Assembly (NCBI GenBank): GCA_902603625.1 | Contig: CACKVM010000003.1 | Span: forward strand, 1 to 59,551 | Source of the DNA: an uncultured Pelagibacteraceae bacterium | Lineage (GTDB): Bacteria; Pseudomonadota; Alphaproteobacteria; Pelagibacterales; Pelagibacteraceae | Reading direction: 5' to 3' | DNA length: 59,551 bases | Part shown: positions 1 to 59,551 of the stretch, piece by piece | Layout: the number at the start of each line of letters is the position of its first letter | How positions within the stretch are numbered: position 1 is the stretch's first letter | The notes under the pieces: generated by a model | The model's database searches: none | Seen by the model: the letters and a program-made list of their open reading frames with translations, nothing else | Told to the model about the DNA's origin: nothing | Translations under genes and position numbers: made by a program

Positions 1-258
1 AAAACAAGTAAAATTTTCCCAAAAAAAGTAGGTATTTTAAGAAATCTTCCAAAATCATTTGAGGCAACACGGTATCACAGCTTAATTATTGATAAAAAAA
101 CACTATCAAAACATCTTCAAATCACAGCTGAGAGCAAAGATGGTTTAGTTATGGGTATTCAGCATAAAAAATATGCTGTTCATGGAGTGCAATTTCACCC
201 TGAAAGTATTAAAACTAAAGTAGGTATTAAAATTTTAAAAAATTTTATTAGAATTTAA
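1..258 (+). CDS. trpG: Anthranilate synthase glutamine amidotransferase component (3' end only)
   Basis: The window opens inside this gene; only the last 85 codons are present, read in frame from base 1 to the TAA at 256-258. The product would supply ammonia from glutamine to anthranilate synthase at the start of tryptophan synthesis. The visible part has two class I glutamine amidotransferase signatures: RYHSL, and GVQFHPES, which carries the catalytic His and Glu. It lies 5 bp before trpD in the same direction, the usual trpG-trpD-trpC order. A related amidotransferase (PabA type) has the same motifs, but the neighbours favour TrpG. The catalytic Cys is outside the window. Confidence 0.9.
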   Translation, partial: KTSKIFPKKVGILRNLPKSFEATRYHSLIIDKKTLSKHLQITAESKDGLVMGIQHKKYAVHGVQFHPESIKTKVGIKILKNFIRI

Positions 259-263
259 AATCA

Positions 264-1256
264 ATGAAAAAATTTATAGATAAGATTAAAAGTAAAGAGG
301 ATCTGTCTTTAGAAGAAAGTAAGGCAGCTTTTGAATTATTAATGGAGGGTAAAGCAAATGAACAAGAAATATTTGATTTTTTAACACTTTTGTCAGCTAA
401 AGGTGAAGTTTCAAACGAAATTGCTGGGGGTGTTTACGTTCTGAGAAATAAATCAAAAAGAGTTAATGTGCAAAATTGTGTCGATACATGTGGTACAGGA
501 GGAGATGGAATGAACACACTAAACATTTCAACAGCCTCTGCATTGTTGCTTGCAAGTATGGGAGTTAAAGTAGCAAAACATGGTAATAAGGCAGTGTCAT
601 CAAAATGTGGATCGGGTGATGTTTTAGAAGCATTAAATATTAAAATTAATTTAGAACCAACAGATATTGAGGCACAAATCGAAAAAAATAATTTTGGTTT
701 TATGTTTGCACCAAACTATCATAGTGCAATGAAATATGTCGGGCCTACTAGAAAAAAAATTGGCAAAAGAACAATTTTTAACATGATTGGTCCTTTAAGT
801 AGTCCAGCTTTAGTAAAAAGACAAGTTGTTGGTGTCTTTGAAAAAAAATTATTAAAAACATTTGCCATCGCTTTAAAAAGTTTAGATATTAAATTTGCAT
901 GGATCGTCAATAGTGAAGATGGTTTAGATGAAATTTCACCCTATGCTAAAACAAATGTGATACAATTAAAAGATAATATAATTTCAGAAATTGTTATTGA
1001 CCCAAATAAATTAAATGTAAATGCAGATAAATTTGAAAATCTTGTTGGTGATGATGCAAAATTTAATGCTAATAAAATGATTGAAATATTTAAAGGTAAA
1101 GATAATGATTTTTCTAAAGCAGTATGTTTAAATGCTGCAGCAGGATTGATTGTTAATGAAACTTATGAAGATTTTACTGATGCGTATAAAAATGCAAGAG
1201 AACATATTTTATCAAATAAAGTTATCAAACACTTAGAAACAATTCAAAATGCCTGA
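264..1256 (+). CDS. trpD: Anthranilate phosphoribosyltransferase
   Basis: Transfers the phosphoribosyl group of PRPP to anthranilate, the second step of tryptophan synthesis, in the cytoplasm. The 330-residue length is normal for the family. The PRPP-binding glycine loop CGTGGDG is at residues 76-82 and the KHGNKAVSS motif at 105-113, followed by a conserved GPTRKKIGKRTIFNMIGPL-type segment in the middle of the protein. The ATG at 264 follows the trpG stop by 5 bp, and the 3' end overlaps trpC by 8 nt, which suggests translational coupling in a trpGDC operon. Thymidine phosphorylases share the fold, but the motifs and context make this assignment secure. Confidence 0.97.
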   Translation: MKKFIDKIKSKEDLSLEESKAAFELLMEGKANEQEIFDFLTLLSAKGEVSNEIAGGVYVLRNKSKRVNVQNCVDTCGTGGDGMNTLNISTASALLLASMGVKVAKHGNKAVSSKCGSGDVLEALNIKINLEPTDIEAQIEKNNFGFMFAPNYHSAMKYVGPTRKKIGKRTIFNMIGPLSSPALVKRQVVGVFEKKLLKTFAIALKSLDIKFAWIVNSEDGLDEISPYAKTNVIQLKDNIISEIVIDPNKLNVNADKFENLVGDDAKFNANKMIEIFKGKDNDFSKAVCLNAAAGLIVNETYEDFTDAYKNAREHILSNKVIKHLETIQNA

Positions 1257-2040
1257 TAATGTTCTAGAAAAAATAATTAAAACGAAAATAGAAAAAATAG
1301 AAAATTCTAAAAAAAATATTTCAATAGATTTATTAAATGAATTAATAGAGAAAAATAAAACGTTTATTAATTTTAAAGCAATTATTGAAAAAAATATTAA
1401 GGAAAATAAATTTTCAATTATTGCTGAGATCAAAAAAGCTAGTCCTTCTGCAGGCGTAATCATAAATGATTATGACCCTGTAAAAATAGCTAGTATATAT
1501 CATAATTATAAAGCTACTTGCTTGTCTGTTTTGACTGAAGAAAAATTTTTTTTAGGAGATTTGACACATATGAGTGAAATTAAACAAAATATTAATTTAC
1601 CAATTCTTTGTAAGGACTTTTTTGTAGATAAATTTCAAATTCCATTGGCAAAAAGTTATGGAGCAGATGCAATATTAATTATATTAGCTGGTGTAAGTGA
1701 AAGCCTTGCAAATGAGTTATATGAGGAAGCTTTGAAATTAGATATGTCTGTTATAGTTGAGGTGCACACAGTTAAGGAAGCGAAACAAGCTTTAAAATTT
1801 GAAGATGCATTAATTGGCATCAATAATAGAAACTTAAAAACTCTTAAAACTGATATAAATACAACTTTTGATATTCATGATGTTTTGGTTAATCATAAGG
1901 GTCCATTAATTTCTGAAAGTGGAATTAAAACAAAAGATGAACTGTTAGAACTCTCAAAAAAAACATCTATTAAAACTTTTCTAATTGGTGAATCACTTTT
2001 GAAAAATTTGGAGAATAATTCTATTTTCTCAGTTCTTTAG
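1249..2040 (+). CDS. trpC: Indole-3-glycerol phosphate synthase
   Basis: Closes the indole ring from carboxyphenylaminodeoxyribulose phosphate, the fourth step of tryptophan synthesis. The 263-residue protein is a single TIM barrel without a TrpF fusion. Seen are IAEIKKASPSAG at residues 58-69, which includes a catalytic Lys, CKDFFVDKFQI in the middle, and the IGINNRNLKT and SESGIKT phosphate-binding segments near the C terminus. It overlaps trpD by 8 nt. In many alphaproteobacteria moaC and moeA follow trpC; here the next gene is lexA after 88 bp of non-coding sequence. Confidence 0.97.
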   Translation: MPDNVLEKIIKTKIEKIENSKKNISIDLLNELIEKNKTFINFKAIIEKNIKENKFSIIAEIKKASPSAGVIINDYDPVKIASIYHNYKATCLSVLTEEKFFLGDLTHMSEIKQNINLPILCKDFFVDKFQIPLAKSYGADAILIILAGVSESLANELYEEALKLDMSVIVEVHTVKEAKQALKFEDALIGINNRNLKTLKTDINTTFDIHDVLVNHKGPLISESGIKTKDELLELSKKTSIKTFLIGESLLKNLENNSIFSVL

Positions 2041-2089
2041 TCAAATGAACCTCTATTTTAGCAGTTTTTTTACTATTGTGAATTTTGGA

Positions 2090-2126
2090 GAACTTTTGTA
2101 GAACAGATTTTGTACGATATTTGTTC
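2090..2126 (+). promoter_or_regulatory. LexA (SOS) operators in front of lexA
   Basis: GAAC-N7-GAAC lies at 2090-2104, an exact match in reverse orientation to the alphaproteobacterial SOS box GTTC-N7-GTTC, which is a direct repeat rather than the E. coli palindrome. A second near match, GTAC-N7-GTTC, lies at 2112-2126 and ends 2 bp before the lexA start codon. A weak promoter candidate, TTGTGA (2076-2081) and TAGAAC (2099-2104), would be covered by the first box. The arrangement fits autorepression of lexA. Confidence 0.75.
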
Positions 2127-2128
2127 TT

Positions 2129-2803
2129 ATGCTAACAAAAAAACAAAAAAACCTGCTATTATTTATCAACAAGAAGTTGAGGAGTTCAGGTGTATCTCCC
2201 TCATATGAAGAGATGAAAGAGTCGCTAAATCTTAAATCCAAATCTGGAATACATAGATTGATAAGTGCATTAGAGGAAAGAGGGTTTATTAAAAGATTGG
2301 CCCATAAAGCCAGAGCTTTAGAGGTAATTAAATTACCTGAAACAGCTTCTGCAAACGACATTTTCAATAATTTTTCCCCAAGTGTAATTAAAGGTGGGTT
2401 AGATGATGAAACGACAATTTCTGATGATGAAGTTCCAGTATTAGGTAAAATAGCTGCAGGAACTTCTATTGAAGCTATTCAAAATGAAGTCTCAAGAATA
2501 CCCCTACCAACTAATTTAGAAAAAAACGGTGACTATTTCGGCCTTAAAGTCCAAGGAGACTCGATGATTGAAGCAGGTATTAATGAAGGTGATACAGTTA
2601 TTATCAGGAGGACTGATACAGCTGATAATGGAAAAATTGTAGTTGCGCTAATTGATGAACACGAAGCAATGCTTAAGAGAATAAGAAAAAAAGGGAAAGT
2701 AATTGCTCTTGAAAGTGCAAATAAAAACTATGAAACTAAAATTTTTGGACCGGATAGAGTAAAAGTTCAGGGTGTTTTAGTATCTTTATATAGAAACTTC
2801 TAG
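2129..2803 (+). CDS. lexA: LexA repressor of the SOS response
   Basis: Represses DNA-damage genes and cleaves itself when RecA is activated. The 224-residue protein has an N-terminal winged helix (KSKSGIHRLISALEERGF, about residues 36-53) and a C-terminal S24 peptidase domain. The self-cleavage site is Ala110-Gly111 (KIAAGTS). The catalytic pair is Ser145 (GDSMIEAG) and Lys183 (AMLKR). The start is supported by the typical alphaproteobacterial opening MLTKKQ. There is no Shine-Dalgarno motif, since the operator sequence runs up to the start codon. gltX follows after 22 bp. The comEC gene often found between lexA and gltX in alphaproteobacteria is absent. Confidence 0.97.
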   Translation: MLTKKQKNLLLFINKKLRSSGVSPSYEEMKESLNLKSKSGIHRLISALEERGFIKRLAHKARALEVIKLPETASANDIFNNFSPSVIKGGLDDETTISDDEVPVLGKIAAGTSIEAIQNEVSRIPLPTNLEKNGDYFGLKVQGDSMIEAGINEGDTVIIRRTDTADNGKIVVALIDEHEAMLKRIRKKGKVIALESANKNYETKIFGPDRVKVQGVLVSLYRNF

Positions 2804-2825
2804 AAAAATAGTCTAAACCATTTTA

Positions 2826-4223
2826 ATGAAAAAAGTAGCAACTAGATTTGCTCCCTCACCTACTGGTGCATTACATATTGGTGGTGTTAGAACAGCTTTA
2901 TTTAATTGGTTATACTCCAAAAACCATAATGGTAAATTTTATTTAAGGGTGGAAGATACAGATAAAGAAAGATCTAAAGATGAATTCAAAGATCAAATAA
3001 TACAATCGCTTAAATGGATTGGAATCAACTATGATGGGAAAGAATATATTCAATCAAAAAAATTAGATTACCACATTAAAGTTGCAAATGAGCTACTTAA
3101 AAATGGTCATGCATATAAATGTTATTGTTCAAGTGAAGAAATTGAAGAACAAAAAAAAAGAGCAAGGCAAAAAAAGGTTCCTTATATTTACGATAGAAAA
3201 TGGAGAGATAAAAGTGAAAATGATGCTCCCAAGGATATTAAACCTGTTATAAGATTTAAAAGTAAGATTGATGGAACATCAATATTGAAAGATTTAGTTC
3301 AAGGTGAAGTCGAAATAGAAAATAATACTATTGAAGATTTTATTATCTTAAGAAATGATGGGACTCCTACATATAATTTATCAGCATCCGTAGACGATCA
3401 TCAAATGGATATGACACATATTATAAGAGGTGACGATCATAAAATAAACACCTTCAAACAAATACAAATTTATCAAGCCATGAAATGGGAGTTACCTTCA
3501 TTTGCCCATATTCCTTTAATACACACGATTGAAGGAAAGAAATTATCAAAGAGAGATAAAGCGTCTACATTAGATGATTACTCTAAAATTGGTATCATGC
3601 CAGATGCTCTTAGAAATTATCTACTAAGATTAGGATGGTCTTATAAAGATAAAGAAATATTTACTTTAGATGAAAGTATTAAATATTTTAATCTTGAAGG
3701 AATTGGTAAATCACCATCAAAGCTTGATATGAGTAGAATTTTATCAATGAACGAACATTATATTAAAAATATTAATGAAAATGATTTATTCAATCAATTA
3801 ACTGAATATTGCAAATTATATAAAAGTGAAATTCAATCAGATAAAAAAGATAAAATTAAAAAATCTCTTACTTTCTTGAAAAATAAAGCAAAAACTTTGG
3901 AGGATATATTTAATAATGGTCAATATATCATAAAAGATGAGGTCGATTTTAATAAGGATGATCTTAAATTAATTGACGATAAAGCAAGAAAAGTAATTTC
4001 TGATTTTAAGAATCAATTTGAAAAAATAGACCTGCCATCTAGAGAAATTTTAGAACCAATAGTAAACGAGCTTATAAAATCACATGAAACAAACTTTAAG
4101 GGTGTTGGACAACCACTAAGGATTGCACTAACTGGTTCAAAGTTTGGACCTGGTATATATGATATTATTTTATCATTAGGAAAGGAAGAAGTTCAAAAAC
4201 GATTAAGCGTTCAGATAACTTGA
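2826..4223 (+). CDS. gltX: Glutamyl-tRNA synthetase
   Basis: Charges tRNA-Glu with glutamate; in bacteria lacking GlnRS it also makes Glu-tRNA-Gln for amidation. At 465 residues it has the class I HIGH-type motif HIGG at residues 17-20 and the KMSKS-type motif KLSKR at 239-243, followed by the alpha-helical anticodon-binding domain. CYC at 99-101 resembles part of the zinc site seen in some GluRS. Alphaproteobacteria often carry two gltX paralogues with different tRNA preferences, and the sequence alone does not say which one this is. Its 3' end overlaps the convergent lpxB by 21 bp, with no terminator hairpin between them. Confidence 0.96.
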   Translation: MKKVATRFAPSPTGALHIGGVRTALFNWLYSKNHNGKFYLRVEDTDKERSKDEFKDQIIQSLKWIGINYDGKEYIQSKKLDYHIKVANELLKNGHAYKCYCSSEEIEEQKKRARQKKVPYIYDRKWRDKSENDAPKDIKPVIRFKSKIDGTSILKDLVQGEVEIENNTIEDFIILRNDGTPTYNLSASVDDHQMDMTHIIRGDDHKINTFKQIQIYQAMKWELPSFAHIPLIHTIEGKKLSKRDKASTLDDYSKIGIMPDALRNYLLRLGWSYKDKEIFTLDESIKYFNLEGIGKSPSKLDMSRILSMNEHYIKNINENDLFNQLTEYCKLYKSEIQSDKKDKIKKSLTFLKNKAKTLEDIFNNGQYIIKDEVDFNKDDLKLIDDKARKVISDFKNQFEKIDLPSREILEPIVNELIKSHETNFKGVGQPLRIALTGSKFGPGIYDIILSLGKEEVQKRLSVQIT

Positions 4224-5339
4224 AACTACAGCTGAAGCTTCTGAAGATGAAGAAGTTTTAGATTTGATCTCATTTAAAGTATTGTTCACATCAAAGATTT
4301 GTTTTTTCATAAACTCAGGGTTTTTTAAAAAATATACTACAGACCTAAAAATTTCTTTTGAATTACATTCTTTTTGAATTAATTCTGGAATTATTTCTTT
4401 TTGGTTAATTATATTAATTATATTTGCATATTTTGTTTTTACTAAAAATTTTACAATTAAAAAATTAATAAGATTCATTTTATAAATAATAATAGATGGA
4501 ACTTTTGCATTACAAATTTCAAGAGAAACAGTTCCAGATTTCGCCACAGCAAAAATTGAGTTTAATAAAATTTGTGATTTTATATTCTCGTCAGATATAA
4601 CTTCAATATTATTGTAGTTTGTTTTTTTAATCTCATCTTTTATTAAATCTTTGTTTTGATCAGTCGCATGAAAAACAAAATTGTATTCATTGAATTTTTC
4701 ATTCATTAATCTAATAAAGTTTACTAAAATTGGTAAAAGAATATTGGTTTCAGATGTCCGGCTTCCAGCAAATAAAGATATAATTTTTTTATTGTCATCA
4801 ATTATATTTGATAAATTTGTTTTAATATTTTCTTTATTTTCGAGTAATGGATGACCAACAAAAGTGTTCTTAATATTTTCTTTATCAAAATATTTCTTTT
4901 CAAAATTGAATAATAATAAAACATGGTCTAAAAATTTTTTAAAATTCTTAACTCTACCTTCTCGCCATACCCATACTTGTGGTGCAACATAATGTATTGT
5001 TTTAATATTAGGATTTATACTTTTTACTTTTTCAGCAACTCTTAGTGTGAAATCCGGACTATCTACACTAAATAGAATATCAGGATTAAATTTAATTATT
5101 TTTTTTACAGTTTCATTTATCTTATTTCTAATTTTAAATAAATTTAAGATAACACTAGTAAAACCAATGTAGGTTACCTCCTTGAGATCATATATTGATT
5201 TGACACCAAGTTTGTTTAAATGAGAGCCCCCAACACTTAAATATTCTATGTCTGAATGATTTTGTTGAAGTTTAGAAACTACAGTTGATGCTAATTTATC
5301 TCCAGAAGGTTCACCTGTTAATATAAAAATTTTTTTCAT
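4203..5339 (-). CDS. lpxB: Lipid-A-disaccharide synthase
   Basis: Joins UDP-2,3-diacylglucosamine and lipid X to form the lipid A disaccharide at the inner face of the cytoplasmic membrane. The 378-residue GT19-type protein starts with FILTGEPSGDKLAS (nucleotide-sugar transferase signature). It also has HYVAPQVWVWREGR, GHPLLE, SLFAGSR and the AKSGTVSLE acceptor/UDP-binding motif. The start overlaps the stop of lpxI by 4 nt (ATGA). It is the last gene of the rpsB-to-lpxB run and runs into convergent gltX. With lpxA, lpxD and lpxI beside it, the cell evidently makes lipid A. Confidence 0.96.
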   Translation of the reverse strand: MKKIFILTGEPSGDKLASTVVSKLQQNHSDIEYLSVGGSHLNKLGVKSIYDLKEVTYIGFTSVILNLFKIRNKINETVKKIIKFNPDILFSVDSPDFTLRVAEKVKSINPNIKTIHYVAPQVWVWREGRVKNFKKFLDHVLLLFNFEKKYFDKENIKNTFVGHPLLENKENIKTNLSNIIDDNKKIISLFAGSRTSETNILLPILVNFIRLMNEKFNEYNFVFHATDQNKDLIKDEIKKTNYNNIEVISDENIKSQILLNSIFAVAKSGTVSLEICNAKVPSIIIYKMNLINFLIVKFLVKTKYANIINIINQKEIIPELIQKECNSKEIFRSVVYFLKNPEFMKKQIFDVNNTLNEIKSKTSSSSEASAVVSSYLNA

Positions 5340-6130
5340 TTCACTGAAATAAACATCTTATTTTTATTAGCAAAACTAATGCATTTATCTTTGTCTAAAA
5401 ATACATTTTGTTTACCTTTTACAACAATGCCTTTTAATCCAGCTGTTTTACTTTGTTTTAATGTATTTAAACCAATGGTAGGCAAGTCAACTCTAAGATC
5501 CTGTTTCTTTTTTGGAAATTTTACTAAAACACCATGGTTTCGAAATTTTTTGCTCTTGCTTTTTTCAAGCATTTTTTTAGTTCCACCTTTTCCCTCTATT
5601 GAAATAACTTTTTTATTTCTGACTACTACCGCTTGGCTATAATTATATTCTTTTAAATTATTTAGCGTTTTAATAGCCTTCTTAATATCTAATTGATCAG
5701 TATTATTTGGTTTAATCTTTGAATAATTTCCCTTTTTAAGTGTAAGCTCTGGATTAAATTTAAGTGAATTTTCAGTTTTTATCTGATTTTGAGCTAGTAT
5801 TTTTATTATCTCTCTTAAAATTGCAGCATCACCAAGCTTTGATGCTTTAATAATTCTCGGGATATAATAAATCCCCTTAATATCTAATTTTAACTTTGAA
5901 AAGTTTGGCTTGTTAACTTTCCCTGCAAATAAGACTTTTTTACACCTATTTTCCTTAAGAATATTAATTATTTTTCCAAATTGACCTATAGAAAATGAAT
6001 AAGATTTACTATCTTTTTTAAATTTTTTGGATGTAGATAAATCTATTATTATGTACTTTATTTTTCTTTTCTTGATTGTCTTAATTATTTTATTTGGAAA
6101 ATCTGTATCACCAAAAATTAATCCTATCAT
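5336..6130 (-). CDS. lpxI: UDP-2,3-diacylglucosamine pyrophosphatase LpxI
   Basis: Hydrolyses UDP-2,3-diacylglucosamine to lipid X (2,3-diacylglucosamine-1-phosphate), the step that LpxH performs in gammaproteobacteria. At 264 residues it matches the LpxI (former DUF1009) family: an N-terminal LIFGDTDFPN segment, KLGDAAILR near residue 100, and the C-terminal DLRVDLPTIGLNTLKQ motif followed by GLKGIVVKGKQ. It sits between lpxA (1 bp gap) and lpxB (4 nt overlap), the normal place for lpxI in alphaproteobacteria. No LpxH-like metallophosphatase is present in the window. Confidence 0.92.
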   Translation of the reverse strand: MIGLIFGDTDFPNKIIKTIKKRKIKYIIIDLSTSKKFKKDSKSYSFSIGQFGKIINILKENRCKKVLFAGKVNKPNFSKLKLDIKGIYYIPRIIKASKLGDAAILREIIKILAQNQIKTENSLKFNPELTLKKGNYSKIKPNNTDQLDIKKAIKTLNNLKEYNYSQAVVVRNKKVISIEGKGGTKKMLEKSKSKKFRNHGVLVKFPKKKQDLRVDLPTIGLNTLKQSKTAGLKGIVVKGKQNVFLDKDKCISFANKNKMFISVK

Positions 6131-6131
6131 T

Positions 6132-6908
6132 TTATGAAAATGGGGTACAAATAGATCTTTTTTTATCCTTAGTAATAAATTCTATTACCTCTTTTACTAA
6201 TGGATTTTCCTGAAATGAGCCATTTAATTTGCTTATATTTTCATTAATATTTTTGTTAGCAAAAATCTCTTTATACGCCTCACTTAATCCTAAAATATCT
6301 TTATTTTCAAATTTAGCTCTTCTCAAACCTATTAAATTTAATCCTTGTAACGAATTTCTGTTTCCTGTTGATAATCCGTAAGGAATAACATCGTGCAATA
6401 CTCCTGTCATACCTCCAATCATTGCCATTTTTCCAATTCTTGTGAATTGTTGAACAGCAGAGTTTCCTCCTATAACAACATTATCTTCAATAATTGCATG
6501 TCCTCCCAATGGAACATTATTTGCAATTATCACATTATTTCCAACCCGACAATCATGAGCAATATGAGACGAAATCATAAATAAACAATTATTTCCAATA
6601 ACTGTTTTGCCACCGCCACCAACTGTGCCTGGATTTATAGTTACATATTCCCTGATTTTGTTATTATCCCCTATAATCAAATTTGTTGGCTCTCCTGAAT
6701 ATTTTAAGTCTTGAGGATCGTTTATTGATACAAAAGGATAAATCTTATTTCCATTACCAATTTTTACGTTTCCAGAAATATTAACGTGAGATTGAATGAC
6801 TGTGTTCTCGCCAATCTCAACATTAGGACCTATTACACAATAGGGTCCTACTTGAACATTTTTATGTAATTTTGCTTTAGAGTCTATAATTGCAGTTGTA
6901 TCTATCAT
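6132..6908 (-). CDS. lpxA: UDP-N-acetylglucosamine acyltransferase
   Basis: Transfers a 3-hydroxyacyl chain from acyl-ACP to UDP-GlcNAc, the first step of lipid A synthesis. The 258-residue protein is built of left-handed beta-helix hexapeptide repeats (for example VQVGPYCVIGPNVEIGENTVI), then a helical C-terminal domain after about residue 185. The HDCRVGNN and GHAIIEDN segments hold the catalytic His region. The start codon overlaps the lpxD stop (ATGA). It differs from the neighbouring LpxD by lacking the N-terminal uridine-binding domain. Confidence 0.96.
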   Translation of the reverse strand: MIDTTAIIDSKAKLHKNVQVGPYCVIGPNVEIGENTVIQSHVNISGNVKIGNGNKIYPFVSINDPQDLKYSGEPTNLIIGDNNKIREYVTINPGTVGGGGKTVIGNNCLFMISSHIAHDCRVGNNVIIANNVPLGGHAIIEDNVVIGGNSAVQQFTRIGKMAMIGGMTGVLHDVIPYGLSTGNRNSLQGLNLIGLRRAKFENKDILGLSEAYKEIFANKNINENISKLNGSFQENPLVKEVIEFITKDKKRSICTPFS

Positions 6909-7888
6909 TTATTATTTTTTAAAAATTGTCTTAAATCTTTTGAGGGATATCCCATAACTTTACTATTATCTGGAATGTCTTTAATCACTCCACTACCACC
7001 ACCAATATGAACATTATTTCCGATCTTGAGATGTCCTGAAATACCAGATTGTCCTCCAATCATTACATTGTTGCCTAAAGTGGAACTTCCTGCAAAGCCA
7101 ACTTGTCCTGCAATTATACAATTATCTCCAATTTTATTATTATGTGCTATATGAATTTGATTATCTAAATAAGTATTTTTACCTATAATAGTGTTTGACA
7201 TTGACCCTCTATCAATGGTTGCTCCGCATCCAATTTCTGAATTTTCACCAATAAGAACTATACCAATATGCGGGTATCTCAAATTCTTTTTTTTATCGGG
7301 AAAAAAACCAAAACCCTTTTTTCCAATAATGCAGCCATCTAATATTGCTACATTTTTTTCTATAATTGTGTTTCTAATTATTACATTCGACCCAATTGAA
7401 CAATCAGATCCTATGCTAACATTTTTTTCTACAATTGTATTATGGCCAATAGAACAATTTTGTCCAATCGTAACATTTTCTCCAACTAAAACGTTATAAC
7501 CATATTTAATTTTATTATCAAAATTTAATTCTTCAATTTTTTTAACAGAATTATCGAAATCATCATTAGTGGCATCTGGATAGAACTTGGATGTAATTTG
7601 AGAAATTGTTAATAAAACATTATCAACATTTATTGGTTTGCATCCCTTCGGCAAATAATGTGCTAAATTTTTGAGAGTTATACAATAAGATGCTTTTGTT
7701 TTAGACGCTTGTGAATGATATTTTTTTGAATGAAAAAAAGTTAAATGTTCTTTATCTGCTGTTTGAAGGTCTTTAATATCATAAACAACATCGTCATCAC
7801 TTAAATTATCTATATCGCTTGTTTTAAGATCATTCAAAAGATCTTTTATTTTAAAGGGACCGTAATTTTTAAAAAAAGGATGTTTCAC
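6905..7888 (-). CDS. lpxD: UDP-3-O-(3-hydroxyacyl)glucosamine N-acyltransferase
   Basis: Adds the second (N-linked) 3-hydroxyacyl chain in lipid A synthesis. It has 327 residues: an N-terminal LpxD-specific domain (about 1-105), then a long run of hexapeptide repeats (GENVTIGQNCSIGHNTIVEK and following) with the catalytic IHIAHN segment, and a short C-terminal helix (SKDLRQFLKN). Here lpxD follows fabZ, after a 52 bp gap, whereas the usual alphaproteobacterial order is lpxD-fabZ-lpxA. LpxA and LpxD are thus direct neighbours and both left-handed beta helices. Confidence 0.95.
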   Translation of the reverse strand: MKHPFFKNYGPFKIKDLLNDLKTSDIDNLSDDDVVYDIKDLQTADKEHLTFFHSKKYHSQASKTKASYCITLKNLAHYLPKGCKPINVDNVLLTISQITSKFYPDATNDDFDNSVKKIEELNFDNKIKYGYNVLVGENVTIGQNCSIGHNTIVEKNVSIGSDCSIGSNVIIRNTIIEKNVAILDGCIIGKKGFGFFPDKKKNLRYPHIGIVLIGENSEIGCGATIDRGSMSNTIIGKNTYLDNQIHIAHNNKIGDNCIIAGQVGFAGSSTLGNNVMIGGQSGISGHLKIGNNVHIGGGSGVIKDIPDNSKVMGYPSKDLRQFLKNNK

Positions 7889-7940
7889 AATTTGTTAATA
7901 TCAAAAAATTTAAATATTGATTATCAACAAATATTTCTAA

Positions 7941-8384
7941 TTATTTTTTGTCTACTATTGTTGCTGACCATTGTGCATCAGCCATACGTTTTCCTTCAAC
8001 ATATGCCTCACCTTTATACTTCCAAACTCTTCCATGTGATCTAATAGCTTCAACTTTCAATTCTAATATACAGTCAGGTATAACTGGATTTCTAAATCTT
8101 GCCTTTTCTACACTCATAAGAAAAACTAATTTATCTTTATATTCCTCTTTATCAATTCCGTGTGCAGTTAAAGCAGCTGCAGCTTGTCCAAAAGCCTCTA
8201 CTATTAATACACCTGGCATAACAGGATTTTCTGGGAAATGCCCATTGACATAGAAGGCATCTTTTTTAACATTCATAATTGCTGTAGCAGAAATTAATTT
8301 TTTTATATCAATTAATTCATCAATTAATAACATTGGTTCTCTATGAGGAAGTAAATCAATAATATCTTTTTTTGATAATTTCAT
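7941..8384 (-). CDS. fabZ: (3R)-hydroxyacyl-ACP dehydratase FabZ
   Basis: Dehydrates 3-hydroxyacyl-ACP during fatty acid elongation and so competes with LpxA/LpxD for the same substrate pool. The 147-residue hot-dog-fold protein has LLPHREPMLLID at residues 11-22 and the catalytic signature HFPENPVMPGVLIVEA, with His49 and Glu63. The start codon directly abuts the ompH stop. It is placed between ompH and lpxD, in reverse order relative to lpxD compared with most proteobacteria. Confidence 0.96.
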   Translation of the reverse strand: MKLSKKDIIDLLPHREPMLLIDELIDIKKLISATAIMNVKKDAFYVNGHFPENPVMPGVLIVEAFGQAAAALTAHGIDKEEYKDKLVFLMSVEKARFRNPVIPDCILELKVEAIRSHGRVWKYKGEAYVEGKRMADAQWSATIVDKK

Positions 8385-8909
8385 TTATTTTATTTTTATT
8401 GTCTTAATATTTTCATTAAATATATCTAAAATATCTTTAGTTGCATCTAAGTTAGTTTTACCAATTAAAATATTTTCTTTTTTAACTATCATTTCAATAG
8501 AATTTTTTGCTGCATATTCTGCAACTATTTTTGTAAGTTGATTATAAAATTCAACTTTAGCTTTATTGCCATAAATATTTAACTTATTATTTTTTTTGGA
8601 CATCATATCATTATAAGATTTTGCTTTTTTTTCTAAATCTATTGTTTTTTTTTCAAGTTCTTCTTGAGACAAAACATTTTTTTGACTCATGATTTTATCT
8701 TTATCTTTTTGAATTTCATTTTGTAGACCCAATAATTCATCGTTTATTTTTTTCGCATCTGATTGGATTTTTTTATTTATCTCTTTTCCAGCAATTGAAT
8801 TCAAATATATATATTCGACATCTATAAAAAGAATTTTATTTTCTGCGTATGAATGTTGATTAAAATAAACAAAAAAAACTAATATAAAAGTTATAAACTT
8901 ATTAATCAT
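8385..8909 (-). CDS. skp: OmpH/Skp-family periplasmic chaperone
   Basis: Likely a periplasmic holdase that carries unfolded outer-membrane proteins to the BAM complex. The 174-residue protein starts with a signal peptide (MINKFITFILVFFVYFNQHSYA). A short strand KILFIDVEYI follows, then a long charged coiled-coil (about residues 45-125) typical of the OmpH/Skp tentacles. The start overlaps the bamA stop by 1 nt, the standard bamA-ompH pairing. Sequence identity in this family is low; the call rests on architecture and context. Confidence 0.85.
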   Translation of the reverse strand: MINKFITFILVFFVYFNQHSYAENKILFIDVEYIYLNSIAGKEINKKIQSDAKKINDELLGLQNEIQKDKDKIMSQKNVLSQEELEKKTIDLEKKAKSYNDMMSKKNNKLNIYGNKAKVEFYNQLTKIVAEYAAKNSIEMIVKKENILIGKTNLDATKDILDIFNENIKTIKIK

Positions 8910-11158
8910 TAGAAAGTAGTTCCAAGATTAAATCTAAAAGTTTCAGTTTTATCACTTGATTTTTTTGTGATTGGTTGACTTAATGAAAAACTTAATGGAC
9001 CAACAGGTGTCAATAAATTCATCCCTATCCCAGTTGCACTTCTAATTGTATTAGAGTCATTTATTGAGTCATCGTAATCAACTCCCCAAACATTCGCAAA
9101 ATCAATAAAATATTGGAAATCAATATTTTCAACTGTACTCATAATTCCGGGCAAATTTGTTGACAAGTTTAAAGAACTTACATAATTACCACCTATATAG
9201 TCAGTATTATCAACTGGTCCAATTTTACCTTTTTTAAATCCTCTTAATCGATTGTAGGGGATTTGACCCCTTTTAGAAATTCTCACATCTGAATCATCTA
9301 AAGTATTAACTGCTTTAAAATAAAAACTTGCTTTGCCAATCATCTCTGATGCTTGGTTTAAACTTTTATATTGAGTAAAAATTAAAGAGTTTGAAATTTC
9401 ATTATTACCAGAAATAATTGGCAGTTCTTGAAAAAAGGAAGTTTTATTTCCAGATGAAGGATTATAAAATGAATTTCTCAAATCGTAATTTAAACCATAA
9501 TTAAAATAAAAATCTTCATAAGTACCTTCTTGTTTTTTTAATTGAGTTGATGCTGTTGAATTTGTTTTTAAATCCTCAAGAGTTAGTGAAAATTCAGGAT
9601 TAAAGAATAAATTTTCATATTGTTCAAATTCTGTTCCAACTGAAAAACCAGTATTAGATACTTTATAACCAAAATCATCTAAAACATCGGTCTCTGTAGC
9701 AGTTACAGATGTAAATAGAGTATTATCAGTATAATTAAAATTGGGTTTAGCATAAACAAATTGACCCTTAACACCATCTTCAGATATTTCTAAATTTGTA
9801 TTTAAATTTATACCTTTACCTAAAAAGTTTTTTTCAACTATGCCCCCTCCTATTGTAGAGCCAGAAGTTCCAACTCCAGCTCCTAAGGATATTTCACCAG
9901 TTGGTTGTTCTACAACGCTAATATCAACTATTTTAAGATTCTCGCTAGAGCCGTCTTTTATTTCAGTATTAACTTCTTTAAAAATTCTTAATCCTTTAAT
10001 TTTATCAATTGATTTATTGAATAATAAAGAATTTAAAGGATCACCCTCATCTACAATTAATTTATTTCTAATAACCTCTTCTATAGTTTGAAAATTTCCT
10101 AATATATTAATTCTTTCAACATAGAATTTCTCAGCATCAATTATATTAAAAGTAAAATTTAATTTATTTTTTTGGACAATTTCTTCTTCAACTTTAGCAT
10201 CTATAAAATCATATAATCTTGCAGAAGCAATCTGATCAATTTCATTTAAAATTAAATTAAAGTCATCTAATGAGTATCTTTCATTTTCTAATTTTTTAAA
10301 AATCTTATCTATCTTTTTAAAATCACTTTTATTATAATTTAAAGGTAAATTTAATTTTAAATTATTAAAAAAATATTGCTCGCCAGATTCAATATTAAAT
10401 ATTAATTTAAAATTTCCGTCATTTTTTAATTCTGCAAATGAATTTAAAACTTTTACTTTATGATAACCTAAATTTTTATAATAATTTTCCAATAAACGTT
10501 TATCAAGATCAATAGTTGATTGATTTAGATAAACTCTATTAGAAATAAATTTCCAAAATTTATGTTCTTCAGAGGCAATAACTTCTAAAAGTTTTTTATC
10601 CTTAATTTTTTTATCACCAATAAATGATATTTCTTTAATTCTTGCTCTTTCTCCCTCATCTATATTTAATCTAATTTTAACAGAGTTAAGTTCATTATCT
10701 TTTATAAATGAAGGCTCAATCTTAGCAAAATAAAAACCATTAGACTTTAAAATATTCTTAATTAAAGTTATATCTTTTTGAAGTTGGTCTTCAGTGAAAG
10801 ACATTCTATCTTTCAAACTCATGGACTCAGAAATTTTTTGTTTAAAACTTTTACTTTTTATTCCTATAATTTCGATATTTTCAATTATTGGATTTTCTGT
10901 AAGATTTATAGTCAGCAGACCATTTGATAAATTTAGATCTATTTCTTTAAAAAAATTTGAATTATAAAGATTCTTTAGAACATTATTGAGTTCATTATCG
11001 TTATAATCAGCATTAACCTCTATTTTTCCAAGAACAATAATTGTTTCTTTTGAAATACGTTTATTCCCATTTATTTTAATGTCTTCTAGAACCTCAGCTA
11101 CACTGAATGACATAGTTATTAAAATAGACAAGACGATTGAAGTTATATATCTTAACAT
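8909..11158 (-). CDS. bamA: Outer-membrane protein assembly factor BamA
   Basis: Core of the BAM complex that inserts beta-barrels into the outer membrane. The 749-residue protein has a signal peptide (residues 1-21), about five POTRA domains up to about residue 420, and a C-terminal 16-strand Omp85 barrel. The barrel contains the loop-6 type motif RLRGFKKGKIGP and ends with the aromatic-terminated strand FRFNLGTTF. The gene follows dxr after only 10 bp. In many alphaproteobacteria the site-2 protease gene rseP/mmpA lies between dxr and bamA; it is absent here. Confidence 0.96.
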   Translation of the reverse strand: MLRYITSIVLSILITMSFSVAEVLEDIKINGNKRISKETIIVLGKIEVNADYNDNELNNVLKNLYNSNFFKEIDLNLSNGLLTINLTENPIIENIEIIGIKSKSFKQKISESMSLKDRMSFTEDQLQKDITLIKNILKSNGFYFAKIEPSFIKDNELNSVKIRLNIDEGERARIKEISFIGDKKIKDKKLLEVIASEEHKFWKFISNRVYLNQSTIDLDKRLLENYYKNLGYHKVKVLNSFAELKNDGNFKLIFNIESGEQYFFNNLKLNLPLNYNKSDFKKIDKIFKKLENERYSLDDFNLILNEIDQIASARLYDFIDAKVEEEIVQKNKLNFTFNIIDAEKFYVERINILGNFQTIEEVIRNKLIVDEGDPLNSLLFNKSIDKIKGLRIFKEVNTEIKDGSSENLKIVDISVVEQPTGEISLGAGVGTSGSTIGGGIVEKNFLGKGINLNTNLEISEDGVKGQFVYAKPNFNYTDNTLFTSVTATETDVLDDFGYKVSNTGFSVGTEFEQYENLFFNPEFSLTLEDLKTNSTASTQLKKQEGTYEDFYFNYGLNYDLRNSFYNPSSGNKTSFFQELPIISGNNEISNSLIFTQYKSLNQASEMIGKASFYFKAVNTLDDSDVRISKRGQIPYNRLRGFKKGKIGPVDNTDYIGGNYVSSLNLSTNLPGIMSTVENIDFQYFIDFANVWGVDYDDSINDSNTIRSATGIGMNLLTPVGPLSFSLSQPITKKSSDKTETFRFNLGTTF

Positions 11159-11168
11159 AAGTCAGATT

Positions 11169-12326
11169 TTATACACCTAAACTAATAAGTTTTAAACTCA
11201 CATAATCTCTTAATCTATAAATATCTTTAACATTTTTTGGTGAAATTTTCCTTAAATTTAGAAATTCTCTCAAATTACAATACTTATAAATTGAATTAAT
11301 CATTTCATGATATTCGATTTCATTTTTTAGATACTTTAAAACAAAAAAGTCGTTAATGGTAACTATAGCTGTTTCGTATAAGCTATCTTTATCTCTCAGA
11401 TTATTCAATAATCGAGTAAGTGGAAATTTTTTATAATCAATTTTTTTTAATTGTAAATTATTCAAAATAGTCAGATTTAAGTTTTGAGATTTGATTTTAT
11501 TTTTTACATTTGGATATAATGAATTATAGATTGGAATTTTCATGTCTGGTTCATGCATTAAAATTTTTATAAGTGCATTATTGAATTTAACTATTGCATG
11601 AACATAGGATTGAGGATGTGTTAAAATTGATATTTTTTTATATTTTAAATTAAAAAGTTTTTTTGCCTCAATTACTTCGAAAACTTTATTCATCATTGTA
11701 GAGGAATCAATTGAAATTTTTTGTCCCATTTTCCAATTTGGATGGTTTAACGCATCTCTTCTTTTTATTTTTTTTATTGATTTGTTTAAAAAAGGACCGC
11801 CAGATGCTGTTATAAATATTTTATCAATTAAATCGTGATTATTCTTTTCAATTAAAGAATAAATTGAGAAATGTTCTGAATCTATAGGAATAAAATTAGT
11901 CTTTGACTTATTCAATTCTTTTTTAATCAAATTCCAACCACAAATAATCGACTCTTTATTTACAATTGCAATATTTTTGCTTTTTTTTATGAGTTGTATT
12001 GAAGGCTGTAATCCATCAATACCAACAACAGAAATCATAGAATAAAAAATTTCTTTTTTTTTTAATATTTTATCTATGATATTAAAAGAATTAAAAAAAT
12101 TAATTTTTAATTTTTTATATTTTTTTTTTGCAAATTTAAATTTATTTAAATCATTTATAATAACGTTTTTAACTTTAAATCGTTTTGCTTGTTGAATAAT
12201 TTTATTTAAATTCTTATTTGTTGATAACAATTTAATATTATAGTTATTTCTATATTTTTGTATTATAGATAAAGTATTTTGACCTATAGAGCCAGTTGAA
12301 CCTAAGATCACAATATTTTTTTTCAT
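11169..12326 (-). CDS. dxr: 1-deoxy-D-xylulose 5-phosphate reductoisomerase
   Basis: Converts DXP to MEP with NADPH, the committed step of the non-mevalonate isoprenoid pathway. At 385 residues it has the N-terminal Rossmann motif ILGSTGSIGQNTL, the metal-binding stretch PIDSEHFSIY, the ASGGPF loop and HPNWKMGQKISIDSSTMMNK. The start overlaps the cdsA stop by 4 nt. It sits naturally with uppS two genes upstream, since undecaprenyl phosphate synthesis uses the same isoprenoid precursors. Confidence 0.96.
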   Translation of the reverse strand: MKKNIVILGSTGSIGQNTLSIIQKYRNNYNIKLLSTNKNLNKIIQQAKRFKVKNVIINDLNKFKFAKKKYKKLKINFFNSFNIIDKILKKKEIFYSMISVVGIDGLQPSIQLIKKSKNIAIVNKESIICGWNLIKKELNKSKTNFIPIDSEHFSIYSLIEKNNHDLIDKIFITASGGPFLNKSIKKIKRRDALNHPNWKMGQKISIDSSTMMNKVFEVIEAKKLFNLKYKKISILTHPQSYVHAIVKFNNALIKILMHEPDMKIPIYNSLYPNVKNKIKSQNLNLTILNNLQLKKIDYKKFPLTRLLNNLRDKDSLYETAIVTINDFFVLKYLKNEIEYHEMINSIYKYCNLREFLNLRKISPKNVKDIYRLRDYVSLKLISLGV

Positions 12327-12964
12327 ATATAAATAACATGTAAGAAGTTTATAATTGGTAAAACAAAAATCAAGCCATCAATTCTATCTAATAATCCACC
12401 ATGACCCGGTAAAATTTTGCCTGTATTTTTTATTTTTGCTTTTCTCTTAAAATATGAAACAATTAAATCGCCTATTTGACTTATAAATGAAATTAATAAA
12501 ATTAGTGATAATATAAATACCATATTATCATCTATAGATATTTCATTAATCAAATATTGAAGAAAAAAAATACCGGCTAAAATTGAAAAAATAAAACTAC
12601 CAACAACTCCTGAATAGGTTTTATTGGGACTTATTTTTGTTAATTTAGGTCCTTTTAAAATTTTTCCAAAAACATAACCACCTATGTCAGTAAAAATACA
12701 TACTAAAATAATAAATAAAAAAAAATTTAGTCCAATCTTTTCTCTCACATAAAAAGCTGAACAAAATGAAATGAAAAGAAATAAAATACCAAAAAATTTA
12801 ATAATCTCATTCTTTTTACTCATTTTTATCCATTCAAAGCTAGAAACTACAAAAGAAAAACTTAAGAAAAAAATAAAGATTATTGATCCTTTAATAATAA
12901 AAAAAACTGACAATGATATTAAAATTATAGAAGTAAATACTCTTTTTTGTAATTCGTTTCCCAT
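12323..12964 (-). CDS. cdsA: Phosphatidate cytidylyltransferase (CDP-diglyceride synthase)
   Basis: Makes CDP-diacylglycerol from phosphatidate and CTP, the branch point of phospholipid synthesis, in the cytoplasmic membrane. The 213-residue protein has several hydrophobic helices and the CdsA signature near the C terminus: SQIGDLIVSYFKRKAKIKN followed by KILPGHGGLLDRIDGL, with the conserved acidic metal-binding residues. At 213 residues it is shorter than the usual 260-285, with fewer N-terminal helices. It overlaps uppS by 1 nt and dxr by 4 nt. Confidence 0.93.
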   Translation of the reverse strand: MGNELQKRVFTSIILISLSVFFIIKGSIIFIFFLSFSFVVSSFEWIKMSKKNEIIKFFGILFLFISFCSAFYVREKIGLNFFLFIILVCIFTDIGGYVFGKILKGPKLTKISPNKTYSGVVGSFIFSILAGIFFLQYLINEISIDDNMVFILSLILLISFISQIGDLIVSYFKRKAKIKNTGKILPGHGGLLDRIDGLIFVLPIINFLHVIYI

Positions 12965-13638
12965 TAAATATTACCAAAATTTCGCTTAACTTTTTTAAAA
13001 TCACTAATAATTTTATTATAATCCTTTTCAGTAAATTCTGGCCACAATTTCTTTTCAAAGAAGATTTCAGAATAAGCAAGTTGCCATAACAAAAAGTTAC
13101 TTAATCTTTTAGTATTACCAGTTCTTATCAATAAATCTGGATCTGGAATATTCTTTGTTTGTAAATATTGAGATAAATTAATCTCATTTATTTTTTTTTT
13201 ATGTTTACTCAAATTTTTTAACGCATTTATTATCTCAAATTTTGAACCATAGTTTAAAGCTAAATTAATTTGTAATTTTTTATTTTTTGATGTTTTTTTT
13301 TCAGAGAGACTTAATAATTGATTTAATTTTGAAGAAAAATTTTTAACTCCAATTATTTTAAGTTTTATATTTTTTTTATGAAGTTCTTCAATTCTGTTTA
13401 TTAAGAAATTTTCTAACAAATTAAATAAATAATTTACTTCTTTTTTAGGTCGTTTCCAATTTTCAGTGGAAAAAGCATATAAAGTTAAAAATTTAATCTT
13501 ATTTTTAATTGTTTCTTTAATAATCTTTTCAACGGTGTTTAACCCAGCTTTGTGTCCAGCATTTCGTGAATTCTTATATTTTAAACCCCATCTACCATTG
13601 CCATCCATAATGATAGCTACATGATTAAGTGAGTTCAT
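12964..13638 (-). CDS. uppS: Isoprenyl transferase (undecaprenyl diphosphate synthase)
   Basis: Elongates farnesyl diphosphate with isopentenyl units to the C55 lipid carrier used for peptidoglycan and LPS. The 224-residue cis-prenyltransferase has the diphosphate-binding motif IIMDGNGRWG (Asp12), TLYAFSTENWKRP and, near the C terminus, PDLLIRTGNTKRLSNFLLWQLAYSE-type substrate-binding residues. It overlaps frr by 4 nt and cdsA by 1 nt, the standard frr-uppS-cdsA order. Confidence 0.95.
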   Translation of the reverse strand: MNSLNHVAIIMDGNGRWGLKYKNSRNAGHKAGLNTVEKIIKETIKNKIKFLTLYAFSTENWKRPKKEVNYLFNLLENFLINRIEELHKKNIKLKIIGVKNFSSKLNQLLSLSEKKTSKNKKLQINLALNYGSKFEIINALKNLSKHKKKINEINLSQYLQTKNIPDPDLLIRTGNTKRLSNFLLWQLAYSEIFFEKKLWPEFTEKDYNKIISDFKKVKRNFGNI

Positions 13639-14186
13639 ATTGTCATTATTTCTTTTTCTTTAGACGTAACTTTCTCATCTACTACTGAGATATGTTTATC
13701 AGTAATATTTTGTACATTTTTTTCGAAAGATTTTTCTTGGTCTTCACCAATTTCTTTTGATTTTAATAATTTTTTCAACTCTTCATTTGCCTCTCTTCTG
13801 ATATTTCTTATTGAAACTTTACACTTTTCTCCCATCGATTTAATCATCTTCTTTAATTCTGTTCTTCGTTCCTCATTTAGCTCAGGTATTGGTAATCTAA
13901 TAAGTTGTCCGTCTATTTGTGGGTTGAGTCCGAGTTCTGATTTTTTTATTGCTGCATCTACAAGTGTAACATTATTTTGATCCCAGATTTGAATGTTTAT
14001 CATCCTTGGTTCAGGTGTAGTAATGCTTCCAACTTGATTAATTGGCATTTGTTGTCCATAAACATCAACTTTAACTAAATCCAACATAGCTGAATTAGCT
14101 CTACCAGTTCTTAAGGATGAAAGTTCTTTTAAAAGAACCTCAATAGCTTTATCCATTTTAAGGCTATATGATTTTTCATCAAACAT
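13635..14186 (-). CDS. frr: Ribosome recycling factor
   Basis: Splits post-termination ribosomes together with EF-G. The 183-residue length and the motifs LSSLRTGRANSAMLD (residues 17-31), VYGQQMPINQVGSI and the C-terminal IRNIRREANEELKKL helix are typical of RRF. It directly abuts tsf with no intervening base. In most bacteria pyrH (UMP kinase) sits between tsf and frr; it is missing from that position here. Confidence 0.97.
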   Translation of the reverse strand: MFDEKSYSLKMDKAIEVLLKELSSLRTGRANSAMLDLVKVDVYGQQMPINQVGSITTPEPRMINIQIWDQNNVTLVDAAIKKSELGLNPQIDGQLIRLPIPELNEERRTELKKMIKSMGEKCKVSIRNIRREANEELKKLLKSKEIGEDQEKSFEKNVQNITDKHISVVDEKVTSKEKEIMTI

Positions 14187-15038
14187 TTATTCACCAATTT
14201 TAAATCTAACAAATTCCTTAATCTTTAAATCAGAAATAGATAGTTCTTTTAATATATCTTGTACTTTTTTTTTTGGCTCCATGACCCAAGCTTGGGATAA
14301 TAAAGCATTTTCCTCTTTAAACTTATTCATTTTACCTAAACTAATTTTTTTCGCTATTTCCTCAGGTTTACCAGAATTTTTTAGTTCCTCTTGAACTAAT
14401 TCTTGTTCTTTGTCTATTAGTGTCTGATCAATTGAATTTTGATCCAAAGCTAATGGATTTGATGCTGCTATATGCATTGAAAGTTGTTTGCCAAAGTTTT
14501 TGACTGTGTCTGAATTATCTTTAGTCTCTATTGAAACAGCAACTGCTAATTTCGCTAAATTATCTTTAACTACAGTATGTAAATATTTAGAATTTATTGA
14601 ACCTTTGTGTGATATAGTTTTAGTTTTACCAATTGTGATCTTCTCTCCAATTTTAGCAATCAACGCAACTAAATTATCCTGAACTGATTTTCCATCAGAC
14701 ATTATTGATTTATTTAAACTTTCTACATCTGAGTTAACATCATTATTTAATTCACTTAACTCTTGGACAAATTTAATAAAATCATCATTTTTGGCTACAA
14801 AATCAGTTTCACAATTTACTTCAATCAGAGACAACTTCTTATCATCACCACTAACTGCAACAACACCTTCTTTTGCATCTCTGGACATTTTTTTTGAGGC
14901 TTTAGAAATTCCTTTTATTCTTAAAATTTCAATTGCTTTATCTAAGTCTCCATTAGACTCTTTTATTGCTAAATTACAATCTTTAAAACCTGCACCTGTT
15001 GCAGATCTTAATTTTTTAACCTTTTCAATGTCACTCAT
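14187..15038 (-). CDS. tsf: Translation elongation factor Ts
   Basis: Nucleotide exchange factor for EF-Tu. The 283-residue protein has the UBA-like N terminus ([19 protein letters not shown]) and the signature [11 protein letters not shown] near residue 80 that contacts EF-Tu, then two dimerisation subdomains. The start overlaps the rpsB stop by 1 nt, so the two genes are almost certainly co-translated from one message under the rpsB leader. Confidence 0.97.
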
Positions 15039-15835
15039 TAATTTATTGATCCCTTTTTATCTTTAGAAAATTTTTTTTCTAGTTTTTCTCTATCTAGTTC
15101 TTGAATAGTTTTTTTTGAGTTTTCCTCATTATTATTTTCTTTAGCTGGGATAACCTTTTTTGCTGAATTAATTGTTTCTTTAATTAAATTACAATAAAGG
15201 TCTATTGCTCTTCGTGCATCATCATTTCCTGGGATAGGATAATCAATACCATCAGGATTTGAATTACTATCTAATATCGCAATTATAGGTATTCCAAGTT
15301 TAACTGACTCTTGTATTGCTAACGACTCGTAATTCGTATCAATAATAAAAACAAGATCTGGTGTTTTTTTCATTTCTGCTATCCCACCTAGAGACCTTTG
15401 AAGCTTGTCTTTTTTAATGCTCATTTTAAGAAGTTCTTTTTTTGTAAAACCTCTATTTTCAGCATTAAGATCAGACTCATATTTTTTCATTTTTTTTATT
15501 GAACCAGATATAGTCCCCCAATTAGTAAGCATTCCCCCTAGCCATCTATAATTTACAAAATACTGATCGGTCTCTTTTGCTATTTCAGCAATAGCCTCTG
15601 AAGCTTGTTTCTTTGTTGAAACAAATAATATTTTTCCATTGTTTGAAATGGTTTGATAAACTTTTTCAAGAGCTATTTTTATAAGTTCTAATGTTTGTGT
15701 TAAGTCTATGATGTGGATTGAATCCCTTTTTCCAAAAATATATTTTTTCATTTTTGGGTTCCATCTTAAAGTCTTGTGACCAAGATGAACTCCGGCTTCT
15801 AAAAGTTGTTGAATTGTTATGTTCGGTATCTTCAT
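15038..15835 (-). CDS. rpsB: 30S ribosomal protein S2
   Basis: Component of the small ribosomal subunit. The 265 residues start with [30 protein letters not shown], the family hallmark; WLGGMLTNW and [27 protein letters not shown] follow. The C terminus carries a charged extension of about 40 residues (from [14 protein letters not shown]) rich in Lys and Glu, longer than in E. coli S2. It heads a 13-gene run and is preceded by a 130 bp gap, large for this window, that holds a structured leader. Confidence 0.97.
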
Positions 15836-15837
15836 AT

Positions 15838-15912
15838 TTATTCCCTGTTAAGCCACCACAGTAACTACCAATTAAGGACAGGAGGTGTAAAACCAAATAA
15901 CTGTGTGCGTTT
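15838..15912 (-). ncRNA. rpsB (S2) leader RNA, candidate cis-regulatory element
   Basis: The bases upstream of rpsB are clearly richer in G and C than other gaps here. On the - strand CACAGT (15905-15900) can pair with ACTGTG (15862-15857), enclosing about 37 nt that includes GGTTTTACACCTCC and TGTCCTTAATTGG, which offer further short pairings. A structured cis-element upstream of the S2 gene has been described for Candidatus Pelagibacter ubique, and S2 autoregulates its own operon in other proteobacteria. The ends given here are approximate and the fold was judged by eye. Confidence 0.6.
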
Positions 15913-15929
15913 TTGTTAATTTTACAGAT

Positions 15930-15958
15930 TATTTACTAATTTTTTTTAATTTAAACAA
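15930..15958 (-). promoter_or_regulatory. Candidate sigma-70 promoter of the rpsB operon
   Basis: On the - strand TTGTTT (15958-15953) and TAAATA (15935-15930) are 17 bp apart. Transcription would start near 15923, giving a leader of about 88 nt that covers the structured rpsB element. The match to consensus is modest and the region is A/T-rich, so this is a placement guided by the leader. Confidence 0.35.
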
Positions 15959-15965
15959 GTATTAA

Positions 15966-18900
15966 TTAATGAATATTTAAGCTAATTTCTTTATTTCTCA
16001 AAATATTAATTGATTTTCTATCAATATATCTCAAATTTTTAAGGTTAAAAATTTGAGTTTCTTTATCGTTTGAAAAATTTATATGAACCAAAGTTTCACC
16101 TTTTTTATCAAGAAATTTACTTATCTCTTTTAATTCTTGCTCAGATTTTACGTTAAAAGTTATTTCTTTAATAGAACTATTAAATAAATCTTTGAGTGAT
16201 GCGATTCTTCTTACATTAATTCTTTTTGTTTTATCCTCATTTGAAGAAATAGTCTTTGTTAAAGTGAGAATTAACGATGTTCCTTCTTTTAGGTAGTCTC
16301 TGTTCATGTCTAATAAATCAGAAAATACGAATAACTCAAAAACACTAGACAAATCAGTTAATTTGATTACAGCGTATGAATTTCCTTTAGCAGTTTTTCT
16401 CTCATTAATCTTTAAAAGTGTAGCAGCTATATTATTTTCTTTTATCTCATCATTTGAATAAAATTTTTGATAATCTATTATCTTATAATCATCAAAAATT
16501 TCTTTAAATTGATTTAAAGGATGGTCTGATATAAAAAAACCTAGAGCTTCAAATTCTTTTGATAATCTTTCCTCAAACTCCCAATCTTTTATATTATCAA
16601 TAATATTGATATCCTCATCATTACTTTCACCAAATAAATCAATTTGATTAGTAATTTTATTATCAAAATGATTTTTGGACTTTGAAATAATATTTGGAAT
16701 AGAATTAAATATTGATTGACGATTATTGTTTAAATTATCAAAAGCACCGGCTTTTACTAAACCTTCTAATTGCAGTTTATTAATGTCTTTTGGATCAACT
16801 CTTTTAATAAAATCACTAAAAGATAAAAATTTACCATTATTTAATCTTTCTTTGACAATGTTAGAAATAGCCTCAGATCCTACTGCTTTAATAGCACCTA
16901 ATGCGTAATAAAATTTTTCATTTTCTGTTTTAAAAGTTCCAAAACATTCGTTTATATCTGGTCTAACAATTTCAATATTCAATCTTTTTAATTCTTCATA
17001 AAACTCACTTAATTTATTTTGATTAGAAATCTCCATAGTCATAGATGCTGCTATAAATTCTTTAGGAAAATATGTTTTTAAATAAGCTGTTTGATAAGAA
17101 ATTATTGCATAAGCTGCTGCATGACTTTTGTTAAAACCATACTCAGCAAATGGTTCTATCTTTAGAAAAATTCCTGCTGCTACATCTTTACTAATTCCAT
17201 TTTCAACTGCTCCAGCAATAAAATTTTGTTTTTGTTTTTCTAACTCAACTCTCTTTTTTTTACCCATTGCTCTTCTTAATAAATCTGCTTGACCAGCAGT
17301 AAATCCAGATAGTTTTTGGGCTATCTGCATAACTTGTTCCTGATAAATTATTACTCCATACGTAGGTTTTAAAATATCTTCTAAGAGTGGGTGTAAATAA
17401 TCTGGGCTTTTTCTTCCATGTTTGCAATCATTATAAATTGGAATATTATTCATTGGACCTGGTCTGTACAATGCAACCAAAGCAATAATATCCTCAATAT
17501 GATTAGGTCTCATGTGTATTAATGCATCTCTCATGCCTGCACTCTCAATTTGGAATAATCCAACAGTTTTTCCAGATGACATTAATTCAAAAACTTTTTG
17601 ATCCTCAAAACTTATATTTTCAATATCAAATTCCTTATTTTTTTTTTTGATAAGTTTTTGGGTATTATTAATTACTGTTAAAGTTTTAAGACCTAAAAAA
17701 TCAAATTTTACTAAACCAGCATTTTCAGCAGAGTACATATCAAATTGCGTAGATGGTAATAATAAATTTGTAGATTTATCTTTATATAAAGGCACTACTT
17801 CTGTTAATTTCTTATCAGCAATTACTACTCCGGCAGCGTGAGTCGCAACATTTCTATTTAATCCTTCCAATTTCAAAGATAGATCAGTAAGTTTTTTTAC
17901 TCTAGGATCATCTTCTATCATTTTTTGTAATCTAGGTTCTCCTACTATACATTCTGATAAATTTTGAGGTCTTGATGGATCAAATGGTATCATTTTAGCA
18001 ATACTATCCACAAAGCCATAAGATAGACCTAAAACTCTACCAACATCTCTTATAACCATTCTTGCTTTTAATTTTCCAAATGTAATTATATGAGCTACGC
18101 TGTCTTTATATCTTTTTGTTAGATATTCAAAAACCAAGTCTCTCTTTTCTTCACAAAAATCTATATCAAAATCTGGCATTGAGATTCTATCTGGGTTTAA
18201 AAACCGCTCAAAAATCAAATTATATTTTATTGGATCTACATCTGTGATTGATAGGCACCATGCTACTAAAGATCCTGCCCCTGAACCTCTACCAGGGCCA
18301 ACAGGGATATCATTTTTTTTCGCCCATTTAATATAATCTGATACAATAAGAAAATAACTAGCATATTCCATTTTTATAATTATTTCTAGTTCATGATCTA
18401 ATCTATCCTTATATATTAAATATTTTTGATTATTTTTTATTTCATTATCTTTGAGATTAAAAAATCTTACAAATTTTTCTTTAAGACCGTTAATAGACTC
18501 TTTTTTAATAATTTCATTTGCATTACCATCTCTTGAGGTACTTATATTAGGTAATATTGGTTTTGAAAACAATGGTCTAAAGCTACATCTCAATGGAAAA
18601 TTATAATTGTTCTCTAAAGCTTCCGGTATATCAGCAAACAATTCTGACATTTCATTATCATTTTTAAGATAATGTTCTGATGAATATCTAATTCGATTTT
18701 TATCATTAACATAACTTTTATTTTTAATACATATCAAAGTATCATGTGCTTCATGCATGTCTTTAGATAAATAAAATACTTCATTAGTTGCAATTATTGG
18801 TATTTTAAGTTTATTAGATTGATTAAGATTAAATTTTTCAAAACTTAATTCGTTTTGATCAAAATGCCTTTGAATTTCCAAATAAAATCTATCACCAAAT

Positions 18901-19385
18901 TTCTTCTGTAGATTTTTATATAAATTTGACAAGTCAGAAAATTTACCTTTATCAAACAATTTTCCAAACAATCCATGTACTGTACCTGAAAAAATAGAAA
19001 TACCTTCATTATTTAAACTCAACAATTCATTAAAATTTAAGTTAGGTTCTAAAATTTCATCATCGTTTAAGTAAGACTTAGAGGATAATTCTATAATTTT
19101 TTTGTAACCGCTTTCATTTAATGCAAATAATGGTAAAAGTCCTTTAGTTTCATTATAATTAAAGTTGATTTGAGTACCTATTACGGGCTGTGTTCCTATT
19201 TTAGACATTTTTTCTGAAAATTCGATAGCTCCACAGAGATTAGACGTATCGCACAAGCCAAGCGCTTTTATTTTTAATTCTTTAGCTTTTTCTTTTAAGG
19301 AGTCTATTTTGATTGCACCTTCACAAATGGAAAATTGTGAATGGATTTTTAAGTGATTAAAATTTTTTAGTTTAGACTCATTCAT
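15966..19385 (-). CDS. dnaE: DNA polymerase III alpha subunit
   Basis: Replicative polymerase catalytic subunit. The 1139 residues contain an N-terminal PHP domain (LKIHSQFSICEGAIKI from residue 12), the polymerase palm with GPGRGSGAGS at 363-372 and PDFDIDF at 404-410 (catalytic aspartates), then a helix-hairpin-helix and an OB-fold region near the C terminus. The PHP start reads HSQFS instead of the metal-binding H-S-D form, as in other alphaproteobacteria, so no PHP nuclease activity is expected and a separate epsilon subunit should proofread. It overlaps lolD by 8 nt and ends the long nuo-led run. Confidence 0.97.
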   Translation of the reverse strand: MNESKLKNFNHLKIHSQFSICEGAIKIDSLKEKAKELKIKALGLCDTSNLCGAIEFSEKMSKIGTQPVIGTQINFNYNETKGLLPLFALNESGYKKIIELSSKSYLNDDEILEPNLNFNELLSLNNEGISIFSGTVHGLFGKLFDKGKFSDLSNLYKNLQKKFGDRFYLEIQRHFDQNELSFEKFNLNQSNKLKIPIIATNEVFYLSKDMHEAHDTLICIKNKSYVNDKNRIRYSSEHYLKNDNEMSELFADIPEALENNYNFPLRCSFRPLFSKPILPNISTSRDGNANEIIKKESINGLKEKFVRFFNLKDNEIKNNQKYLIYKDRLDHELEIIIKMEYASYFLIVSDYIKWAKKNDIPVGPGRGSGAGSLVAWCLSITDVDPIKYNLIFERFLNPDRISMPDFDIDFCEEKRDLVFEYLTKRYKDSVAHIITFGKLKARMVIRDVGRVLGLSYGFVDSIAKMIPFDPSRPQNLSECIVGEPRLQKMIEDDPRVKKLTDLSLKLEGLNRNVATHAAGVVIADKKLTEVVPLYKDKSTNLLLPSTQFDMYSAENAGLVKFDFLGLKTLTVINNTQKLIKKKNKEFDIENISFEDQKVFELMSSGKTVGLFQIESAGMRDALIHMRPNHIEDIIALVALYRPGPMNNIPIYNDCKHGRKSPDYLHPLLEDILKPTYGVIIYQEQVMQIAQKLSGFTAGQADLLRRAMGKKKRVELEKQKQNFIAGAVENGISKDVAAGIFLKIEPFAEYGFNKSHAAAYAIISYQTAYLKTYFPKEFIAASMTMEISNQNKLSEFYEELKRLNIEIVRPDINECFGTFKTENEKFYYALGAIKAVGSEAISNIVKERLNNGKFLSFSDFIKRVDPKDINKLQLEGLVKAGAFDNLNNNRQSIFNSIPNIISKSKNHFDNKITNQIDLFGESNDEDINIIDNIKDWEFEERLSKEFEALGFFISDHPLNQFKEIFDDYKIIDYQKFYSNDEIKENNIAATLLKINERKTAKGNSYAVIKLTDLSSVFELFVFSDLLDMNRDYLKEGTSLILTLTKTISSNEDKTKRINVRRIASLKDLFNSSIKEITFNVKSEQELKEISKFLDKKGETLVHINFSNDKETQIFNLKNLRYIDRKSINILRNKEISLNIH

Positions 19386-20055
19386 TAATAGATTTTATAT
19401 TACCATCTACCATTTCCAACATACAATCTGACTTCTTTGCAAAAAATCTATTATGAGTTGCAAAAATTATCAACCTATTCGGATTTAATTGATCTTTTAT
19501 AATTTGAAAAATCTCTTTAGCTGTTTTCAAGTCTAAACTTCCTGTGGGCTCGTCTGCTAAAATAATTTGAGGATCATTAATCAAAGCTCTAGCAATTGAT
19601 ACTCTCTGATTTTCACCACCTGATAATTGTGAAGGGTAATGGTCTGATCTATTTGATAATCCAATTTTTTTAAGTAGGTTTTTAGCCTTTAATATGGAGG
19701 TTTTTTTGTTTAAACCTGCCGCTAAACTGGCTAAATAAATATTTTCTAAAGCTGTAAAATCAGGAAGTAGATTATCTTGTTGATAGATTATTCCAATTTT
19801 ATTTGCTCTTAAAATATCGTTTTTATTTGACTCATTAAAATTAATTAATTTTTTCTCTAAGTAAACCAGACCTGAACTAGGTCTATCAATCAATGAAAGT
19901 AAATTTAAAAGAGTTGATTTACCTGAGCCAGATGGACCCATTATTGAATAAATTTTTCCTTTTTTAAAGTTATAAGTAAATTTTTTTAACACTTTAATTT
20001 TTTTTGAATTGTCAAAAGATTTATTAATATTTACAAGTTTAATTAAATTAGTCAT
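19378..20055 (-). CDS. lolD: Lipoprotein-releasing ABC transporter ATP-binding protein LolD
   Basis: ATPase that powers release of outer-membrane lipoproteins from the inner membrane. The 225-residue ABC protein has Walker A GPSGSGKST, Q-loop IIYQQDNLLPDFTALENI, signature LSGGENQR, Walker B IILADEPTGSLD and a switch His (FATHNRFF). Its 8 nt overlaps with lolC upstream and dnaE downstream indicate coupling. MacB-type ATPases look similar; the adjacent LolC-like permease settles it. Confidence 0.94.
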   Translation of the reverse strand: MTNLIKLVNINKSFDNSKKIKVLKKFTYNFKKGKIYSIMGPSGSGKSTLLNLLSLIDRPSSGLVYLEKKLINFNESNKNDILRANKIGIIYQQDNLLPDFTALENIYLASLAAGLNKKTSILKAKNLLKKIGLSNRSDHYPSQLSGGENQRVSIARALINDPQIILADEPTGSLDLKTAKEIFQIIKDQLNPNRLIIFATHNRFFAKKSDCMLEMVDGNIKSINE

Positions 20056-21277
20056 ACTTTAGTGCTTTAATTGGATCTAATTTTGCTGCTTTTAATGCAG
20101 GAAAAATTGAAACAATTATTGTTATTACTATTGAGCATAATGAAATAATCAAAATCGATACAAAGTTTATTTCTGAAGGCATAGTACTTAAAAAATAAAT
20201 TTCCTCTGGGAATAATGAAATATCAAATAAGGAACTTAAAAATTTTCTTAAACTTTCTATATAAATTGAAAAAGTAACACCTAAAAAAATACCAAACATG
20301 GTTGCAGAGGTCCCTATTAAAACTCCAACTAGAAAAAAAATCTTTATTATAGATTTATTTAAAACACCTATTGACTTTAAAACAGCTATGTCTCGTGTTT
20401 TATTCTTAACTAAAATTGTTAGACCAGAAATAATATTAAAAGCTGCTACAATTATTATTAAAGATAAAATAATAAACATGACATTTCTTTCAACTTTTAA
20501 AGCTGCAAACAATGAATTATTAAGATCAGACCAACTATATACAAATTCATTTTGAAAATTGTTTTGAGCTACAATTTTTTGAAATTCAATATTTTGAGGA
20601 TTATGAAGATAAATTTCTAAGTTTCTATCGTTATCATTTAAATTAAAAAATTCCTCTAAAGTATTTAAATTAATAAATGCTACATTATTATCAAAATCAG
20701 CAAGACCACTTTCAAAAATAGAGGAAACAAAAAAAGTTTTTTGTTTAGGTATATTTCCTATTATTGTTTGCATACCTGCAGATGACATCAGAGTTACGCT
20801 ATCACCAATTTTTAGATCAAGAGTAAAGCTTAATTCTTTTCCAATAGAAATATAATTTTTTGTTAAAATTTTCTTTTTTGGTGAAATCGATTTATTATCA
20901 AATATTTTCAAATTTAAAAAATCATTATTTTTATAACCTCTTAATAAAATTCCTTTTGATATATCCTCTTTAATTATTATCGCTTCACCTGAATTACTCA
21001 AAATTAAATTTTTTGAAATACTCTTTAGTTTCTGATCTATTTCTTTTATTTCAATTTTTTTTTCATAAGGTTTGACAGTAATATGTGCATTAAATCCAAC
21101 AATTTTATTAATCAATTCAGTCCGAAAACCATTCATAACAGACATGACAATGATTAAAACAGCAACACCAAGACTAATACCAATGAATGAAAAGATTGAA
21201 ATAACATTTAGAAAACCATCTTTTTTTCTGGCTTTCAAAAATCTAAATGTAATTTCTTTTTCTAAAGTAGAAATCAA
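20048..21277 (-). CDS. lolC: Lipoprotein-releasing ABC transporter permease LolC/LolE type
   Basis: Inner-membrane permease that partners LolD. The 409-residue protein has one N-terminal transmembrane helix (about residues 24-50, IFSFIGISLGVAVLIIVMSVMNGFR), a large periplasmic domain, then three C-terminal helices (about 265-400). It ends in ALKAAKLDPIKALKYD, the FtsX/MacB-family tail. Only one permease gene is present, consistent with a LolFD-like homodimer as in many alphaproteobacteria rather than the E. coli LolC/LolE pair. It overlaps proS by 4 nt. Confidence 0.93.
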   Translation of the reverse strand: MISTLEKEITFRFLKARKKDGFLNVISIFSFIGISLGVAVLIIVMSVMNGFRTELINKIVGFNAHITVKPYEKKIEIKEIDQKLKSISKNLILSNSGEAIIIKEDISKGILLRGYKNNDFLNLKIFDNKSISPKKKILTKNYISIGKELSFTLDLKIGDSVTLMSSAGMQTIIGNIPKQKTFFVSSIFESGLADFDNNVAFINLNTLEEFFNLNDNDRNLEIYLHNPQNIEFQKIVAQNNFQNEFVYSWSDLNNSLFAALKVERNVMFIILSLIIIVAAFNIISGLTILVKNKTRDIAVLKSIGVLNKSIIKIFFLVGVLIGTSATMFGIFLGVTFSIYIESLRKFLSSLFDISLFPEEIYFLSTMPSEINFVSILIISLCSIVITIIVSIFPALKAAKLDPIKALKYD

Positions 21278-22608
21278 TTTTTTTCTTTTTGTTCTTTAAT
21301 TTTTTTTATTATTTCGGCTATCTTTAATTTTTGAGTTTCTTTTCCGACCTCTTTAAATTCTATTAAGTCACCATCAGTTTGTTTACCGATTATTATTTGA
21401 AATGGAGCACCTATTAAATTCATTTTTTTTATTTTTGATGAAAAATTTTCGTCAGTATCGTCAATTATTGCATCTATGTAGTTTTTTTCTAATTCAGAAT
21501 TAATCTTATTTGCTTTTTCTAATGGTGAATTGTCATTTTTGTTTATCATCGGTATTATCCCTATATCATATGGAGCAATAGAAATTGGCCATTTCATGAT
21601 TTCATTTTTTTCATCATATTTTGCCTCAATTATCGCTCCTACTAACCTTGAAACTCCTATTCCATAAGAACCCATTTTTACAAAATCTTTTTTACCGCCA
21701 GGAAGATCAACTGATGCTCGCATTGGTTTTGAATACTTATCACCAAAATAAAATATATGACCAACTTCAATACCTTTTGTTTTTAATCTATTAGTTTCTG
21801 AAACCTTTTTTTCAAACTCATCCTTGTTAAATTTTTCATCAGTTACTGAATAAAATTCTTCGTATTTTTTTCTCAAATTATCTAAAGATTTTTTTTCTAA
21901 TTTTGTACCGTCACTATTCAAATCAAAAATTCTTTTATCTGTAAAAATTTTACTTTCACCGGTTTCAGCTAAAATAATAAACTCATGAGAAAGATTACCT
22001 CCTATAGGTCCAGTATCAGCAGCCATTGGTATAGCTGTTAGATCCAATCTTTTAAAAGTTTTTAAATAAGACAAGAAAAATTTATTATAAGAGAACAAAG
22101 CTTCCTCATCAGAAATATCAAATGAGTAAGCATCTTTCATATAAAACTCTCTGCATCTCATTATTCCAAATCGTGGTCTAATCTCATCTCTAAATTTCCA
22201 TTGAATATGATATAAAAGTTGTGGAAGTGATTTATAAGACTTAATTGAAGCTCTAAATATATCTGTTACAAGTTCTTCATTAGTTGGGCCATAAAGCATT
22301 TCACGATCTTGACGATCTTTTATTCTAAGCATTTCCTCACCATAATCTTCATATCGCCCACTCTCTTTCCATATCTCACTTGATTGTATTGTTGGCATTA
22401 AAATTTCTTGAGCTCCAATTTTGTTTTGCTCTTCTCTAACAATATCTTCAATTTTTTTCATGACTTTGAAACCTAATGGTAACCACGAGTAAATCCCTGC
22501 TGATGATTGTTTTATCATCCCTACACGCAACATTAATTGATGTGATTTTATTTTCGCTTCTGAGGGATTGTTTTTTAAAATTGGAATAAATGATTGTGAA
22601 ATATACAT
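21274..22608 (-). CDS. proS: Prolyl-tRNA synthetase (short, alphaproteobacterial type)
   Basis: Charges tRNA-Pro. The 444-residue protein is a class II synthetase with motif 1 and 2 regions around EIQKIGAQEILMPT-type sequence and QIQWKFRDEIRPRFGIMRCREF (motif 2), then GSYGIGVSRLVGA (motif 3). It lacks the roughly 180-residue editing insertion of E. coli ProS (572 residues), as in other alphaproteobacteria. Mischarged Ala-tRNA-Pro would therefore need a separate ProXp-ala-type editor, not seen in the window. It follows the DUF1467 gene by 1 bp. Confidence 0.95.
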   Translation of the reverse strand: MYISQSFIPILKNNPSEAKIKSHQLMLRVGMIKQSSAGIYSWLPLGFKVMKKIEDIVREEQNKIGAQEILMPTIQSSEIWKESGRYEDYGEEMLRIKDRQDREMLYGPTNEELVTDIFRASIKSYKSLPQLLYHIQWKFRDEIRPRFGIMRCREFYMKDAYSFDISDEEALFSYNKFFLSYLKTFKRLDLTAIPMAADTGPIGGNLSHEFIILAETGESKIFTDKRIFDLNSDGTKLEKKSLDNLRKKYEEFYSVTDEKFNKDEFEKKVSETNRLKTKGIEVGHIFYFGDKYSKPMRASVDLPGGKKDFVKMGSYGIGVSRLVGAIIEAKYDEKNEIMKWPISIAPYDIGIIPMINKNDNSPLEKANKINSELEKNYIDAIIDDTDENFSSKIKKMNLIGAPFQIIIGKQTDGDLIEFKEVGKETQKLKIAEIIKKIKEQKEKN

Positions 22609-22609
22609 T

Positions 22610-22855
22610 CTAAGTGATTATATTTCTTAAATTTAAATATTCAAATTTCATAAGTAAGTAAATGATTATAAATAAAACTGTTGTAATTCCAGTACAATAA
22701 ACAAATTTCTTCAACATTTTTGGATTTTCTGGGGAACCTGGATCTTCTCCCTCGATTTTAATCACTTTATTTCTCTCTACATCTATGGGTAGAATTGCAA
22801 AGAAAATTATCCACCAAATGATTATATAGATTATTGCTAATCCTGTAAGGCTCAT
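22610..22855 (-). CDS. DUF1467 family small membrane protein
   Basis: An 81-residue protein with two transmembrane helices (about residues 4-22 and 52-70) separated by a polar loop with EGEDPGSPENPKMLKK. The motif WWIIFFAILPIDV followed by the GSPxNP loop fits DUF1467, a family of unknown function usually found between rnj and proS in alphaproteobacteria, as here. It overlaps rnj by 1 nt. Its conservation beside RNase J and the Lol genes suggests a basic cell-envelope or RNA-turnover role, but nothing in the sequence shows which. Confidence 0.85.
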   Translation of the reverse strand: MSLTGLAIIYIIIWWIIFFAILPIDVERNKVIKIEGEDPGSPENPKMLKKFVYCTGITTVLFIIIYLLMKFEYLNLRNIIT

Positions 22856-24513
22856 TAAATCTTAACCAAGTTAATATTAGCGAAAGGTTTTTTTCCAGTT
22901 TTTTCTTTTGTAAATTTGCGACAAGTAATTTTAAGTGCATCTATTAAATTGTGCTCTTGCTGTTTATTACCAAGGTTAAATGTTCTTGTTGTTTTTTCAA
23001 TTTCATCCTCTAATCCATATAAAAACTCCTCTTTCTCATTAACAGGCAAACCTCTGAAACTTATAATAGGACTGTTGTGGATATTTCCTTTTGGAGTAAT
23101 TAAAATTGTAATTTCCAAATAACCATTACTACTCAGGTTTCTTCTATCTTTTATAGACTGCGAATCCTCTTCCACACTAACATTACCATCTAAATATAAT
23201 CTTCCACTTGGTGCTTTATCGTAAACTTCTGGTTTATCACCAGGAGATAATTTTACAATATCTCCATTTTCAACTTGAACAGGATGGGGAACCTGCATTT
23301 CTTTTGCAAAATTAATATGTTCTATCATATGTCTGTGCTCTCCGTGAACTGGGATTACACATTGTGGTTTAACCCATTGATACATATCTTTAAGATCTTC
23401 TCGATTTGGATGACCTGATACATGAATAAACTCAGTCTCCTCAGAGATCACCTCTATACCATCTTTCACTAATTGATTATGAAGTTTATAAAGTTTTTTT
23501 TCATTTCCAGGAATGATTTTTGATGAAAAAATAACAGCGTCATCTTTCTCAATAAATACATCTGGATGAATATAATTTGCAATTCTCATCATCGCACCCA
23601 TCGGCTCACCTTGGCTACCTGTGCATAAATAAAGAATTTTTTCTCTAGAAAAATTTTTTGCATCTCTAGGATCAATGGGTTCAATTGTATTTTTCAAATA
23701 TCCACATTGTCTCGCAGCCTTATAAATTCTATGCATTGATCTTCCAACTAAGGATATTTGTCTTCCAGATTTTTCGGCACAGTAAAATGCTGTTTCCATT
23801 CTTGCTACATTGGACGCAAAAGAAGTAATAATAATTCTTTTCTTTAATCGATTAACTATGTTCAATAAATTTTTTCTGACATCTAATTCTGATCCTGATC
23901 TTCCAGCACTAAAAACATTTGTTGAATCACAAATCATAGCTAAAACACCTTCATCACCTATTTCTTTTAATCTTTTAGAATTAATTTCATCACCAATTAG
24001 TGGATTTGGATCAACTTTCCAATCTCCAGTATGTAAAATTACTCCTGCTGGAGTTTTAATTCTCAAACCATTTGGTTCTAAAATTGAGTGAGTCAAAGTA
24101 ATATATTCAATATCAAAATTTTCTAATGAAATATTTCCATTTAGTTCAACAATTTGTAGATCTTTAGTAATATCAATATGTTTTTCTTTAAATTTTTCCT
24201 TTATCAAAACAGCTGTAAAAGGTGTTGCATATATCTTGCATTGAAGTTTTGGCCATAAATGAGCGATCGCTCCAATGTGATCTTCATGGGCATGGGTGAG
24301 GACTATACCTAATAAATTATCTTTTTTTTCAACAATAAATCCTGGATCTGGATAAATTAAATCTATTCCAGGAAGCGTATCATCTGCAAAAGTAACTCCT
24401 ATATCAACCATAATCCATTTGTGGTTTCCTGGTAAACCATAGCCGAACAAATTCATGTTCATCCCAATTTCACCAGATCCACCTAATGGACAAAATAATA
24501 ATTCTTCTTTCAT
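22855..24513 (-). CDS. rnj: Ribonuclease J
   Basis: Metallo-beta-lactamase-fold RNase with 5'-to-3' exo- and endonuclease activity, taking part in mRNA decay and rRNA maturation. The 552-residue protein has the zinc motif LTHAHEDHIGA, further metal ligands HSILEPNG and HTGDWK, the beta-CASP domain, the signature VSGHPNREDL and PVHGEHRH, and a C-terminal dimerisation domain. It abuts coaX and overlaps the DUF1467 gene by 1 nt. Confidence 0.95.
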   Translation of the reverse strand: MKEELLFCPLGGSGEIGMNMNLFGYGLPGNHKWIMVDIGVTFADDTLPGIDLIYPDPGFIVEKKDNLLGIVLTHAHEDHIGAIAHLWPKLQCKIYATPFTAVLIKEKFKEKHIDITKDLQIVELNGNISLENFDIEYITLTHSILEPNGLRIKTPAGVILHTGDWKVDPNPLIGDEINSKRLKEIGDEGVLAMICDSTNVFSAGRSGSELDVRKNLLNIVNRLKKRIIITSFASNVARMETAFYCAEKSGRQISLVGRSMHRIYKAARQCGYLKNTIEPIDPRDAKNFSREKILYLCTGSQGEPMGAMMRIANYIHPDVFIEKDDAVIFSSKIIPGNEKKLYKLHNQLVKDGIEVISEETEFIHVSGHPNREDLKDMYQWVKPQCVIPVHGEHRHMIEHINFAKEMQVPHPVQVENGDIVKLSPGDKPEVYDKAPSGRLYLDGNVSVEEDSQSIKDRRNLSSNGYLEITILITPKGNIHNSPIISFRGLPVNEKEEFLYGLEDEIEKTTRTFNLGNKQQEHNLIDALKITCRKFTKEKTGKKPFANINLVKI

Positions 24514-25260
24514 TTATTTAATTAATTTAGAAATTTTTATAAGACCCTTAACAGTGATATCTTTATTTTCAATAATTTTTGTTTTTATTGAATTTTTAAA
24601 CAAATTAGAAAAGCCACCCGTAATAACAACTTTATAAGAATTTCTTGTCTCTTTCTTAATCAAATTAATTATATTGTCAATTAAGCCTGCATAGCCCCAA
24701 AAAAAACCTGATCTAACAGCAGAATCTGTATCAATCCCAATTACTTTTTTAATTTTTTTTAGATTAATTTGAGGAATCAAAGAAGCCTTATCAGTTAAAG
24801 TATTCAATGAAATACTTATACCGGGAGCAATAACTCCTCCCCTATAAGTATTGCTTACTAATACATCAAATGTCGTAGCTGTGCCAAAATCTAAGATAAT
24901 AAAATTCTTCTTAGGTTTCATTAAACTTATTGCATTAGCCAATCTATCAGAACCAACCTGTTTGAAATTTGCTTTTATATTTAGGATAGATTTTAAATTA
25001 AGATCTTTTATTTCATAACATTTAACTTTAGTTTGTTTTGATATAAATTTCTTTATAAAATTAAAGGTTTTTGGGACAACACTACAAAATAGTATTTTTT
25101 CAATATTCTTAAAATCTTTTGTTAAAATTTTTAATTTTCTATTTAGAATTGAGTTCGTTATTAATTTTGAAGGTAAACTTATTCTTTTTAAAATCTTATC
25201 TTTAGAATTTACTAAAAATAATTTAGTTACTGAATTTCCAATATCTCCTAAAATTAGCAT
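24514..25260 (-). CDS. coaX: Type III pantothenate kinase
   Basis: Phosphorylates pantothenate, the first step of coenzyme A synthesis. At 248 residues it belongs to the CoaX (ASKHA-fold) class: phosphate-binding DIGNSVTKLFLV at the N terminus, VGSDRLANAISL, the acidic DFGTATTFDVL, GGVIAPGISIS, and GGFSNL near the C terminus. It lies 8 bp after birA and directly before rnj, the standard alphaproteobacterial birA-coaX-rnj order. Confidence 0.94.
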   Translation of the reverse strand: MLILGDIGNSVTKLFLVNSKDKILKRISLPSKLITNSILNRKLKILTKDFKNIEKILFCSVVPKTFNFIKKFISKQTKVKCYEIKDLNLKSILNIKANFKQVGSDRLANAISLMKPKKNFIILDFGTATTFDVLVSNTYRGGVIAPGISISLNTLTDKASLIPQINLKKIKKVIGIDTDSAVRSGFFWGYAGLIDNIINLIKKETRNSYKVVITGGFSNLFKNSIKTKIIENKDITVKGLIKISKLIK

Positions 25261-25268
25261 ATCTATAT

Positions 25269-25808
25269 TTATACTCTTTTTTTAATTAATCTCTTTAAAT
25301 TATTTTCAAAAATCTTTTTTAGTTCTAATTCAAATTTCTTTTTTGAAATATCTTTATTTACAAACTCCCTTAGATGGGTAGTTGGGTAATTTCTTAAAAA
25401 GGGACTTTTTACTAAATTTACACCAATACCAACAATTAAATAAGTATGATTAAGTTTATTTACTTTTTCTTGTAAAATTCCGCATATCTTTTTTTTTTGT
25501 ATCAAAAGATCATTAGGTTTTTTAAAATAAATTTTTTTTTTATAATATTGTGAAATACATTTTTTTACCATTAAACAATTGATTTTAGTTAATTTGTTTA
25601 AAGATATTTTTAAGTTTTTTAAATTATAAAAAAAACTAACGAATAAATTTCCTTTATAGGAAACCCATTTTTTACCATATTGTCCTCTACCATTAGTTTG
25701 TAAATTAGATAAGATCATACCATAATTATAATCATAATTTTTGATTATTCTTATAGCCGTATTATTAGTACTTTTTACTTTATTAAATCTAAATATTTTA
25801 AATTTCAT
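25269..25808 (-). CDS. birA: Biotin--[acetyl-CoA-carboxylase] ligase (minimal)
   Basis: Attaches biotin to the carboxyl carrier protein of biotin-dependent carboxylases. The 179 residues contain the adenylate/biotin-binding motif GRGQYGKKWVSYKGNLFVSF and KKPNDLLIQKKKICGILQE, where Lys contacts biotinyl-AMP, and VGIGVNL. The usual N-terminal DNA-binding domain is absent, as in class I ligases. The C-terminal SH3-like domain is also essentially missing: the protein stops shortly after the catalytic core, against about 320 residues for E. coli BirA. It overlaps nuoN by 1 nt. Confidence 0.92.
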   Translation of the reverse strand: MKFKIFRFNKVKSTNNTAIRIIKNYDYNYGMILSNLQTNGRGQYGKKWVSYKGNLFVSFFYNLKNLKISLNKLTKINCLMVKKCISQYYKKKIYFKKPNDLLIQKKKICGILQEKVNKLNHTYLIVGIGVNLVKSPFLRNYPTTHLREFVNKDISKKKFELELKKIFENNLKRLIKKRV

Positions 25809-27226
25809 TAAATTATATTGATTTTTGAAACTGCATCAATCAATTCACTAGGAAAAATAAAGTACATTAAAATTAGTATTGTAGAAACTGTTAAAGATAA
25901 CTTCAACCAAAGGTTATGATCTTTGTCGTAACTATCTTTTTCCTCATCGAAATACATTATTTTAATAATTCGCAAGTAATAAAACGCTGCTACAACTGTT
26001 GATAATAGTCCAACAATAGCTAAAAAATACATTGACTGTTCAATAACGGATTTAAAAATATAAAATTTCGCAAAAAATCCCGCAAGTGGTGGAATTCCAG
26101 CTAAAGAAAATAAAATTATCAATAATGAAATTGAAAGTAAGGGGTGATTTTTTGATAATCCTGATAAATCTTCTATTTGTTCATAATAAATATTATTCCT
26201 TTTCATCATTAACAAACATGAAAAAAAACCTAAGTTCATGACTATGTAAATAGTCATATAAATAATTGAGCTTTGTATCCCGTCATTAGACCCAGTCGCC
26301 AAACCTGCTAGAGCATATCCAATATGACTAATAGAACTATAAGCTATAAGTCTCTTAAGATTTTTTTGTCCTATTGCTGCTATTGCACCAAGAAGCATGG
26401 ATGCGATTGATAAAAAAACTAAAATCATTTGCCACTGATCAATAAGATTTAAAAAAGGAACATATAAAAATCTTATAAATACAGTTAATGCTGCTATTTT
26501 AGGAACCATTGTAAAAAATAATGTTACAGATGTTGGCGACCCTTCATATACGTCTGGAGCCCACATATGAAAAGGTACAGCTGAAATTTTAAACGCTAAA
26601 CCTACCAAAATAAAAACTATTCCAAAAGTAATAGCATATTCATTTGTATTAAATTGGCTTGAAATAACATTAAAATTTGTTGAGCCGGTAAAACCATAAA
26701 TTAAAGAACAACCGTACAATAATAAACCTGAGGATAATGCACTTAAAACAAAATATTTTAATCCTGCTTCAGACGATTTTAATTGATCTCTATTAAATGT
26801 TGCCAAAACATATAAGGCTAGTGACTGAAGTTCTAAACCCATATAGAAAACAATTAGATCATTAGAGCTAATCATAATCATCATTCCCAATACAGAACTT
26901 AAAATTAAAATTGGATACTCAATTTTAAAAATTTTAAAAGTTCTTAAATAATTTGATGAAATTAGCAAAACTACAAAAGCAGCCATTAAAGTTATAATCT
27001 TCATGAATGATGATAAATAATCTATAATAATACTCTCATTAAATAGAATCGTCGGATTAACACTTAAAGTTTCATTAAATGTGATGACTGTTGTAATTAA
27101 TAAAACTAATAACGAAATATTATGGATTATTTTTGAACTATCTTTTTTAAAAACCCCTAAGATAAGTAAAAACATTATTGATAATGAGATAAAAATTTCT
27201 GGAAATATTAATTCAATATTATTCAT
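25808..27226 (-). CDS. nuoN: NADH-quinone oxidoreductase subunit N
   Basis: Antiporter-like, proton-pumping membrane subunit of complex I. The 472 residues contain about 14 transmembrane helices, with the conserved membrane Glu in YMGLELQSLALYVLA and Lys in the AGLKYFVLSALSSGLLLYG and KLIAYSSISHIGYALAG-type segments. Last subunit gene of the nuo cluster; it overlaps nuoM by 4 nt and birA by 1 nt. Confidence 0.97.
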   Translation of the reverse strand: MNNIELIFPEIFISLSIMFLLILGVFKKDSSKIIHNISLLVLLITTVITFNETLSVNPTILFNESIIIDYLSSFMKIITLMAAFVVLLISSNYLRTFKIFKIEYPILILSSVLGMMIMISSNDLIVFYMGLELQSLALYVLATFNRDQLKSSEAGLKYFVLSALSSGLLLYGCSLIYGFTGSTNFNVISSQFNTNEYAITFGIVFILVGLAFKISAVPFHMWAPDVYEGSPTSVTLFFTMVPKIAALTVFIRFLYVPFLNLIDQWQMILVFLSIASMLLGAIAAIGQKNLKRLIAYSSISHIGYALAGLATGSNDGIQSSIIYMTIYIVMNLGFFSCLLMMKRNNIYYEQIEDLSGLSKNHPLLSISLLIILFSLAGIPPLAGFFAKFYIFKSVIEQSMYFLAIVGLLSTVVAAFYYLRIIKIMYFDEEKDSYDKDHNLWLKLSLTVSTILILMYFIFPSELIDAVSKINII

Positions 27227-28707
27227 TGTTTGCTAGCCACATTGAAGTTATATGTATCGATTAAATCACTTATTGAAACTTCAATAGTGTTTATTAATGG
27301 CTCTGGATAAAAACCAAAATATATAGTTGGTATAGCTAAACAGGTTAGCGTGAACGCCTCTGATCTATTTAAATCAATCATTTTTTTTAACTCAGAGTTT
27401 TTTAGTTTTCCAAAAATAACTCTTTTGTACAACCAAAGCATATATGCTGCTCCAATGATAACTCCTAAACTAGCTAATACTGCAACTAAAAAATTATCTT
27501 TAAAAGCAGCCATTAAAATTAAAAATTCGCCAACAAACCCACTAGTTCCTGGTAATCCTAAAGCAGCTAAAGTAAATACCATAAATAAAATAGCATATTT
27601 GGGTATAATAGTAACAATACCTCCATAGGTTACGATCAGTCTAGAGTGCATTCGATCATAAACTACGCCAACACATAAAAATAAAGCTGCTGATACTAGA
27701 CCATGACTGATCATTTGAATTATACTTCCTTCAATACCTTGCTGTTGGATTGTAAATATTCCTAAGGTAACAAATCCCATATGGGCCACAGAAGAATAAG
27801 CTATTAATTTTTTCATATCCTCTTGCATTAAAGCTATTAACGATGTGAAAATGATCGCGATAACACTTAATGTATAAATTAAAGGTGTAAAAACCTCTGA
27901 GGCAGAAGGAAATAATCCCAAAGAAAATCTTATAAATCCATAGCCTGCCATCTTAAGTAAGATAGCAGCTAATAACACTGATCCTGCCGTAGGAGCTTCA
28001 ACGTGTGCATCTGGAAGCCATGTATGAACTGGCCACATTGGAGTTTTTACAGCAAATGAACTAAAAAAAGCTAACCACAATAAATTTTGATATTTCGTAT
28101 CTATACCTAATTCGTAAAGTTGAACAACATCTGTGGTACCTGTGATCCAGTAAATTGAAATTATTGCCACTAACATTAGAACTGATCCCAAAAGAGTAAA
28201 TAAAAAAAACTTAAAAGCAGAATAAACTCTTCTTGCTCCACCCCAAATTCCGATAATTAAAAACATTGGGATTAATCCAGCCTCAAAAAATAAATAAAAA
28301 ACAACAAGATCTAGAGAACAAAAAACTCCTATCATAAAAGTTTCCATAACAAGGATAGCTATTAGAAATTCATTTAATCTTTTCGTTACAGAATTATTTA
28401 CTGATATTATACATAGAGGTGTAATAAATGTTGTTAAAATTATAAAAAGTATTGATATTCCATCAACTCCGACTTTGTAATTAATTAAACCTTTGATCCA
28501 AATTCTATCTTCAACAAATTGGAAAGCGGAAGTTGTTTGGTCAAATATAAACCATAAATAAATAGATAAAAAAAAAGTTACTAGAGATGTAAATAATGCA
28601 ACATATTTAGTAGTAATTTTATTTTCACTTTTACTTTTTGTAAAAAATAAAAAGAGTGCTCCGATAGAAGGTAAAAGAATTAATGAGGAAAGAATTGGGA
28701 AATTCAT
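27223..28707 (-). CDS. nuoM: NADH-quinone oxidoreductase subunit M
   Basis: Antiporter-like membrane subunit of complex I. The 494 residues form about 14 transmembrane helices. Conserved features are FYLFFEAGLIPMFLIIGIWGG (essential Glu), the discontinuous-helix PVHTWLPDAHVEAPTAGSVLLA region and KKLIAYSSVAHMGFVTLG with Lys and His of the proton path. It overlaps nuoL by 1 nt and nuoN by 4 nt. Confidence 0.97.
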   Translation of the reverse strand: MNFPILSSLILLPSIGALFLFFTKSKSENKITTKYVALFTSLVTFFLSIYLWFIFDQTTSAFQFVEDRIWIKGLINYKVGVDGISILFIILTTFITPLCIISVNNSVTKRLNEFLIAILVMETFMIGVFCSLDLVVFYLFFEAGLIPMFLIIGIWGGARRVYSAFKFFLFTLLGSVLMLVAIISIYWITGTTDVVQLYELGIDTKYQNLLWLAFFSSFAVKTPMWPVHTWLPDAHVEAPTAGSVLLAAILLKMAGYGFIRFSLGLFPSASEVFTPLIYTLSVIAIIFTSLIALMQEDMKKLIAYSSVAHMGFVTLGIFTIQQQGIEGSIIQMISHGLVSAALFLCVGVVYDRMHSRLIVTYGGIVTIIPKYAILFMVFTLAALGLPGTSGFVGEFLILMAAFKDNFLVAVLASLGVIIGAAYMLWLYKRVIFGKLKNSELKKMIDLNRSEAFTLTCLAIPTIYFGFYPEPLINTIEVSISDLIDTYNFNVASKQ

Positions 28708-30620
28708 TATTTAACAATTAAAAAGGTTAAAAAAGCAGAAAAACCAAGTAACATTACAAATGCATATTGATAAATATAGCCACTTTGAAATTTATTAGCT
28801 TTAATAGAAAATTTTTTAATTATTCCAGAAATACCATCGGGTCCAAAGCCATCAATAATTTTTATATCAAAAAACTTCCACAAAAATAATCCAAATCTTT
28901 TAGAAGACTTTACGAATAAGGTGTCATAAATTTCGTCAAAATACCATTTATTTAATAAAAATTCATATAATGGTTTATTAATATTTACTAGTTGATTTGT
29001 GAAATTTCTATTTTTTACAAACAAATAGTAAGCAAATGGTATAGATAAAGTCACTAATGTTGGGGTTAAAATTAAAAACCATAATGGTGGATGATCGGTG
29101 CTTAATGGTTCTAAAAAGAAAATTGACTCATTCCAAAAATTATTGATTCCTCCATAGCTTATAAATAAATTTTTAAAAATAAATCCAGCAAAAATTGCTC
29201 CGATAGATAATATTATTAAAGGTATTAACATAACTAATGGAGACTCATGTGTCTCCTCAATCTTAAGTTCTTTGTTATTATACTGTCCATGAAAAGTTTT
29301 AAACATCAGTCTCCAAGAATAAATTGATGTTAAAAAAGCTGTAAATATACCTATTCCAGCTGCATAATATCCAGTAGTGCTGCCACTTAAATATGCAAAT
29401 TCTATAATTGCATCCTTAGAATAAAAACCAGATAACAAAGGAAAACCTGTTAATGCTAAAGTTCCAATTATCATTAAAGTATATGTGTAAGGCAATTTTT
29501 TCCATACTCCTCCCATATTATTTATATTTTGCTCATCTTTAAAAGCATGAATAACAGACCCTGATCCTAGGAATAATAATGCCTTAAAAAATGCATGAGT
29601 AAATAAATGAAACATTGCAACATTATATGCACCCACACCAGCAGCAAAAAACATATAACCTAATTGACTACACGTTGAATAAGCTATGATCTTTTTTATG
29701 TCTGTTTGAACTAAAGCTACACTCGCTGCAAAAAAAGCGGTGCTCATACCTACTATAGTTACAATGTTTAAAGCTAACTCTGAATATTCATATATCGGTG
29801 AACATCTTACTACTAAAAAAACTCCAGCCGTAACCATAGTGGCCGCATGTATCAATGCTGAAACAGGTGTTGGACCCTCCATTGCATCTGGCAACCAAGT
29901 ATGTAAAAAAATTTGTGCAGATTTACCCATAGCACCAATGAACAATAGTATACAAATTAAATCTATTGCATTAATCTGAATACCTAAAAAATTAAGTTTT
30001 TCATCTACAACTGTTGGGATTTGATTAAAAACTTCTGAATAGTTTACTGTACCAAATAAATAAAAAATCAAAAATATACCTAGAGCAAAACCAAAATCTC
30101 CAACTCTATTTACCACAAACGCCTTAATCGCTGCTGCATTTGCAGTTTCCTTTTTAAACCAAAAGCCAATTAAGAAATAAGAACAAAGACCTACTCCTTC
30201 CCATCCAAAAAATAATTGAATAAAGTTATCAGCCGTCACCAACATTAACATGGCAAATGTAAATAACGATAAGTAAGCCATAAATCTTGGTTTGTGAGGA
30301 TCGTGAGACATGTATCCAATTGAATAGATATGAACTAATGCAGAAACAAAAGTCACTACTACTAGCATTACTGATGATAATGCATCAATTTTCATTGACC
30401 AGTTTACTTCCAATGATCCCGAATTAATCCATGTAGCAATCTTTATATTTTCCTCGTATTGATTAAAGATTACCTCATAGAATACAATTACTGAAAGAAG
30501 AGCTGAAATTGATACTAACAAACTTGTAACTATTTCAGAATTTCTGTCGCCTATTAACTTGCCAAAAAATCCAGATATAATCGAGGCAATTAATGGTAAT
30601 GCTATAATTGAAATTTCCAT
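28707..30620 (-). CDS. nuoL: NADH-quinone oxidoreductase subunit L
   Basis: Largest antiporter-like subunit of complex I, at the distal end of the membrane arm. The 637 residues include about 16 transmembrane helices, FFGWEGVGLCSYFLIGFWF (essential Glu), LHTWLPDAMEGPTPVSALIHA, and KKIIAYSTCSQLGYMFFA. The C-terminal part includes the region corresponding to the long lateral helix and ends in a final membrane anchor. It follows nuoK by 1 bp. Confidence 0.97.
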   Translation of the reverse strand: MEISIIALPLIASIISGFFGKLIGDRNSEIVTSLLVSISALLSVIVFYEVIFNQYEENIKIATWINSGSLEVNWSMKIDALSSVMLVVVTFVSALVHIYSIGYMSHDPHKPRFMAYLSLFTFAMLMLVTADNFIQLFFGWEGVGLCSYFLIGFWFKKETANAAAIKAFVVNRVGDFGFALGIFLIFYLFGTVNYSEVFNQIPTVVDEKLNFLGIQINAIDLICILLFIGAMGKSAQIFLHTWLPDAMEGPTPVSALIHAATMVTAGVFLVVRCSPIYEYSELALNIVTIVGMSTAFFAASVALVQTDIKKIIAYSTCSQLGYMFFAAGVGAYNVAMFHLFTHAFFKALLFLGSGSVIHAFKDEQNINNMGGVWKKLPYTYTLMIIGTLALTGFPLLSGFYSKDAIIEFAYLSGSTTGYYAAGIGIFTAFLTSIYSWRLMFKTFHGQYNNKELKIEETHESPLVMLIPLIILSIGAIFAGFIFKNLFISYGGINNFWNESIFFLEPLSTDHPPLWFLILTPTLVTLSIPFAYYLFVKNRNFTNQLVNINKPLYEFLLNKWYFDEIYDTLFVKSSKRFGLFLWKFFDIKIIDGFGPDGISGIIKKFSIKANKFQSGYIYQYAFVMLLGFSAFLTFLIVK

Positions 30621-30621
30621 T

Positions 30622-30933
30622 TTAACCTTTTAATTTATCTATCTCTTCAACTCTTATTGTTCCTGCATTTCTGTAATAGACTACTATTATAGCAAGACCA
30701 ATTGCTGCCTCAGCAGCTGCTACAGTAAGAATAAATAATGTAAAAACTTGACCAGTTAAATCACCAAGATAAATAGAAAACGATACTAAATTAATGTTCA
30801 CAGCTAATAATATCAGCTCAATACTCATTAAAATTACAATAATATTTTTTCTGTTAAGAAAGATACCAATAACACCAATGCTAAAGATAACTGCTCCTAA
30901 TGTAAGATAATGTCCTAAACCTATATCAGTCAT
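30622..30933 (-). CDS. nuoK: NADH-quinone oxidoreductase subunit K
   Basis: Small membrane subunit of complex I with 103 residues and three transmembrane helices. It has the two conserved membrane glutamates: [15 protein letters not shown] and [12 protein letters not shown]. It overlaps nuoJ by 8 nt and precedes nuoL by 1 bp. Confidence 0.97.
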
Positions 30934-31564
30934 CTATCTTTACTCCCTTATTAGATTGAACTTCTAAAACTTCGATTCCTTCAGACCTTTCTCTAGAAAT
31001 TTGTTTCAAATAACTTTGAGTTTTTAATCCTTCTCTCCGTCTAAATGTTAGAACGATTGCACCAATCATTGCAATTAATAATATCATTCCACTAATTTGA
31101 AAAATATGAATATAATCAGTATACAAAACCTGGCCTAATGAGTGTGTATTACTTATTTCATTAGAAATTTGAGTAGTAGTATTTGGATTTGATAATTCGG
31201 GTTTATATTTCCAACCACCTACAACAATAATTAATTCAAAAAAAATAATTGTGCTTATAATCAAACCGATAGGAATATGACTAGAAGAAGTTGCGTCAGA
31301 ATTGAACCATTGATTTTTTTGTTGAGCTACATTTAACATCATTACAACAAATAGAAACAAAACAGCTACTGCACCAACATATACAATTAGCATTATCATT
31401 CCTAAAAACTCTGCTCCGATCATTATAAAGAGACATGAAATGCTAATAAAATCTAATATTAAAAAAAAAACTGAGTGTACGGTATTTTTAGAAACTGTAA
31501 CCATAATAGCTGAAATAACTGCAATAATTGAAAAAACGTAAAAAAATATTGCATGAGCTACCAT
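30926..31564 (-). CDS. nuoJ: NADH-quinone oxidoreductase subunit J
   Basis: Membrane subunit of complex I with 212 residues and five predicted helices, including the [28 protein letters not shown] stretch that forms the pi-bulge helix important for coupling. A hydrophilic loop around residues 115-145 and a polar C-terminal tail follow. The ATG follows nuoI by 4 bp. Confidence 0.96.
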
Positions 31565-31568
31565 GAAT

Positions 31569-32054
31569 TTACCTATAAGGATTGTCTGATTTTATATTCG
31601 CCGCTAAAATATTTTCCCATCTATCGCCATTGTCTAGTAGTTTTTCTTTAGTGTAGTAAAGTTCTTCTCTTGTCTCTGTTGAAAATTCAAAATTTGGACC
31701 TTGCACTATTGCATCTACAGGGCATGATTCTTCACATAGACCGCAATAAATACATTTCATCATATCAATATCGTAACGTGTAGTTTTTCTACTTCCATCA
31801 GATCTTTCGGCTGACTCTATTGTAATTGCTTGCGCTGGACAGACCGCTTCACATAGCTTACATGCAATACATCTTTCTTCACCATTTGGATATCTTCTAA
31901 GTGCGTGCTCTCCTCTAAATCTTGGGCTAATTTTTCCTTTTTCAAAGGGATAATTTATTGTTTTTTTTGTTTTAAACATTTCTCTTAAAGCAATTAATAA
32001 GCCAGTTACAAAATCAACCATGAATACTGTTTTTAAAAATCTTGTAATTTTCAT
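31569..32054 (-). CDS. nuoI: NADH-quinone oxidoreductase subunit I
   Basis: Peripheral-arm subunit that carries two [4Fe-4S] clusters (N6a, N6b) on the path to quinone. The 161-residue protein has two ferredoxin motifs, [20 protein letters not shown] and [20 protein letters not shown], and an amphipathic N terminus. It abuts nuoH directly. Confidence 0.97.
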
Positions 32055-33053
32055 TTAAAGTGTAGGTAAAAGGTTAAAATAAAATAAATAACTAGCAGTC
32101 AAAACAACATAGATTAGAGAAAACGGAAGAAATATTTTCCAACCCAATCTCATTAATTGATCATATCTATATCTTGGTACAACTGCTTTTACTAATGCAA
32201 ATAAAATAAATAAAAGCAATATTTTTAAAATTAACCAAATAACTCCTGGTACCAAATTAAATGGATATAAATCTATAGGTGAGAGCCAACCACCCAAAAA
32301 TAAAATCGATCCTAAAGCACACATTAATAAAATATTTGCATACTCTCCTAACCAGAACATTGCATACATCATACCAGAATATTCAGTTTGATATCCAGCA
32401 ACTAATTCTGCTTCAGCTTCAGGTAAGTCAAACGGTGGTCGATTTGTTTCTGCTAAAGCGGAAATAAAAAATATTACAAACATTGGAAATAACGGAATTA
32501 TAAACCACATGTTTTGTTGAGCTATAACGATATCGCTTAAATTTAATGATCCTACACACAAAAGAACATTAATGATTATTATACCTATTGAAACCTCATA
32601 AGAAACCATTTGCGCAGCAGATCTTATTGAACCTAAAAAAGGATATTTAGAATTGGAAGCCCACCCCCCCATTATAATTCCATAAACTCCAAGAGATGAG
32701 ACAGCGAAAATATAGAGAATTCCGACATTAATGTTGGCTAAAACTTGATCTTCTCCAAAGGGTATAACTGCCCATGCTATCAAAGCTAAAGTCATTGTTA
32801 TAATAGGAGCTAAAATAAAAATAATCTTATTAGAACTAGCTGGAATTATGATCTCTTTGAAAATATATTTTAGTGCATCAGCTAAAGATTGTAATAAACC
32901 AAAGGGACCAACAACATTAGGTCCTTGTCTTTTTTGAACAAAAGCCCAAACTCTTCTATCTAACCAAACAATCATAGCTACAGAAACTAAAACTGGGACA
33001 AGAAGAAAGAAGATTTTGTAAACTTCTTCAAAAACTAAATTTATATATTCCAT
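32055..33053 (-). CDS. nuoH: NADH-quinone oxidoreductase subunit H
   Basis: Membrane subunit that forms the quinone-binding chamber with NuoB and NuoD. The 332 residues contain about eight helices, with [26 protein letters not shown] near the N terminus and the conserved loop [29 protein letters not shown]. It follows nuoG by 3 bp. Confidence 0.97.
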
Positions 33054-33056
33054 TGT

Positions 33057-35090
33057 TTATCCTTCTGTACCAGTTCTTTTAATTTCTAATTTAGAATTGT
33101 TACAATTCATCATTGTTTTTGACGAACGAGCAATTACGTTGGAAAAATAATAATCCTTATACGTTATTTTAAGAACTTCATCCTCAAAATTACTTAAATC
33201 TACTTTAGTGTTATAGGGGCTTTCTTGTTTTTCTTTTTTTAAATTGATATAATTAAACATACTGCTTTCTAACTCATCTTTATCATTAAAAAGTTTTCTA
33301 TTATTCATAAATTCAGCAAGATCATTTATAATTTCCCAGTCTTCTTTAGCATCTGCTGGTGGATATGATGCTTTATAAGCTTTTTGAACTTTACCTTCTA
33401 AATTAGTATAATGACCTGATTGTTCTGTGTAAGCTGCCCCTGGCAAAATAATATCTGCTAGTTCTGCACCATTATCCCCGTGACTTCCTAGATATATCAC
33501 AAACTCATTTTTTTTATTAAATTTAAGATTATCTTGTCCTATCAAAAAAACTAAATCAAATTTATTTTCGTTCAGACTCTTTATTAATTGATTTGTTTGA
33601 TCAATTATATCAAGATCTAAATTCCCAACTGTAGCTGCATCGGAAGGTAAAAAGTTTAGAGGGCTCCAGTCATCAGTAAATTTATTATTATCTAATAAAA
33701 AGTTTTTAAATGAACTAAATAAAAATTCTGCTGACTTAGATTTTAAAAATGACTCTCCAAATACTATTAATGGTTTTTGTGCATCAATAATATCTTTTGA
33801 AAGTACATTTTTATTTTCAAAAATATCTTTGATTGTTTGAGTTTTTCCATCAAGGCTTTGATAAGGATAGTTCAGATCACCTACATCATTTAAAGAAACA
33901 ATTTTGACTTTATTTTTTAGATAAGCTTTTCGAATTCTTGTATTTAGCATTGTAGCTTCAAACCTTGGATTAGTTCCAATTAACAGAATTAGATCTGCCT
34001 CCTCAATTCCATTAATCGTTGAATTGAATAAATAGTTTTCTCTTTTAGAGCTATCAATGAACATATAAGATGATCTAGATTCATAATTTTTAGTATCTAT
34101 AGTTCTCTCTAAAAATTCCTTGAATATGTAGCTAGCCTCCATATTTATCAGATCACCCACAAATCCGGCTATTTTATCTTTGTCAGTATTTTGTATTTTT
34201 GATTTTATAATTTTAAAAACCTCATCCCATGAAGCTTTTTCAAATTTATTATTATATTTGATATACGGTGTATCTAGTCTTTGACTTAATAGACCGTCAC
34301 AAGCATATCTTGTTTTGTCAGATATCCATTCCTCATTTATGTCTTCATTGATTATTGGTAGTACTCTTTTTACCTCCCAACCATAGGTGTCTACTCTAAT
34401 ATTTGATCCAACAGCATCCATTACATCAATAGTTTCAGTTTTTTTTAATTCCCATGGTCTCGCCTCAAAAACATATGGTTTTGAGGTTAAAGCTCCGACT
34501 GGACAAAGATCAATTACATTTCCAGAAAGTTCTGATTGAACTGATTGCTCTAGATATGTTGTTATCTGCATATCCTCTCCTCTTCCAATTGCTCCTAGTT
34601 CTGGAACACCTGCTATTTCAGTAGCGAATCTAATACATCTAGTGCAATGAATGCATCTTGTCATTTGAGTTTTAATTAAAGGCCCCATGTCTTTATCAGG
34701 CACAGATCTTTTATTTTCTTTAAATCTTGTTTTGTCAATTCCATAAAACATTGACTGGTCTTGAAGGTCACATTCTCCTCCTTGATCACAAACCGGGCAA
34801 TCTAATGGATGATTTGCCAATAAAAATTCCATAACACCTTTTCTTGATTTTTCAATTTGTGGAGTATTAGTTCTGATTACCATTCCATCAGCTACTGGCA
34901 TTGCACACGAGGCAATAGGTTTGGGAGATTTTTCCAATTCAACCAAACACATTCTACAATTTCCAGCTATTGATAATTTTTCGTGGTAACAAAACCTTGG
35001 TATTTCAACACCTGCTTTTTCACAAGCCTGTAATACAGTCAATCCATCTTCTACTTCTGTATCTATATCGTTAACTTTTATTTTAAGCAT
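33057..35090 (-). CDS. nuoG: NADH-quinone oxidoreductase subunit G
   Basis: Large Fe-S subunit of the NADH-oxidising arm. An N-terminal [2Fe-2S] domain ([17 protein letters not shown]), a His/Cys cluster motif [18 protein letters not shown], and [11 protein letters not shown] precede a molybdopterin-oxidoreductase-like domain that has lost its cofactor role. I place the start at the ATG at 35090 (MLKIKVNDI), which gives 677 residues and an 8 nt overlap with nuoF, the overlap length used elsewhere in this operon. An in-frame ATG 24 bases upstream (35114) would add eight residues not typical of the family. Confidence 0.95.
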
Positions 35091-36411
35091 TTTTATCCAA
35101 TAAGTGTTGATCAACTAAATACGGTATATTTCTTTTTTCTTTTATAAATGGATCAAATTTATTTCTTTTTTTAATCTCATCGGAGAAATGTCTTAGTAAA
35201 CCTTGAACAGGCCAAGAAGATCCTTCTCCAAAAGCACAAATAGTATGTCCGGCTATTTGATTTGTTACATCGCCCAACATATCTATCTCGTCTCTTGATG
35301 CCTCACCTTTCGCCATTCGCTCTAACATTCTCCACATCCATCCTGAACCCTCTCTGCAAGGTGTACATTGTCCACAGCTTTCATGTTTATAAAATCTCGC
35401 AATTCTCGCCATACATTTAATTATGTCTTGATCCTTGTTAATTACAACAACCCCTGCCGTCCCCAATCCACTTTTTTCGGCTGATAATGAGTCAAAATCC
35501 ATTTTAAGTGTTTCACAAGTTTCTTTAGGTATTAAGGGCATAGAAGATCCTCCTGGAATGACAGCTTGTAGATTATCCCAACCCCCAACAACTCCTCCTG
35601 CATGTTCTTCTATTAATTCTCTTAAAGAAATACTCATTTCTTCCTCAACATTACATGGATTATTAACGTTACCTGAAATACAAAATATTTTAGTCCCAGT
35701 ATTCTTCTCTCTTCCTAATGAAGAAAACCAATTACCTCCTCTTCTTAAAATTGTAGGAACTACTGCAATTGTTTCAACATTGTTTATTATTGTTGGGCAA
35801 CCATAAAGACCAACCAAAGCTGGAAATGGAGGTTTTAATCTTGGTTGACCTTTCTTACCTTCTATACTTTCTAATAATGCCGTCTCTTCACCGCAAATAT
35901 AAGCGCCAGCACCATAATGAATATAAATATCTAAGTCCCATCCAGTATCTGCAGAATTTTTTCCTAATAATTTTTTATCATAAGCTTCATCTATAGCTTT
36001 TTGAAGTTTTTGACCATCAATGAAATATTCTCCTCTAATATAGATATAACAAACATGAGCTTGAATTGCGTAGGATGCAATTAAACACCCTTCGATTAAC
36101 TTATGAGGTTCAAATCTTAAAATATCTCTATCCTTACAAGTTCCAGGTTCAGATTCATCTCCATTAATTACTAAATAATGTGGTCTCGAACCTACTTCTT
36201 TAGGTGCAAATGACCATTTAAGACCTGTTGGAAATCCTGCTCCACCTCTACCTCTTAATTGTGATTTTTTAATTTCTTCTATAATCCATTCTCTACCTTT
36301 ATTGATTATCTCTTTAGTATCAGTCCAATCTCCTCGTTTTATTGAAGACTCAAGATCTGATCCTTTATCATTATATAAATTTTGAAATATTCTATCTTGA
36401 TCTTTAAGCAT
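35083..36411 (-). CDS. nuoF: NADH-quinone oxidoreductase subunit F
   Basis: NADH-oxidising subunit with FMN and the N3 [4Fe-4S] cluster. The 442 residues include [17 protein letters not shown] (FMN/NADH site), [34 protein letters not shown] and the cluster motif [15 protein letters not shown]. It overlaps nuoE by 8 nt and nuoG by 8 nt. Confidence 0.97.
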
Positions 36412-37012
36412 TTTTTAAATCCACAAGTGTTTTTCTTCCATTTTCAGGCTCATTATTCCTTCTTCCTCTATAAGATCCTGGTTTAGGTTTTTCACCTTTT
36501 AAAATTTTATCTAAGATTTCTAATGTTTTTTCTTTATCTAAATCCTCATAATAGTTCTCATTAATTTGCATCATCGGTGCATTAACGCATGCACCAAGAC
36601 ACTCAACTTCCATCCAAGAACAGTTTTTATTTTCAGATAGTTCCAATTCATTTTCAGAAATTTTTTCCTTACACGCCTCAACTAATTTATAAGCACCTCT
36701 AATCATACATGGAGTTGTGGTACAAACTTGAACAAAATATTTCCCAACAGGTGCTAAATTATACATTGAATAAAATGTTGCTACTTCATAAACTTTTATA
36801 TATGGCATATCTAAAAATTTACCAATATACTTCATTGCAGCTAAAGGTATCCAATTATCATTTTGTCTTTGAGCAATATAAAGTAAAGCCATTACAGCAC
36901 TTTGTTGTTTACCTTTTGGGTATTTTGACAAAATCGCATTTGCAGCTTCTAATGACGATGAATTAAATTCAAAATTTTCAGGCTGATTTTTTGAAGGTCT
37001 TCTTAGACTCAT
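36404..37012 (-). CDS. nuoE: NADH-quinone oxidoreductase subunit E
   Basis: Thioredoxin-fold subunit with the N1a [2Fe-2S] cluster. The 202 residues hold the cluster ligands in [11 protein letters not shown] and [15 protein letters not shown] basic C-terminal tail ([20 protein letters not shown]) resembles that of other alphaproteobacterial and mitochondrial homologues. It overlaps nuoD by 4 nt. Confidence 0.96.
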
Positions 37013-38184
37013 CTATCTACCTCTCCAAAAACAATGTCTAATGACCCTAGAACTGCAGGTACGTCTGCTAACATATGTCCTTTAATTAAATAATCCATTG
37101 ACTGCAAGTGTGAAAAGCCAGGTGCTCTAATTTTACACTTGTACGGTTTACTTGATCCATCTGAAATCAAATAAACACCGAATTCTCCTTTAGGTGCTTC
37201 TACTGCAGTATAAATTTCATCTTTCGGAACTCTAAAACCTTCTGTAAATAACTTAAAATGATGAATTAAAGCCTCCATCGATTGTTTAATTTCTTTTTTT
37301 GAAGGAGGGCTTATTTTTCCATCTAAAGATTTAATTGGTCCTTTTTCAATTTTAGACAAACATTGTTTAATAATTGAAACACTTTCCTTCATTTCTTCAA
37401 TCCTACATAAATAGCGATCATAACAATCACCATTTTTACCTACCGGAACTTTAAAATCTAACTGTTCATAACAATCATATGGTTGAGACTTTCTTAAATC
37501 CCATGGTATACCTGACCCTCTTATCATAACTCCAGTAAATGAGTAATCTAAAGCATCTTCTTTTGTTACTAAGCCTATATCAACATTTCTTTGTTTAAAT
37601 ATTCTATTATCAGTCAACAAATTTTCTAGATCATTGATTATTTTTGGAAATGTTTCACAAAATTTTCCTATATCCTCCTCTAATCCTGCAGGCAAATCTT
37701 GATGTACACCGCCAGCTCTAAAATAATTTGCGTGCAACCTAGATCCTGATGCTCGCTCATAAAAGGTCATTAAAGTCTCACGTTCCTCAAATCCCCATAA
37801 AGATGGTGTCAAAGCACCAACATCAAGGGCTTGGGTTGTTACATTTAAAATATGACTTAATATCCTTCCAATTTCACAAAATATTACTCTAATATACTGA
37901 GCTCTAATTGGCACATCAATTTTTAAAATTTTTTCAATTGCTAAAGCAAAAGCATGTTCTTGATTCATTGGAGCTACGTAATCTAAACGATCAAAATAAG
38001 GAACTGCTTGCATATAAGTTTTGTTCTCAATTAGTTTTTCCGTGCCACGGTGTAGTAATCCTATATGTGGGTCAGCTTTTTCAACTACTTCTCCATCTAA
38101 TTCTAAGATCAATCTCAAAACTCCGTGAGCTGCAGGATGTTGAGGTCCAAAATTTAAATTTAAATTTTTAATTTTTTTGGTCAT
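37009..38184 (-). CDS. nuoD: NADH-quinone oxidoreductase subunit D
   Basis: 49-kDa subunit that forms the quinone site with NuoB. The 391 residues include [22 protein letters not shown] at the N terminus (the quinone-head His is in this loop), [21 protein letters not shown]-like [12 protein letters not shown], and the C-terminal DIVFGEVDR ending universal in NuoD. Its start lies 17 nt inside nuoC, so it must be translated by coupling. It is separate from nuoC, not fused as in E. coli. Confidence 0.97.
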
Positions 38185-38773
38185 TGTTTCCTGTCTGTTT
38201 TTTTATATAATCTGTACCTTCCCAAGGACTTTCATAATCAAAAATTCTATAATTTTGTTCTAATTTAACTGGTTCACTAATAACTTTTTTTTCATCTTCA
38301 CTATATCTAACCTCTGTATGTCCTGTTAATGGAAAGTCTTTTCTAAGTGGATGCCCCTTAAATCCATAATCAGTTAAGATTCTTCTTAAATCAGGATGAT
38401 CTTTAAAATTTACCCCATACATATCGAAAACTTCTCTCTCCATCCAATTAGCAGAAGGAAAAATTGATGTTAATGAATTAATTAATTCTTTTTCATTCAT
38501 GAAATAATATAAAATTATTCTTTGATTAAACTCGTGACTCAAAAATAAGTAAACCATCTTAAATCTTTGATTTTTTTCAGGGTAATCAACGACTGTAATA
38601 TCAATCAATTGTCTAAACTTTGAATCTTTGTCTGTTTTCAAAAAAAGAGTTACCTCTACTAAATCATCCTTATCTATCTCTAAATAAAGTTGATTGTGTT
38701 TTATTTCAGATTTATTAATTTTAGTTGTTAACTCAGAATTAATTTTTTTTTCTAGGTCTATTAAATTATTCAT
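38168..38773 (-). CDS. nuoC: NADH-quinone oxidoreductase subunit C
   Basis: 30-kDa subunit of the peripheral arm. The 201 residues end in the family signature: [45 protein letters not shown]. The gene follows nuoB by 2 bp and overlaps nuoD by 17 nt, the longest overlap in the nuo operon. Confidence 0.97.
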
Positions 38774-38775
38774 AA

Positions 38776-39291
38776 TTATCTACTTAATGACCCTCTGTTT
38801 CTTATCTTTTTTTGTAATTGAAGAATTCCATACAGCAATGCTTCAGCAGATGGTGGGCAACCCGGAACATAAACATCAACAGGAACTATTCGATCACATC
38901 CTCTAACAACTGAATAAGAATAATGATAATAACCACCCCCATTTGCACAACTTCCCATTGATATAACATATCTTGGTTCTGGCATTTGATCATAAACTTT
39001 TCTTAATGCTGGTGCCATTTTATTTGTTAAAGTTCCAGCAACAATCATTACATCTGACTGACGAGGTGATCCTCTTGGAGCTGCACCAAATCTTTCTAGA
39101 TCATATCTTGGCATAGCAGTTTGCATCATTTCAACTGCACAGCATGCTAATCCAAAAGTCATCCAATGTAATGATCCTGATCTAGACCAATTGATTAAAT
39201 TATCTAATGAAGTTGTAATAAAACCTTTTTCACTAAAATCTTTAGCAAGTTGTTTAAATTCCTCAGGTACTTGATCTAACTTATTTTTCAT
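38776..39291 (-). CDS. nuoB: NADH-quinone oxidoreductase subunit B
   Basis: Carries cluster N2, the last Fe-S centre before quinone. The 171 residues have the cluster ligands in [34 protein letters not shown] and [16 protein letters not shown]. An amphipathic N terminus of about 20 residues precedes the core. It lies 12 bp after nuoA, the widest gap within the nuo operon. Confidence 0.97.
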
Positions 39292-39303
39292 TTAAATTTT
39301 TTA

Positions 39304-39672
39304 TTATTCCCAGTCTAAGGCACCTTTTTTCCATTCATAAATAAAACCAATGGTTAATATGAATAAGAAAATCATCATTGAGGTAAAACCAAGAATTCCA
39401 ATATTACCTAAGGATATTGCCCAAGGAAAAAGAAAGGCTATTTCTAAATCAAATATTATAAATAATATTGCTACAAGATAAAATCTTACATCAAACTCCA
39501 TTCTAGAGTCCTCAAAAGGTTCGAAACCACATTCATAAGCTGACAACTTCTCAGGATCAGGATTTTTAGGAGATAGTATGAAATTTATCATAATAAATGC
39601 ACAGCTCAAACCTAAAGCAACTATTAAAAATAATATTATAGGCAAATAATCTTTTAAAAATTCCGCAGTCAT
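39304..39672 (-). CDS. nuoA: NADH-quinone oxidoreductase subunit A
   Basis: Small membrane subunit with 122 residues and three helices. The loop after helix 1 has the signature [43 protein letters not shown], including the conserved Cys and acidic residues. First gene of the 14-gene nuo operon; upstream lie 118 bp with a candidate promoter and Fur-like box, then tRNA-Asp. Confidence 0.97.
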
Positions 39673-39731
39673 TGAGAAATATATATCATTTTTTATAGTT
39701 AGATGAAGTGATGATAGGTCACATTATTCAA

Positions 39732-39762
39732 AATATACACTATATGTGATAACGATTCTCAA
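39732..39762 (-). promoter_or_regulatory. Candidate nuoA promoter overlapped by a Fur-box-like palindrome
   Basis: On the - strand TTGAGA (39762-39757) is a good -35 hexamer, with a -10 candidate in TGTATATT (TATATT at 39737-39732, spacing 19; the overlapping TGTATA gives 17). The 15 bp TGAGAATCGTTATCA (39761-39747) matches 12 of the 14 defined bases of the 7-1-7 Fur box TGATAATNATTATCA and covers the -35 region. Predicted transcription start is about 50 bp before nuoA. The box could also be read by another Fur-family protein (Mur, Irr). Confidence 0.5.
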
Positions 39763-39790
39763 CATAAAATTAGATAATTAAAGATTGAAG

Positions 39791-39867
39791 TGGCGGGAGT
39801 GAAGGGACTCGAACCCTCGACCTATCGCGTGACAGGCGATCGCTCTAACCAACTGAGCTACACCCCC
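39791..39867 (-). tRNA. tRNA-Asp (GTC)
   Basis: The - strand folds into a full cloverleaf: acceptor GGGGGTG/CACTCCC with one G-U pair, D arm GCTC/GAGC, anticodon stem ATCGC/GCGAT with loop CTGTCAC (anticodon GTC), T arm GAGGG/CCCTT with loop TTCGAGT, discriminator G and an encoded CCA. The G discriminator fits tRNA-Asp. It lies 12 bp downstream of tRNA-Val in the same direction and 118 bp before nuoA. Confidence 0.97.
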
Positions 39868-39879
39868 ACTTTAATAGTT

Positions 39880-39955
39880 TGGTGGGCAGTAAAGGACTCG
39901 AACCTTTGACCCCCTCGGTGTAAACGAGATGCTCTACCAACTGAGCTAACCGCCC
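39880..39955 (-). tRNA. tRNA-Val (TAC)
   Basis: Cloverleaf on the - strand: acceptor GGGCGGT/ACTGCCC, D arm GCTC/GAGC, anticodon stem TCTCG/CGAGG with loop TTTACAC (anticodon TAC), T loop TTCGAGT, discriminator A and encoded CCA. Probably transcribed together with tRNA-Asp, since the two are only 12 bp apart. Confidence 0.97.
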
Positions 39956-40006
39956 AAACAACTATCGAGTTAAATACAATAATAATTTTAATAAAGCAAT
40001 AAATGA

Positions 40007-40681
40007 TTAAAGATTTTTAAGTATGTTTTTTAAAAACATTTTAACGTCATCTTTCATTTTAATTATAGGGTTTTTAGTGAGAAAATTATAGTGAGAAGCG
40101 ACTATTGGAAAATACTTATGTTTACCTTTATTATTATTTATACATTTTACAATGAATTCGCCATCAGCATTATATTTTTTTTTTGACCATCTAATATTAT
40201 TTATTAATGAGAAATTAGGAAGAAACATTGCTGTATCAATATAATTTATCTTTATCATATTTCCTTTTAATATTTTTAAATATTTAAATTCATTATTTAA
40301 ATGAACTTTTTCTTTTCTTAATTGATCAAATGTGTAAATCATTGGAACATGATTTTTATAAATTTTATCTAAAATTTTATAAAAGTTCTTATGTAAAATA
40401 TTATCATCATCAAGAAAGTATATATAAAAATTTTTATCTTTTTTTTTATTCAAATAATTTAAGACATAATTTCTTTGTGAATTACCACCAATGCTCCCAA
40501 TATCTTTATGAAAAAGTTCAATGATATTTTTATTATTTTTAAAATAATTTTTTTTTTTTACAAATTCAGTATTATAAACAATTATCCATTTATTTATTCT
40601 GTTAAAATTAATCCCTTTTTTTATTCTAAATAGATTTTTAATTCTGGTACAAGGAGTTATTAAATATAAGTTATTTCTCAA
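40007..40681 (-). CDS. Glycosyltransferase-like protein (GT-A fold, GT2-type)
   Basis: The product starts with NLYLITPCTRIKNL, the first strand of a nucleotide-sugar-binding GT-A fold. It has YIYFLDDDNILH (DxD-type metal/nucleotide motif) about mid-protein, and WSKKKYNADGEF further on, resembling the acidic catalytic region of GT2 enzymes. It lacks membrane helices and is shorter (224 residues) than most. No ATG fits; I favour TTG at 40681, just after the upstream miniprotein and behind GGAGAGGTGG, over the TTG at 40705. It is extremely rich in Lys, Asn and Ile, more so than its neighbours, and stands alone between tRNA-Val and lon. Substrate unknown. Confidence 0.65.
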   Translation of the reverse strand: MRNNLYLITPCTRIKNLFRIKKGINFNRINKWIIVYNTEFVKKKNYFKNNKNIIELFHKDIGSIGGNSQRNYVLNYLNKKKDKNFYIYFLDDDNILHKNFYKILDKIYKNHVPMIYTFDQLRKEKVHLNNEFKYLKILKGNMIKINYIDTAMFLPNFSLINNIRWSKKKYNADGEFIVKCINNNKGKHKYFPIVASHYNFLTKNPIIKMKDDVKMFLKNILKNL

Positions 40682-40686
40682 ATTTT

Positions 40687-40806
40687 TTAGAAACCACCTC
40701 TCCAATTATTTTTGGAGTTAAAATTTTCTTCTTCTTTTTTAGAGGTAGGCCTTAATAAATATACTAAAACAATAATTGTTGTAGAAAAAATAATTAAAAG
40801 TTCCAT
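40687..40806 (-). CDS. 39-residue membrane miniprotein
   Basis: A small open frame begins at ATG 40806 (MELLIIFSTTIIVLVYLLRP) and ends at TAA 40687-40689. It encodes one hydrophobic helix (residues 2-18) followed by a short charged tail with KKEEEN. It lies 13 bp after lon (- strand order: lon, then this, then the glycosyltransferase) and its end overlaps the longer alternative start of the glycosyltransferase. No family recognised. The hydrophobic-then-charged pattern favours a real single-pass protein, but chance cannot be excluded at this length. Confidence 0.45.
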   Translation of the reverse strand: MELLIIFSTTIIVLVYLLRPTSKKEEENFNSKNNWRGGF

Positions 40807-40819
40807 AACATTTTGAATA

Positions 40820-43198
40820 TTATTGAATACTAGCCTGAGATTTGTCATCTTTTTTAGTTAGATCAACTTCTACCCACTCTATTCTTTTAAGTTCTTTAGT
40901 TAAAGCTATCTTCAAAACTTGATCTGCGTACTCAACAGGAGTTATTTTAATTTCATCAATAATTTTTTTTGGCATGTCTATTAAATCTTTTTCGTTTTCT
41001 TTTGGAATTATTACTTCTTTAATTCCAGCTCTGTGAGCTGCTAATAATTTTTCTTTTAATCCACCAATAGGTAAAACCTGTCCTGTTATTGTTACCTCAC
41101 CAGTCATTGCCACGTCTTTTCTTACAGGAATGTCGGTTAAAGATGAAACGATTGATGTTACCATACCAATTCCTGCTGAAGGACCATCTTTGGGAGTAGC
41201 GCCCTCTGGCACGTGAATATGAAAATCTTTTTTTTCAAATTTAGGCGGAATAATTCCGTATTCTAAGCATTTTGATCTGACAAAAGATTTCGCTGCTTTA
41301 ACTGACTCTTGCATTACATCTCCCAGTTTACCAGTAATCTGCATTCTACCTTTGCCAGGCATAGTAACAGTTTCAATCTTTAAAATTTCTCCACCATATT
41401 CAGTCCAAGCTAAGCCAGTGACTATTCCAATCTTATTATCTGTCTCAAGTTCCCCAAATTTGTGTTTAGCAACTCCTAAAAAATCCGAGAGATTTTTTTT
41501 ATTAATTTCAACTTCTTTTTGCTCTCCTGAAACTACTTTTTTAACAACTTTTCTTGCTAGTTTAGAAATTTCTCTTTCTAAATTTCTGACACCAGACTCC
41601 TTTGTGTAACTTCTAATTATTTCTTTTATAATATCTGTTCCAAGTATCATTTCTTTTTCTTTAACACCGTTGTCTTTAATTTGTTTTGGTAATAAAAATT
41701 TGTTTGCAATGCTAATCTTTTCATCTTCTGTATATCCAGCTAGTCTAATCACTTCCATTCTATCTAATAATGGGGGAAGTATATTTAACGTATTTGCTGT
41801 TGTAACAAACATCACGTCAGATAAATCATAATCAACCTCTAAATAATGATCGTTAAAAGTTGTATTTTGTTCGGGATCTAAAGCCTCTAACAACGCAGAG
41901 GAAGGATCACCTCGATAATCGTTACCTATTTTATCAATTTCATCCAATAGAATTAAAGGATTTTTTGTTCCAGCTTTTTTCATCATTTGAATAATTTTTC
42001 CTGGAAGAGAACCTATGTAAGTTCTTCTATGGCCTCTTATCTCTGCTTCGTCTCTCATACCTCCCACAGACATTCTCACAAACTCTCTATTTGTAGCTTT
42101 AGCAATAGATTTACCTAAAGATGTTTTTCCAACACCAGGAGGTCCAACTAAACAAAGTATTGGACCTTTAATTTTATCCATTCTTTTTTGAACAGCTAAA
42201 AATTCAATAATTCTCTCTTTTACTTTTTCTAAACCAAAATGATCTTTATCGAGCACACTTAATGCCTTTTCTAAATCTATCGCAACCTCACTTTTTTTAT
42301 GCCATGGTAATTCAATCATCCAATCTAGATAATTCCTTACTACAGTGGCTTCAGCAGACATTGGACTCATATTTTTAAGTTTTTTTAATTCTTGAAGACA
42401 TTTTTTTTCTACATCTTTTGGCATTTTAGCTTTAAGGATTGATTTATTTAGACTCGTATTTTCATCCTTACCATCCTCAATTTCACCTAGTTCTTTTTGA
42501 ATAGCTTTTAATTGTTCATTTAAATAATATTCTCTTTGAGTTTTTTCCATTTGGGTTTTAACTCTACCTCTAATTCTTTTTTCAACTCCAATTATACTAG
42601 CCTCGTTTTCCATAATCTTGATAATTGCGTTAATTCTTTTTTTTACATCGATTGTTTCAAAAATTTGTTGTTTTTCAGAAATTGTAGCTGTTATATGTGA
42701 AGCTATATTATCCGCTATTTGAGATGGATCTTTTAATTGCTTTATCGAATTTATTGTTTCATTAGATATTTTTTTATTTATTGATGTAAGTTTTTCTAAT
42801 CTTCTTATTGCAGTAGCAGCAAGTGGGAATAAGTCTTCATCTTTATTAATTTCATCAATTAATGATGTATATTCACAAGTAATAAATTTTTCATTATCTT
42901 TAAAATCTATTATTTTTACTCTTTTAATGCCTTCGACTAAAACTTTAACTGTGCCATCTGGTAATTTTAATAATTGTAATATACTTCCCTCACAACCATA
43001 CATAAATACATCTGTTTTTTTTGGGTCATCTATTTCAGAGTTTTTTTGGGTTACCAAAATAATTTTTTTTTCTTTTTTCATTACCTCGTTTAATGCTGAA
43101 ATTGATTTATCTCTTCCTACAAAAAGAGGAATAACCATACTAGGAAAAACAACAATATCTCTAAGAGGTAATAATGGTAAAGAAATTTTTACGTCCAT
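40820..43198 (-). CDS. lon: ATP-dependent protease Lon
   Basis: Degrades misfolded and regulatory proteins in the cytoplasm. The 792-residue protein has the N-terminal substrate-binding domain (LPLLPLRDIVVFPSMVIPLFVGR), an AAA+ module with Walker A GPPGVGKTS, Walker B PLILLDEIDK, and the Lon protease domain with catalytic Ser in PKDGPSAGIGM and Lys in GGLKEKLLAAHRAG. It follows clpX by 60 bp. A sigma-32-like promoter lies immediately upstream. Confidence 0.97.
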   Translation of the reverse strand: MDVKISLPLLPLRDIVVFPSMVIPLFVGRDKSISALNEVMKKEKKIILVTQKNSEIDDPKKTDVFMYGCEGSILQLLKLPDGTVKVLVEGIKRVKIIDFKDNEKFITCEYTSLIDEINKDEDLFPLAATAIRRLEKLTSINKKISNETINSIKQLKDPSQIADNIASHITATISEKQQIFETIDVKKRINAIIKIMENEASIIGVEKRIRGRVKTQMEKTQREYYLNEQLKAIQKELGEIEDGKDENTSLNKSILKAKMPKDVEKKCLQELKKLKNMSPMSAEATVVRNYLDWMIELPWHKKSEVAIDLEKALSVLDKDHFGLEKVKERIIEFLAVQKRMDKIKGPILCLVGPPGVGKTSLGKSIAKATNREFVRMSVGGMRDEAEIRGHRRTYIGSLPGKIIQMMKKAGTKNPLILLDEIDKIGNDYRGDPSSALLEALDPEQNTTFNDHYLEVDYDLSDVMFVTTANTLNILPPLLDRMEVIRLAGYTEDEKISIANKFLLPKQIKDNGVKEKEMILGTDIIKEIIRSYTKESGVRNLEREISKLARKVVKKVVSGEQKEVEINKKNLSDFLGVAKHKFGELETDNKIGIVTGLAWTEYGGEILKIETVTMPGKGRMQITGKLGDVMQESVKAAKSFVRSKCLEYGIIPPKFEKKDFHIHVPEGATPKDGPSAGIGMVTSIVSSLTDIPVRKDVAMTGEVTITGQVLPIGGLKEKLLAAHRAGIKEVIIPKENEKDLIDMPKKIIDEIKITPVEYADQVLKIALTKELKRIEWVEVDLTKKDDKSQASIQ

Positions 43199-43205
43199 AA
43201 TATAA

Positions 43206-43233
43206 ATATGGATATTAAATAGAATTTTGCAAT
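43206..43233 (-). promoter_or_regulatory. Candidate heat-shock (sigma-32) promoter of lon
   Basis: On the - strand ATTGCAA (43233-43227), 14 bp, then TCCATAT (43212-43206). The sigma-32 consensus is CTTGAAA - 11-16 bp - CCCATNT; the matches are 5/7 and all but one of the defined -10 bases. The predicted start falls about 1-2 bases before the lon ATG, so the heat-shock message would be essentially leaderless. Confidence 0.45.
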
Positions 43234-43258
43234 AGCTTTTTGTCAGTTATTAAGGATA

Positions 43259-44527
43259 TTAAGCCGCTGTTGTTTTGCTAGTTTTTGGTTTAGGATCGTT
43301 TTTTGAGTGAACAATCATTGGTTGGGTATGTCCCTTAACAGCTGAAGCATCAACAATAACCTCCTCAATATTATCTTGACTCGGTAAATCATACATTGTT
43401 TTTAGAAGAATATTTTCTAATATAGATCGAAGACCTCTTGCTCCAGTTTTTTTATTGATAGCTTTTTGGGCTATTTCTTTAAGTGCATTATCTTTGAATG
43501 TTAATTTAGCACCATCAAGTTTAAATAATTCTTGATATTGTTTGGTTAGGGAATTTTTAGGTTCCTGCAAGATCTTAATTAAAGATTTCTCATCTAGATC
43601 GTCAAGAGTTGCAATCATTGGCAATCTTCCTATAAATTCTGGTATTAGACCGTACTTTAACAAATCTTCAGGCTCTAATCCCTTCATCCATTCTCCAGTT
43701 TTTTTGTCTTGAGTATTTTTGACATCTGCACCGAAACCAATTGAAGTCCCTTTATCTCTTTGAGAAATTATTTTATCTAATCCTGCAAATGCTCCTCCAC
43801 AGATAAACAGAATATTTGTAGTATCAACCTGTAAAAATTCTTGTTGAGGATGTTTTCTTCCACCTTGTGGTGGAACACTTGCGACAGTGCCCTCCATAAT
43901 CTTTAATAACGCTTGTTGGACACCTTCACCGGAGACGTCTCTTGTGATTGATGGATTTTCAGATTTTCTACTAATCTTGTCCACCTCATCAATATAAACT
44001 ATTCCTCTTTGAGCTTTTTCAACATTGTAATCTGCAGCTTGAAGTAATTTTAAAATTATATTTTCTACATCTTCACCAACATAACCTGCTTCAGTTAAAG
44101 TTGTAGCATCTGCCATAGTAAATGGAACGTCCAAAATTCTCGCTAATGTCTGGGCCAATAAAGTTTTTCCACATCCAGTAGGGCCTACTAATAAAATATT
44201 AGATTTTGCTAACTCAACATTTTTACTAGTTTTATTTTCGTAATTTAATCTTTTATAATGATTATGAACTGCTACTGATAAAACTTTTTTTGCATGCGTT
44301 TGTCCTATTACATAATCATCTAAAACTGTGCAAATTTCTTTGGGTGAAGGAAGACCATCTTGATGTTTTACAAATGTATCTTTATTTTCTTCTTTGATAA
44401 TATCCATACACAATTCAACACATTCATCACAAATAAATACAGTTGGGCCCGCAATTAATTTTCTAACCTCATGCTGACTTTTTCCACAGAACGAGCAATA
44501 AAGAATATTTTTATTATTAGTGTTCAT
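43259..44527 (-). CDS. clpX: ATP-dependent Clp protease ATP-binding subunit ClpX
   Basis: AAA+ unfoldase that feeds substrates into ClpP. The 422 residues start with a zinc-binding domain ([17 protein letters not shown] and FICDEC), followed by Walker [13 protein letters not shown], Walker [11 protein letters not shown], the pore loop GYVGEDVEN, and an IGFGAD loop that docks to ClpP. It lies 89 bp after clpP, and that gap contains a sigma-32-like promoter, so it can be expressed apart from clpP. Confidence 0.97.
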
Positions 44528-44561
44528 AATTTTTAAAACGAATCAATTAATTTACTTTATT

Positions 44562-44591
44562 ATATGAGAGTTATTGATAGCAAGTTTCAAA
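44562..44591 (-). promoter_or_regulatory. Candidate heat-shock (sigma-32) promoter of clpX
   Basis: On the - strand TTTGAAA (44591-44585), 16 bp, then CTCATAT (44568-44562): 6/7 in the -35 element and one mismatch from CCCATNT in the -10. The start would lie about 28 bp before the clpX ATG. It sits in the 89 bp clpP-clpX gap. Confidence 0.5.
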
Positions 44592-44616
44592 TTTAGAGAT
44601 TTCAACATATTGTATG

Positions 44617-45225
44617 TTACGCTCTTTTTTCTACAACTTCGTCTATAAGACCAAATGATTTTGCTGTCTCAGCAGTCATAAAATTATCTCTTTCTAAAGC
44701 ACTTTTTATTTCCTCAACAGTTTTACCTGTGTGCTTAGAATAAATTTGATTTAATCTCTCTTTGAGTGAAAGAACTTCATTAGCATGAATTTCAATATCA
44801 GTTGCTTGTCCTTGAAAACCAGCAGAGGGTTGATGTACCATTATTCTTGAATTGGGCAAAGAAAATCTTTTTCCTCTTGTTCCTGCAGCTAGTAAAAATG
44901 AGCCCATTGAAGCAGCTTGTCCTATACACAAAGTAGAAATTTCAGGCTTGATATATTGTATAGTATCATAAATACCAAGACCTGCAGTGACTAAACCACC
45001 TGGACTATTAATATATAAATATATTTCTTTTTTTGGATCTTCTGCTTCCAAAAATAAAAGTTGAGCTGTAATTAAAGATGCCACATTGTCATTAATTTGA
45101 CCTGTTAAAAAAATTATTCTTTCTTTTAATAACCTAGAATAAATATCATATGCTCTTTCGCCTTTATTTGATTGCTCAACAACCATTGGGACAAGATTGT
45201 TCATATGTTCTGAAAATTTATTCAT
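44617..45225 (-). CDS. clpP: ATP-dependent Clp protease proteolytic subunit
   Basis: Serine peptidase core of the ClpXP protease. The 202 residues have the catalytic Ser in [14 protein letters not shown], His in [15 protein letters not shown] and a downstream Asp. The N-terminal segment before [17 protein letters not shown] is a short propeptide. The gene follows tig by 33 bp in the conserved tig-clpP-clpX-lon order. Confidence 0.97.
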
Positions 45226-45258
45226 AAACTTGATTCGAAATATATATACAACTTCAGA

Positions 45259-46701
45259 TTACTTTTTACTAACTTTTTTTGATGAAACTTTAGATTTTGA
45301 AGTTTTAGTTGTTATTTTTGAAAAAGTTTTAGATTTTGATACTGCTTTAGTGGTTTTTTTACTAGATAATTTTGTATCTTTTTTTTCTACAGAAAGATCA
45401 TCATCCGCTAAATTTTGAGATTTTTTAAGAATTTTTTCAGCTTCATCTTTTGAAATTTCTTTTTTATTGGTTTTTGACTTTTCCTTTATCAAATTAATAA
45501 TTTTTTCTTCATAGACTGTTCCTCTAAGACTTGCAACGGCAGAAGGATTTTTTTGATAAAAATCCATCACCATTTTTTCCTGTCCAGGCATCATTCTTAA
45601 TTGTTTTTGTATTTCAGCTTGTAACTCTTGCTCTGAGACTTTTATTTGATTTTGTTCACCAAATTCATTCAGAATCAAACCTGTTTTAATTCTTTTTTTA
45701 GCAATTTCTTCAAAATTTTTTCTACTTTTTTTGGCATCCTCATCTGACATTCCTTGAGATAAAATTTTTACTTCTTCATCTATTAAATTTTTTGGAATTT
45801 CATCAATCTTAAATTTTTCTAATTCTTTTAAAATTTGATTTTTAGTAAGACGATTTAATGAATTCTCATATTCATTATTTATTTGTCTTGAAATCATTTG
45901 TTTTAAATCTTCTAAATTTTTTGCACCTAAATTTTTAGCAAAATCATCATTTATTTTTACCTCTTCTGGTTGTTTAACTGAAATAATTTTACAACTAAAT
46001 TTGGCTTTTTTATTTATTAATTCTTTTTCAGGAAAATTTTCAGGTAATGTAGCTTCTACTATTTTTTGATCTTCTTTTTTTACACCAATCAATTGTTTAT
46101 CAAATCCTTTTAAAAATAAATCTTTACCTAAAGTAAGCTGAGTATTTTTACCCTCACTCCCTTTAAAGGGTTTGTCTTCAACGGTTGCGTTATAATCCAA
46201 TACAACTAAATCACCCTCTTTTGCTTTTGTATCTGGTGAGGCCTCTTTAAAATTAGGTTGATTTTTTGCTATGTCTTTAATTCTCTTGTCTGTTTCGCTT
46301 GAATTAATTTTAACTGTATATTGGTCGATTTTTATATCCTTAATCTTCTCTATATTTATTTTTGGAAGTTCAGTGAGTGAAATTATATACTCTAAATCTT
46401 TATCTTCACCATAGGTCTTTAAATCAAGTTTTGGCTGTCCAGCAGGTTTAATTTTGTTTTCCTCCAAAGCTTTTTTTGAAGTATCTTTCAAAATTTTATC
46501 TAAGACTTCATTGAAAATTGCTTTTCCAAATTGTCTTTTTAAAACTTCTTTAGGAGCTTTTCCAGGTCTAAATCCTTTTAAGTTAACAGTTTTTTTGATC
46601 TCCTCATATTTTTCGTCCATATAAGACTCGATTGTCTTCTTATCGACAAAAATTTTTATATCTTTCTCAAGACCTTTTTTATTTTCTACAGTTACTTTCA
46701 T
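45259..46701 (-). CDS. tig: Trigger factor with basic C-terminal tail
   Basis: Ribosome-bound chaperone and peptidyl-prolyl isomerase. The N-terminal ribosome-binding signature is GFRPGKAPKEVLKRQFG (residues 43-59), the FKBP-type domain spans about 155-245 (GDLVVLDYNATVEDKPFKGS) and the helical chaperone arms about 250-405. At 480 residues it is about 50 longer than E. coli TF. The excess is a tail from about residue 408 whose last 40 residues are almost only Lys, Ser and Thr (for example KTTKAVSKSK). The gene begins only 13 bp after tRNA-Leu on the same strand. Confidence 0.95.
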   Translation of the reverse strand: MKVTVENKKGLEKDIKIFVDKKTIESYMDEKYEEIKKTVNLKGFRPGKAPKEVLKRQFGKAIFNEVLDKILKDTSKKALEENKIKPAGQPKLDLKTYGEDKDLEYIISLTELPKINIEKIKDIKIDQYTVKINSSETDKRIKDIAKNQPNFKEASPDTKAKEGDLVVLDYNATVEDKPFKGSEGKNTQLTLGKDLFLKGFDKQLIGVKKEDQKIVEATLPENFPEKELINKKAKFSCKIISVKQPEEVKINDDFAKNLGAKNLEDLKQMISRQINNEYENSLNRLTKNQILKELEKFKIDEIPKNLIDEEVKILSQGMSDEDAKKSRKNFEEIAKKRIKTGLILNEFGEQNQIKVSEQELQAEIQKQLRMMPGQEKMVMDFYQKNPSAVASLRGTVYEEKIINLIKEKSKTNKKEISKDEAEKILKKSQNLADDDLSVEKKDTKLSSKKTTKAVSKSKTFSKITTKTSKSKVSSKKVSKK

Positions 46702-46714
46702 TATCTTAATTAAA

Positions 46715-46799
46715 TGGTAGGGCGAAAAGGACTCGAACCTTCACAGATTGCTCTATCGGTTCCTAAGACCGACGCGTCTACCAATTCCGCCATCGCCCC
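46715..46799 (-). tRNA. tRNA-Leu (TAG)
   Basis: The - strand folds as a class II tRNA: acceptor GGGGCGA/TCGCCCT (terminal G-U), anticodon stem TCGGT/ACCGA with loop CTTAGGA (anticodon TAG), a long variable arm, T loop TTCGAGT, discriminator A and encoded CCA. It ends 13 bp before the tig start, so tig is probably transcribed through the tRNA. Confidence 0.97.
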
Positions 46800-46851
46800 A
46801 CAAATTTAAAGATTTTATATATGATTGAAACTATTTGTCCAACGACAATTA

Positions 46852-46881
46852 TTGTTAATTATATTAATTTTCCCTTATAAT
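46852..46881 (+). promoter_or_regulatory. Sigma-70 promoter giving a leaderless DUF1289 mRNA
   Basis: TTGTTA (46852-46857), 18 bp, then a perfect TATAAT (46876-46881). Counting from the -10, position +1 falls on the A of the ATG at 46888, so the transcript would have no leader. ACAAT-T-ATTGT (46845-46855), a perfect short inverted repeat, overlaps the -35 and could be an operator. Confidence 0.6.
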
Positions 46882-46887
46882 AATACT

Positions 46888-47139
46888 ATGATAATTTCAC
46901 CTTGTATAAGTATTTGTAAAACTGATCCAAGTACTGGATATTGCTATGGATGTGGTAGAACTAATGAGGAAAAAAAAATTTGGAAACTTGAACATACAAC
47001 AGAAGAGTGGAAAAAAGAAAATCTTATAAATATTAAGAAAAGATTGACAGGTTGGCAATTAGAAAGTTTTGAACTGTCCTATACATACAAAATTGAAAAT
47101 GGTATCTCTATATATAAAAAAAATTTAAAAAATGAGTAA
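46888..47139 (+). CDS. DUF1289 family cysteine-rich protein
   Basis: An 83-residue protein with SPCISICKTDPSTGYCYGCG followed by RT and a Trp-rich helix (EEKKIWKLEHTTEEWKKENL); the four-cysteine pattern and RTxEE continuation fit DUF1289, thought to bind a metal or Fe-S centre. Function unknown. I start at ATG 46888 rather than an in-frame ATG at 46825, because the shorter form begins at the conserved domain and follows a strong promoter exactly. The next small gene starts within its stop region (8 nt overlap). Confidence 0.8.
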   Translation: MIISPCISICKTDPSTGYCYGCGRTNEEKKIWKLEHTTEEWKKENLINIKKRLTGWQLESFELSYTYKIENGISIYKKNLKNE

Positions 47140-47305
47140 AACATCTATTGTTATAGTTATATATTTAATAGGGCTCGTTATTGGTGCTTTAGTTTTTAAT
47201 ATTTGGAGTGCAGACACAAGTGTTTTTAAAGGTCTAATGGGTTTAGGATGGACCGCTCTTCTTCTTATAGGAATATTTTTTGCTGAAAAAAATGAGAAAA
47301 ATTAG
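47132..47305 (+). CDS. 57-residue protein with two membrane helices
   Basis: Starts at ATG 47132 inside the last codons of the DUF1289 gene and ends at TAG 47303-47305. The product has two hydrophobic segments (about residues 5-23, IVIVIYLIGLVIGALVFNIW, and 33-50, GLMGLGWTALLLIGIFF) and a short charged C terminus. Overlap with both neighbours suggests a coupled three-gene operon. No family recognised. Its clean two-helix layout and its filling of an otherwise empty gap argue that it is real. Confidence 0.65.
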   Translation: MSKTSIVIVIYLIGLVIGALVFNIWSADTSVFKGLMGLGWTALLLIGIFFAEKNEKN

Positions 47306-47714
47306 CTTATTAGTTTTTCTTATTTCAATCATTCTGCCTATTCAGAATTTAAAGTCAGAGATAATAATTATGAGTCAATGTGATGATAGACAAGACGAAT
47401 TTCTGAAAAACGAGTATATTCTAAATCTTAATGAACTAATAATGATTAGAAATTATGTTTATAAAGAAAAAACTTATAAAAAATATAAACTTACAGATCT
47501 TAGTGTGAAAAAATCCAACTCATATGTGAGAAATATTTATCAGGAAGATGGAAAGATTTTAACTCATAAACATGGTTATCCACAATTTTATACTCAAATT
47601 TTATTCGAAAAAGGAAAACAAGAGATTTATATAAAAACTGTATTAAATGATGAAGAAGGAATTACAAAAATTTCTACTTGTAAAAAAATTGAAAAATTTG
47701 AAAAAGAAAGTTAA
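47292..47714 (+). CDS. Secreted hypothetical protein
   Basis: A 140-residue product starting at ATG 47292, with a signal peptide (MRKISLLVFLISIILPIQNLKSE) and a small mature domain rich in charged residues with two cysteines (MSQCDDRQ and ISTCKKIEKF) that could form a disulphide in the periplasm. An upstream TTG would add four residues, but ATG is preferred. The start overlaps the preceding membrane miniprotein by 14 nt. No family recognised. The 3' end meets a convergent 41-codon frame. Confidence 0.7.
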   Translation: MRKISLLVFLISIILPIQNLKSEIIIMSQCDDRQDEFLKNEYILNLNELIMIRNYVYKEKTYKKYKLTDLSVKKSNSYVRNIYQEDGKILTHKHGYPQFYTQILFEKGKQEIYIKTVLNDEEGITKISTCKKIEKFEKES

Positions 47715-47836
47715 TTCTTTTTCTTATTTTTAGTGAAATTTTTCTTTTTAGATCCAAATCGATTATAAGAAATATTACTTTTATGTTTTGCAAATGCTTT
47801 TTTTTGTGCTTGTTTCATAGCTCGTTTTGAAGACAT
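47711..47836 (-). CDS. 41-residue very basic protein
   Basis: Reads from ATG 47836 (MSSKRAMKQAQKKAFAKHKS) to TAA 47711-47713. About a third of its residues are Lys or Arg, with only a few hydrophobic ones, which resembles small ribosome- or nucleic-acid-binding proteins. It lies 8 bp after the histidine phosphatase gene on the same strand, so it may be its second cistron, and its stop overlaps the convergent gene's stop by 3 nt. No family recognised. Confidence 0.55.
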   Translation of the reverse strand: MSSKRAMKQAQKKAFAKHKSNISYNRFGSKKKNFTKNKKKN

Positions 47837-47844
47837 AATATTTA

Positions 47845-48399
47845 TTAGTTTATTTCTATGGTTCCTATAATATTAAAATTCTTATCAGAAACAACTATTT
47901 CACCTGAAGATGGGGCATAATTTAAAACTTCAGATATTAAAACGTAATGTGTTACGAAAACTAAATTTTCATTACTCTCAAATTTATTAACATATTCTTT
48001 TAGCTGTTTAATTTGTTTTTTTTTGTTAAGAGCATATTTAGGACTATAAAATGAATTTAAAAAATTATTTGTAGAATAGTCTTTAAAAGCAATTTTTGCT
48101 GTTTCTTTACATCTACACCACTCACTAGATAAAACTTTATCTATCTTAATTTTATTTTTTGTAAAAAAAATACCGATATATTTTGCTTGATTTTTTCCAC
48201 TCTCACTTAAATTCCTTTGAGTAGAACAATCGTTTAAATTGAAATTATTTGGGTCACCGTTTCCAGGTGCATATGCATGTCTAATAAATATTATTTTTTT
48301 ACCATCCTTGAGTTGATTTATTAATTTTTTATTTAAATCTGCTTTAATAGATGTGGTTAAAGATATAAACAATATAAATAAGAATTTTAAAAATTTCAT
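47845..48399 (-). CDS. Exported histidine phosphatase family protein
   Basis: A 184-residue protein with a signal peptide (MKFLKFLFILFISLTTSIKA) and the phosphoglycerate-mutase-like phosphatase fold: IIFIRHAYAPGNGDP with catalytic Arg40-His41, an Arg in SSEWCRCKETAKIAF, and the second His in FVTHYVLISEVL. The RHA variant of the RHG motif is common in periplasmic members. Probably hydrolyses a phosphate ester or polyphosphate in the periplasm; the substrate is unknown. Its start codon is 2 bp from that of the divergent glycosylase gene. A promoter candidate (TTGTTT at 48435-48430, TCTAAT at 48413-48408) lies inside the glycosylase gene. Confidence 0.85.
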   Translation of the reverse strand: MKFLKFLFILFISLTTSIKADLNKKLINQLKDGKKIIFIRHAYAPGNGDPNNFNLNDCSTQRNLSESGKNQAKYIGIFFTKNKIKIDKVLSSEWCRCKETAKIAFKDYSTNNFLNSFYSPKYALNKKKQIKQLKEYVNKFESNENLVFVTHYVLISEVLNYAPSSGEIVVSDKNFNIIGTIEIN

Positions 48400-48401
48400 A
48401 T

Positions 48402-49082
48402 ATGGACATTAGAATAAATAATTTAAACAAAACAATAGTTAACTGTAAAAAATGTCCAAGACTTGTTAAATTTATCAACAAAGTAAGTACACAAAAAAGA
48501 AAACAAAATATACATGAAGATTATTGGGGAAAACCTGTTCCAGGTTTTGGAAGTTTAGAGTCAAAATTAGCTATAATTGGACTTGCGCCTGCCGCACATG
48601 GTGGAACTAGAACTGGAAGAGCATTTACTGGAGATAAATCAGGGGATTTTTTATTTAAATGTTTATATGAAGTCGGTATTTCTAATTATCCATTTTCAAA
48701 AAATTTAAACGACAATCTTAAATTAAAATCAACATATATCACAAATATTCTTAAATGTGTGCCCCCTGAAGATAAACCACTAAGTGAAGAAATTTCAAAT
48801 TGTTCTAATTTTTTTGATAAAGAAATATTATCTTTAAAAAAACTTAAAGTAATAGTTACATTAGGAAAGATAGCTTTTGATAATTGTATTAAACTATATA
48901 AACAAAAACTTAATATCAAAAAAAAATTTGTATTTAAACACGGTAAAACTCAAATATTACCAAATGGTTTAATAATTTTATCGAGTTATCACCCTAGCCC
49001 CCGAAATGTAAATACAAAACTAATTTCAAATAAAATGATGATCAATTTATTTAAAAAAGCAAAAAAATTAGCTAAGTTTTGA
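48402..49082 (+). CDS. Uracil-DNA glycosylase, family 5 (UDGb) type
   Basis: Removes uracil and related deaminated bases from DNA. The 226-residue protein has motif A GLAPAAHGGTRTGRAFTGD (residues 60-78) with Ala instead of the catalytic Asp of family 1, and motif B SSYHPSPRNVNTK near the C terminus, both diagnostic of family 5. Cys15 and Cys18 (CKKCPRL) with cysteines in KCVPPEDKPLSEEISNCSNF are likely ligands of a [4Fe-4S] cluster. The 3' end overlaps the convergent thioesterase gene by 11 bp. The A/T-rich genome makes cytosine deamination relevant, but no SOS box precedes the gene. Confidence 0.92.
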   Translation: MDIRINNLNKTIVNCKKCPRLVKFINKVSTQKRKQNIHEDYWGKPVPGFGSLESKLAIIGLAPAAHGGTRTGRAFTGDKSGDFLFKCLYEVGISNYPFSKNLNDNLKLKSTYITNILKCVPPEDKPLSEEISNCSNFFDKEILSLKKLKVIVTLGKIAFDNCIKLYKQKLNIKKKFVFKHGKTQILPNGLIILSSYHPSPRNVNTKLISNKMMINLFKKAKKLAKF

Positions 49083-49494
49083 TAGTATCACAAAAATATG
49101 GTTTAAATTTTGTATATATCTCATCTGGAATTCTAATTGGTTTTCCTTCTTTGCTTACAAATACTAAATGAACCTGGGCCTCTACAATAGTTTTTTCTCC
49201 TTTTGTGATTATTTGATTCATAAAAAAAGAAGTCTTAGTAATTGATTTAACAAAAGATCTAATAGTTAGTTCATCTTCTAAATAAGCTGATTTTTTATAT
49301 TCAATATTACATGATTTAACTATTATTAATGAATTAAACTTTTCTTGGATTTTTTTATTACTAAATCCTATTGAAAATAAAGCTTCAGTTCTAGCTCGTT
49401 CTAAATACTTTAAATAATTTGCGTAATAAACTATACCGCCTGAATCTGTATCTTCATAATAAATCTTCAATTTATAAAAGAAATTTTCATGCAT
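49072..49494 (-). CDS. ybgC: YbgC-type acyl-CoA thioesterase
   Basis: A hot-dog-fold thioesterase of 140 residues with the signature YYEDTDSGGIVYYANYLKYLERARTEAL, whose Asp is catalytic. YbgC is usually encoded with tolQRAB, but here it stands alone between the glycosylase and a DUF3047 gene, so a different 4-hydroxybenzoyl-CoA-thioesterase-like role is possible. The gap to the upstream DUF3047 gene is 16 bp, so the two may be co-transcribed. Confidence 0.85.
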   Translation of the reverse strand: MHENFFYKLKIYYEDTDSGGIVYYANYLKYLERARTEALFSIGFSNKKIQEKFNSLIIVKSCNIEYKKSAYLEDELTIRSFVKSITKTSFFMNQIITKGEKTIVEAQVHLVFVSKEGKPIRIPDEIYTKFKPYFCDTIKT

Positions 49495-49510
49495 ATATAA
49501 TTATATCAAA

Positions 49511-50161
49511 TTACTCTGCTGAAAAATAGATATTCTGGTAATACGCTACTGCCTTCATTTTAGAATTGTCAGTATCCGACATAATAGCCAAACCATCTAA
49601 TTCATTTACGTCTAAATTGTGAAATTTCTTAAAATCATCTTTAACGTTTGCTTTTACTGTTACCCACTCATTAAAGTTATTTTTTGTCGTAGCTAATACA
49701 TAATCTACTGATTTTTTTGTGTATGGGCTTGGCCAATTTAACCCTATATCGCTATTACTTGAAAAAACATAATTAATTGCTCTATTTGAAAGTGGTGTTG
49801 CACCTGTTTTTTTTACTGCAAAGACTCTGGCTGCAAAATCATGACCTTTTTTAGTGTCTTCTTTTATGCCAGACAAATCTTTCTCAACTTTCCATGTAAT
49901 ATTAATGAAAGGTGTTTTATTTAAATCAATTTTAATTTCTTTACCAAGACCCGAGGCTGCGTTTTCGGCAACTGACTTCAAAAAATTACCATTTTCATTG
50001 ATACCAACGGTATATATAGTTTTATTATCTGCCCCCCTTACCTTTCTTACCTCAAGCTTAGAAAGCTCAGTCTCTGTAAAATCGAAAACACTTATTTCAT
50101 CGGCTAACGAGTTGACAGTAACTATAAGTAACCCTACTAAAATTTTAAATAAAAGTTTCAT
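49511..50161 (-). CDS. DUF3047 family exported protein
   Basis: A 216-residue protein with a signal peptide (MKLLFKILVGLLIVTVNSLA) and a domain fitting DUF3047: INITWKVEKDLSG, GHDFAARVFAVKKTGAT, AINYVFSSN and a C-terminal DGLAIMSDTDNSKMKAVAYYQNIYF that resembles a carbohydrate-binding jelly-roll. Function unknown, periplasmic or outer-membrane associated. First gene of a likely pair with ybgC. Confidence 0.8.
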   Translation of the reverse strand: MKLLFKILVGLLIVTVNSLADEISVFDFTETELSKLEVRKVRGADNKTIYTVGINENGNFLKSVAENAASGLGKEIKIDLNKTPFINITWKVEKDLSGIKEDTKKGHDFAARVFAVKKTGATPLSNRAINYVFSSNSDIGLNWPSPYTKKSVDYVLATTKNNFNEWVTVKANVKDDFKKFHNLDVNELDGLAIMSDTDNSKMKAVAYYQNIYFSAE

Positions 50162-50193
50162 AAATATTTATAAAAAATTCTTAATACATTATT

Positions 50194-50222
50194 TTGACAA
50201 GATTTAAACATCCAAATATCAA
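50194..50222 (+). promoter_or_regulatory. Candidate sigma-70 promoter
   Basis: A perfect TTGACA (50194-50199), 17 bp, then TATCAA (50217-50222). It points rightward toward the small secreted frame at 50245 and lies in the short gap upstream of the leftward DUF3047 gene. The predicted start near 50229 supports ATG 50245 over ATG 50224. Confidence 0.4.
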
Positions 50223-50244
50223 TATGTGTCCCTATAACATAATT

Positions 50245-50382
50245 ATGAAGACAATATCTATTTTTATACTCCTAATCTATTGGTCAATAATGATTTTTGC
50301 TCCTGTTATGTCTAAAGATTTTAAGTTAAGCCGAGCAAAAATTAACAAGGTCAAAATAATAGAGCCTAAATATCCTAGTTAA
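50245..50382 (+). CDS. 45-residue small secreted or membrane protein
   Basis: ATG 50245 to TAA 50380-50382. Residues 1-22 (MKTISIFILLIYWSIMIFAP) form a hydrophobic helix or signal peptide; the rest is short and basic (KDFKLSRAKINKVKI). A good -35/-10 pair lies just upstream. Its stop overlaps the convergent dehydrogenase gene by 4 bp. No family recognised; could be a signal-anchored miniprotein or a chance frame. Confidence 0.4.
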   Translation: MKTISIFILLIYWSIMIFAPVMSKDFKLSRAKINKVKIIEPKYPS

Positions 50383-51131
50383 TAAGTTGAACGCCCACCA
50401 CTAATATCAAAGACAGCAGCTGTGGAGAATGTATTTTCCTCAGACGAGAGCCAACATACTAATGAAGTGAATTCTTCAACCTCTAAAAATCTTCCTCGAG
50501 GGACTTTTGAAAGCATTCTTTGAACATGTTCTTTTGTCATTTGATCTAAAATTCGGGTTTTAGCACCTGCTGGTGTAATAGCGTTTACAGCTATGTTCTT
50601 ATCTGCAAGCTCTTTTCCAAGTGATTTTGTCAACCCAATAGCGCCTGCTTTACCCGCACTATAAGCACTAGCATATGCATTTCCATCTTTTCCAGCAACT
50701 GAGGCAACATTAACTATTCTGCCATAATCATTTTTTATCATATTGGGTACCACTGCTTTGCAACAATTAAAAGTACCCATTAAATTTATTTCTACAACCT
50801 TTTTCCAATTATCAAGGTTATACTCCCACAAAGATGCTGTTGGTCCAGTTATACCGGCATTATTTATTAAAATATCTATTTTATCTTTTTTTGCTATTTC
50901 CTTAATAGAATTTTCTACTTCTTGAAAATTTGTTACATCTACAACATTAGTACTTAAATTTGGACTATTTAAATCATTAGCTGCTTTTTCTAGCATCTTC
51001 GTATCTATGTCCCAAATTATTACTTTTGCACCTGATTTTAAAAATCTTTTGGCAATATCAAATCCAAAACCTTGGGCACCACCTGTCACTAAAGCTGTTC
51101 TATCTTTGAAATTAAAAGTTATTTTATCCAT
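50379..51131 (-). CDS. Short-chain dehydrogenase/reductase (FabG-like)
   Basis: A 250-residue NAD(P)-dependent oxidoreductase with the Rossmann motif TGGAQGFG (residues 17-24), NNAG, and the catalytic Ser/Tyr/Lys in NVASVAGKDGNAYASAYSAGKAG. An acidic residue after the second strand (IIWDID) favours NAD+. It is the last gene of the TRAP/NCS1 operon (4 bp after the permease), so it likely oxidises or reduces the imported compound or a product of it, rather than serving fatty acid synthesis. Substrate not predictable. Confidence 0.85.
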   Translation of the reverse strand: MDKITFNFKDRTALVTGGAQGFGFDIAKRFLKSGAKVIIWDIDTKMLEKAANDLNSPNLSTNVVDVTNFQEVENSIKEIAKKDKIDILINNAGITGPTASLWEYNLDNWKKVVEINLMGTFNCCKAVVPNMIKNDYGRIVNVASVAGKDGNAYASAYSAGKAGAIGLTKSLGKELADKNIAVNAITPAGAKTRILDQMTKEHVQRMLSKVPRGRFLEVEEFTSLVCWLSSEENTFSTAAVFDISGGRSTY

Positions 51132-51135
51132 AAGA

Positions 51136-52593
51136 TTATTTTTTTGCTAAAAGATAATATAAAAATCCTGATACTCCAGATCCGATAATCCATGCATATG
51201 ATTGTAAGAACATTAAATTATTATTCCATATAGTAGATGAAGAAAATATAAATCCGATTATAATTGAATAGATTGCTTTTATATGCCAACCCTTTGAATA
51301 GCAAAATGAACTTTCGTAAGAAAATTTATGTAAATCTTTAATTTCTATTGTGGAATTATTTATCAAATAATAATTAATAACCATCACTCCTACCAATGGA
51401 CCAAAAAAAGATCCAAAGGTATCAATTAAAGATAAAATACCAATTTGACTTAACAAAGATGGCCAAAGAATGCCAATTATTAATCCAAAAAATCCAATTG
51501 TGAAGCTTACTTTTTTTAAACTTAACTTGTTAGGAATAAAATTTATAAGTGAATACTGTGAGGGTATAAAATTGGCTATTAAATTTGTTGATGCCGAGGC
51601 TATCACAATAAATAATAGACCAACAACAGTTAATTGTAGATTATCAAATTTCCCTATTATGTCTGTTGGATTTGTGAATATTCTTTCCATATCAGTAAAT
51701 TTTTGGTTGAGAAAAACATCTGTACCGGCAACAATGAAGACTGCAAAAAAAGAAAAAATAATTAAATTCAATAATAAACTTAAATTACCTTTTTTGAGTT
51801 GCTTTTCATCTTTTGTGTAACGAGAAAAGTCTCCAAAGCTAATTATAATTATTGAAAAATAAGCAAATATTGTTCCTGCTACTGTAAACAAAGGAGCTAT
51901 ATTTTTAGTATTCATAAAATTATTAAAGTTTAAAATTTGTGAAAATGCATTAGATGTAAGTTTTACATCTGTTAATAAAACTATTATGAAAAAAAATAAT
52001 AATCCTGAGTATACCATGACAGCTGAAAAATTTATGATTTTTTTATTAAAAACCATTCCTCTGCTAAAAAAATAAATTTGAAAAATAATACAAAAAATTA
52101 ATGATAACCAATCAATTATATTCATTCCTAATAGAAAAGTTAAAAATATTTCTTGTTCTAAAATATTTTTATCTATAGAAAAAATTAAAATTCTAATTAA
52201 ATATGTAACAGCTCTGGATAAAAAGTATGTTTGTATACCAAACATAAAAATTCCAATAAGACTTCTTAAAAATCCAAAGTACTTAGCTCCTTTGTATCCT
52301 ATAGAGGTTCTTAAAAAAGTGACAAAAGGAAGTCCATATTTTTGAGAAGGTTTCCCGATTAAATTGGAAAAAATATATATTAAAAAAGAACCCAAAATAC
52401 TTCCAAAAAAAACAACAAAAAAATTTAAATCATAAATGACATAAAGTGATGCTATTAAAGAAAAGCCAATAATACTTTGTACGTTTACTCCCCAAAAACA
52501 AAATAAATCTTTCCAGTCCCAATTTTTAGAATTAGGATTAACAGAAACTAATTCCCAATTAATTACATTTTCTTGGATTTTATTATTGTTCAC
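51136..52593 (-). CDS. NCS1-family nucleobase/cation symporter-like permease
   Basis: A 485-residue membrane protein with about 12 helices. The N-terminal WDWKDLFCFWGVNVQSIIGFSL and the KYGLPFVTFLRTSIGYKGA motif fit the NCS1 family (cytosine, uracil, hydantoin, allantoin, thiamine-type substrates, driven by Na+ or H+). It is 25 bp downstream of dctM and 4 bp upstream of the dehydrogenase, so it appears to be part of the same operon as a TRAP transporter, an unusual pairing. The substrate cannot be assigned by eye. Confidence 0.8.
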   Translation of the reverse strand: MNNNKIQENVINWELVSVNPNSKNWDWKDLFCFWGVNVQSIIGFSLIASLYVIYDLNFFVVFFGSILGSFLIYIFSNLIGKPSQKYGLPFVTFLRTSIGYKGAKYFGFLRSLIGIFMFGIQTYFLSRAVTYLIRILIFSIDKNILEQEIFLTFLLGMNIIDWLSLIFCIIFQIYFFSRGMVFNKKIINFSAVMVYSGLLFFFIIVLLTDVKLTSNAFSQILNFNNFMNTKNIAPLFTVAGTIFAYFSIIIISFGDFSRYTKDEKQLKKGNLSLLLNLIIFSFFAVFIVAGTDVFLNQKFTDMERIFTNPTDIIGKFDNLQLTVVGLLFIVIASASTNLIANFIPSQYSLINFIPNKLSLKKVSFTIGFFGLIIGILWPSLLSQIGILSLIDTFGSFFGPLVGVMVINYYLINNSTIEIKDLHKFSYESSFCYSKGWHIKAIYSIIIGFIFSSSTIWNNNLMFLQSYAWIIGSGVSGFLYYLLAKK

Positions 52594-52618
52594 ACTTTAG
52601 ATATTAAACTAATATTTT

Positions 52619-53953
52619 TTACTGTCCATATAAGAGAGTTGGAAGCCAAAGTGCAATTTTAGGAAATATAATGATTAAGACTAAGCCAAATACTTGTAGG
52701 ACCATAAATTGCATCATTCCATAATAAATATCTTTAAGATCCCACTCAGGTACTACTCCTTTTAAAAAATAGGCTGAAAGAGCGACTGGAGGTGAAAGCC
52801 AGGCGGTTTGTAAATTAACTGCAACAAGAATTGCAAACCATGTAAGATTAAATCCTAATGCTTCAATCAATGGTAATATTATTGGAACGATAATCATTAC
52901 AATAGGTACCCATTCTAACGGCCATCCTAATAAAAAAATCATCAACATTACCATTGCTAGAATCAAATATTTATTCATTTCTAATCCCAATAAAAATTCA
53001 GTAAGTAAAGTTGGTGTCCCTAATCTTGCAAAAACTGCACCAAAAAAATTGGATGCAGCAACTAAAACCATTATCAATGCAGTTATCTCAAGAGTTTTGA
53101 CTAATGCTTCTTGTAACTTTGGAAGAGTTAATTTTTTGTAGGCTAATGAAAGAAGTAAAGCACCCATGGCGCCACATCCCGCTGCCTCAGTTGGTGTAGC
53201 AAATCCAAATAATATACTTCCAAGAGCCGCAAATACTAAAGCTGCTGGTGGTACTAATCCTAAAAAAAATTCGACCCAAACATCTTTCATACTAGCTGCT
53301 CTCATATCTTCAGGTATTACTGGTCCAAGTTTAGGGTTAATCATACATCTAATTGTTGTGTAACCTGCATATAAACTTGCAAGGAGAATTCCTGGTAAAA
53401 TAGCAGCAGCAAATAAATCTATTACTGGGATTTCCATTATCGGCCCCATAACAACTAACATGATGCTTGGTGGAATTAATATTCCTAAAGTTCCGCCAGC
53501 AGTAATTGTTCCTGCCGCGAGTCTGACATCATAACCAGATCTGTTCATTGATTTGGCTGCCATAATTCCAAGAATTGTCACAGAAGCTCCAACAATTCCT
53601 GTTGCAGCAGCAAATATTACAGATACAAATAAAACTGCATAATATAAAGAACCTTTAACTTTCGCTAACATCATTTGAAATGCTGAAAACAATCTCTCCA
53701 TTAAGCCAGCTTGTTCCATCATAATTCCCATAAAAACAAAGAGTGGTACGGCGGCGAGTGTCTGTTCTGTCATAACCATAGAAAATTGGAGTGTCATTAG
53801 ATAAAAGACTAATTTTCCAAATCCTAAATAACCAAACACGAAACCTAAAAAGATTAATGTAAATGATATTGGAAATCCTACGAAGATTGCAAAAAGCATT
53901 ACACCAACAAGTATAAAACCTAAAATTGCTGGATCTATAAACTCAGCTATCAT
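52619..53953 (-). CDS. dctM: TRAP transporter large permease (DctM)
   Basis: Channel-forming membrane subunit of a tripartite ATP-independent periplasmic transporter. The 444 residues form about 12 helices, with VPLFVFMGIMMEQAGL, the conserved GTLGILIPPSIMLV and the C-terminal NLQTAWLSPPVALSAYFLKG motif. It overlaps dctQ by 4 nt. The closest recognisable type is the DctM of mannitol/chloroaromatic- or 2-oxo-acid-type systems. Confidence 0.95.
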   Translation of the reverse strand: MIAEFIDPAILGFILVGVMLFAIFVGFPISFTLIFLGFVFGYLGFGKLVFYLMTLQFSMVMTEQTLAAVPLFVFMGIMMEQAGLMERLFSAFQMMLAKVKGSLYYAVLFVSVIFAAATGIVGASVTILGIMAAKSMNRSGYDVRLAAGTITAGGTLGILIPPSIMLVVMGPIMEIPVIDLFAAAILPGILLASLYAGYTTIRCMINPKLGPVIPEDMRAASMKDVWVEFFLGLVPPAALVFAALGSILFGFATPTEAAGCGAMGALLLSLAYKKLTLPKLQEALVKTLEITALIMVLVAASNFFGAVFARLGTPTLLTEFLLGLEMNKYLILAMVMLMIFLLGWPLEWVPIVMIIVPIILPLIEALGFNLTWFAILVAVNLQTAWLSPPVALSAYFLKGVVPEWDLKDIYYGMMQFMVLQVFGLVLIIIFPKIALWLPTLLYGQ

Positions 53954-54564
53954 TTAGTTTCTCCTGGCCACTCACCTTTTCTAGCTGCCCAATAACTTTT
54001 GAGTAGTTCAGAAACTCCTTGGATAAGTAAAAAAATTATGCCAATAAGCAAACATGTTTTTATTGGCCACATATAAGGCATCCATGTAGTATCCATGCCT
54101 CTTTCACCTCTTTGAATTGACTCTCCAACAAATCCAATTGTCATATAAAGAAAAACAATTAGACCAGGAAAATAGAATAATAGATATAACCAAAAGTCTA
54201 TTAGACCTTGGTTTTTAGTTTTAAAATTTCTGTATAAAAAATCTGCTCTTATATGAACTCCTCTTGAAAGAGCATAACCAGCACCCAACATGAAGAGTGC
54301 TCCATATAAAAAACGACTTATGTCATATGCCCAAATTGTAGGAGCTAAAAATAATTTTCTTGCAAGAACTTCATAAGTCATAGCAAAAATTAATGGCATT
54401 AATATCCAACAAACAATATTACCAATCCACTTGCTAAATTTATCAATACTTGTGATTACTTTTGCCATCCATAATGGCATATCATCAGGCATTTTTCCCA
54501 AACCACCTCGCCTTTCGGCAATCATTTCATCTGATATGTCTAGTTTACTTGGTTCGTCTGCCAT
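53950..54564 (-). CDS. dctQ: TRAP transporter small permease (DctQ)
   Basis: Four-helix membrane subunit that pairs with DctM. The 204 residues have a polar N-terminal extension of about 40 residues (with MIAERRGGLGKMPDDMPLW) before the first helix, then the RFLYGALFMLGAGYALSRGVHIRADFLY signature typical of DctQ. It lies 71 bp after dctP, across a terminator hairpin. Confidence 0.93.
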   Translation of the reverse strand: MADEPSKLDISDEMIAERRGGLGKMPDDMPLWMAKVITSIDKFSKWIGNIVCWILMPLIFAMTYEVLARKLFLAPTIWAYDISRFLYGALFMLGAGYALSRGVHIRADFLYRNFKTKNQGLIDFWLYLLFYFPGLIVFLYMTIGFVGESIQRGERGMDTTWMPYMWPIKTCLLIGIIFLLIQGVSELLKSYWAARKGEWPGETK

Positions 54565-54585
54565 AAAAATTCTAGTATAAAAAAC

Positions 54586-54612
54586 TAGAGCGGACTGTAA
54601 AAGCCCGCTCTA
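54586..54612 (-). terminator. Intrinsic terminator/attenuator between dctP and dctQ
   Basis: On the - strand a 10 bp stem TAGAGCGGGC/GTCCGCTCTA with a 7 nt loop (TTTTACA), one G-U pair, followed by GTTTTTT. It sits 24 bp after the dctP stop and before dctQ. It would cut most transcripts after dctP and let a fraction read on into dctQM, raising binding protein over permease. Confidence 0.85.
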
Positions 54613-54635
54613 ATTAAATCAAGATTAATTACTGA

Positions 54636-55730
54636 TTACTTTAATGTTGCTGCGTGAGCCATTCCTAGCTTCGCATTAGACATTTGAGCACCACTCCAGA
54701 ATGGAACAGCTATGTCAGCAAATTCTTTCATCGAATTATAAACTTCGTTAAAGAATTTATTTTCAGCAGCGTTCTTGTTTAAAGAAGCTTTAGCTGCAGC
54801 CATATATTCTGTGAAATAATCAGAAGGTGTATCCTCTAAAATTACTCCATGTTTAGTAGTCAACTCTTGTAAAGCTTTTCCGTTTTCATAGATTCTGTAA
54901 CTTAAAGATTTAGCTAACGAAGCATTAGCTGCAACTTCAAGAGACTTCTTCTCATGATCACTCATTGCATTATAAGTTTTTCCAGTAATATAAAAGTCAG
55001 CATTTACGACTACTTGGTGTAGACCTTGTAAGTAATAGTGCTTCAATACTTTTTGGAAACCAAAAGTTAAGTCTGGCTTTGGACAACACCATTCAGCAGC
55101 ATCAATAGTTCCCGCTTCTAGAGCTGGAAGAATATCTCCGCCACCCATAGCAACTGATGCTATACCGATGTCTTTATAAGTTTGTCCTGGAATTCCTGGA
55201 GGAGTTCTAAACTTATATTTTCTAAAGTCAGCCATATCTTTAATTGGTTTTGGAAACCATCCTAAAGCTTCAGGTCCAACTGGTTGAATCATAAATCCTT
55301 TAATATCTCTTCCCATTTCTTTCCATAATTGGTCGTATAATTCTTTACCACCACCATATTGGAACCATGATAAGAAAGCGATATTATCAATACCTACACC
55401 ACCACCTGCTACTGGCGAACCAAATAACATTGCTGCAGGGTGATCTCCTGACCAATAGTGAGTCCATGCGAAACCACAATCAATCAAGCCTTTGTCAACA
55501 GCGTCTAAAGTTTCTTTGACACCAACAACAGCTCCAGCTGGTAAAATTTCAAATTTTAGAGATCCACCTGTTAGAGTTGTGACTGTATCAGTAAAGTCTT
55601 TTAACATCTTAACTTCATCTGCTTTCGTGTTAAGAACTGTCTGACATTTTAGTGTTTTTGCAGCATTAGCACTAGATGTAAAACCAAGTACTAAAATAGT
55701 TGCAAATAACATTGAAATGATTTTTTTCAT
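54636..55730 (-). CDS. dctP: TRAP transporter substrate-binding protein (DctP, TakP-like)
   Basis: Periplasmic solute receptor. The 364 residues start with a signal peptide (MKKIISMLFATILVLGFTSSANA). Of note are KFRTPPGIPG, whose Arg is the carboxylate-binding residue of DctP proteins, and AGTIDAAEWCCPKPDLTFGF, which resembles the ligand segment of TakP, the 2-oxo acid receptor of Rhodobacter. An organic (possibly 2-oxo or hydroxy) acid is therefore the best guess, but the CCP variation differs from TakP. A good ribosome-binding site (AGAGGAAA) precedes the ATG. Divergent from the GMC gene with 132 bp between. Confidence 0.93.
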   Translation of the reverse strand: MKKIISMLFATILVLGFTSSANAAKTLKCQTVLNTKADEVKMLKDFTDTVTTLTGGSLKFEILPAGAVVGVKETLDAVDKGLIDCGFAWTHYWSGDHPAAMLFGSPVAGGGVGIDNIAFLSWFQYGGGKELYDQLWKEMGRDIKGFMIQPVGPEALGWFPKPIKDMADFRKYKFRTPPGIPGQTYKDIGIASVAMGGGDILPALEAGTIDAAEWCCPKPDLTFGFQKVLKHYYLQGLHQVVVNADFYITGKTYNAMSDHEKKSLEVAANASLAKSLSYRIYENGKALQELTTKHGVILEDTPSDYFTEYMAAAKASLNKNAAENKFFNEVYNSMKEFADIAVPFWSGAQMSNAKLGMAHAATLK

Positions 55731-55786
55731 TATATTTCCTCTAGTTAGTTAAATTTAACGTAATCCATACAATCAGAAAAACAATG

Positions 55787-55802
55787 TTGACACAAGTGAC
55801 AA
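55787..55802. promoter_or_regulatory. Imperfect palindrome in the divergent dctP / GMC promoter region
   Basis: TTGACACAAGTGACAA reads as TTGaCAC-AA-GTGaCAA, symmetric about the central AA except at one position per arm. It lies in the only non-coding stretch (55731-55862) between two divergent operons and contains a TTGACA hexamer. This is the expected place for an operator of a regulator controlling both directions. No regulator gene is adjacent. Confidence 0.4.
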
Positions 55803-55862
55803 TTGATAAATATGAGTGTAAAAACTTTAAAAAACTAAAACTAAAAAAAAATTCAACTGCTA

Positions 55863-57473
55863 ATGGAAAATTTTGATTACATTATTATTGGAGCAGGATC
55901 TGCTGGCTGCGTTCTTGCAAATAGACTTTCTGCAAATCCATCAAATAAAGTTTTATTAATCGAAGCTGGTGGTAAAGATAATTATCCATGGATACATATT
56001 CCAGTTGGATATTTTAAAACTATGCATAATCCTAAGGTTGATTGGTGTTTTAAAACTGAACCTGATGAAACAATGAATAATAGATCAATAAGATATCCTA
56101 GAGGAAAAACTTTAGGTGGTAGCTCTTCTATTAATGGACTTTTATGGATTAGAGGTCAAAAAGAAGATTATGATGTATGGAGACAACTGGGTAATACAGG
56201 TTGGGACTGGGAAAATGTATTGCCGTATTTTCTGAAATCAGAGAATAATGAATTAGGAAAAAGTGAATTTCATAATGACAGTGGCCCAATTACTGTAGCT
56301 AATAAAAAAATAAATTTAAAATTACTAGATGAATTTCAAAATGCAGCTGAAGAATATGGAATACCTAAAACAAATGATTTTAATACTGGAGACAACTTTG
56401 GTGTAGGTTTTTTTCAATTCACTACAAGCTTTAATAAAGTAGGATTAAAACTTAGATGTAGTGCAGCTAAAGGATACTTAAATCCTGTTAAAAAAAGATC
56501 GAATCTAAAAATTTTAACTAAAGCACATGTTCAAAAAATAAATTTTGCAGACAAGAAAGCTTTAGGTGTTAATTATTTTATTGGAGAAAAGATTAATACT
56601 GTTAATGCAAATAAAGAAGTTATTTTGTCGGCAGGATCAATTGGATCTCCTCATATTTTACAGGTATCTGGAATTGGTGAAGTTAACAAACTAAAAAACT
56701 TAGGTATAGAAATAGTTCATAAATCAAATGGAGTTGGTAAAAATTTACAGGATCACTTAATGTTTAGACCAGTTTATAAAGTCAAAAATTTAAAATCACT
56801 CAATAGAAAAGTTGAAAGTTTATTTGGAAGATTTTTAATGGGACTTGAATATTTAGTTAATCAAAGTGGGCCAGTGACTATGGGGGCTAGTCAAGTTTGT
56901 GGGTTTGTTAAAAGTGATCCGTTGAGAGCTACTCCTAATTTACAATTTCATGTATCACCTGTGAGTACAGACATATTAGGTGTAACTCCGATGCATGACT
57001 TTGAAGGAATTACTCCAACTGTTGCAAATATTAGACCTACAAGTAGAGGTGAAATAAATATAGTTAGCAATGATAGTAGAATTTATCCCAAAATTAAGAT
57101 GAACTATTTATCTACAGATGATGACAGAAAAGTAGCAGCTCAAGGATTAAAAATTGTTAGAAAAATAATGTTAGAAACTGAAACATTCAAAAAATATGAG
57201 CCAGAGGAATATAGACCAGGAGTTCATATTACAGATGATGAAGAATTAGTTAAAGCAGGTTCAGATTATACTCAAACAATTTTTCATCCTGTTGGTACTT
57301 GCAAAATGGGACAGGATGATATGGCAGTTGTAGATGAAAAGCTTAGAGTAATAGGTATAAAAAATTTAAGGGTAATAGATGCATCAATCATGCCAAATAT
57401 TACCTCGGGTAATACAAATGCACCTACAATAATGATTGCGGAAAAAGGTGCAGATATGATACTTAAAAGTTAA
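55863..57473 (+). CDS. GMC-family FAD oxidoreductase (choline/alcohol dehydrogenase-like)
   Basis: A 536-residue flavoprotein with the FAD-binding motif GAGSAGC at residues 10-16, the GMC signature GKTLGGSSSINGLLWIRGQ, AGSIGSPHILQVSGIG in the middle and the C-terminal HPVGTCKMG with the active-site His. It oxidises an alcohol group; choline dehydrogenase and various alcohol dehydrogenases are the nearest types, and BetA proper cannot be claimed. Its stop overlaps the TerC-like gene by 1 nt (TAATG). Divergent from the TRAP operon, it may act on the imported compound. Confidence 0.9.
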   Translation: MENFDYIIIGAGSAGCVLANRLSANPSNKVLLIEAGGKDNYPWIHIPVGYFKTMHNPKVDWCFKTEPDETMNNRSIRYPRGKTLGGSSSINGLLWIRGQKEDYDVWRQLGNTGWDWENVLPYFLKSENNELGKSEFHNDSGPITVANKKINLKLLDEFQNAAEEYGIPKTNDFNTGDNFGVGFFQFTTSFNKVGLKLRCSAAKGYLNPVKKRSNLKILTKAHVQKINFADKKALGVNYFIGEKINTVNANKEVILSAGSIGSPHILQVSGIGEVNKLKNLGIEIVHKSNGVGKNLQDHLMFRPVYKVKNLKSLNRKVESLFGRFLMGLEYLVNQSGPVTMGASQVCGFVKSDPLRATPNLQFHVSPVSTDILGVTPMHDFEGITPTVANIRPTSRGEINIVSNDSRIYPKIKMNYLSTDDDRKVAAQGLKIVRKIMLETETFKKYEPEEYRPGVHITDDEELVKAGSDYTQTIFHPVGTCKMGQDDMAVVDEKLRVIGIKNLRVIDASIMPNITSGNTNAPTIMIAEKGADMILKS

Positions 57474-58066
57474 TGTTCGTTGATTTATTCACACCTGAAC
57501 AAATAACTATCTTAACTCAAATAATCTTAATTGATCTTGTTTTAGCAGGAGACAATGCAATCATTATTGGGATGGTTGCATCAAAATTTCCTCCAGAGCA
57601 AAAAAAAAAGATTATTTTTTGGGGAATAGGCGGAGCTGTAGTTTTAAGAATAATTTTAACTTTACTTACAGCTTATTTACTTCAAATTACTGGCTTAAGA
57701 TTAATTGGTGGACTTTTATTACTTTATATAATTTATAAGCTTTATGTAGATGTAATAAAAGGTTCAAATCAAGAGAGTGATATTAATGTTGATAATTCAA
57801 GTTTTTTAAAAGCAATTTGGACTATTTTATTAGCTGATTTTACGATGAGTCTCGATAATGTTTTAGGTGTAGCTGGAGCGGCAGGTGACCATTATTATTT
57901 ATTAATTTTTGGTCTTATTTTATCAATAGTGTTAATGGCAACAGCTGCTACTTTAATATCCAGCTGGATAAAAAAATATAAATGGATAGCGTGGGCTGGT
58001 TTATTAGCAATATTACTTGTTGCTATTGAGTTGATTTACACAGATATTAAAATATTATTTTTATAA
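57473..58066 (+). CDS. TerC/YjbE-family membrane protein
   Basis: A 197-residue integral membrane protein with about seven helices and the two family motifs: LIDLVLAGDNAIIIGM near residue 24 and LADFTMSLDNVLGVAGAAG near residue 125, each with acidic and Asn residues thought to bind a divalent metal. Members of this group have been linked to Mn2+ export. No yybP-ykoY riboswitch is visible upstream; the gene is embedded in the GMC-led operon by 1 nt overlaps on both sides, unexpected for a metal exporter. Confidence 0.85.
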   Translation: MFVDLFTPEQITILTQIILIDLVLAGDNAIIIGMVASKFPPEQKKKIIFWGIGGAVVLRIILTLLTAYLLQITGLRLIGGLLLLYIIYKLYVDVIKGSNQESDINVDNSSFLKAIWTILLADFTMSLDNVLGVAGAAGDHYYLLIFGLILSIVLMATAATLISSWIKKYKWIAWAGLLAILLVAIELIYTDIKILFL

Positions 58067-58833
58067 TGTTTTTAAAAAAATATAACCTCAAAAATAAAAC
58101 TGCAGTTGTCACTGGAGCAGGAAAAGGTATTGGAAGAGCTTGCGCGATAGCATTAGCAGAAGCAGGAGCACATCTCATAATCATAAGCAGGACTAGAAAA
58201 GATTTAGATGAAGTGTCAAAAAAAGTAAGAAAATTTAAATCTAAATGTAAATCATTTGTTTGTGACATTACAAATTACAATGAAATCAAAGATATTATTA
58301 ATAAACAAGATAGAATAGATATTTTAATTAATAATGCAGGTAATAATATTCCTGAACACTTTACAAAAGTAAAAACAAAAAACATGGAATATCTAGTTAA
58401 GATAAATACTATAGCAACTTTTAACCTCGCACAATTGTGTGCCCTTAAAATGATAAAAACAAAGAATAGAAAAAAAATTGGTGGTGCAATTGTCAATATG
58501 TCGTCTCAAATGGGTCATGTGGGTGGACCAATAAGAAGTGTATATAATATGACAAAATTTGGTTTGGAGGGGCTTACAAAAGGTATGTCTATTGATCTTG
58601 CTAAATACAACATAAGAGTGAACACTGTATGTCCAACATTTGTTGTAACCCCTATGACAAGTAAATTTCTAAAAAGTAAAAAATTCAAAAACGAAGTCTT
58701 AGGTAATATACCACTTGGTAGATTTGCCGAGTTATCTGATGTAGCCTCAGCTGCTGTCTTTTTAGCATCAGATGCCGCTTCAATGATAAGCGGAACTTCA
58801 TTATTGGTTGATGGTGGATGGACTGCAAAATAA
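58066..58833 (+). CDS. Short-chain dehydrogenase/reductase
   Basis: A 255-residue NAD(P)-dependent oxidoreductase with TGAGKGIG at residues 17-24, NNAGNN, catalytic Ser in NMSSQMGHVGGP and Tyr/Lys in YNMTKFG, and a GTSLLVDGGWTAK C terminus. Second dehydrogenase of the region; it follows the TerC-like gene with a 1 nt overlap and could take the aldehyde or ketone formed by the GMC enzyme, though this is only contextual. The M23 peptidase gene starts 16 nt inside its end. Confidence 0.87.
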   Translation: MFLKKYNLKNKTAVVTGAGKGIGRACAIALAEAGAHLIIISRTRKDLDEVSKKVRKFKSKCKSFVCDITNYNEIKDIINKQDRIDILINNAGNNIPEHFTKVKTKNMEYLVKINTIATFNLAQLCALKMIKTKNRKKIGGAIVNMSSQMGHVGGPIRSVYNMTKFGLEGLTKGMSIDLAKYNIRVNTVCPTFVVTPMTSKFLKSKKFKNEVLGNIPLGRFAELSDVASAAVFLASDAASMISGTSLLVDGGWTAK

Positions 58834-59551
58834 TAAATAAATATTTTTTTTGTATAATTTTCTTTTTTACTACACAAATTAACGCTTTAGAATTTAAGGG
58901 AAAGTTTTTACAAGGACACTATATCATTGGAATGACAGATTCATCTGCGAAGATATTCATTGATAAAAAACAAGTTAAAGTCTCAAAAGATGGATATTTT
59001 GTATTCGGTATCGATAGGGATAGAAAATACGATTTAACAATTACTAAAATTGTAGGTAAGGATAAAAAAAAAATAATTAAAAAGATATTAAAAAGAAAAT
59101 ATAACATTCAAAGGATTGATGGTTTAGAAGAAAGTAAAGTAACACCTCCTGAATCTGTGTATAAAAGAATCAAAGAGGAAAATAATAAAATTGGAGAAGC
59201 AAGAGCAATTAATTCAGATCTACCTTTTTTTAAGAATCAATTCATAATGCCAGTAGAGGGTATCATTAGTGGAGTTTATGGGAGTCAAAGAATATTAAAT
59301 GGTAAACCTAAATGGCCTCATTATGGAATTGACATTGCTGCGAAAAAGGGGACCAAAATCAAATCTGCAGCAACCGGCGTAGTAACAATGGCTGAGCCAG
59401 ATCTGTATTATACAGGTGGAACGATTATCATGGACCACGGTCATGGCATTTCAACTATATACTCACATTGTGCCACTATAAACGTTAAAGTTGGTGACGA
59501 AGTCCTACAAGGAGATGTTATTGGTACTGTTGGTTCTACTGGAAGATCTAC
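58818..59551 (+). CDS. M23 family peptidase (5' part, cut by window end)
   Basis: Starts at ATG 58818 inside the dehydrogenase gene and is still open at the window end (about 244 residues visible). The product has a signal peptide (MDCKIINKYFFCIIFFFTTQINA), a non-catalytic N-terminal domain with charged segments to about residue 145, and a LytM/M23 domain: HYGIDIAAKKGTK with the zinc His and Asp, DHGHGISTIYSHCA with the further His residues, and KVGDEVLQGDVIGTVG. Likely a cell-wall endopeptidase or a scaffold of one. Its place at the end of a metabolic operon is probably incidental. Confidence 0.9.
   Translation, partial: MDCKIINKYFFCIIFFFTTQINALEFKGKFLQGHYIIGMTDSSAKIFIDKKQVKVSKDGYFVFGIDRDRKYDLTITKIVGKDKKKIIKKILKRKYNIQRIDGLEESKVTPPESVYKRIKEENNKIGEARAINSDLPFFKNQFIMPVEGIISGVYGSQRILNGKPKWPHYGIDIAAKKGTKIKSAATGVVTMAEPDLYYTGGTIIMDHGHGISTIYSHCATINVKVGDEVLQGDVIGTVGSTGRS

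Follow-up and report, generated by a model that had tools for sequence, protein, structure and literature searches.

The locus described here raises a question of gene control, namely what in a gap of 132 bp would govern the two operons that diverge from it. The window, by which we mean the whole analysed stretch of 59,551 nucleotides (contig CACKVM010000003.1 of an uncultured Pelagibacteraceae bacterium), carries dctP, the gene of a TRAP solute-binding protein, head to head with the gene of a GMC-family flavin oxidoreductase. A first-pass annotation pointed to an imperfect palindrome within the gap, TTGACACAAGTGACAA, as a possible means of co-regulating nine divergent genes. SAR11 has few regulators, which makes a coupling of neighbouring operons by promoter geometry plausible. 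In this work, we compare the gap among its relatives in the genus and conclude that this streamlined SAR11 genome probably packs two divergent promoters into it, with -35 regions that abut or overlap, and that it is an ordinary regulatory region.

Gene content and layout of the dctP/GMC locus

The open reading frame coordinates place the start codon of dctP at 55730 on the minus strand and that of the GMC gene at 55863 on the plus strand, in agreement with the gap as first described. The nine genes comprise five to the left and four to the right:

50379-51131, minus strand: short-chain dehydrogenase/reductase (SDR), left side (PF00106, PF13561)
51136-52593, minus strand: NCS1-family permease (PF02133)
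52619-53953, minus strand: dctM, TRAP large permease (PF06808)
53950-54564, minus strand: dctQ, TRAP small permease (PF04290)
54636-55730, minus strand: dctP, TRAP solute-binding protein (PF03480, 96.1 bits)
55731-55862, unstranded: divergent dctP/GMC intergenic control region (132 bp; 109-152 bp in the 116 distinct gaps of relatives)
55863-57473, plus strand: GMC-family flavin oxidoreductase (PF00732, PF05199; under the cut-off of all 8 matched NCBIfam models)
57473-58066, plus strand: TerC/YjbE-family membrane protein (PF03741; TIGR03717 over cut-off)
58066-58833, plus strand: SDR, right side (PF13561, PF00106)
58818-59549, plus strand: M23 peptidase, cut by the window end (PF01551)

The adjacent DctP, DctQ and DctM domains, each over its cut-off, identify a TRAP transporter of the DctPQM type. 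By sequence, the best PDB matches of DctP are the ketoacid-binding TRAP proteins 7ug8 and 2hzk/2hzl, the latter known as TakP; the likeness is partial, covering residues 50-310 and 50-339, and implies no substrate for DctP. The oxidoreductase is a member of the GMC superfamily, and its identification as the choline dehydrogenase BetA was rejected at 484.8 bits against the TIGR01810 equivalog cut-off of 732.1. The choline dehydrogenase cluster treated in the accessible portion of PMC12421898 is another one.

The gap had been taken for the only non-coding sequence serving the nine genes, which it is not. Neighbours among the four right-hand genes overlap by 1-16 bases, and on the left there are further gaps of 71 bp between dctP and dctQ (54565-54635), 25 bp between dctM and the NCS1 permease gene (52594-52618) and 4 bp between the latter and the SDR gene, the first of which holds a strong hairpin followed by a T-run. 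The idea of a complete uptake-and-oxidation module is weakened by the content of the right operon, which includes a TerC-family membrane protein and an M23 peptidase.

The G+C content of the window is 22-34% per 2-kb bin. A permissive Rfam search of positions 55000-56500 gave five matches, all under their gathering scores and with E-values of 0.21 or worse, and so no known RNA element. As separate observations, the NCS1 permease is far more variable among relatives (48-80% identity) than the adjacent dctM (94-99% among close relatives), and locus L048 has two tandem SDR genes, 2331 and 3107 bp past the dctP start, where the window has one; they are 64% and 61% identical to the window SDR at 58066-58833.

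Conservation of the divergent arrangement

A close relative of dctP (E <= 1e-120) is present in 290 of 399 genomes searched in the genus, and DctP identity reaches 99% among named Pelagibacteraceae loci. The comparison set consisted of 141 loci, namely the window, 60 stretches that we selected, and 80 named loci, the best 80 of 586 and thus biased to near relatives; the genomes of the two sets partly overlap. Loci L001, L002 and L004-L032, mostly the same places as L033-L092, stand outside this set, so that L025 (normal gap) and L021 (cut) are uncounted, and L173-L200 are outside the analysis. Direct divergent neighbourhood of dctP and the GMC gene was found in 136 of the 141 loci, whose gaps reduce to 116 distinct sequences; the one in L073 is 111 bp long. 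The gaps were also collapsed to 27 dissimilar clusters under 75% identity. The head-to-head order and the narrow range of lengths support the earlier view of the gap as a control region shared by two divergent units, and show it to be conserved. Adjacency alone carries little information, because gene order across the whole block is largely conserved anyway. Among relatives, the ends of the gap vary by insertions and deletions.

The remaining five loci (L053-L057) represent a sister TRAP clade with DctP 62-63% identical, in which other genes intervene and the GMC gene lies 5.8-7.9 kb from dctP. The genes before their dctP read as a hydroxyisobutyrate-type dehydrogenase, an aldehyde dehydrogenase and an SDR, according to translations from three of the five loci. 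Two of them, L055 and L057, encode a Pfam-recognized HxlR-type regulator between dctP and the GMC gene (genomes G024 and G006, with G004, G005 and G031 negative). The earlier claim that there is no local regulator stands for the 13 window open reading frames scanned at 47845-59549, which are without a Pfam regulator match, and fails in two of the five related-clade loci. No HxlR gene was found in the assembly to which the window belongs (68% complete), and in three other genomes (G321, G012 and G106) HxlR is encoded far from dctP.

Symmetry and conservation of the central palindrome

The palindrome lies in the gap as follows:

55787-55802, unstranded: imperfect palindrome TTGACACAAGTGACAA (pattern in 6 of 116 distinct gaps; chance-level symmetry; not kept as a palindrome)

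Six of its eight arm pairs match. Among 2000 shuffles of the gap that preserve dinucleotides, 16-mers of equal symmetry occur 0.97 times on average, and 62% of shuffles contain at least one; a further demand for at least three G-C pairs lowers this to 1.4%, under a condition set after the sequence had been seen. The gap itself has a second 16-mer of equal symmetry, which overlaps a perfect 12-bp palindrome, GTTAAATTTAAC.

Footprinting across relatives found the palindromic pattern TTGnCACnnGTGnCAA in 6 of the 116 distinct gaps and in a single one of the 27 dissimilar clusters. The carriers are L003, L101, L104, L125 and L162, all exact, and L109 with one inner change; within a narrower set of 56 gaps the pattern occurs once. 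A search of the window's own, 68% complete assembly returned no second copy of TTGACACAAGTGACAA at 0-1 mismatches and one at two mismatches. Across 101 genomes, three have the pattern, two of them at dctP and one elsewhere. The two arms differ in their conservation: the left one is variable (45-78% per column, with CTGAC as the commonest form), and the right part, ACAAGTGACAA, is constant (73-100%). Mean arm pairing over the 116 gaps is 4.25 of 8, against 3.95 with the arms reshuffled and with none of 2000 shuffles as high, a slight rise that relatedness alone can produce. Neither conservation of both arms nor copies before other genes were thus found for a shared operator, and the part that is conserved is asymmetric, as fits a promoter. 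Such a lack of conservation is one of the two outcomes, with a lack of co-expression as the other, that the first-pass annotation itself had named as refuting its reading.

Predicted promoters of the dctP/GMC gap

The promoter elements that we propose on the two strands, and the dctP ribosome-binding site, are the following:

55790-55795, minus strand: proposed dctP -35 hexamer TTGTGT, part of the invariant CTTGT at 55792-55796 (CTTGT in 116 of 116 gaps; hexamers all begin with TTGT; the same box at ftsH)
55767-55775, minus strand: proposed dctP extended -10, TG at 55775-55774 plus hexamer TTGTAT at 55772-55767 (17 bp from the -35, a spacing that is fixed among the gaps)
55738-55742, minus strand: dctP ribosome-binding site AGAGG (columns 88-97% conserved)
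55796-55801, plus strand: proposed GMC -35 GTGACA (option 2), abutting the dctP -35 (81 of 109 close gaps)
55819-55824, plus strand: proposed GMC -10 TAAAAA (option 2), 17 bp from GTGACA (TAAAGA, TAAAAA, TAAAAG or TAAATA in 72 of 109 close gaps)
55811-55816, plus strand: alternative GMC -10 TATGAG (option 1; found in 48 of 109 close gaps), with TTGACA at 55787-55792 as its -35 and a spacing of 18 bp

On the dctP strand, CTTGT occurs in all distinct gaps, compared with about 13% in shuffles of the 56-gap subset. It is followed by TG at exactly 16 bases in 112 of 116 gaps, and any other offset between 8 and 47 gives TG in at most 74. The hexamer one base past TG always ends in T, the commonest forms being TTGTAT (51 gaps), TTGAAT (20) and GAGGAT (10), and both features persist across the dissimilar clusters (TG in 26 of 27, final T in 27 of 27). 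A TTG-containing -35 and a -10 hexamer at a spacing of 16-18 bp are what a sigma-70-type promoter has, and TTGTnn, 17 bp and TG-n plus a hexamer is the predicted geometry of an extended -10 promoter. Against this reading, the two commonest -10 hexamers are without the usual A at position 2; the extended TG is present. In the part of the Sinorhizobium meliloti study available (PMC3616915), a -35 class with TTG only is attributed to RpoD. A plain scan with the sigma-70 consensus finds no promoter in the gap, and at 50100-59551 it gives 42 hits against 50.2 in shuffles, so that in this AT-rich DNA it has little power.

The proposed reading is that a sigma-70-type promoter would transcribe dctP from the TTGT -35 (55795-55790) through the 17-bp spacer and the extended -10 (55775-55767), with a predicted start near 55760. 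The GMC gene would be read in the opposite direction from a weaker and less conserved promoter, starting near 55823 or 55831. Among the 109 closer gaps, option 1 for this strand pairs TGACA with TATGAG at 18 bp. The two candidate GMC promoters cannot be told apart, and both would place the -35 against or over that of dctP. The GMC side is the less certain one, because GTGACA remains in 10 of the 27 dissimilar clusters. We read TTGACACAAGTGACAA as the putative meeting point of these opposed -35 regions and not as an operator.

An RpoH promoter at dctP was tried and rejected, as none of the 116 gaps fits CTTG-N16..20-CTATAT or CTTG-N16..18-CYTAT. The pattern CTTG-N16..18-CYTAT fitted none of 23 groES loci of the genus and was widened from the groES sequences for the second comparison with dctP. 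These loci (a 24th, L281, is without a start and was excluded) have CTTGAA followed by C(T/A)(A/T)TAT in 23 of 23, and CTTGT within 130 bases upstream in none.

A box common to dctP and ftsH

A box of the form (C)ACTTGT also stands before ftsH, identified by TIGR01241, in 29 of the 30 genomes analysed (regions L229-L258). There, CTTGT is found in 30 of 30 regions, ACTTGT in 29, CACTTGT in 24 and TTGnCACTTGT in 15; the dctP gaps have CACTTGT in 95 and TTGnCACTTGT in 82 of 116. The C of CTTGT falls 35-40 bases before the ftsH ATG in 29 of the 30 regions as measured (in L229, where CTTGT occurs twice, the second copy was taken), and TATTTT, TATCTT, TAATTT or TACTTT follows at a 16-bp spacing in 28. 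At such a short distance from the start codon, the box can hardly be anything other than a -35 or something that overlaps one, and this favours a -35 role at dctP as well. The two genes share this upstream box and not the -10, since ftsH is without TG at the dctP offset in all 30 regions; a shared activator, though rather unlikely, would also fit. With a fit to CTTG-N17-CYTAT in 18 of the 30, RpoH may have a role at ftsH.

The longer sequence TTGTCACTTGT occurs at 43 places in 61 genomes, compared with 14 for the reversed control, and by coordinates 15 of the 43 are at dctP. The other 28 comprise 18 inside open reading frames of at least 100 amino acids and 10 outside, of which 8 are the ftsH site and 2 are L206 and L228. 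TTGnCACTTGT was found at 59 places in 31 genomes (11 for its reversed control), 7 of them at dctP and 13 before ftsH. Ten of the other 39 belong to the TTGTCACTTGT set already described (9 in open reading frames, with L206 outside), and the additional 29 are in open reading frames without exception (29 of 29). Because the other sites are nearly all inside open reading frames, dctP and ftsH are the only recurrent non-coding sites among the places examined.

Alternatives to a pair of divergent promoters

The reading that prompted this work, by which TTGACACAAGTGACAA would co-regulate both operons as the common operator of a dimeric regulator whose gene lies elsewhere, now appears very improbable. 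It can draw on the position of the sequence in the middle of a conserved divergent region, on the good conservation of its half ACAAGTGACAA among close relatives and on the raised arm pairing, though kinship could explain the latter. Against these stand the rarity of the whole palindrome among the gaps and their dissimilar clusters, the few further copies in the own assembly and in 101 genomes, and the situation at ftsH, where the conserved half occurs alone, without the mirror half. A somewhat better candidate for an operator, albeit still an improbable one, is the second palindrome, with which a repressor would block the dctP start and act on the dctP side only:

55748-55759, unstranded: perfect 12-bp palindrome GTTAAATTTAAC, shortly past the predicted dctP start site (64 of 116 gaps have it unchanged; not enriched elsewhere over a control pattern)

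It is better conserved than TTGACACAAGTGACAA and keeps a near-fixed distance from the promoter and the start codon; a looser form occurs in 108 gaps at 35-37 bases from CTTGT, with an outer pair that is G-C in 73 and T-A in 15. In the sister TRAP clade, a different palindrome, TTATTAAGwCTTAATAA, occupies roughly this position in all five loci, directly ahead of the ribosome-binding site of dctP. Genus-wide, however, GTTAAATTTAAC is hardly commoner than its reversed control (34 against 28 places in 61 genomes with one strand counted, 14 of the 34 at dctP), which gives no sign of a regulon. Its inner letters vary, it is very AT-rich, and as an RNA hairpin it was rejected at -0.8 kcal/mol (z 0.18).

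Of the alternatives, the one that we find least implausible, while still rather unlikely, takes TTGnCACTTGT as the site of a global activator or an alternative sigma factor that serves both dctP and ftsH, with the dctP core promoter further downstream, at the TATAAT-like box of 55748-55759. The conserved block is asymmetric and could be such an activator site; its excess over the reversed control includes both the dctP and the ftsH places, its full form recurs in half of the ftsH and most of the dctP regions, and in 15 of the 116 gaps TTATAATTAAC, a good -10, stands in place of TTAAATTTAAC. However, dctP and ftsH are not joined by any third recurrent non-coding site among the places examined, a promoter further downstream would find no space at ftsH, and the RpoH pattern that fits all 23 groES loci is absent from the dctP gaps. 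The divergent promoter pair remains the reading that we prefer.

A terminator-like hairpin between dctP and dctQ

The 71-bp gap that separates dctP from dctQ contains the following element:

54583-54615, minus strand: intrinsic-terminator-like hairpin of 14 pairs followed by a T-run (z -4.6 for its folding)

It folds at -20.4 kcal/mol, compared with -8.9 for shuffled sequences, and a stem of at least 6 pairs with a T-run is kept in 100 of the 107 distinct dctP-dctQ gaps. In some relatives, pairs have changed on both sides of the stem (U-A to A-U, G-C to A-U and C-G to A-U). The element has the form of an internal intrinsic terminator, a GC-rich stem-loop with a U-tract between the two genes. 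In a wider scan, terminator-like hits as a class were no commoner than in shuffles (5 against 4.6), and therefore the weight of this hairpin rests on its stability and conservation.

Given a conserved terminator-like hairpin directly after its gene, DctP is probably expressed in excess of DctQM; by partial termination, the hairpin would set the level of the binding protein above that of the permease genes. Internal terminators that set an excess of binding protein are described for ABC importer operons of Clostridia in the available part of PMC9045158, where a stem-loop likewise follows immediately on the gene of the binding protein, ahead of those of the permease. The present case differs in that the transporter is of the TRAP type, the host is an alphaproteobacterium and termination is predicted from the sequence.

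Variation of the GMC gene beside a near-constant TRAP operon

Next to a control region and a TRAP operon that hardly vary, the GMC gene is exchanged between about ten allele types. These were defined on the 108 of the 141 loci with complete dctP, dctM and GMC genes, identical triples being taken once. Single linkage at 85% sorts the adjacent GMC genes into 10 types, and the six commonest of these have mean identities to one another of 61-81%. Among 1276 pairs of loci with DctP at least 97% identical, GMC identity is below 80% in 462, while DctM is at least 90% identical in all of them; TerC, available for 1125 of the pairs, is at least 80% identical throughout. On a tree of dctP and dctM, the types change at least 24 times, compared with a possible minimum of 9 and with 36 as the lowest of 200 label shuffles, and thus they follow the tree partly and not wholly. 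The cleanest case is that of L050 and L052, which are 95 and 94% identical in the two control-region bins, 60-79% between 200 and 1800 bp past the dctP start, and 85-100% in the rest of the alignment.

The sequences around the active-site histidine and the GNTN motif are alike when one member per type is compared, with small differences in types 4, 6 and 8, so that no change of chemistry need be assumed. Named records stand on both sides of the variation (L101 with GMC at 95.5% and L109 with GMC at 73.2%, both with DctP at about 98%), which makes an assembly artefact unlikely as a general cause. Conversion by a paralog was rejected: the sole paralog found (E <= 1e-50) is distant, at 41-43% identity, and present in 4 of 11 genomes, and the variation therefore looks allelic. 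We offer it as a tentative idea, more doubtful than likely, that the control region and the TRAP genes form a fixed expression dock for repeatedly exchanged GMC alleles, through which populations with one uptake system would carry different oxidases under the same control.

Discussion

According to the accessible text of PMC4469952, divergent pairs account for about 25% of E. coli genes, and the gap between dctP and the GMC gene resembles the ordinary promoter pairs between head-to-head bacterial operons described there in its shortness, its opposed promoters and the possible coupling by supercoiling; it differs in that neither neighbour is a regulator. Likeness to the bidirectional promoters of Warman et al. 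lies in divergent transcription from a short stretch, where one polymerase could exclude the other. In the part of that work available (PMC12825309), such promoters have a pseudo-symmetrical sequence and start sites that are most often 18 bp apart, with 10 and 23 bp also common. A bidirectional promoter in this Warman/Grainger sense, with a shared symmetrical core, was rejected here: the predicted starts are 63 or 71 bp apart and the -10 boxes are not shared, so that, in the terms of the same text, dctP and the GMC gene would have separate divergent promoters.

Two polymerases could not easily occupy the abutting -35 regions of dctP and GMC together, and we infer that the two operons would be linked by occlusion, by supercoiling or by both rather than by a dedicated repressor. 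Shared control of the two operons through the geometry of their predicted promoters is thus possible, and nothing here points to a coupling beyond the ordinary. Among the best literature matches listed, none was by its title on this locus or on SAR11 promoters. The genes SAR11_0864/0865 appear in a sulfur-limitation table in the available part of PMC5069961 and in an intergenic-region table in that of PMC2704228; these tables would bear on the locus only if the two genes are orthologs of those described here.

What this analysis changes is the assignment of the gap: a candidate operator is removed and a promoter assignment put in its place, for a transporter with a close relative in most of the genomes searched in the genus. 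If the assignment is true, the promoter box common to dctP and ftsH would provide a handle on promoter recognition in SAR11.
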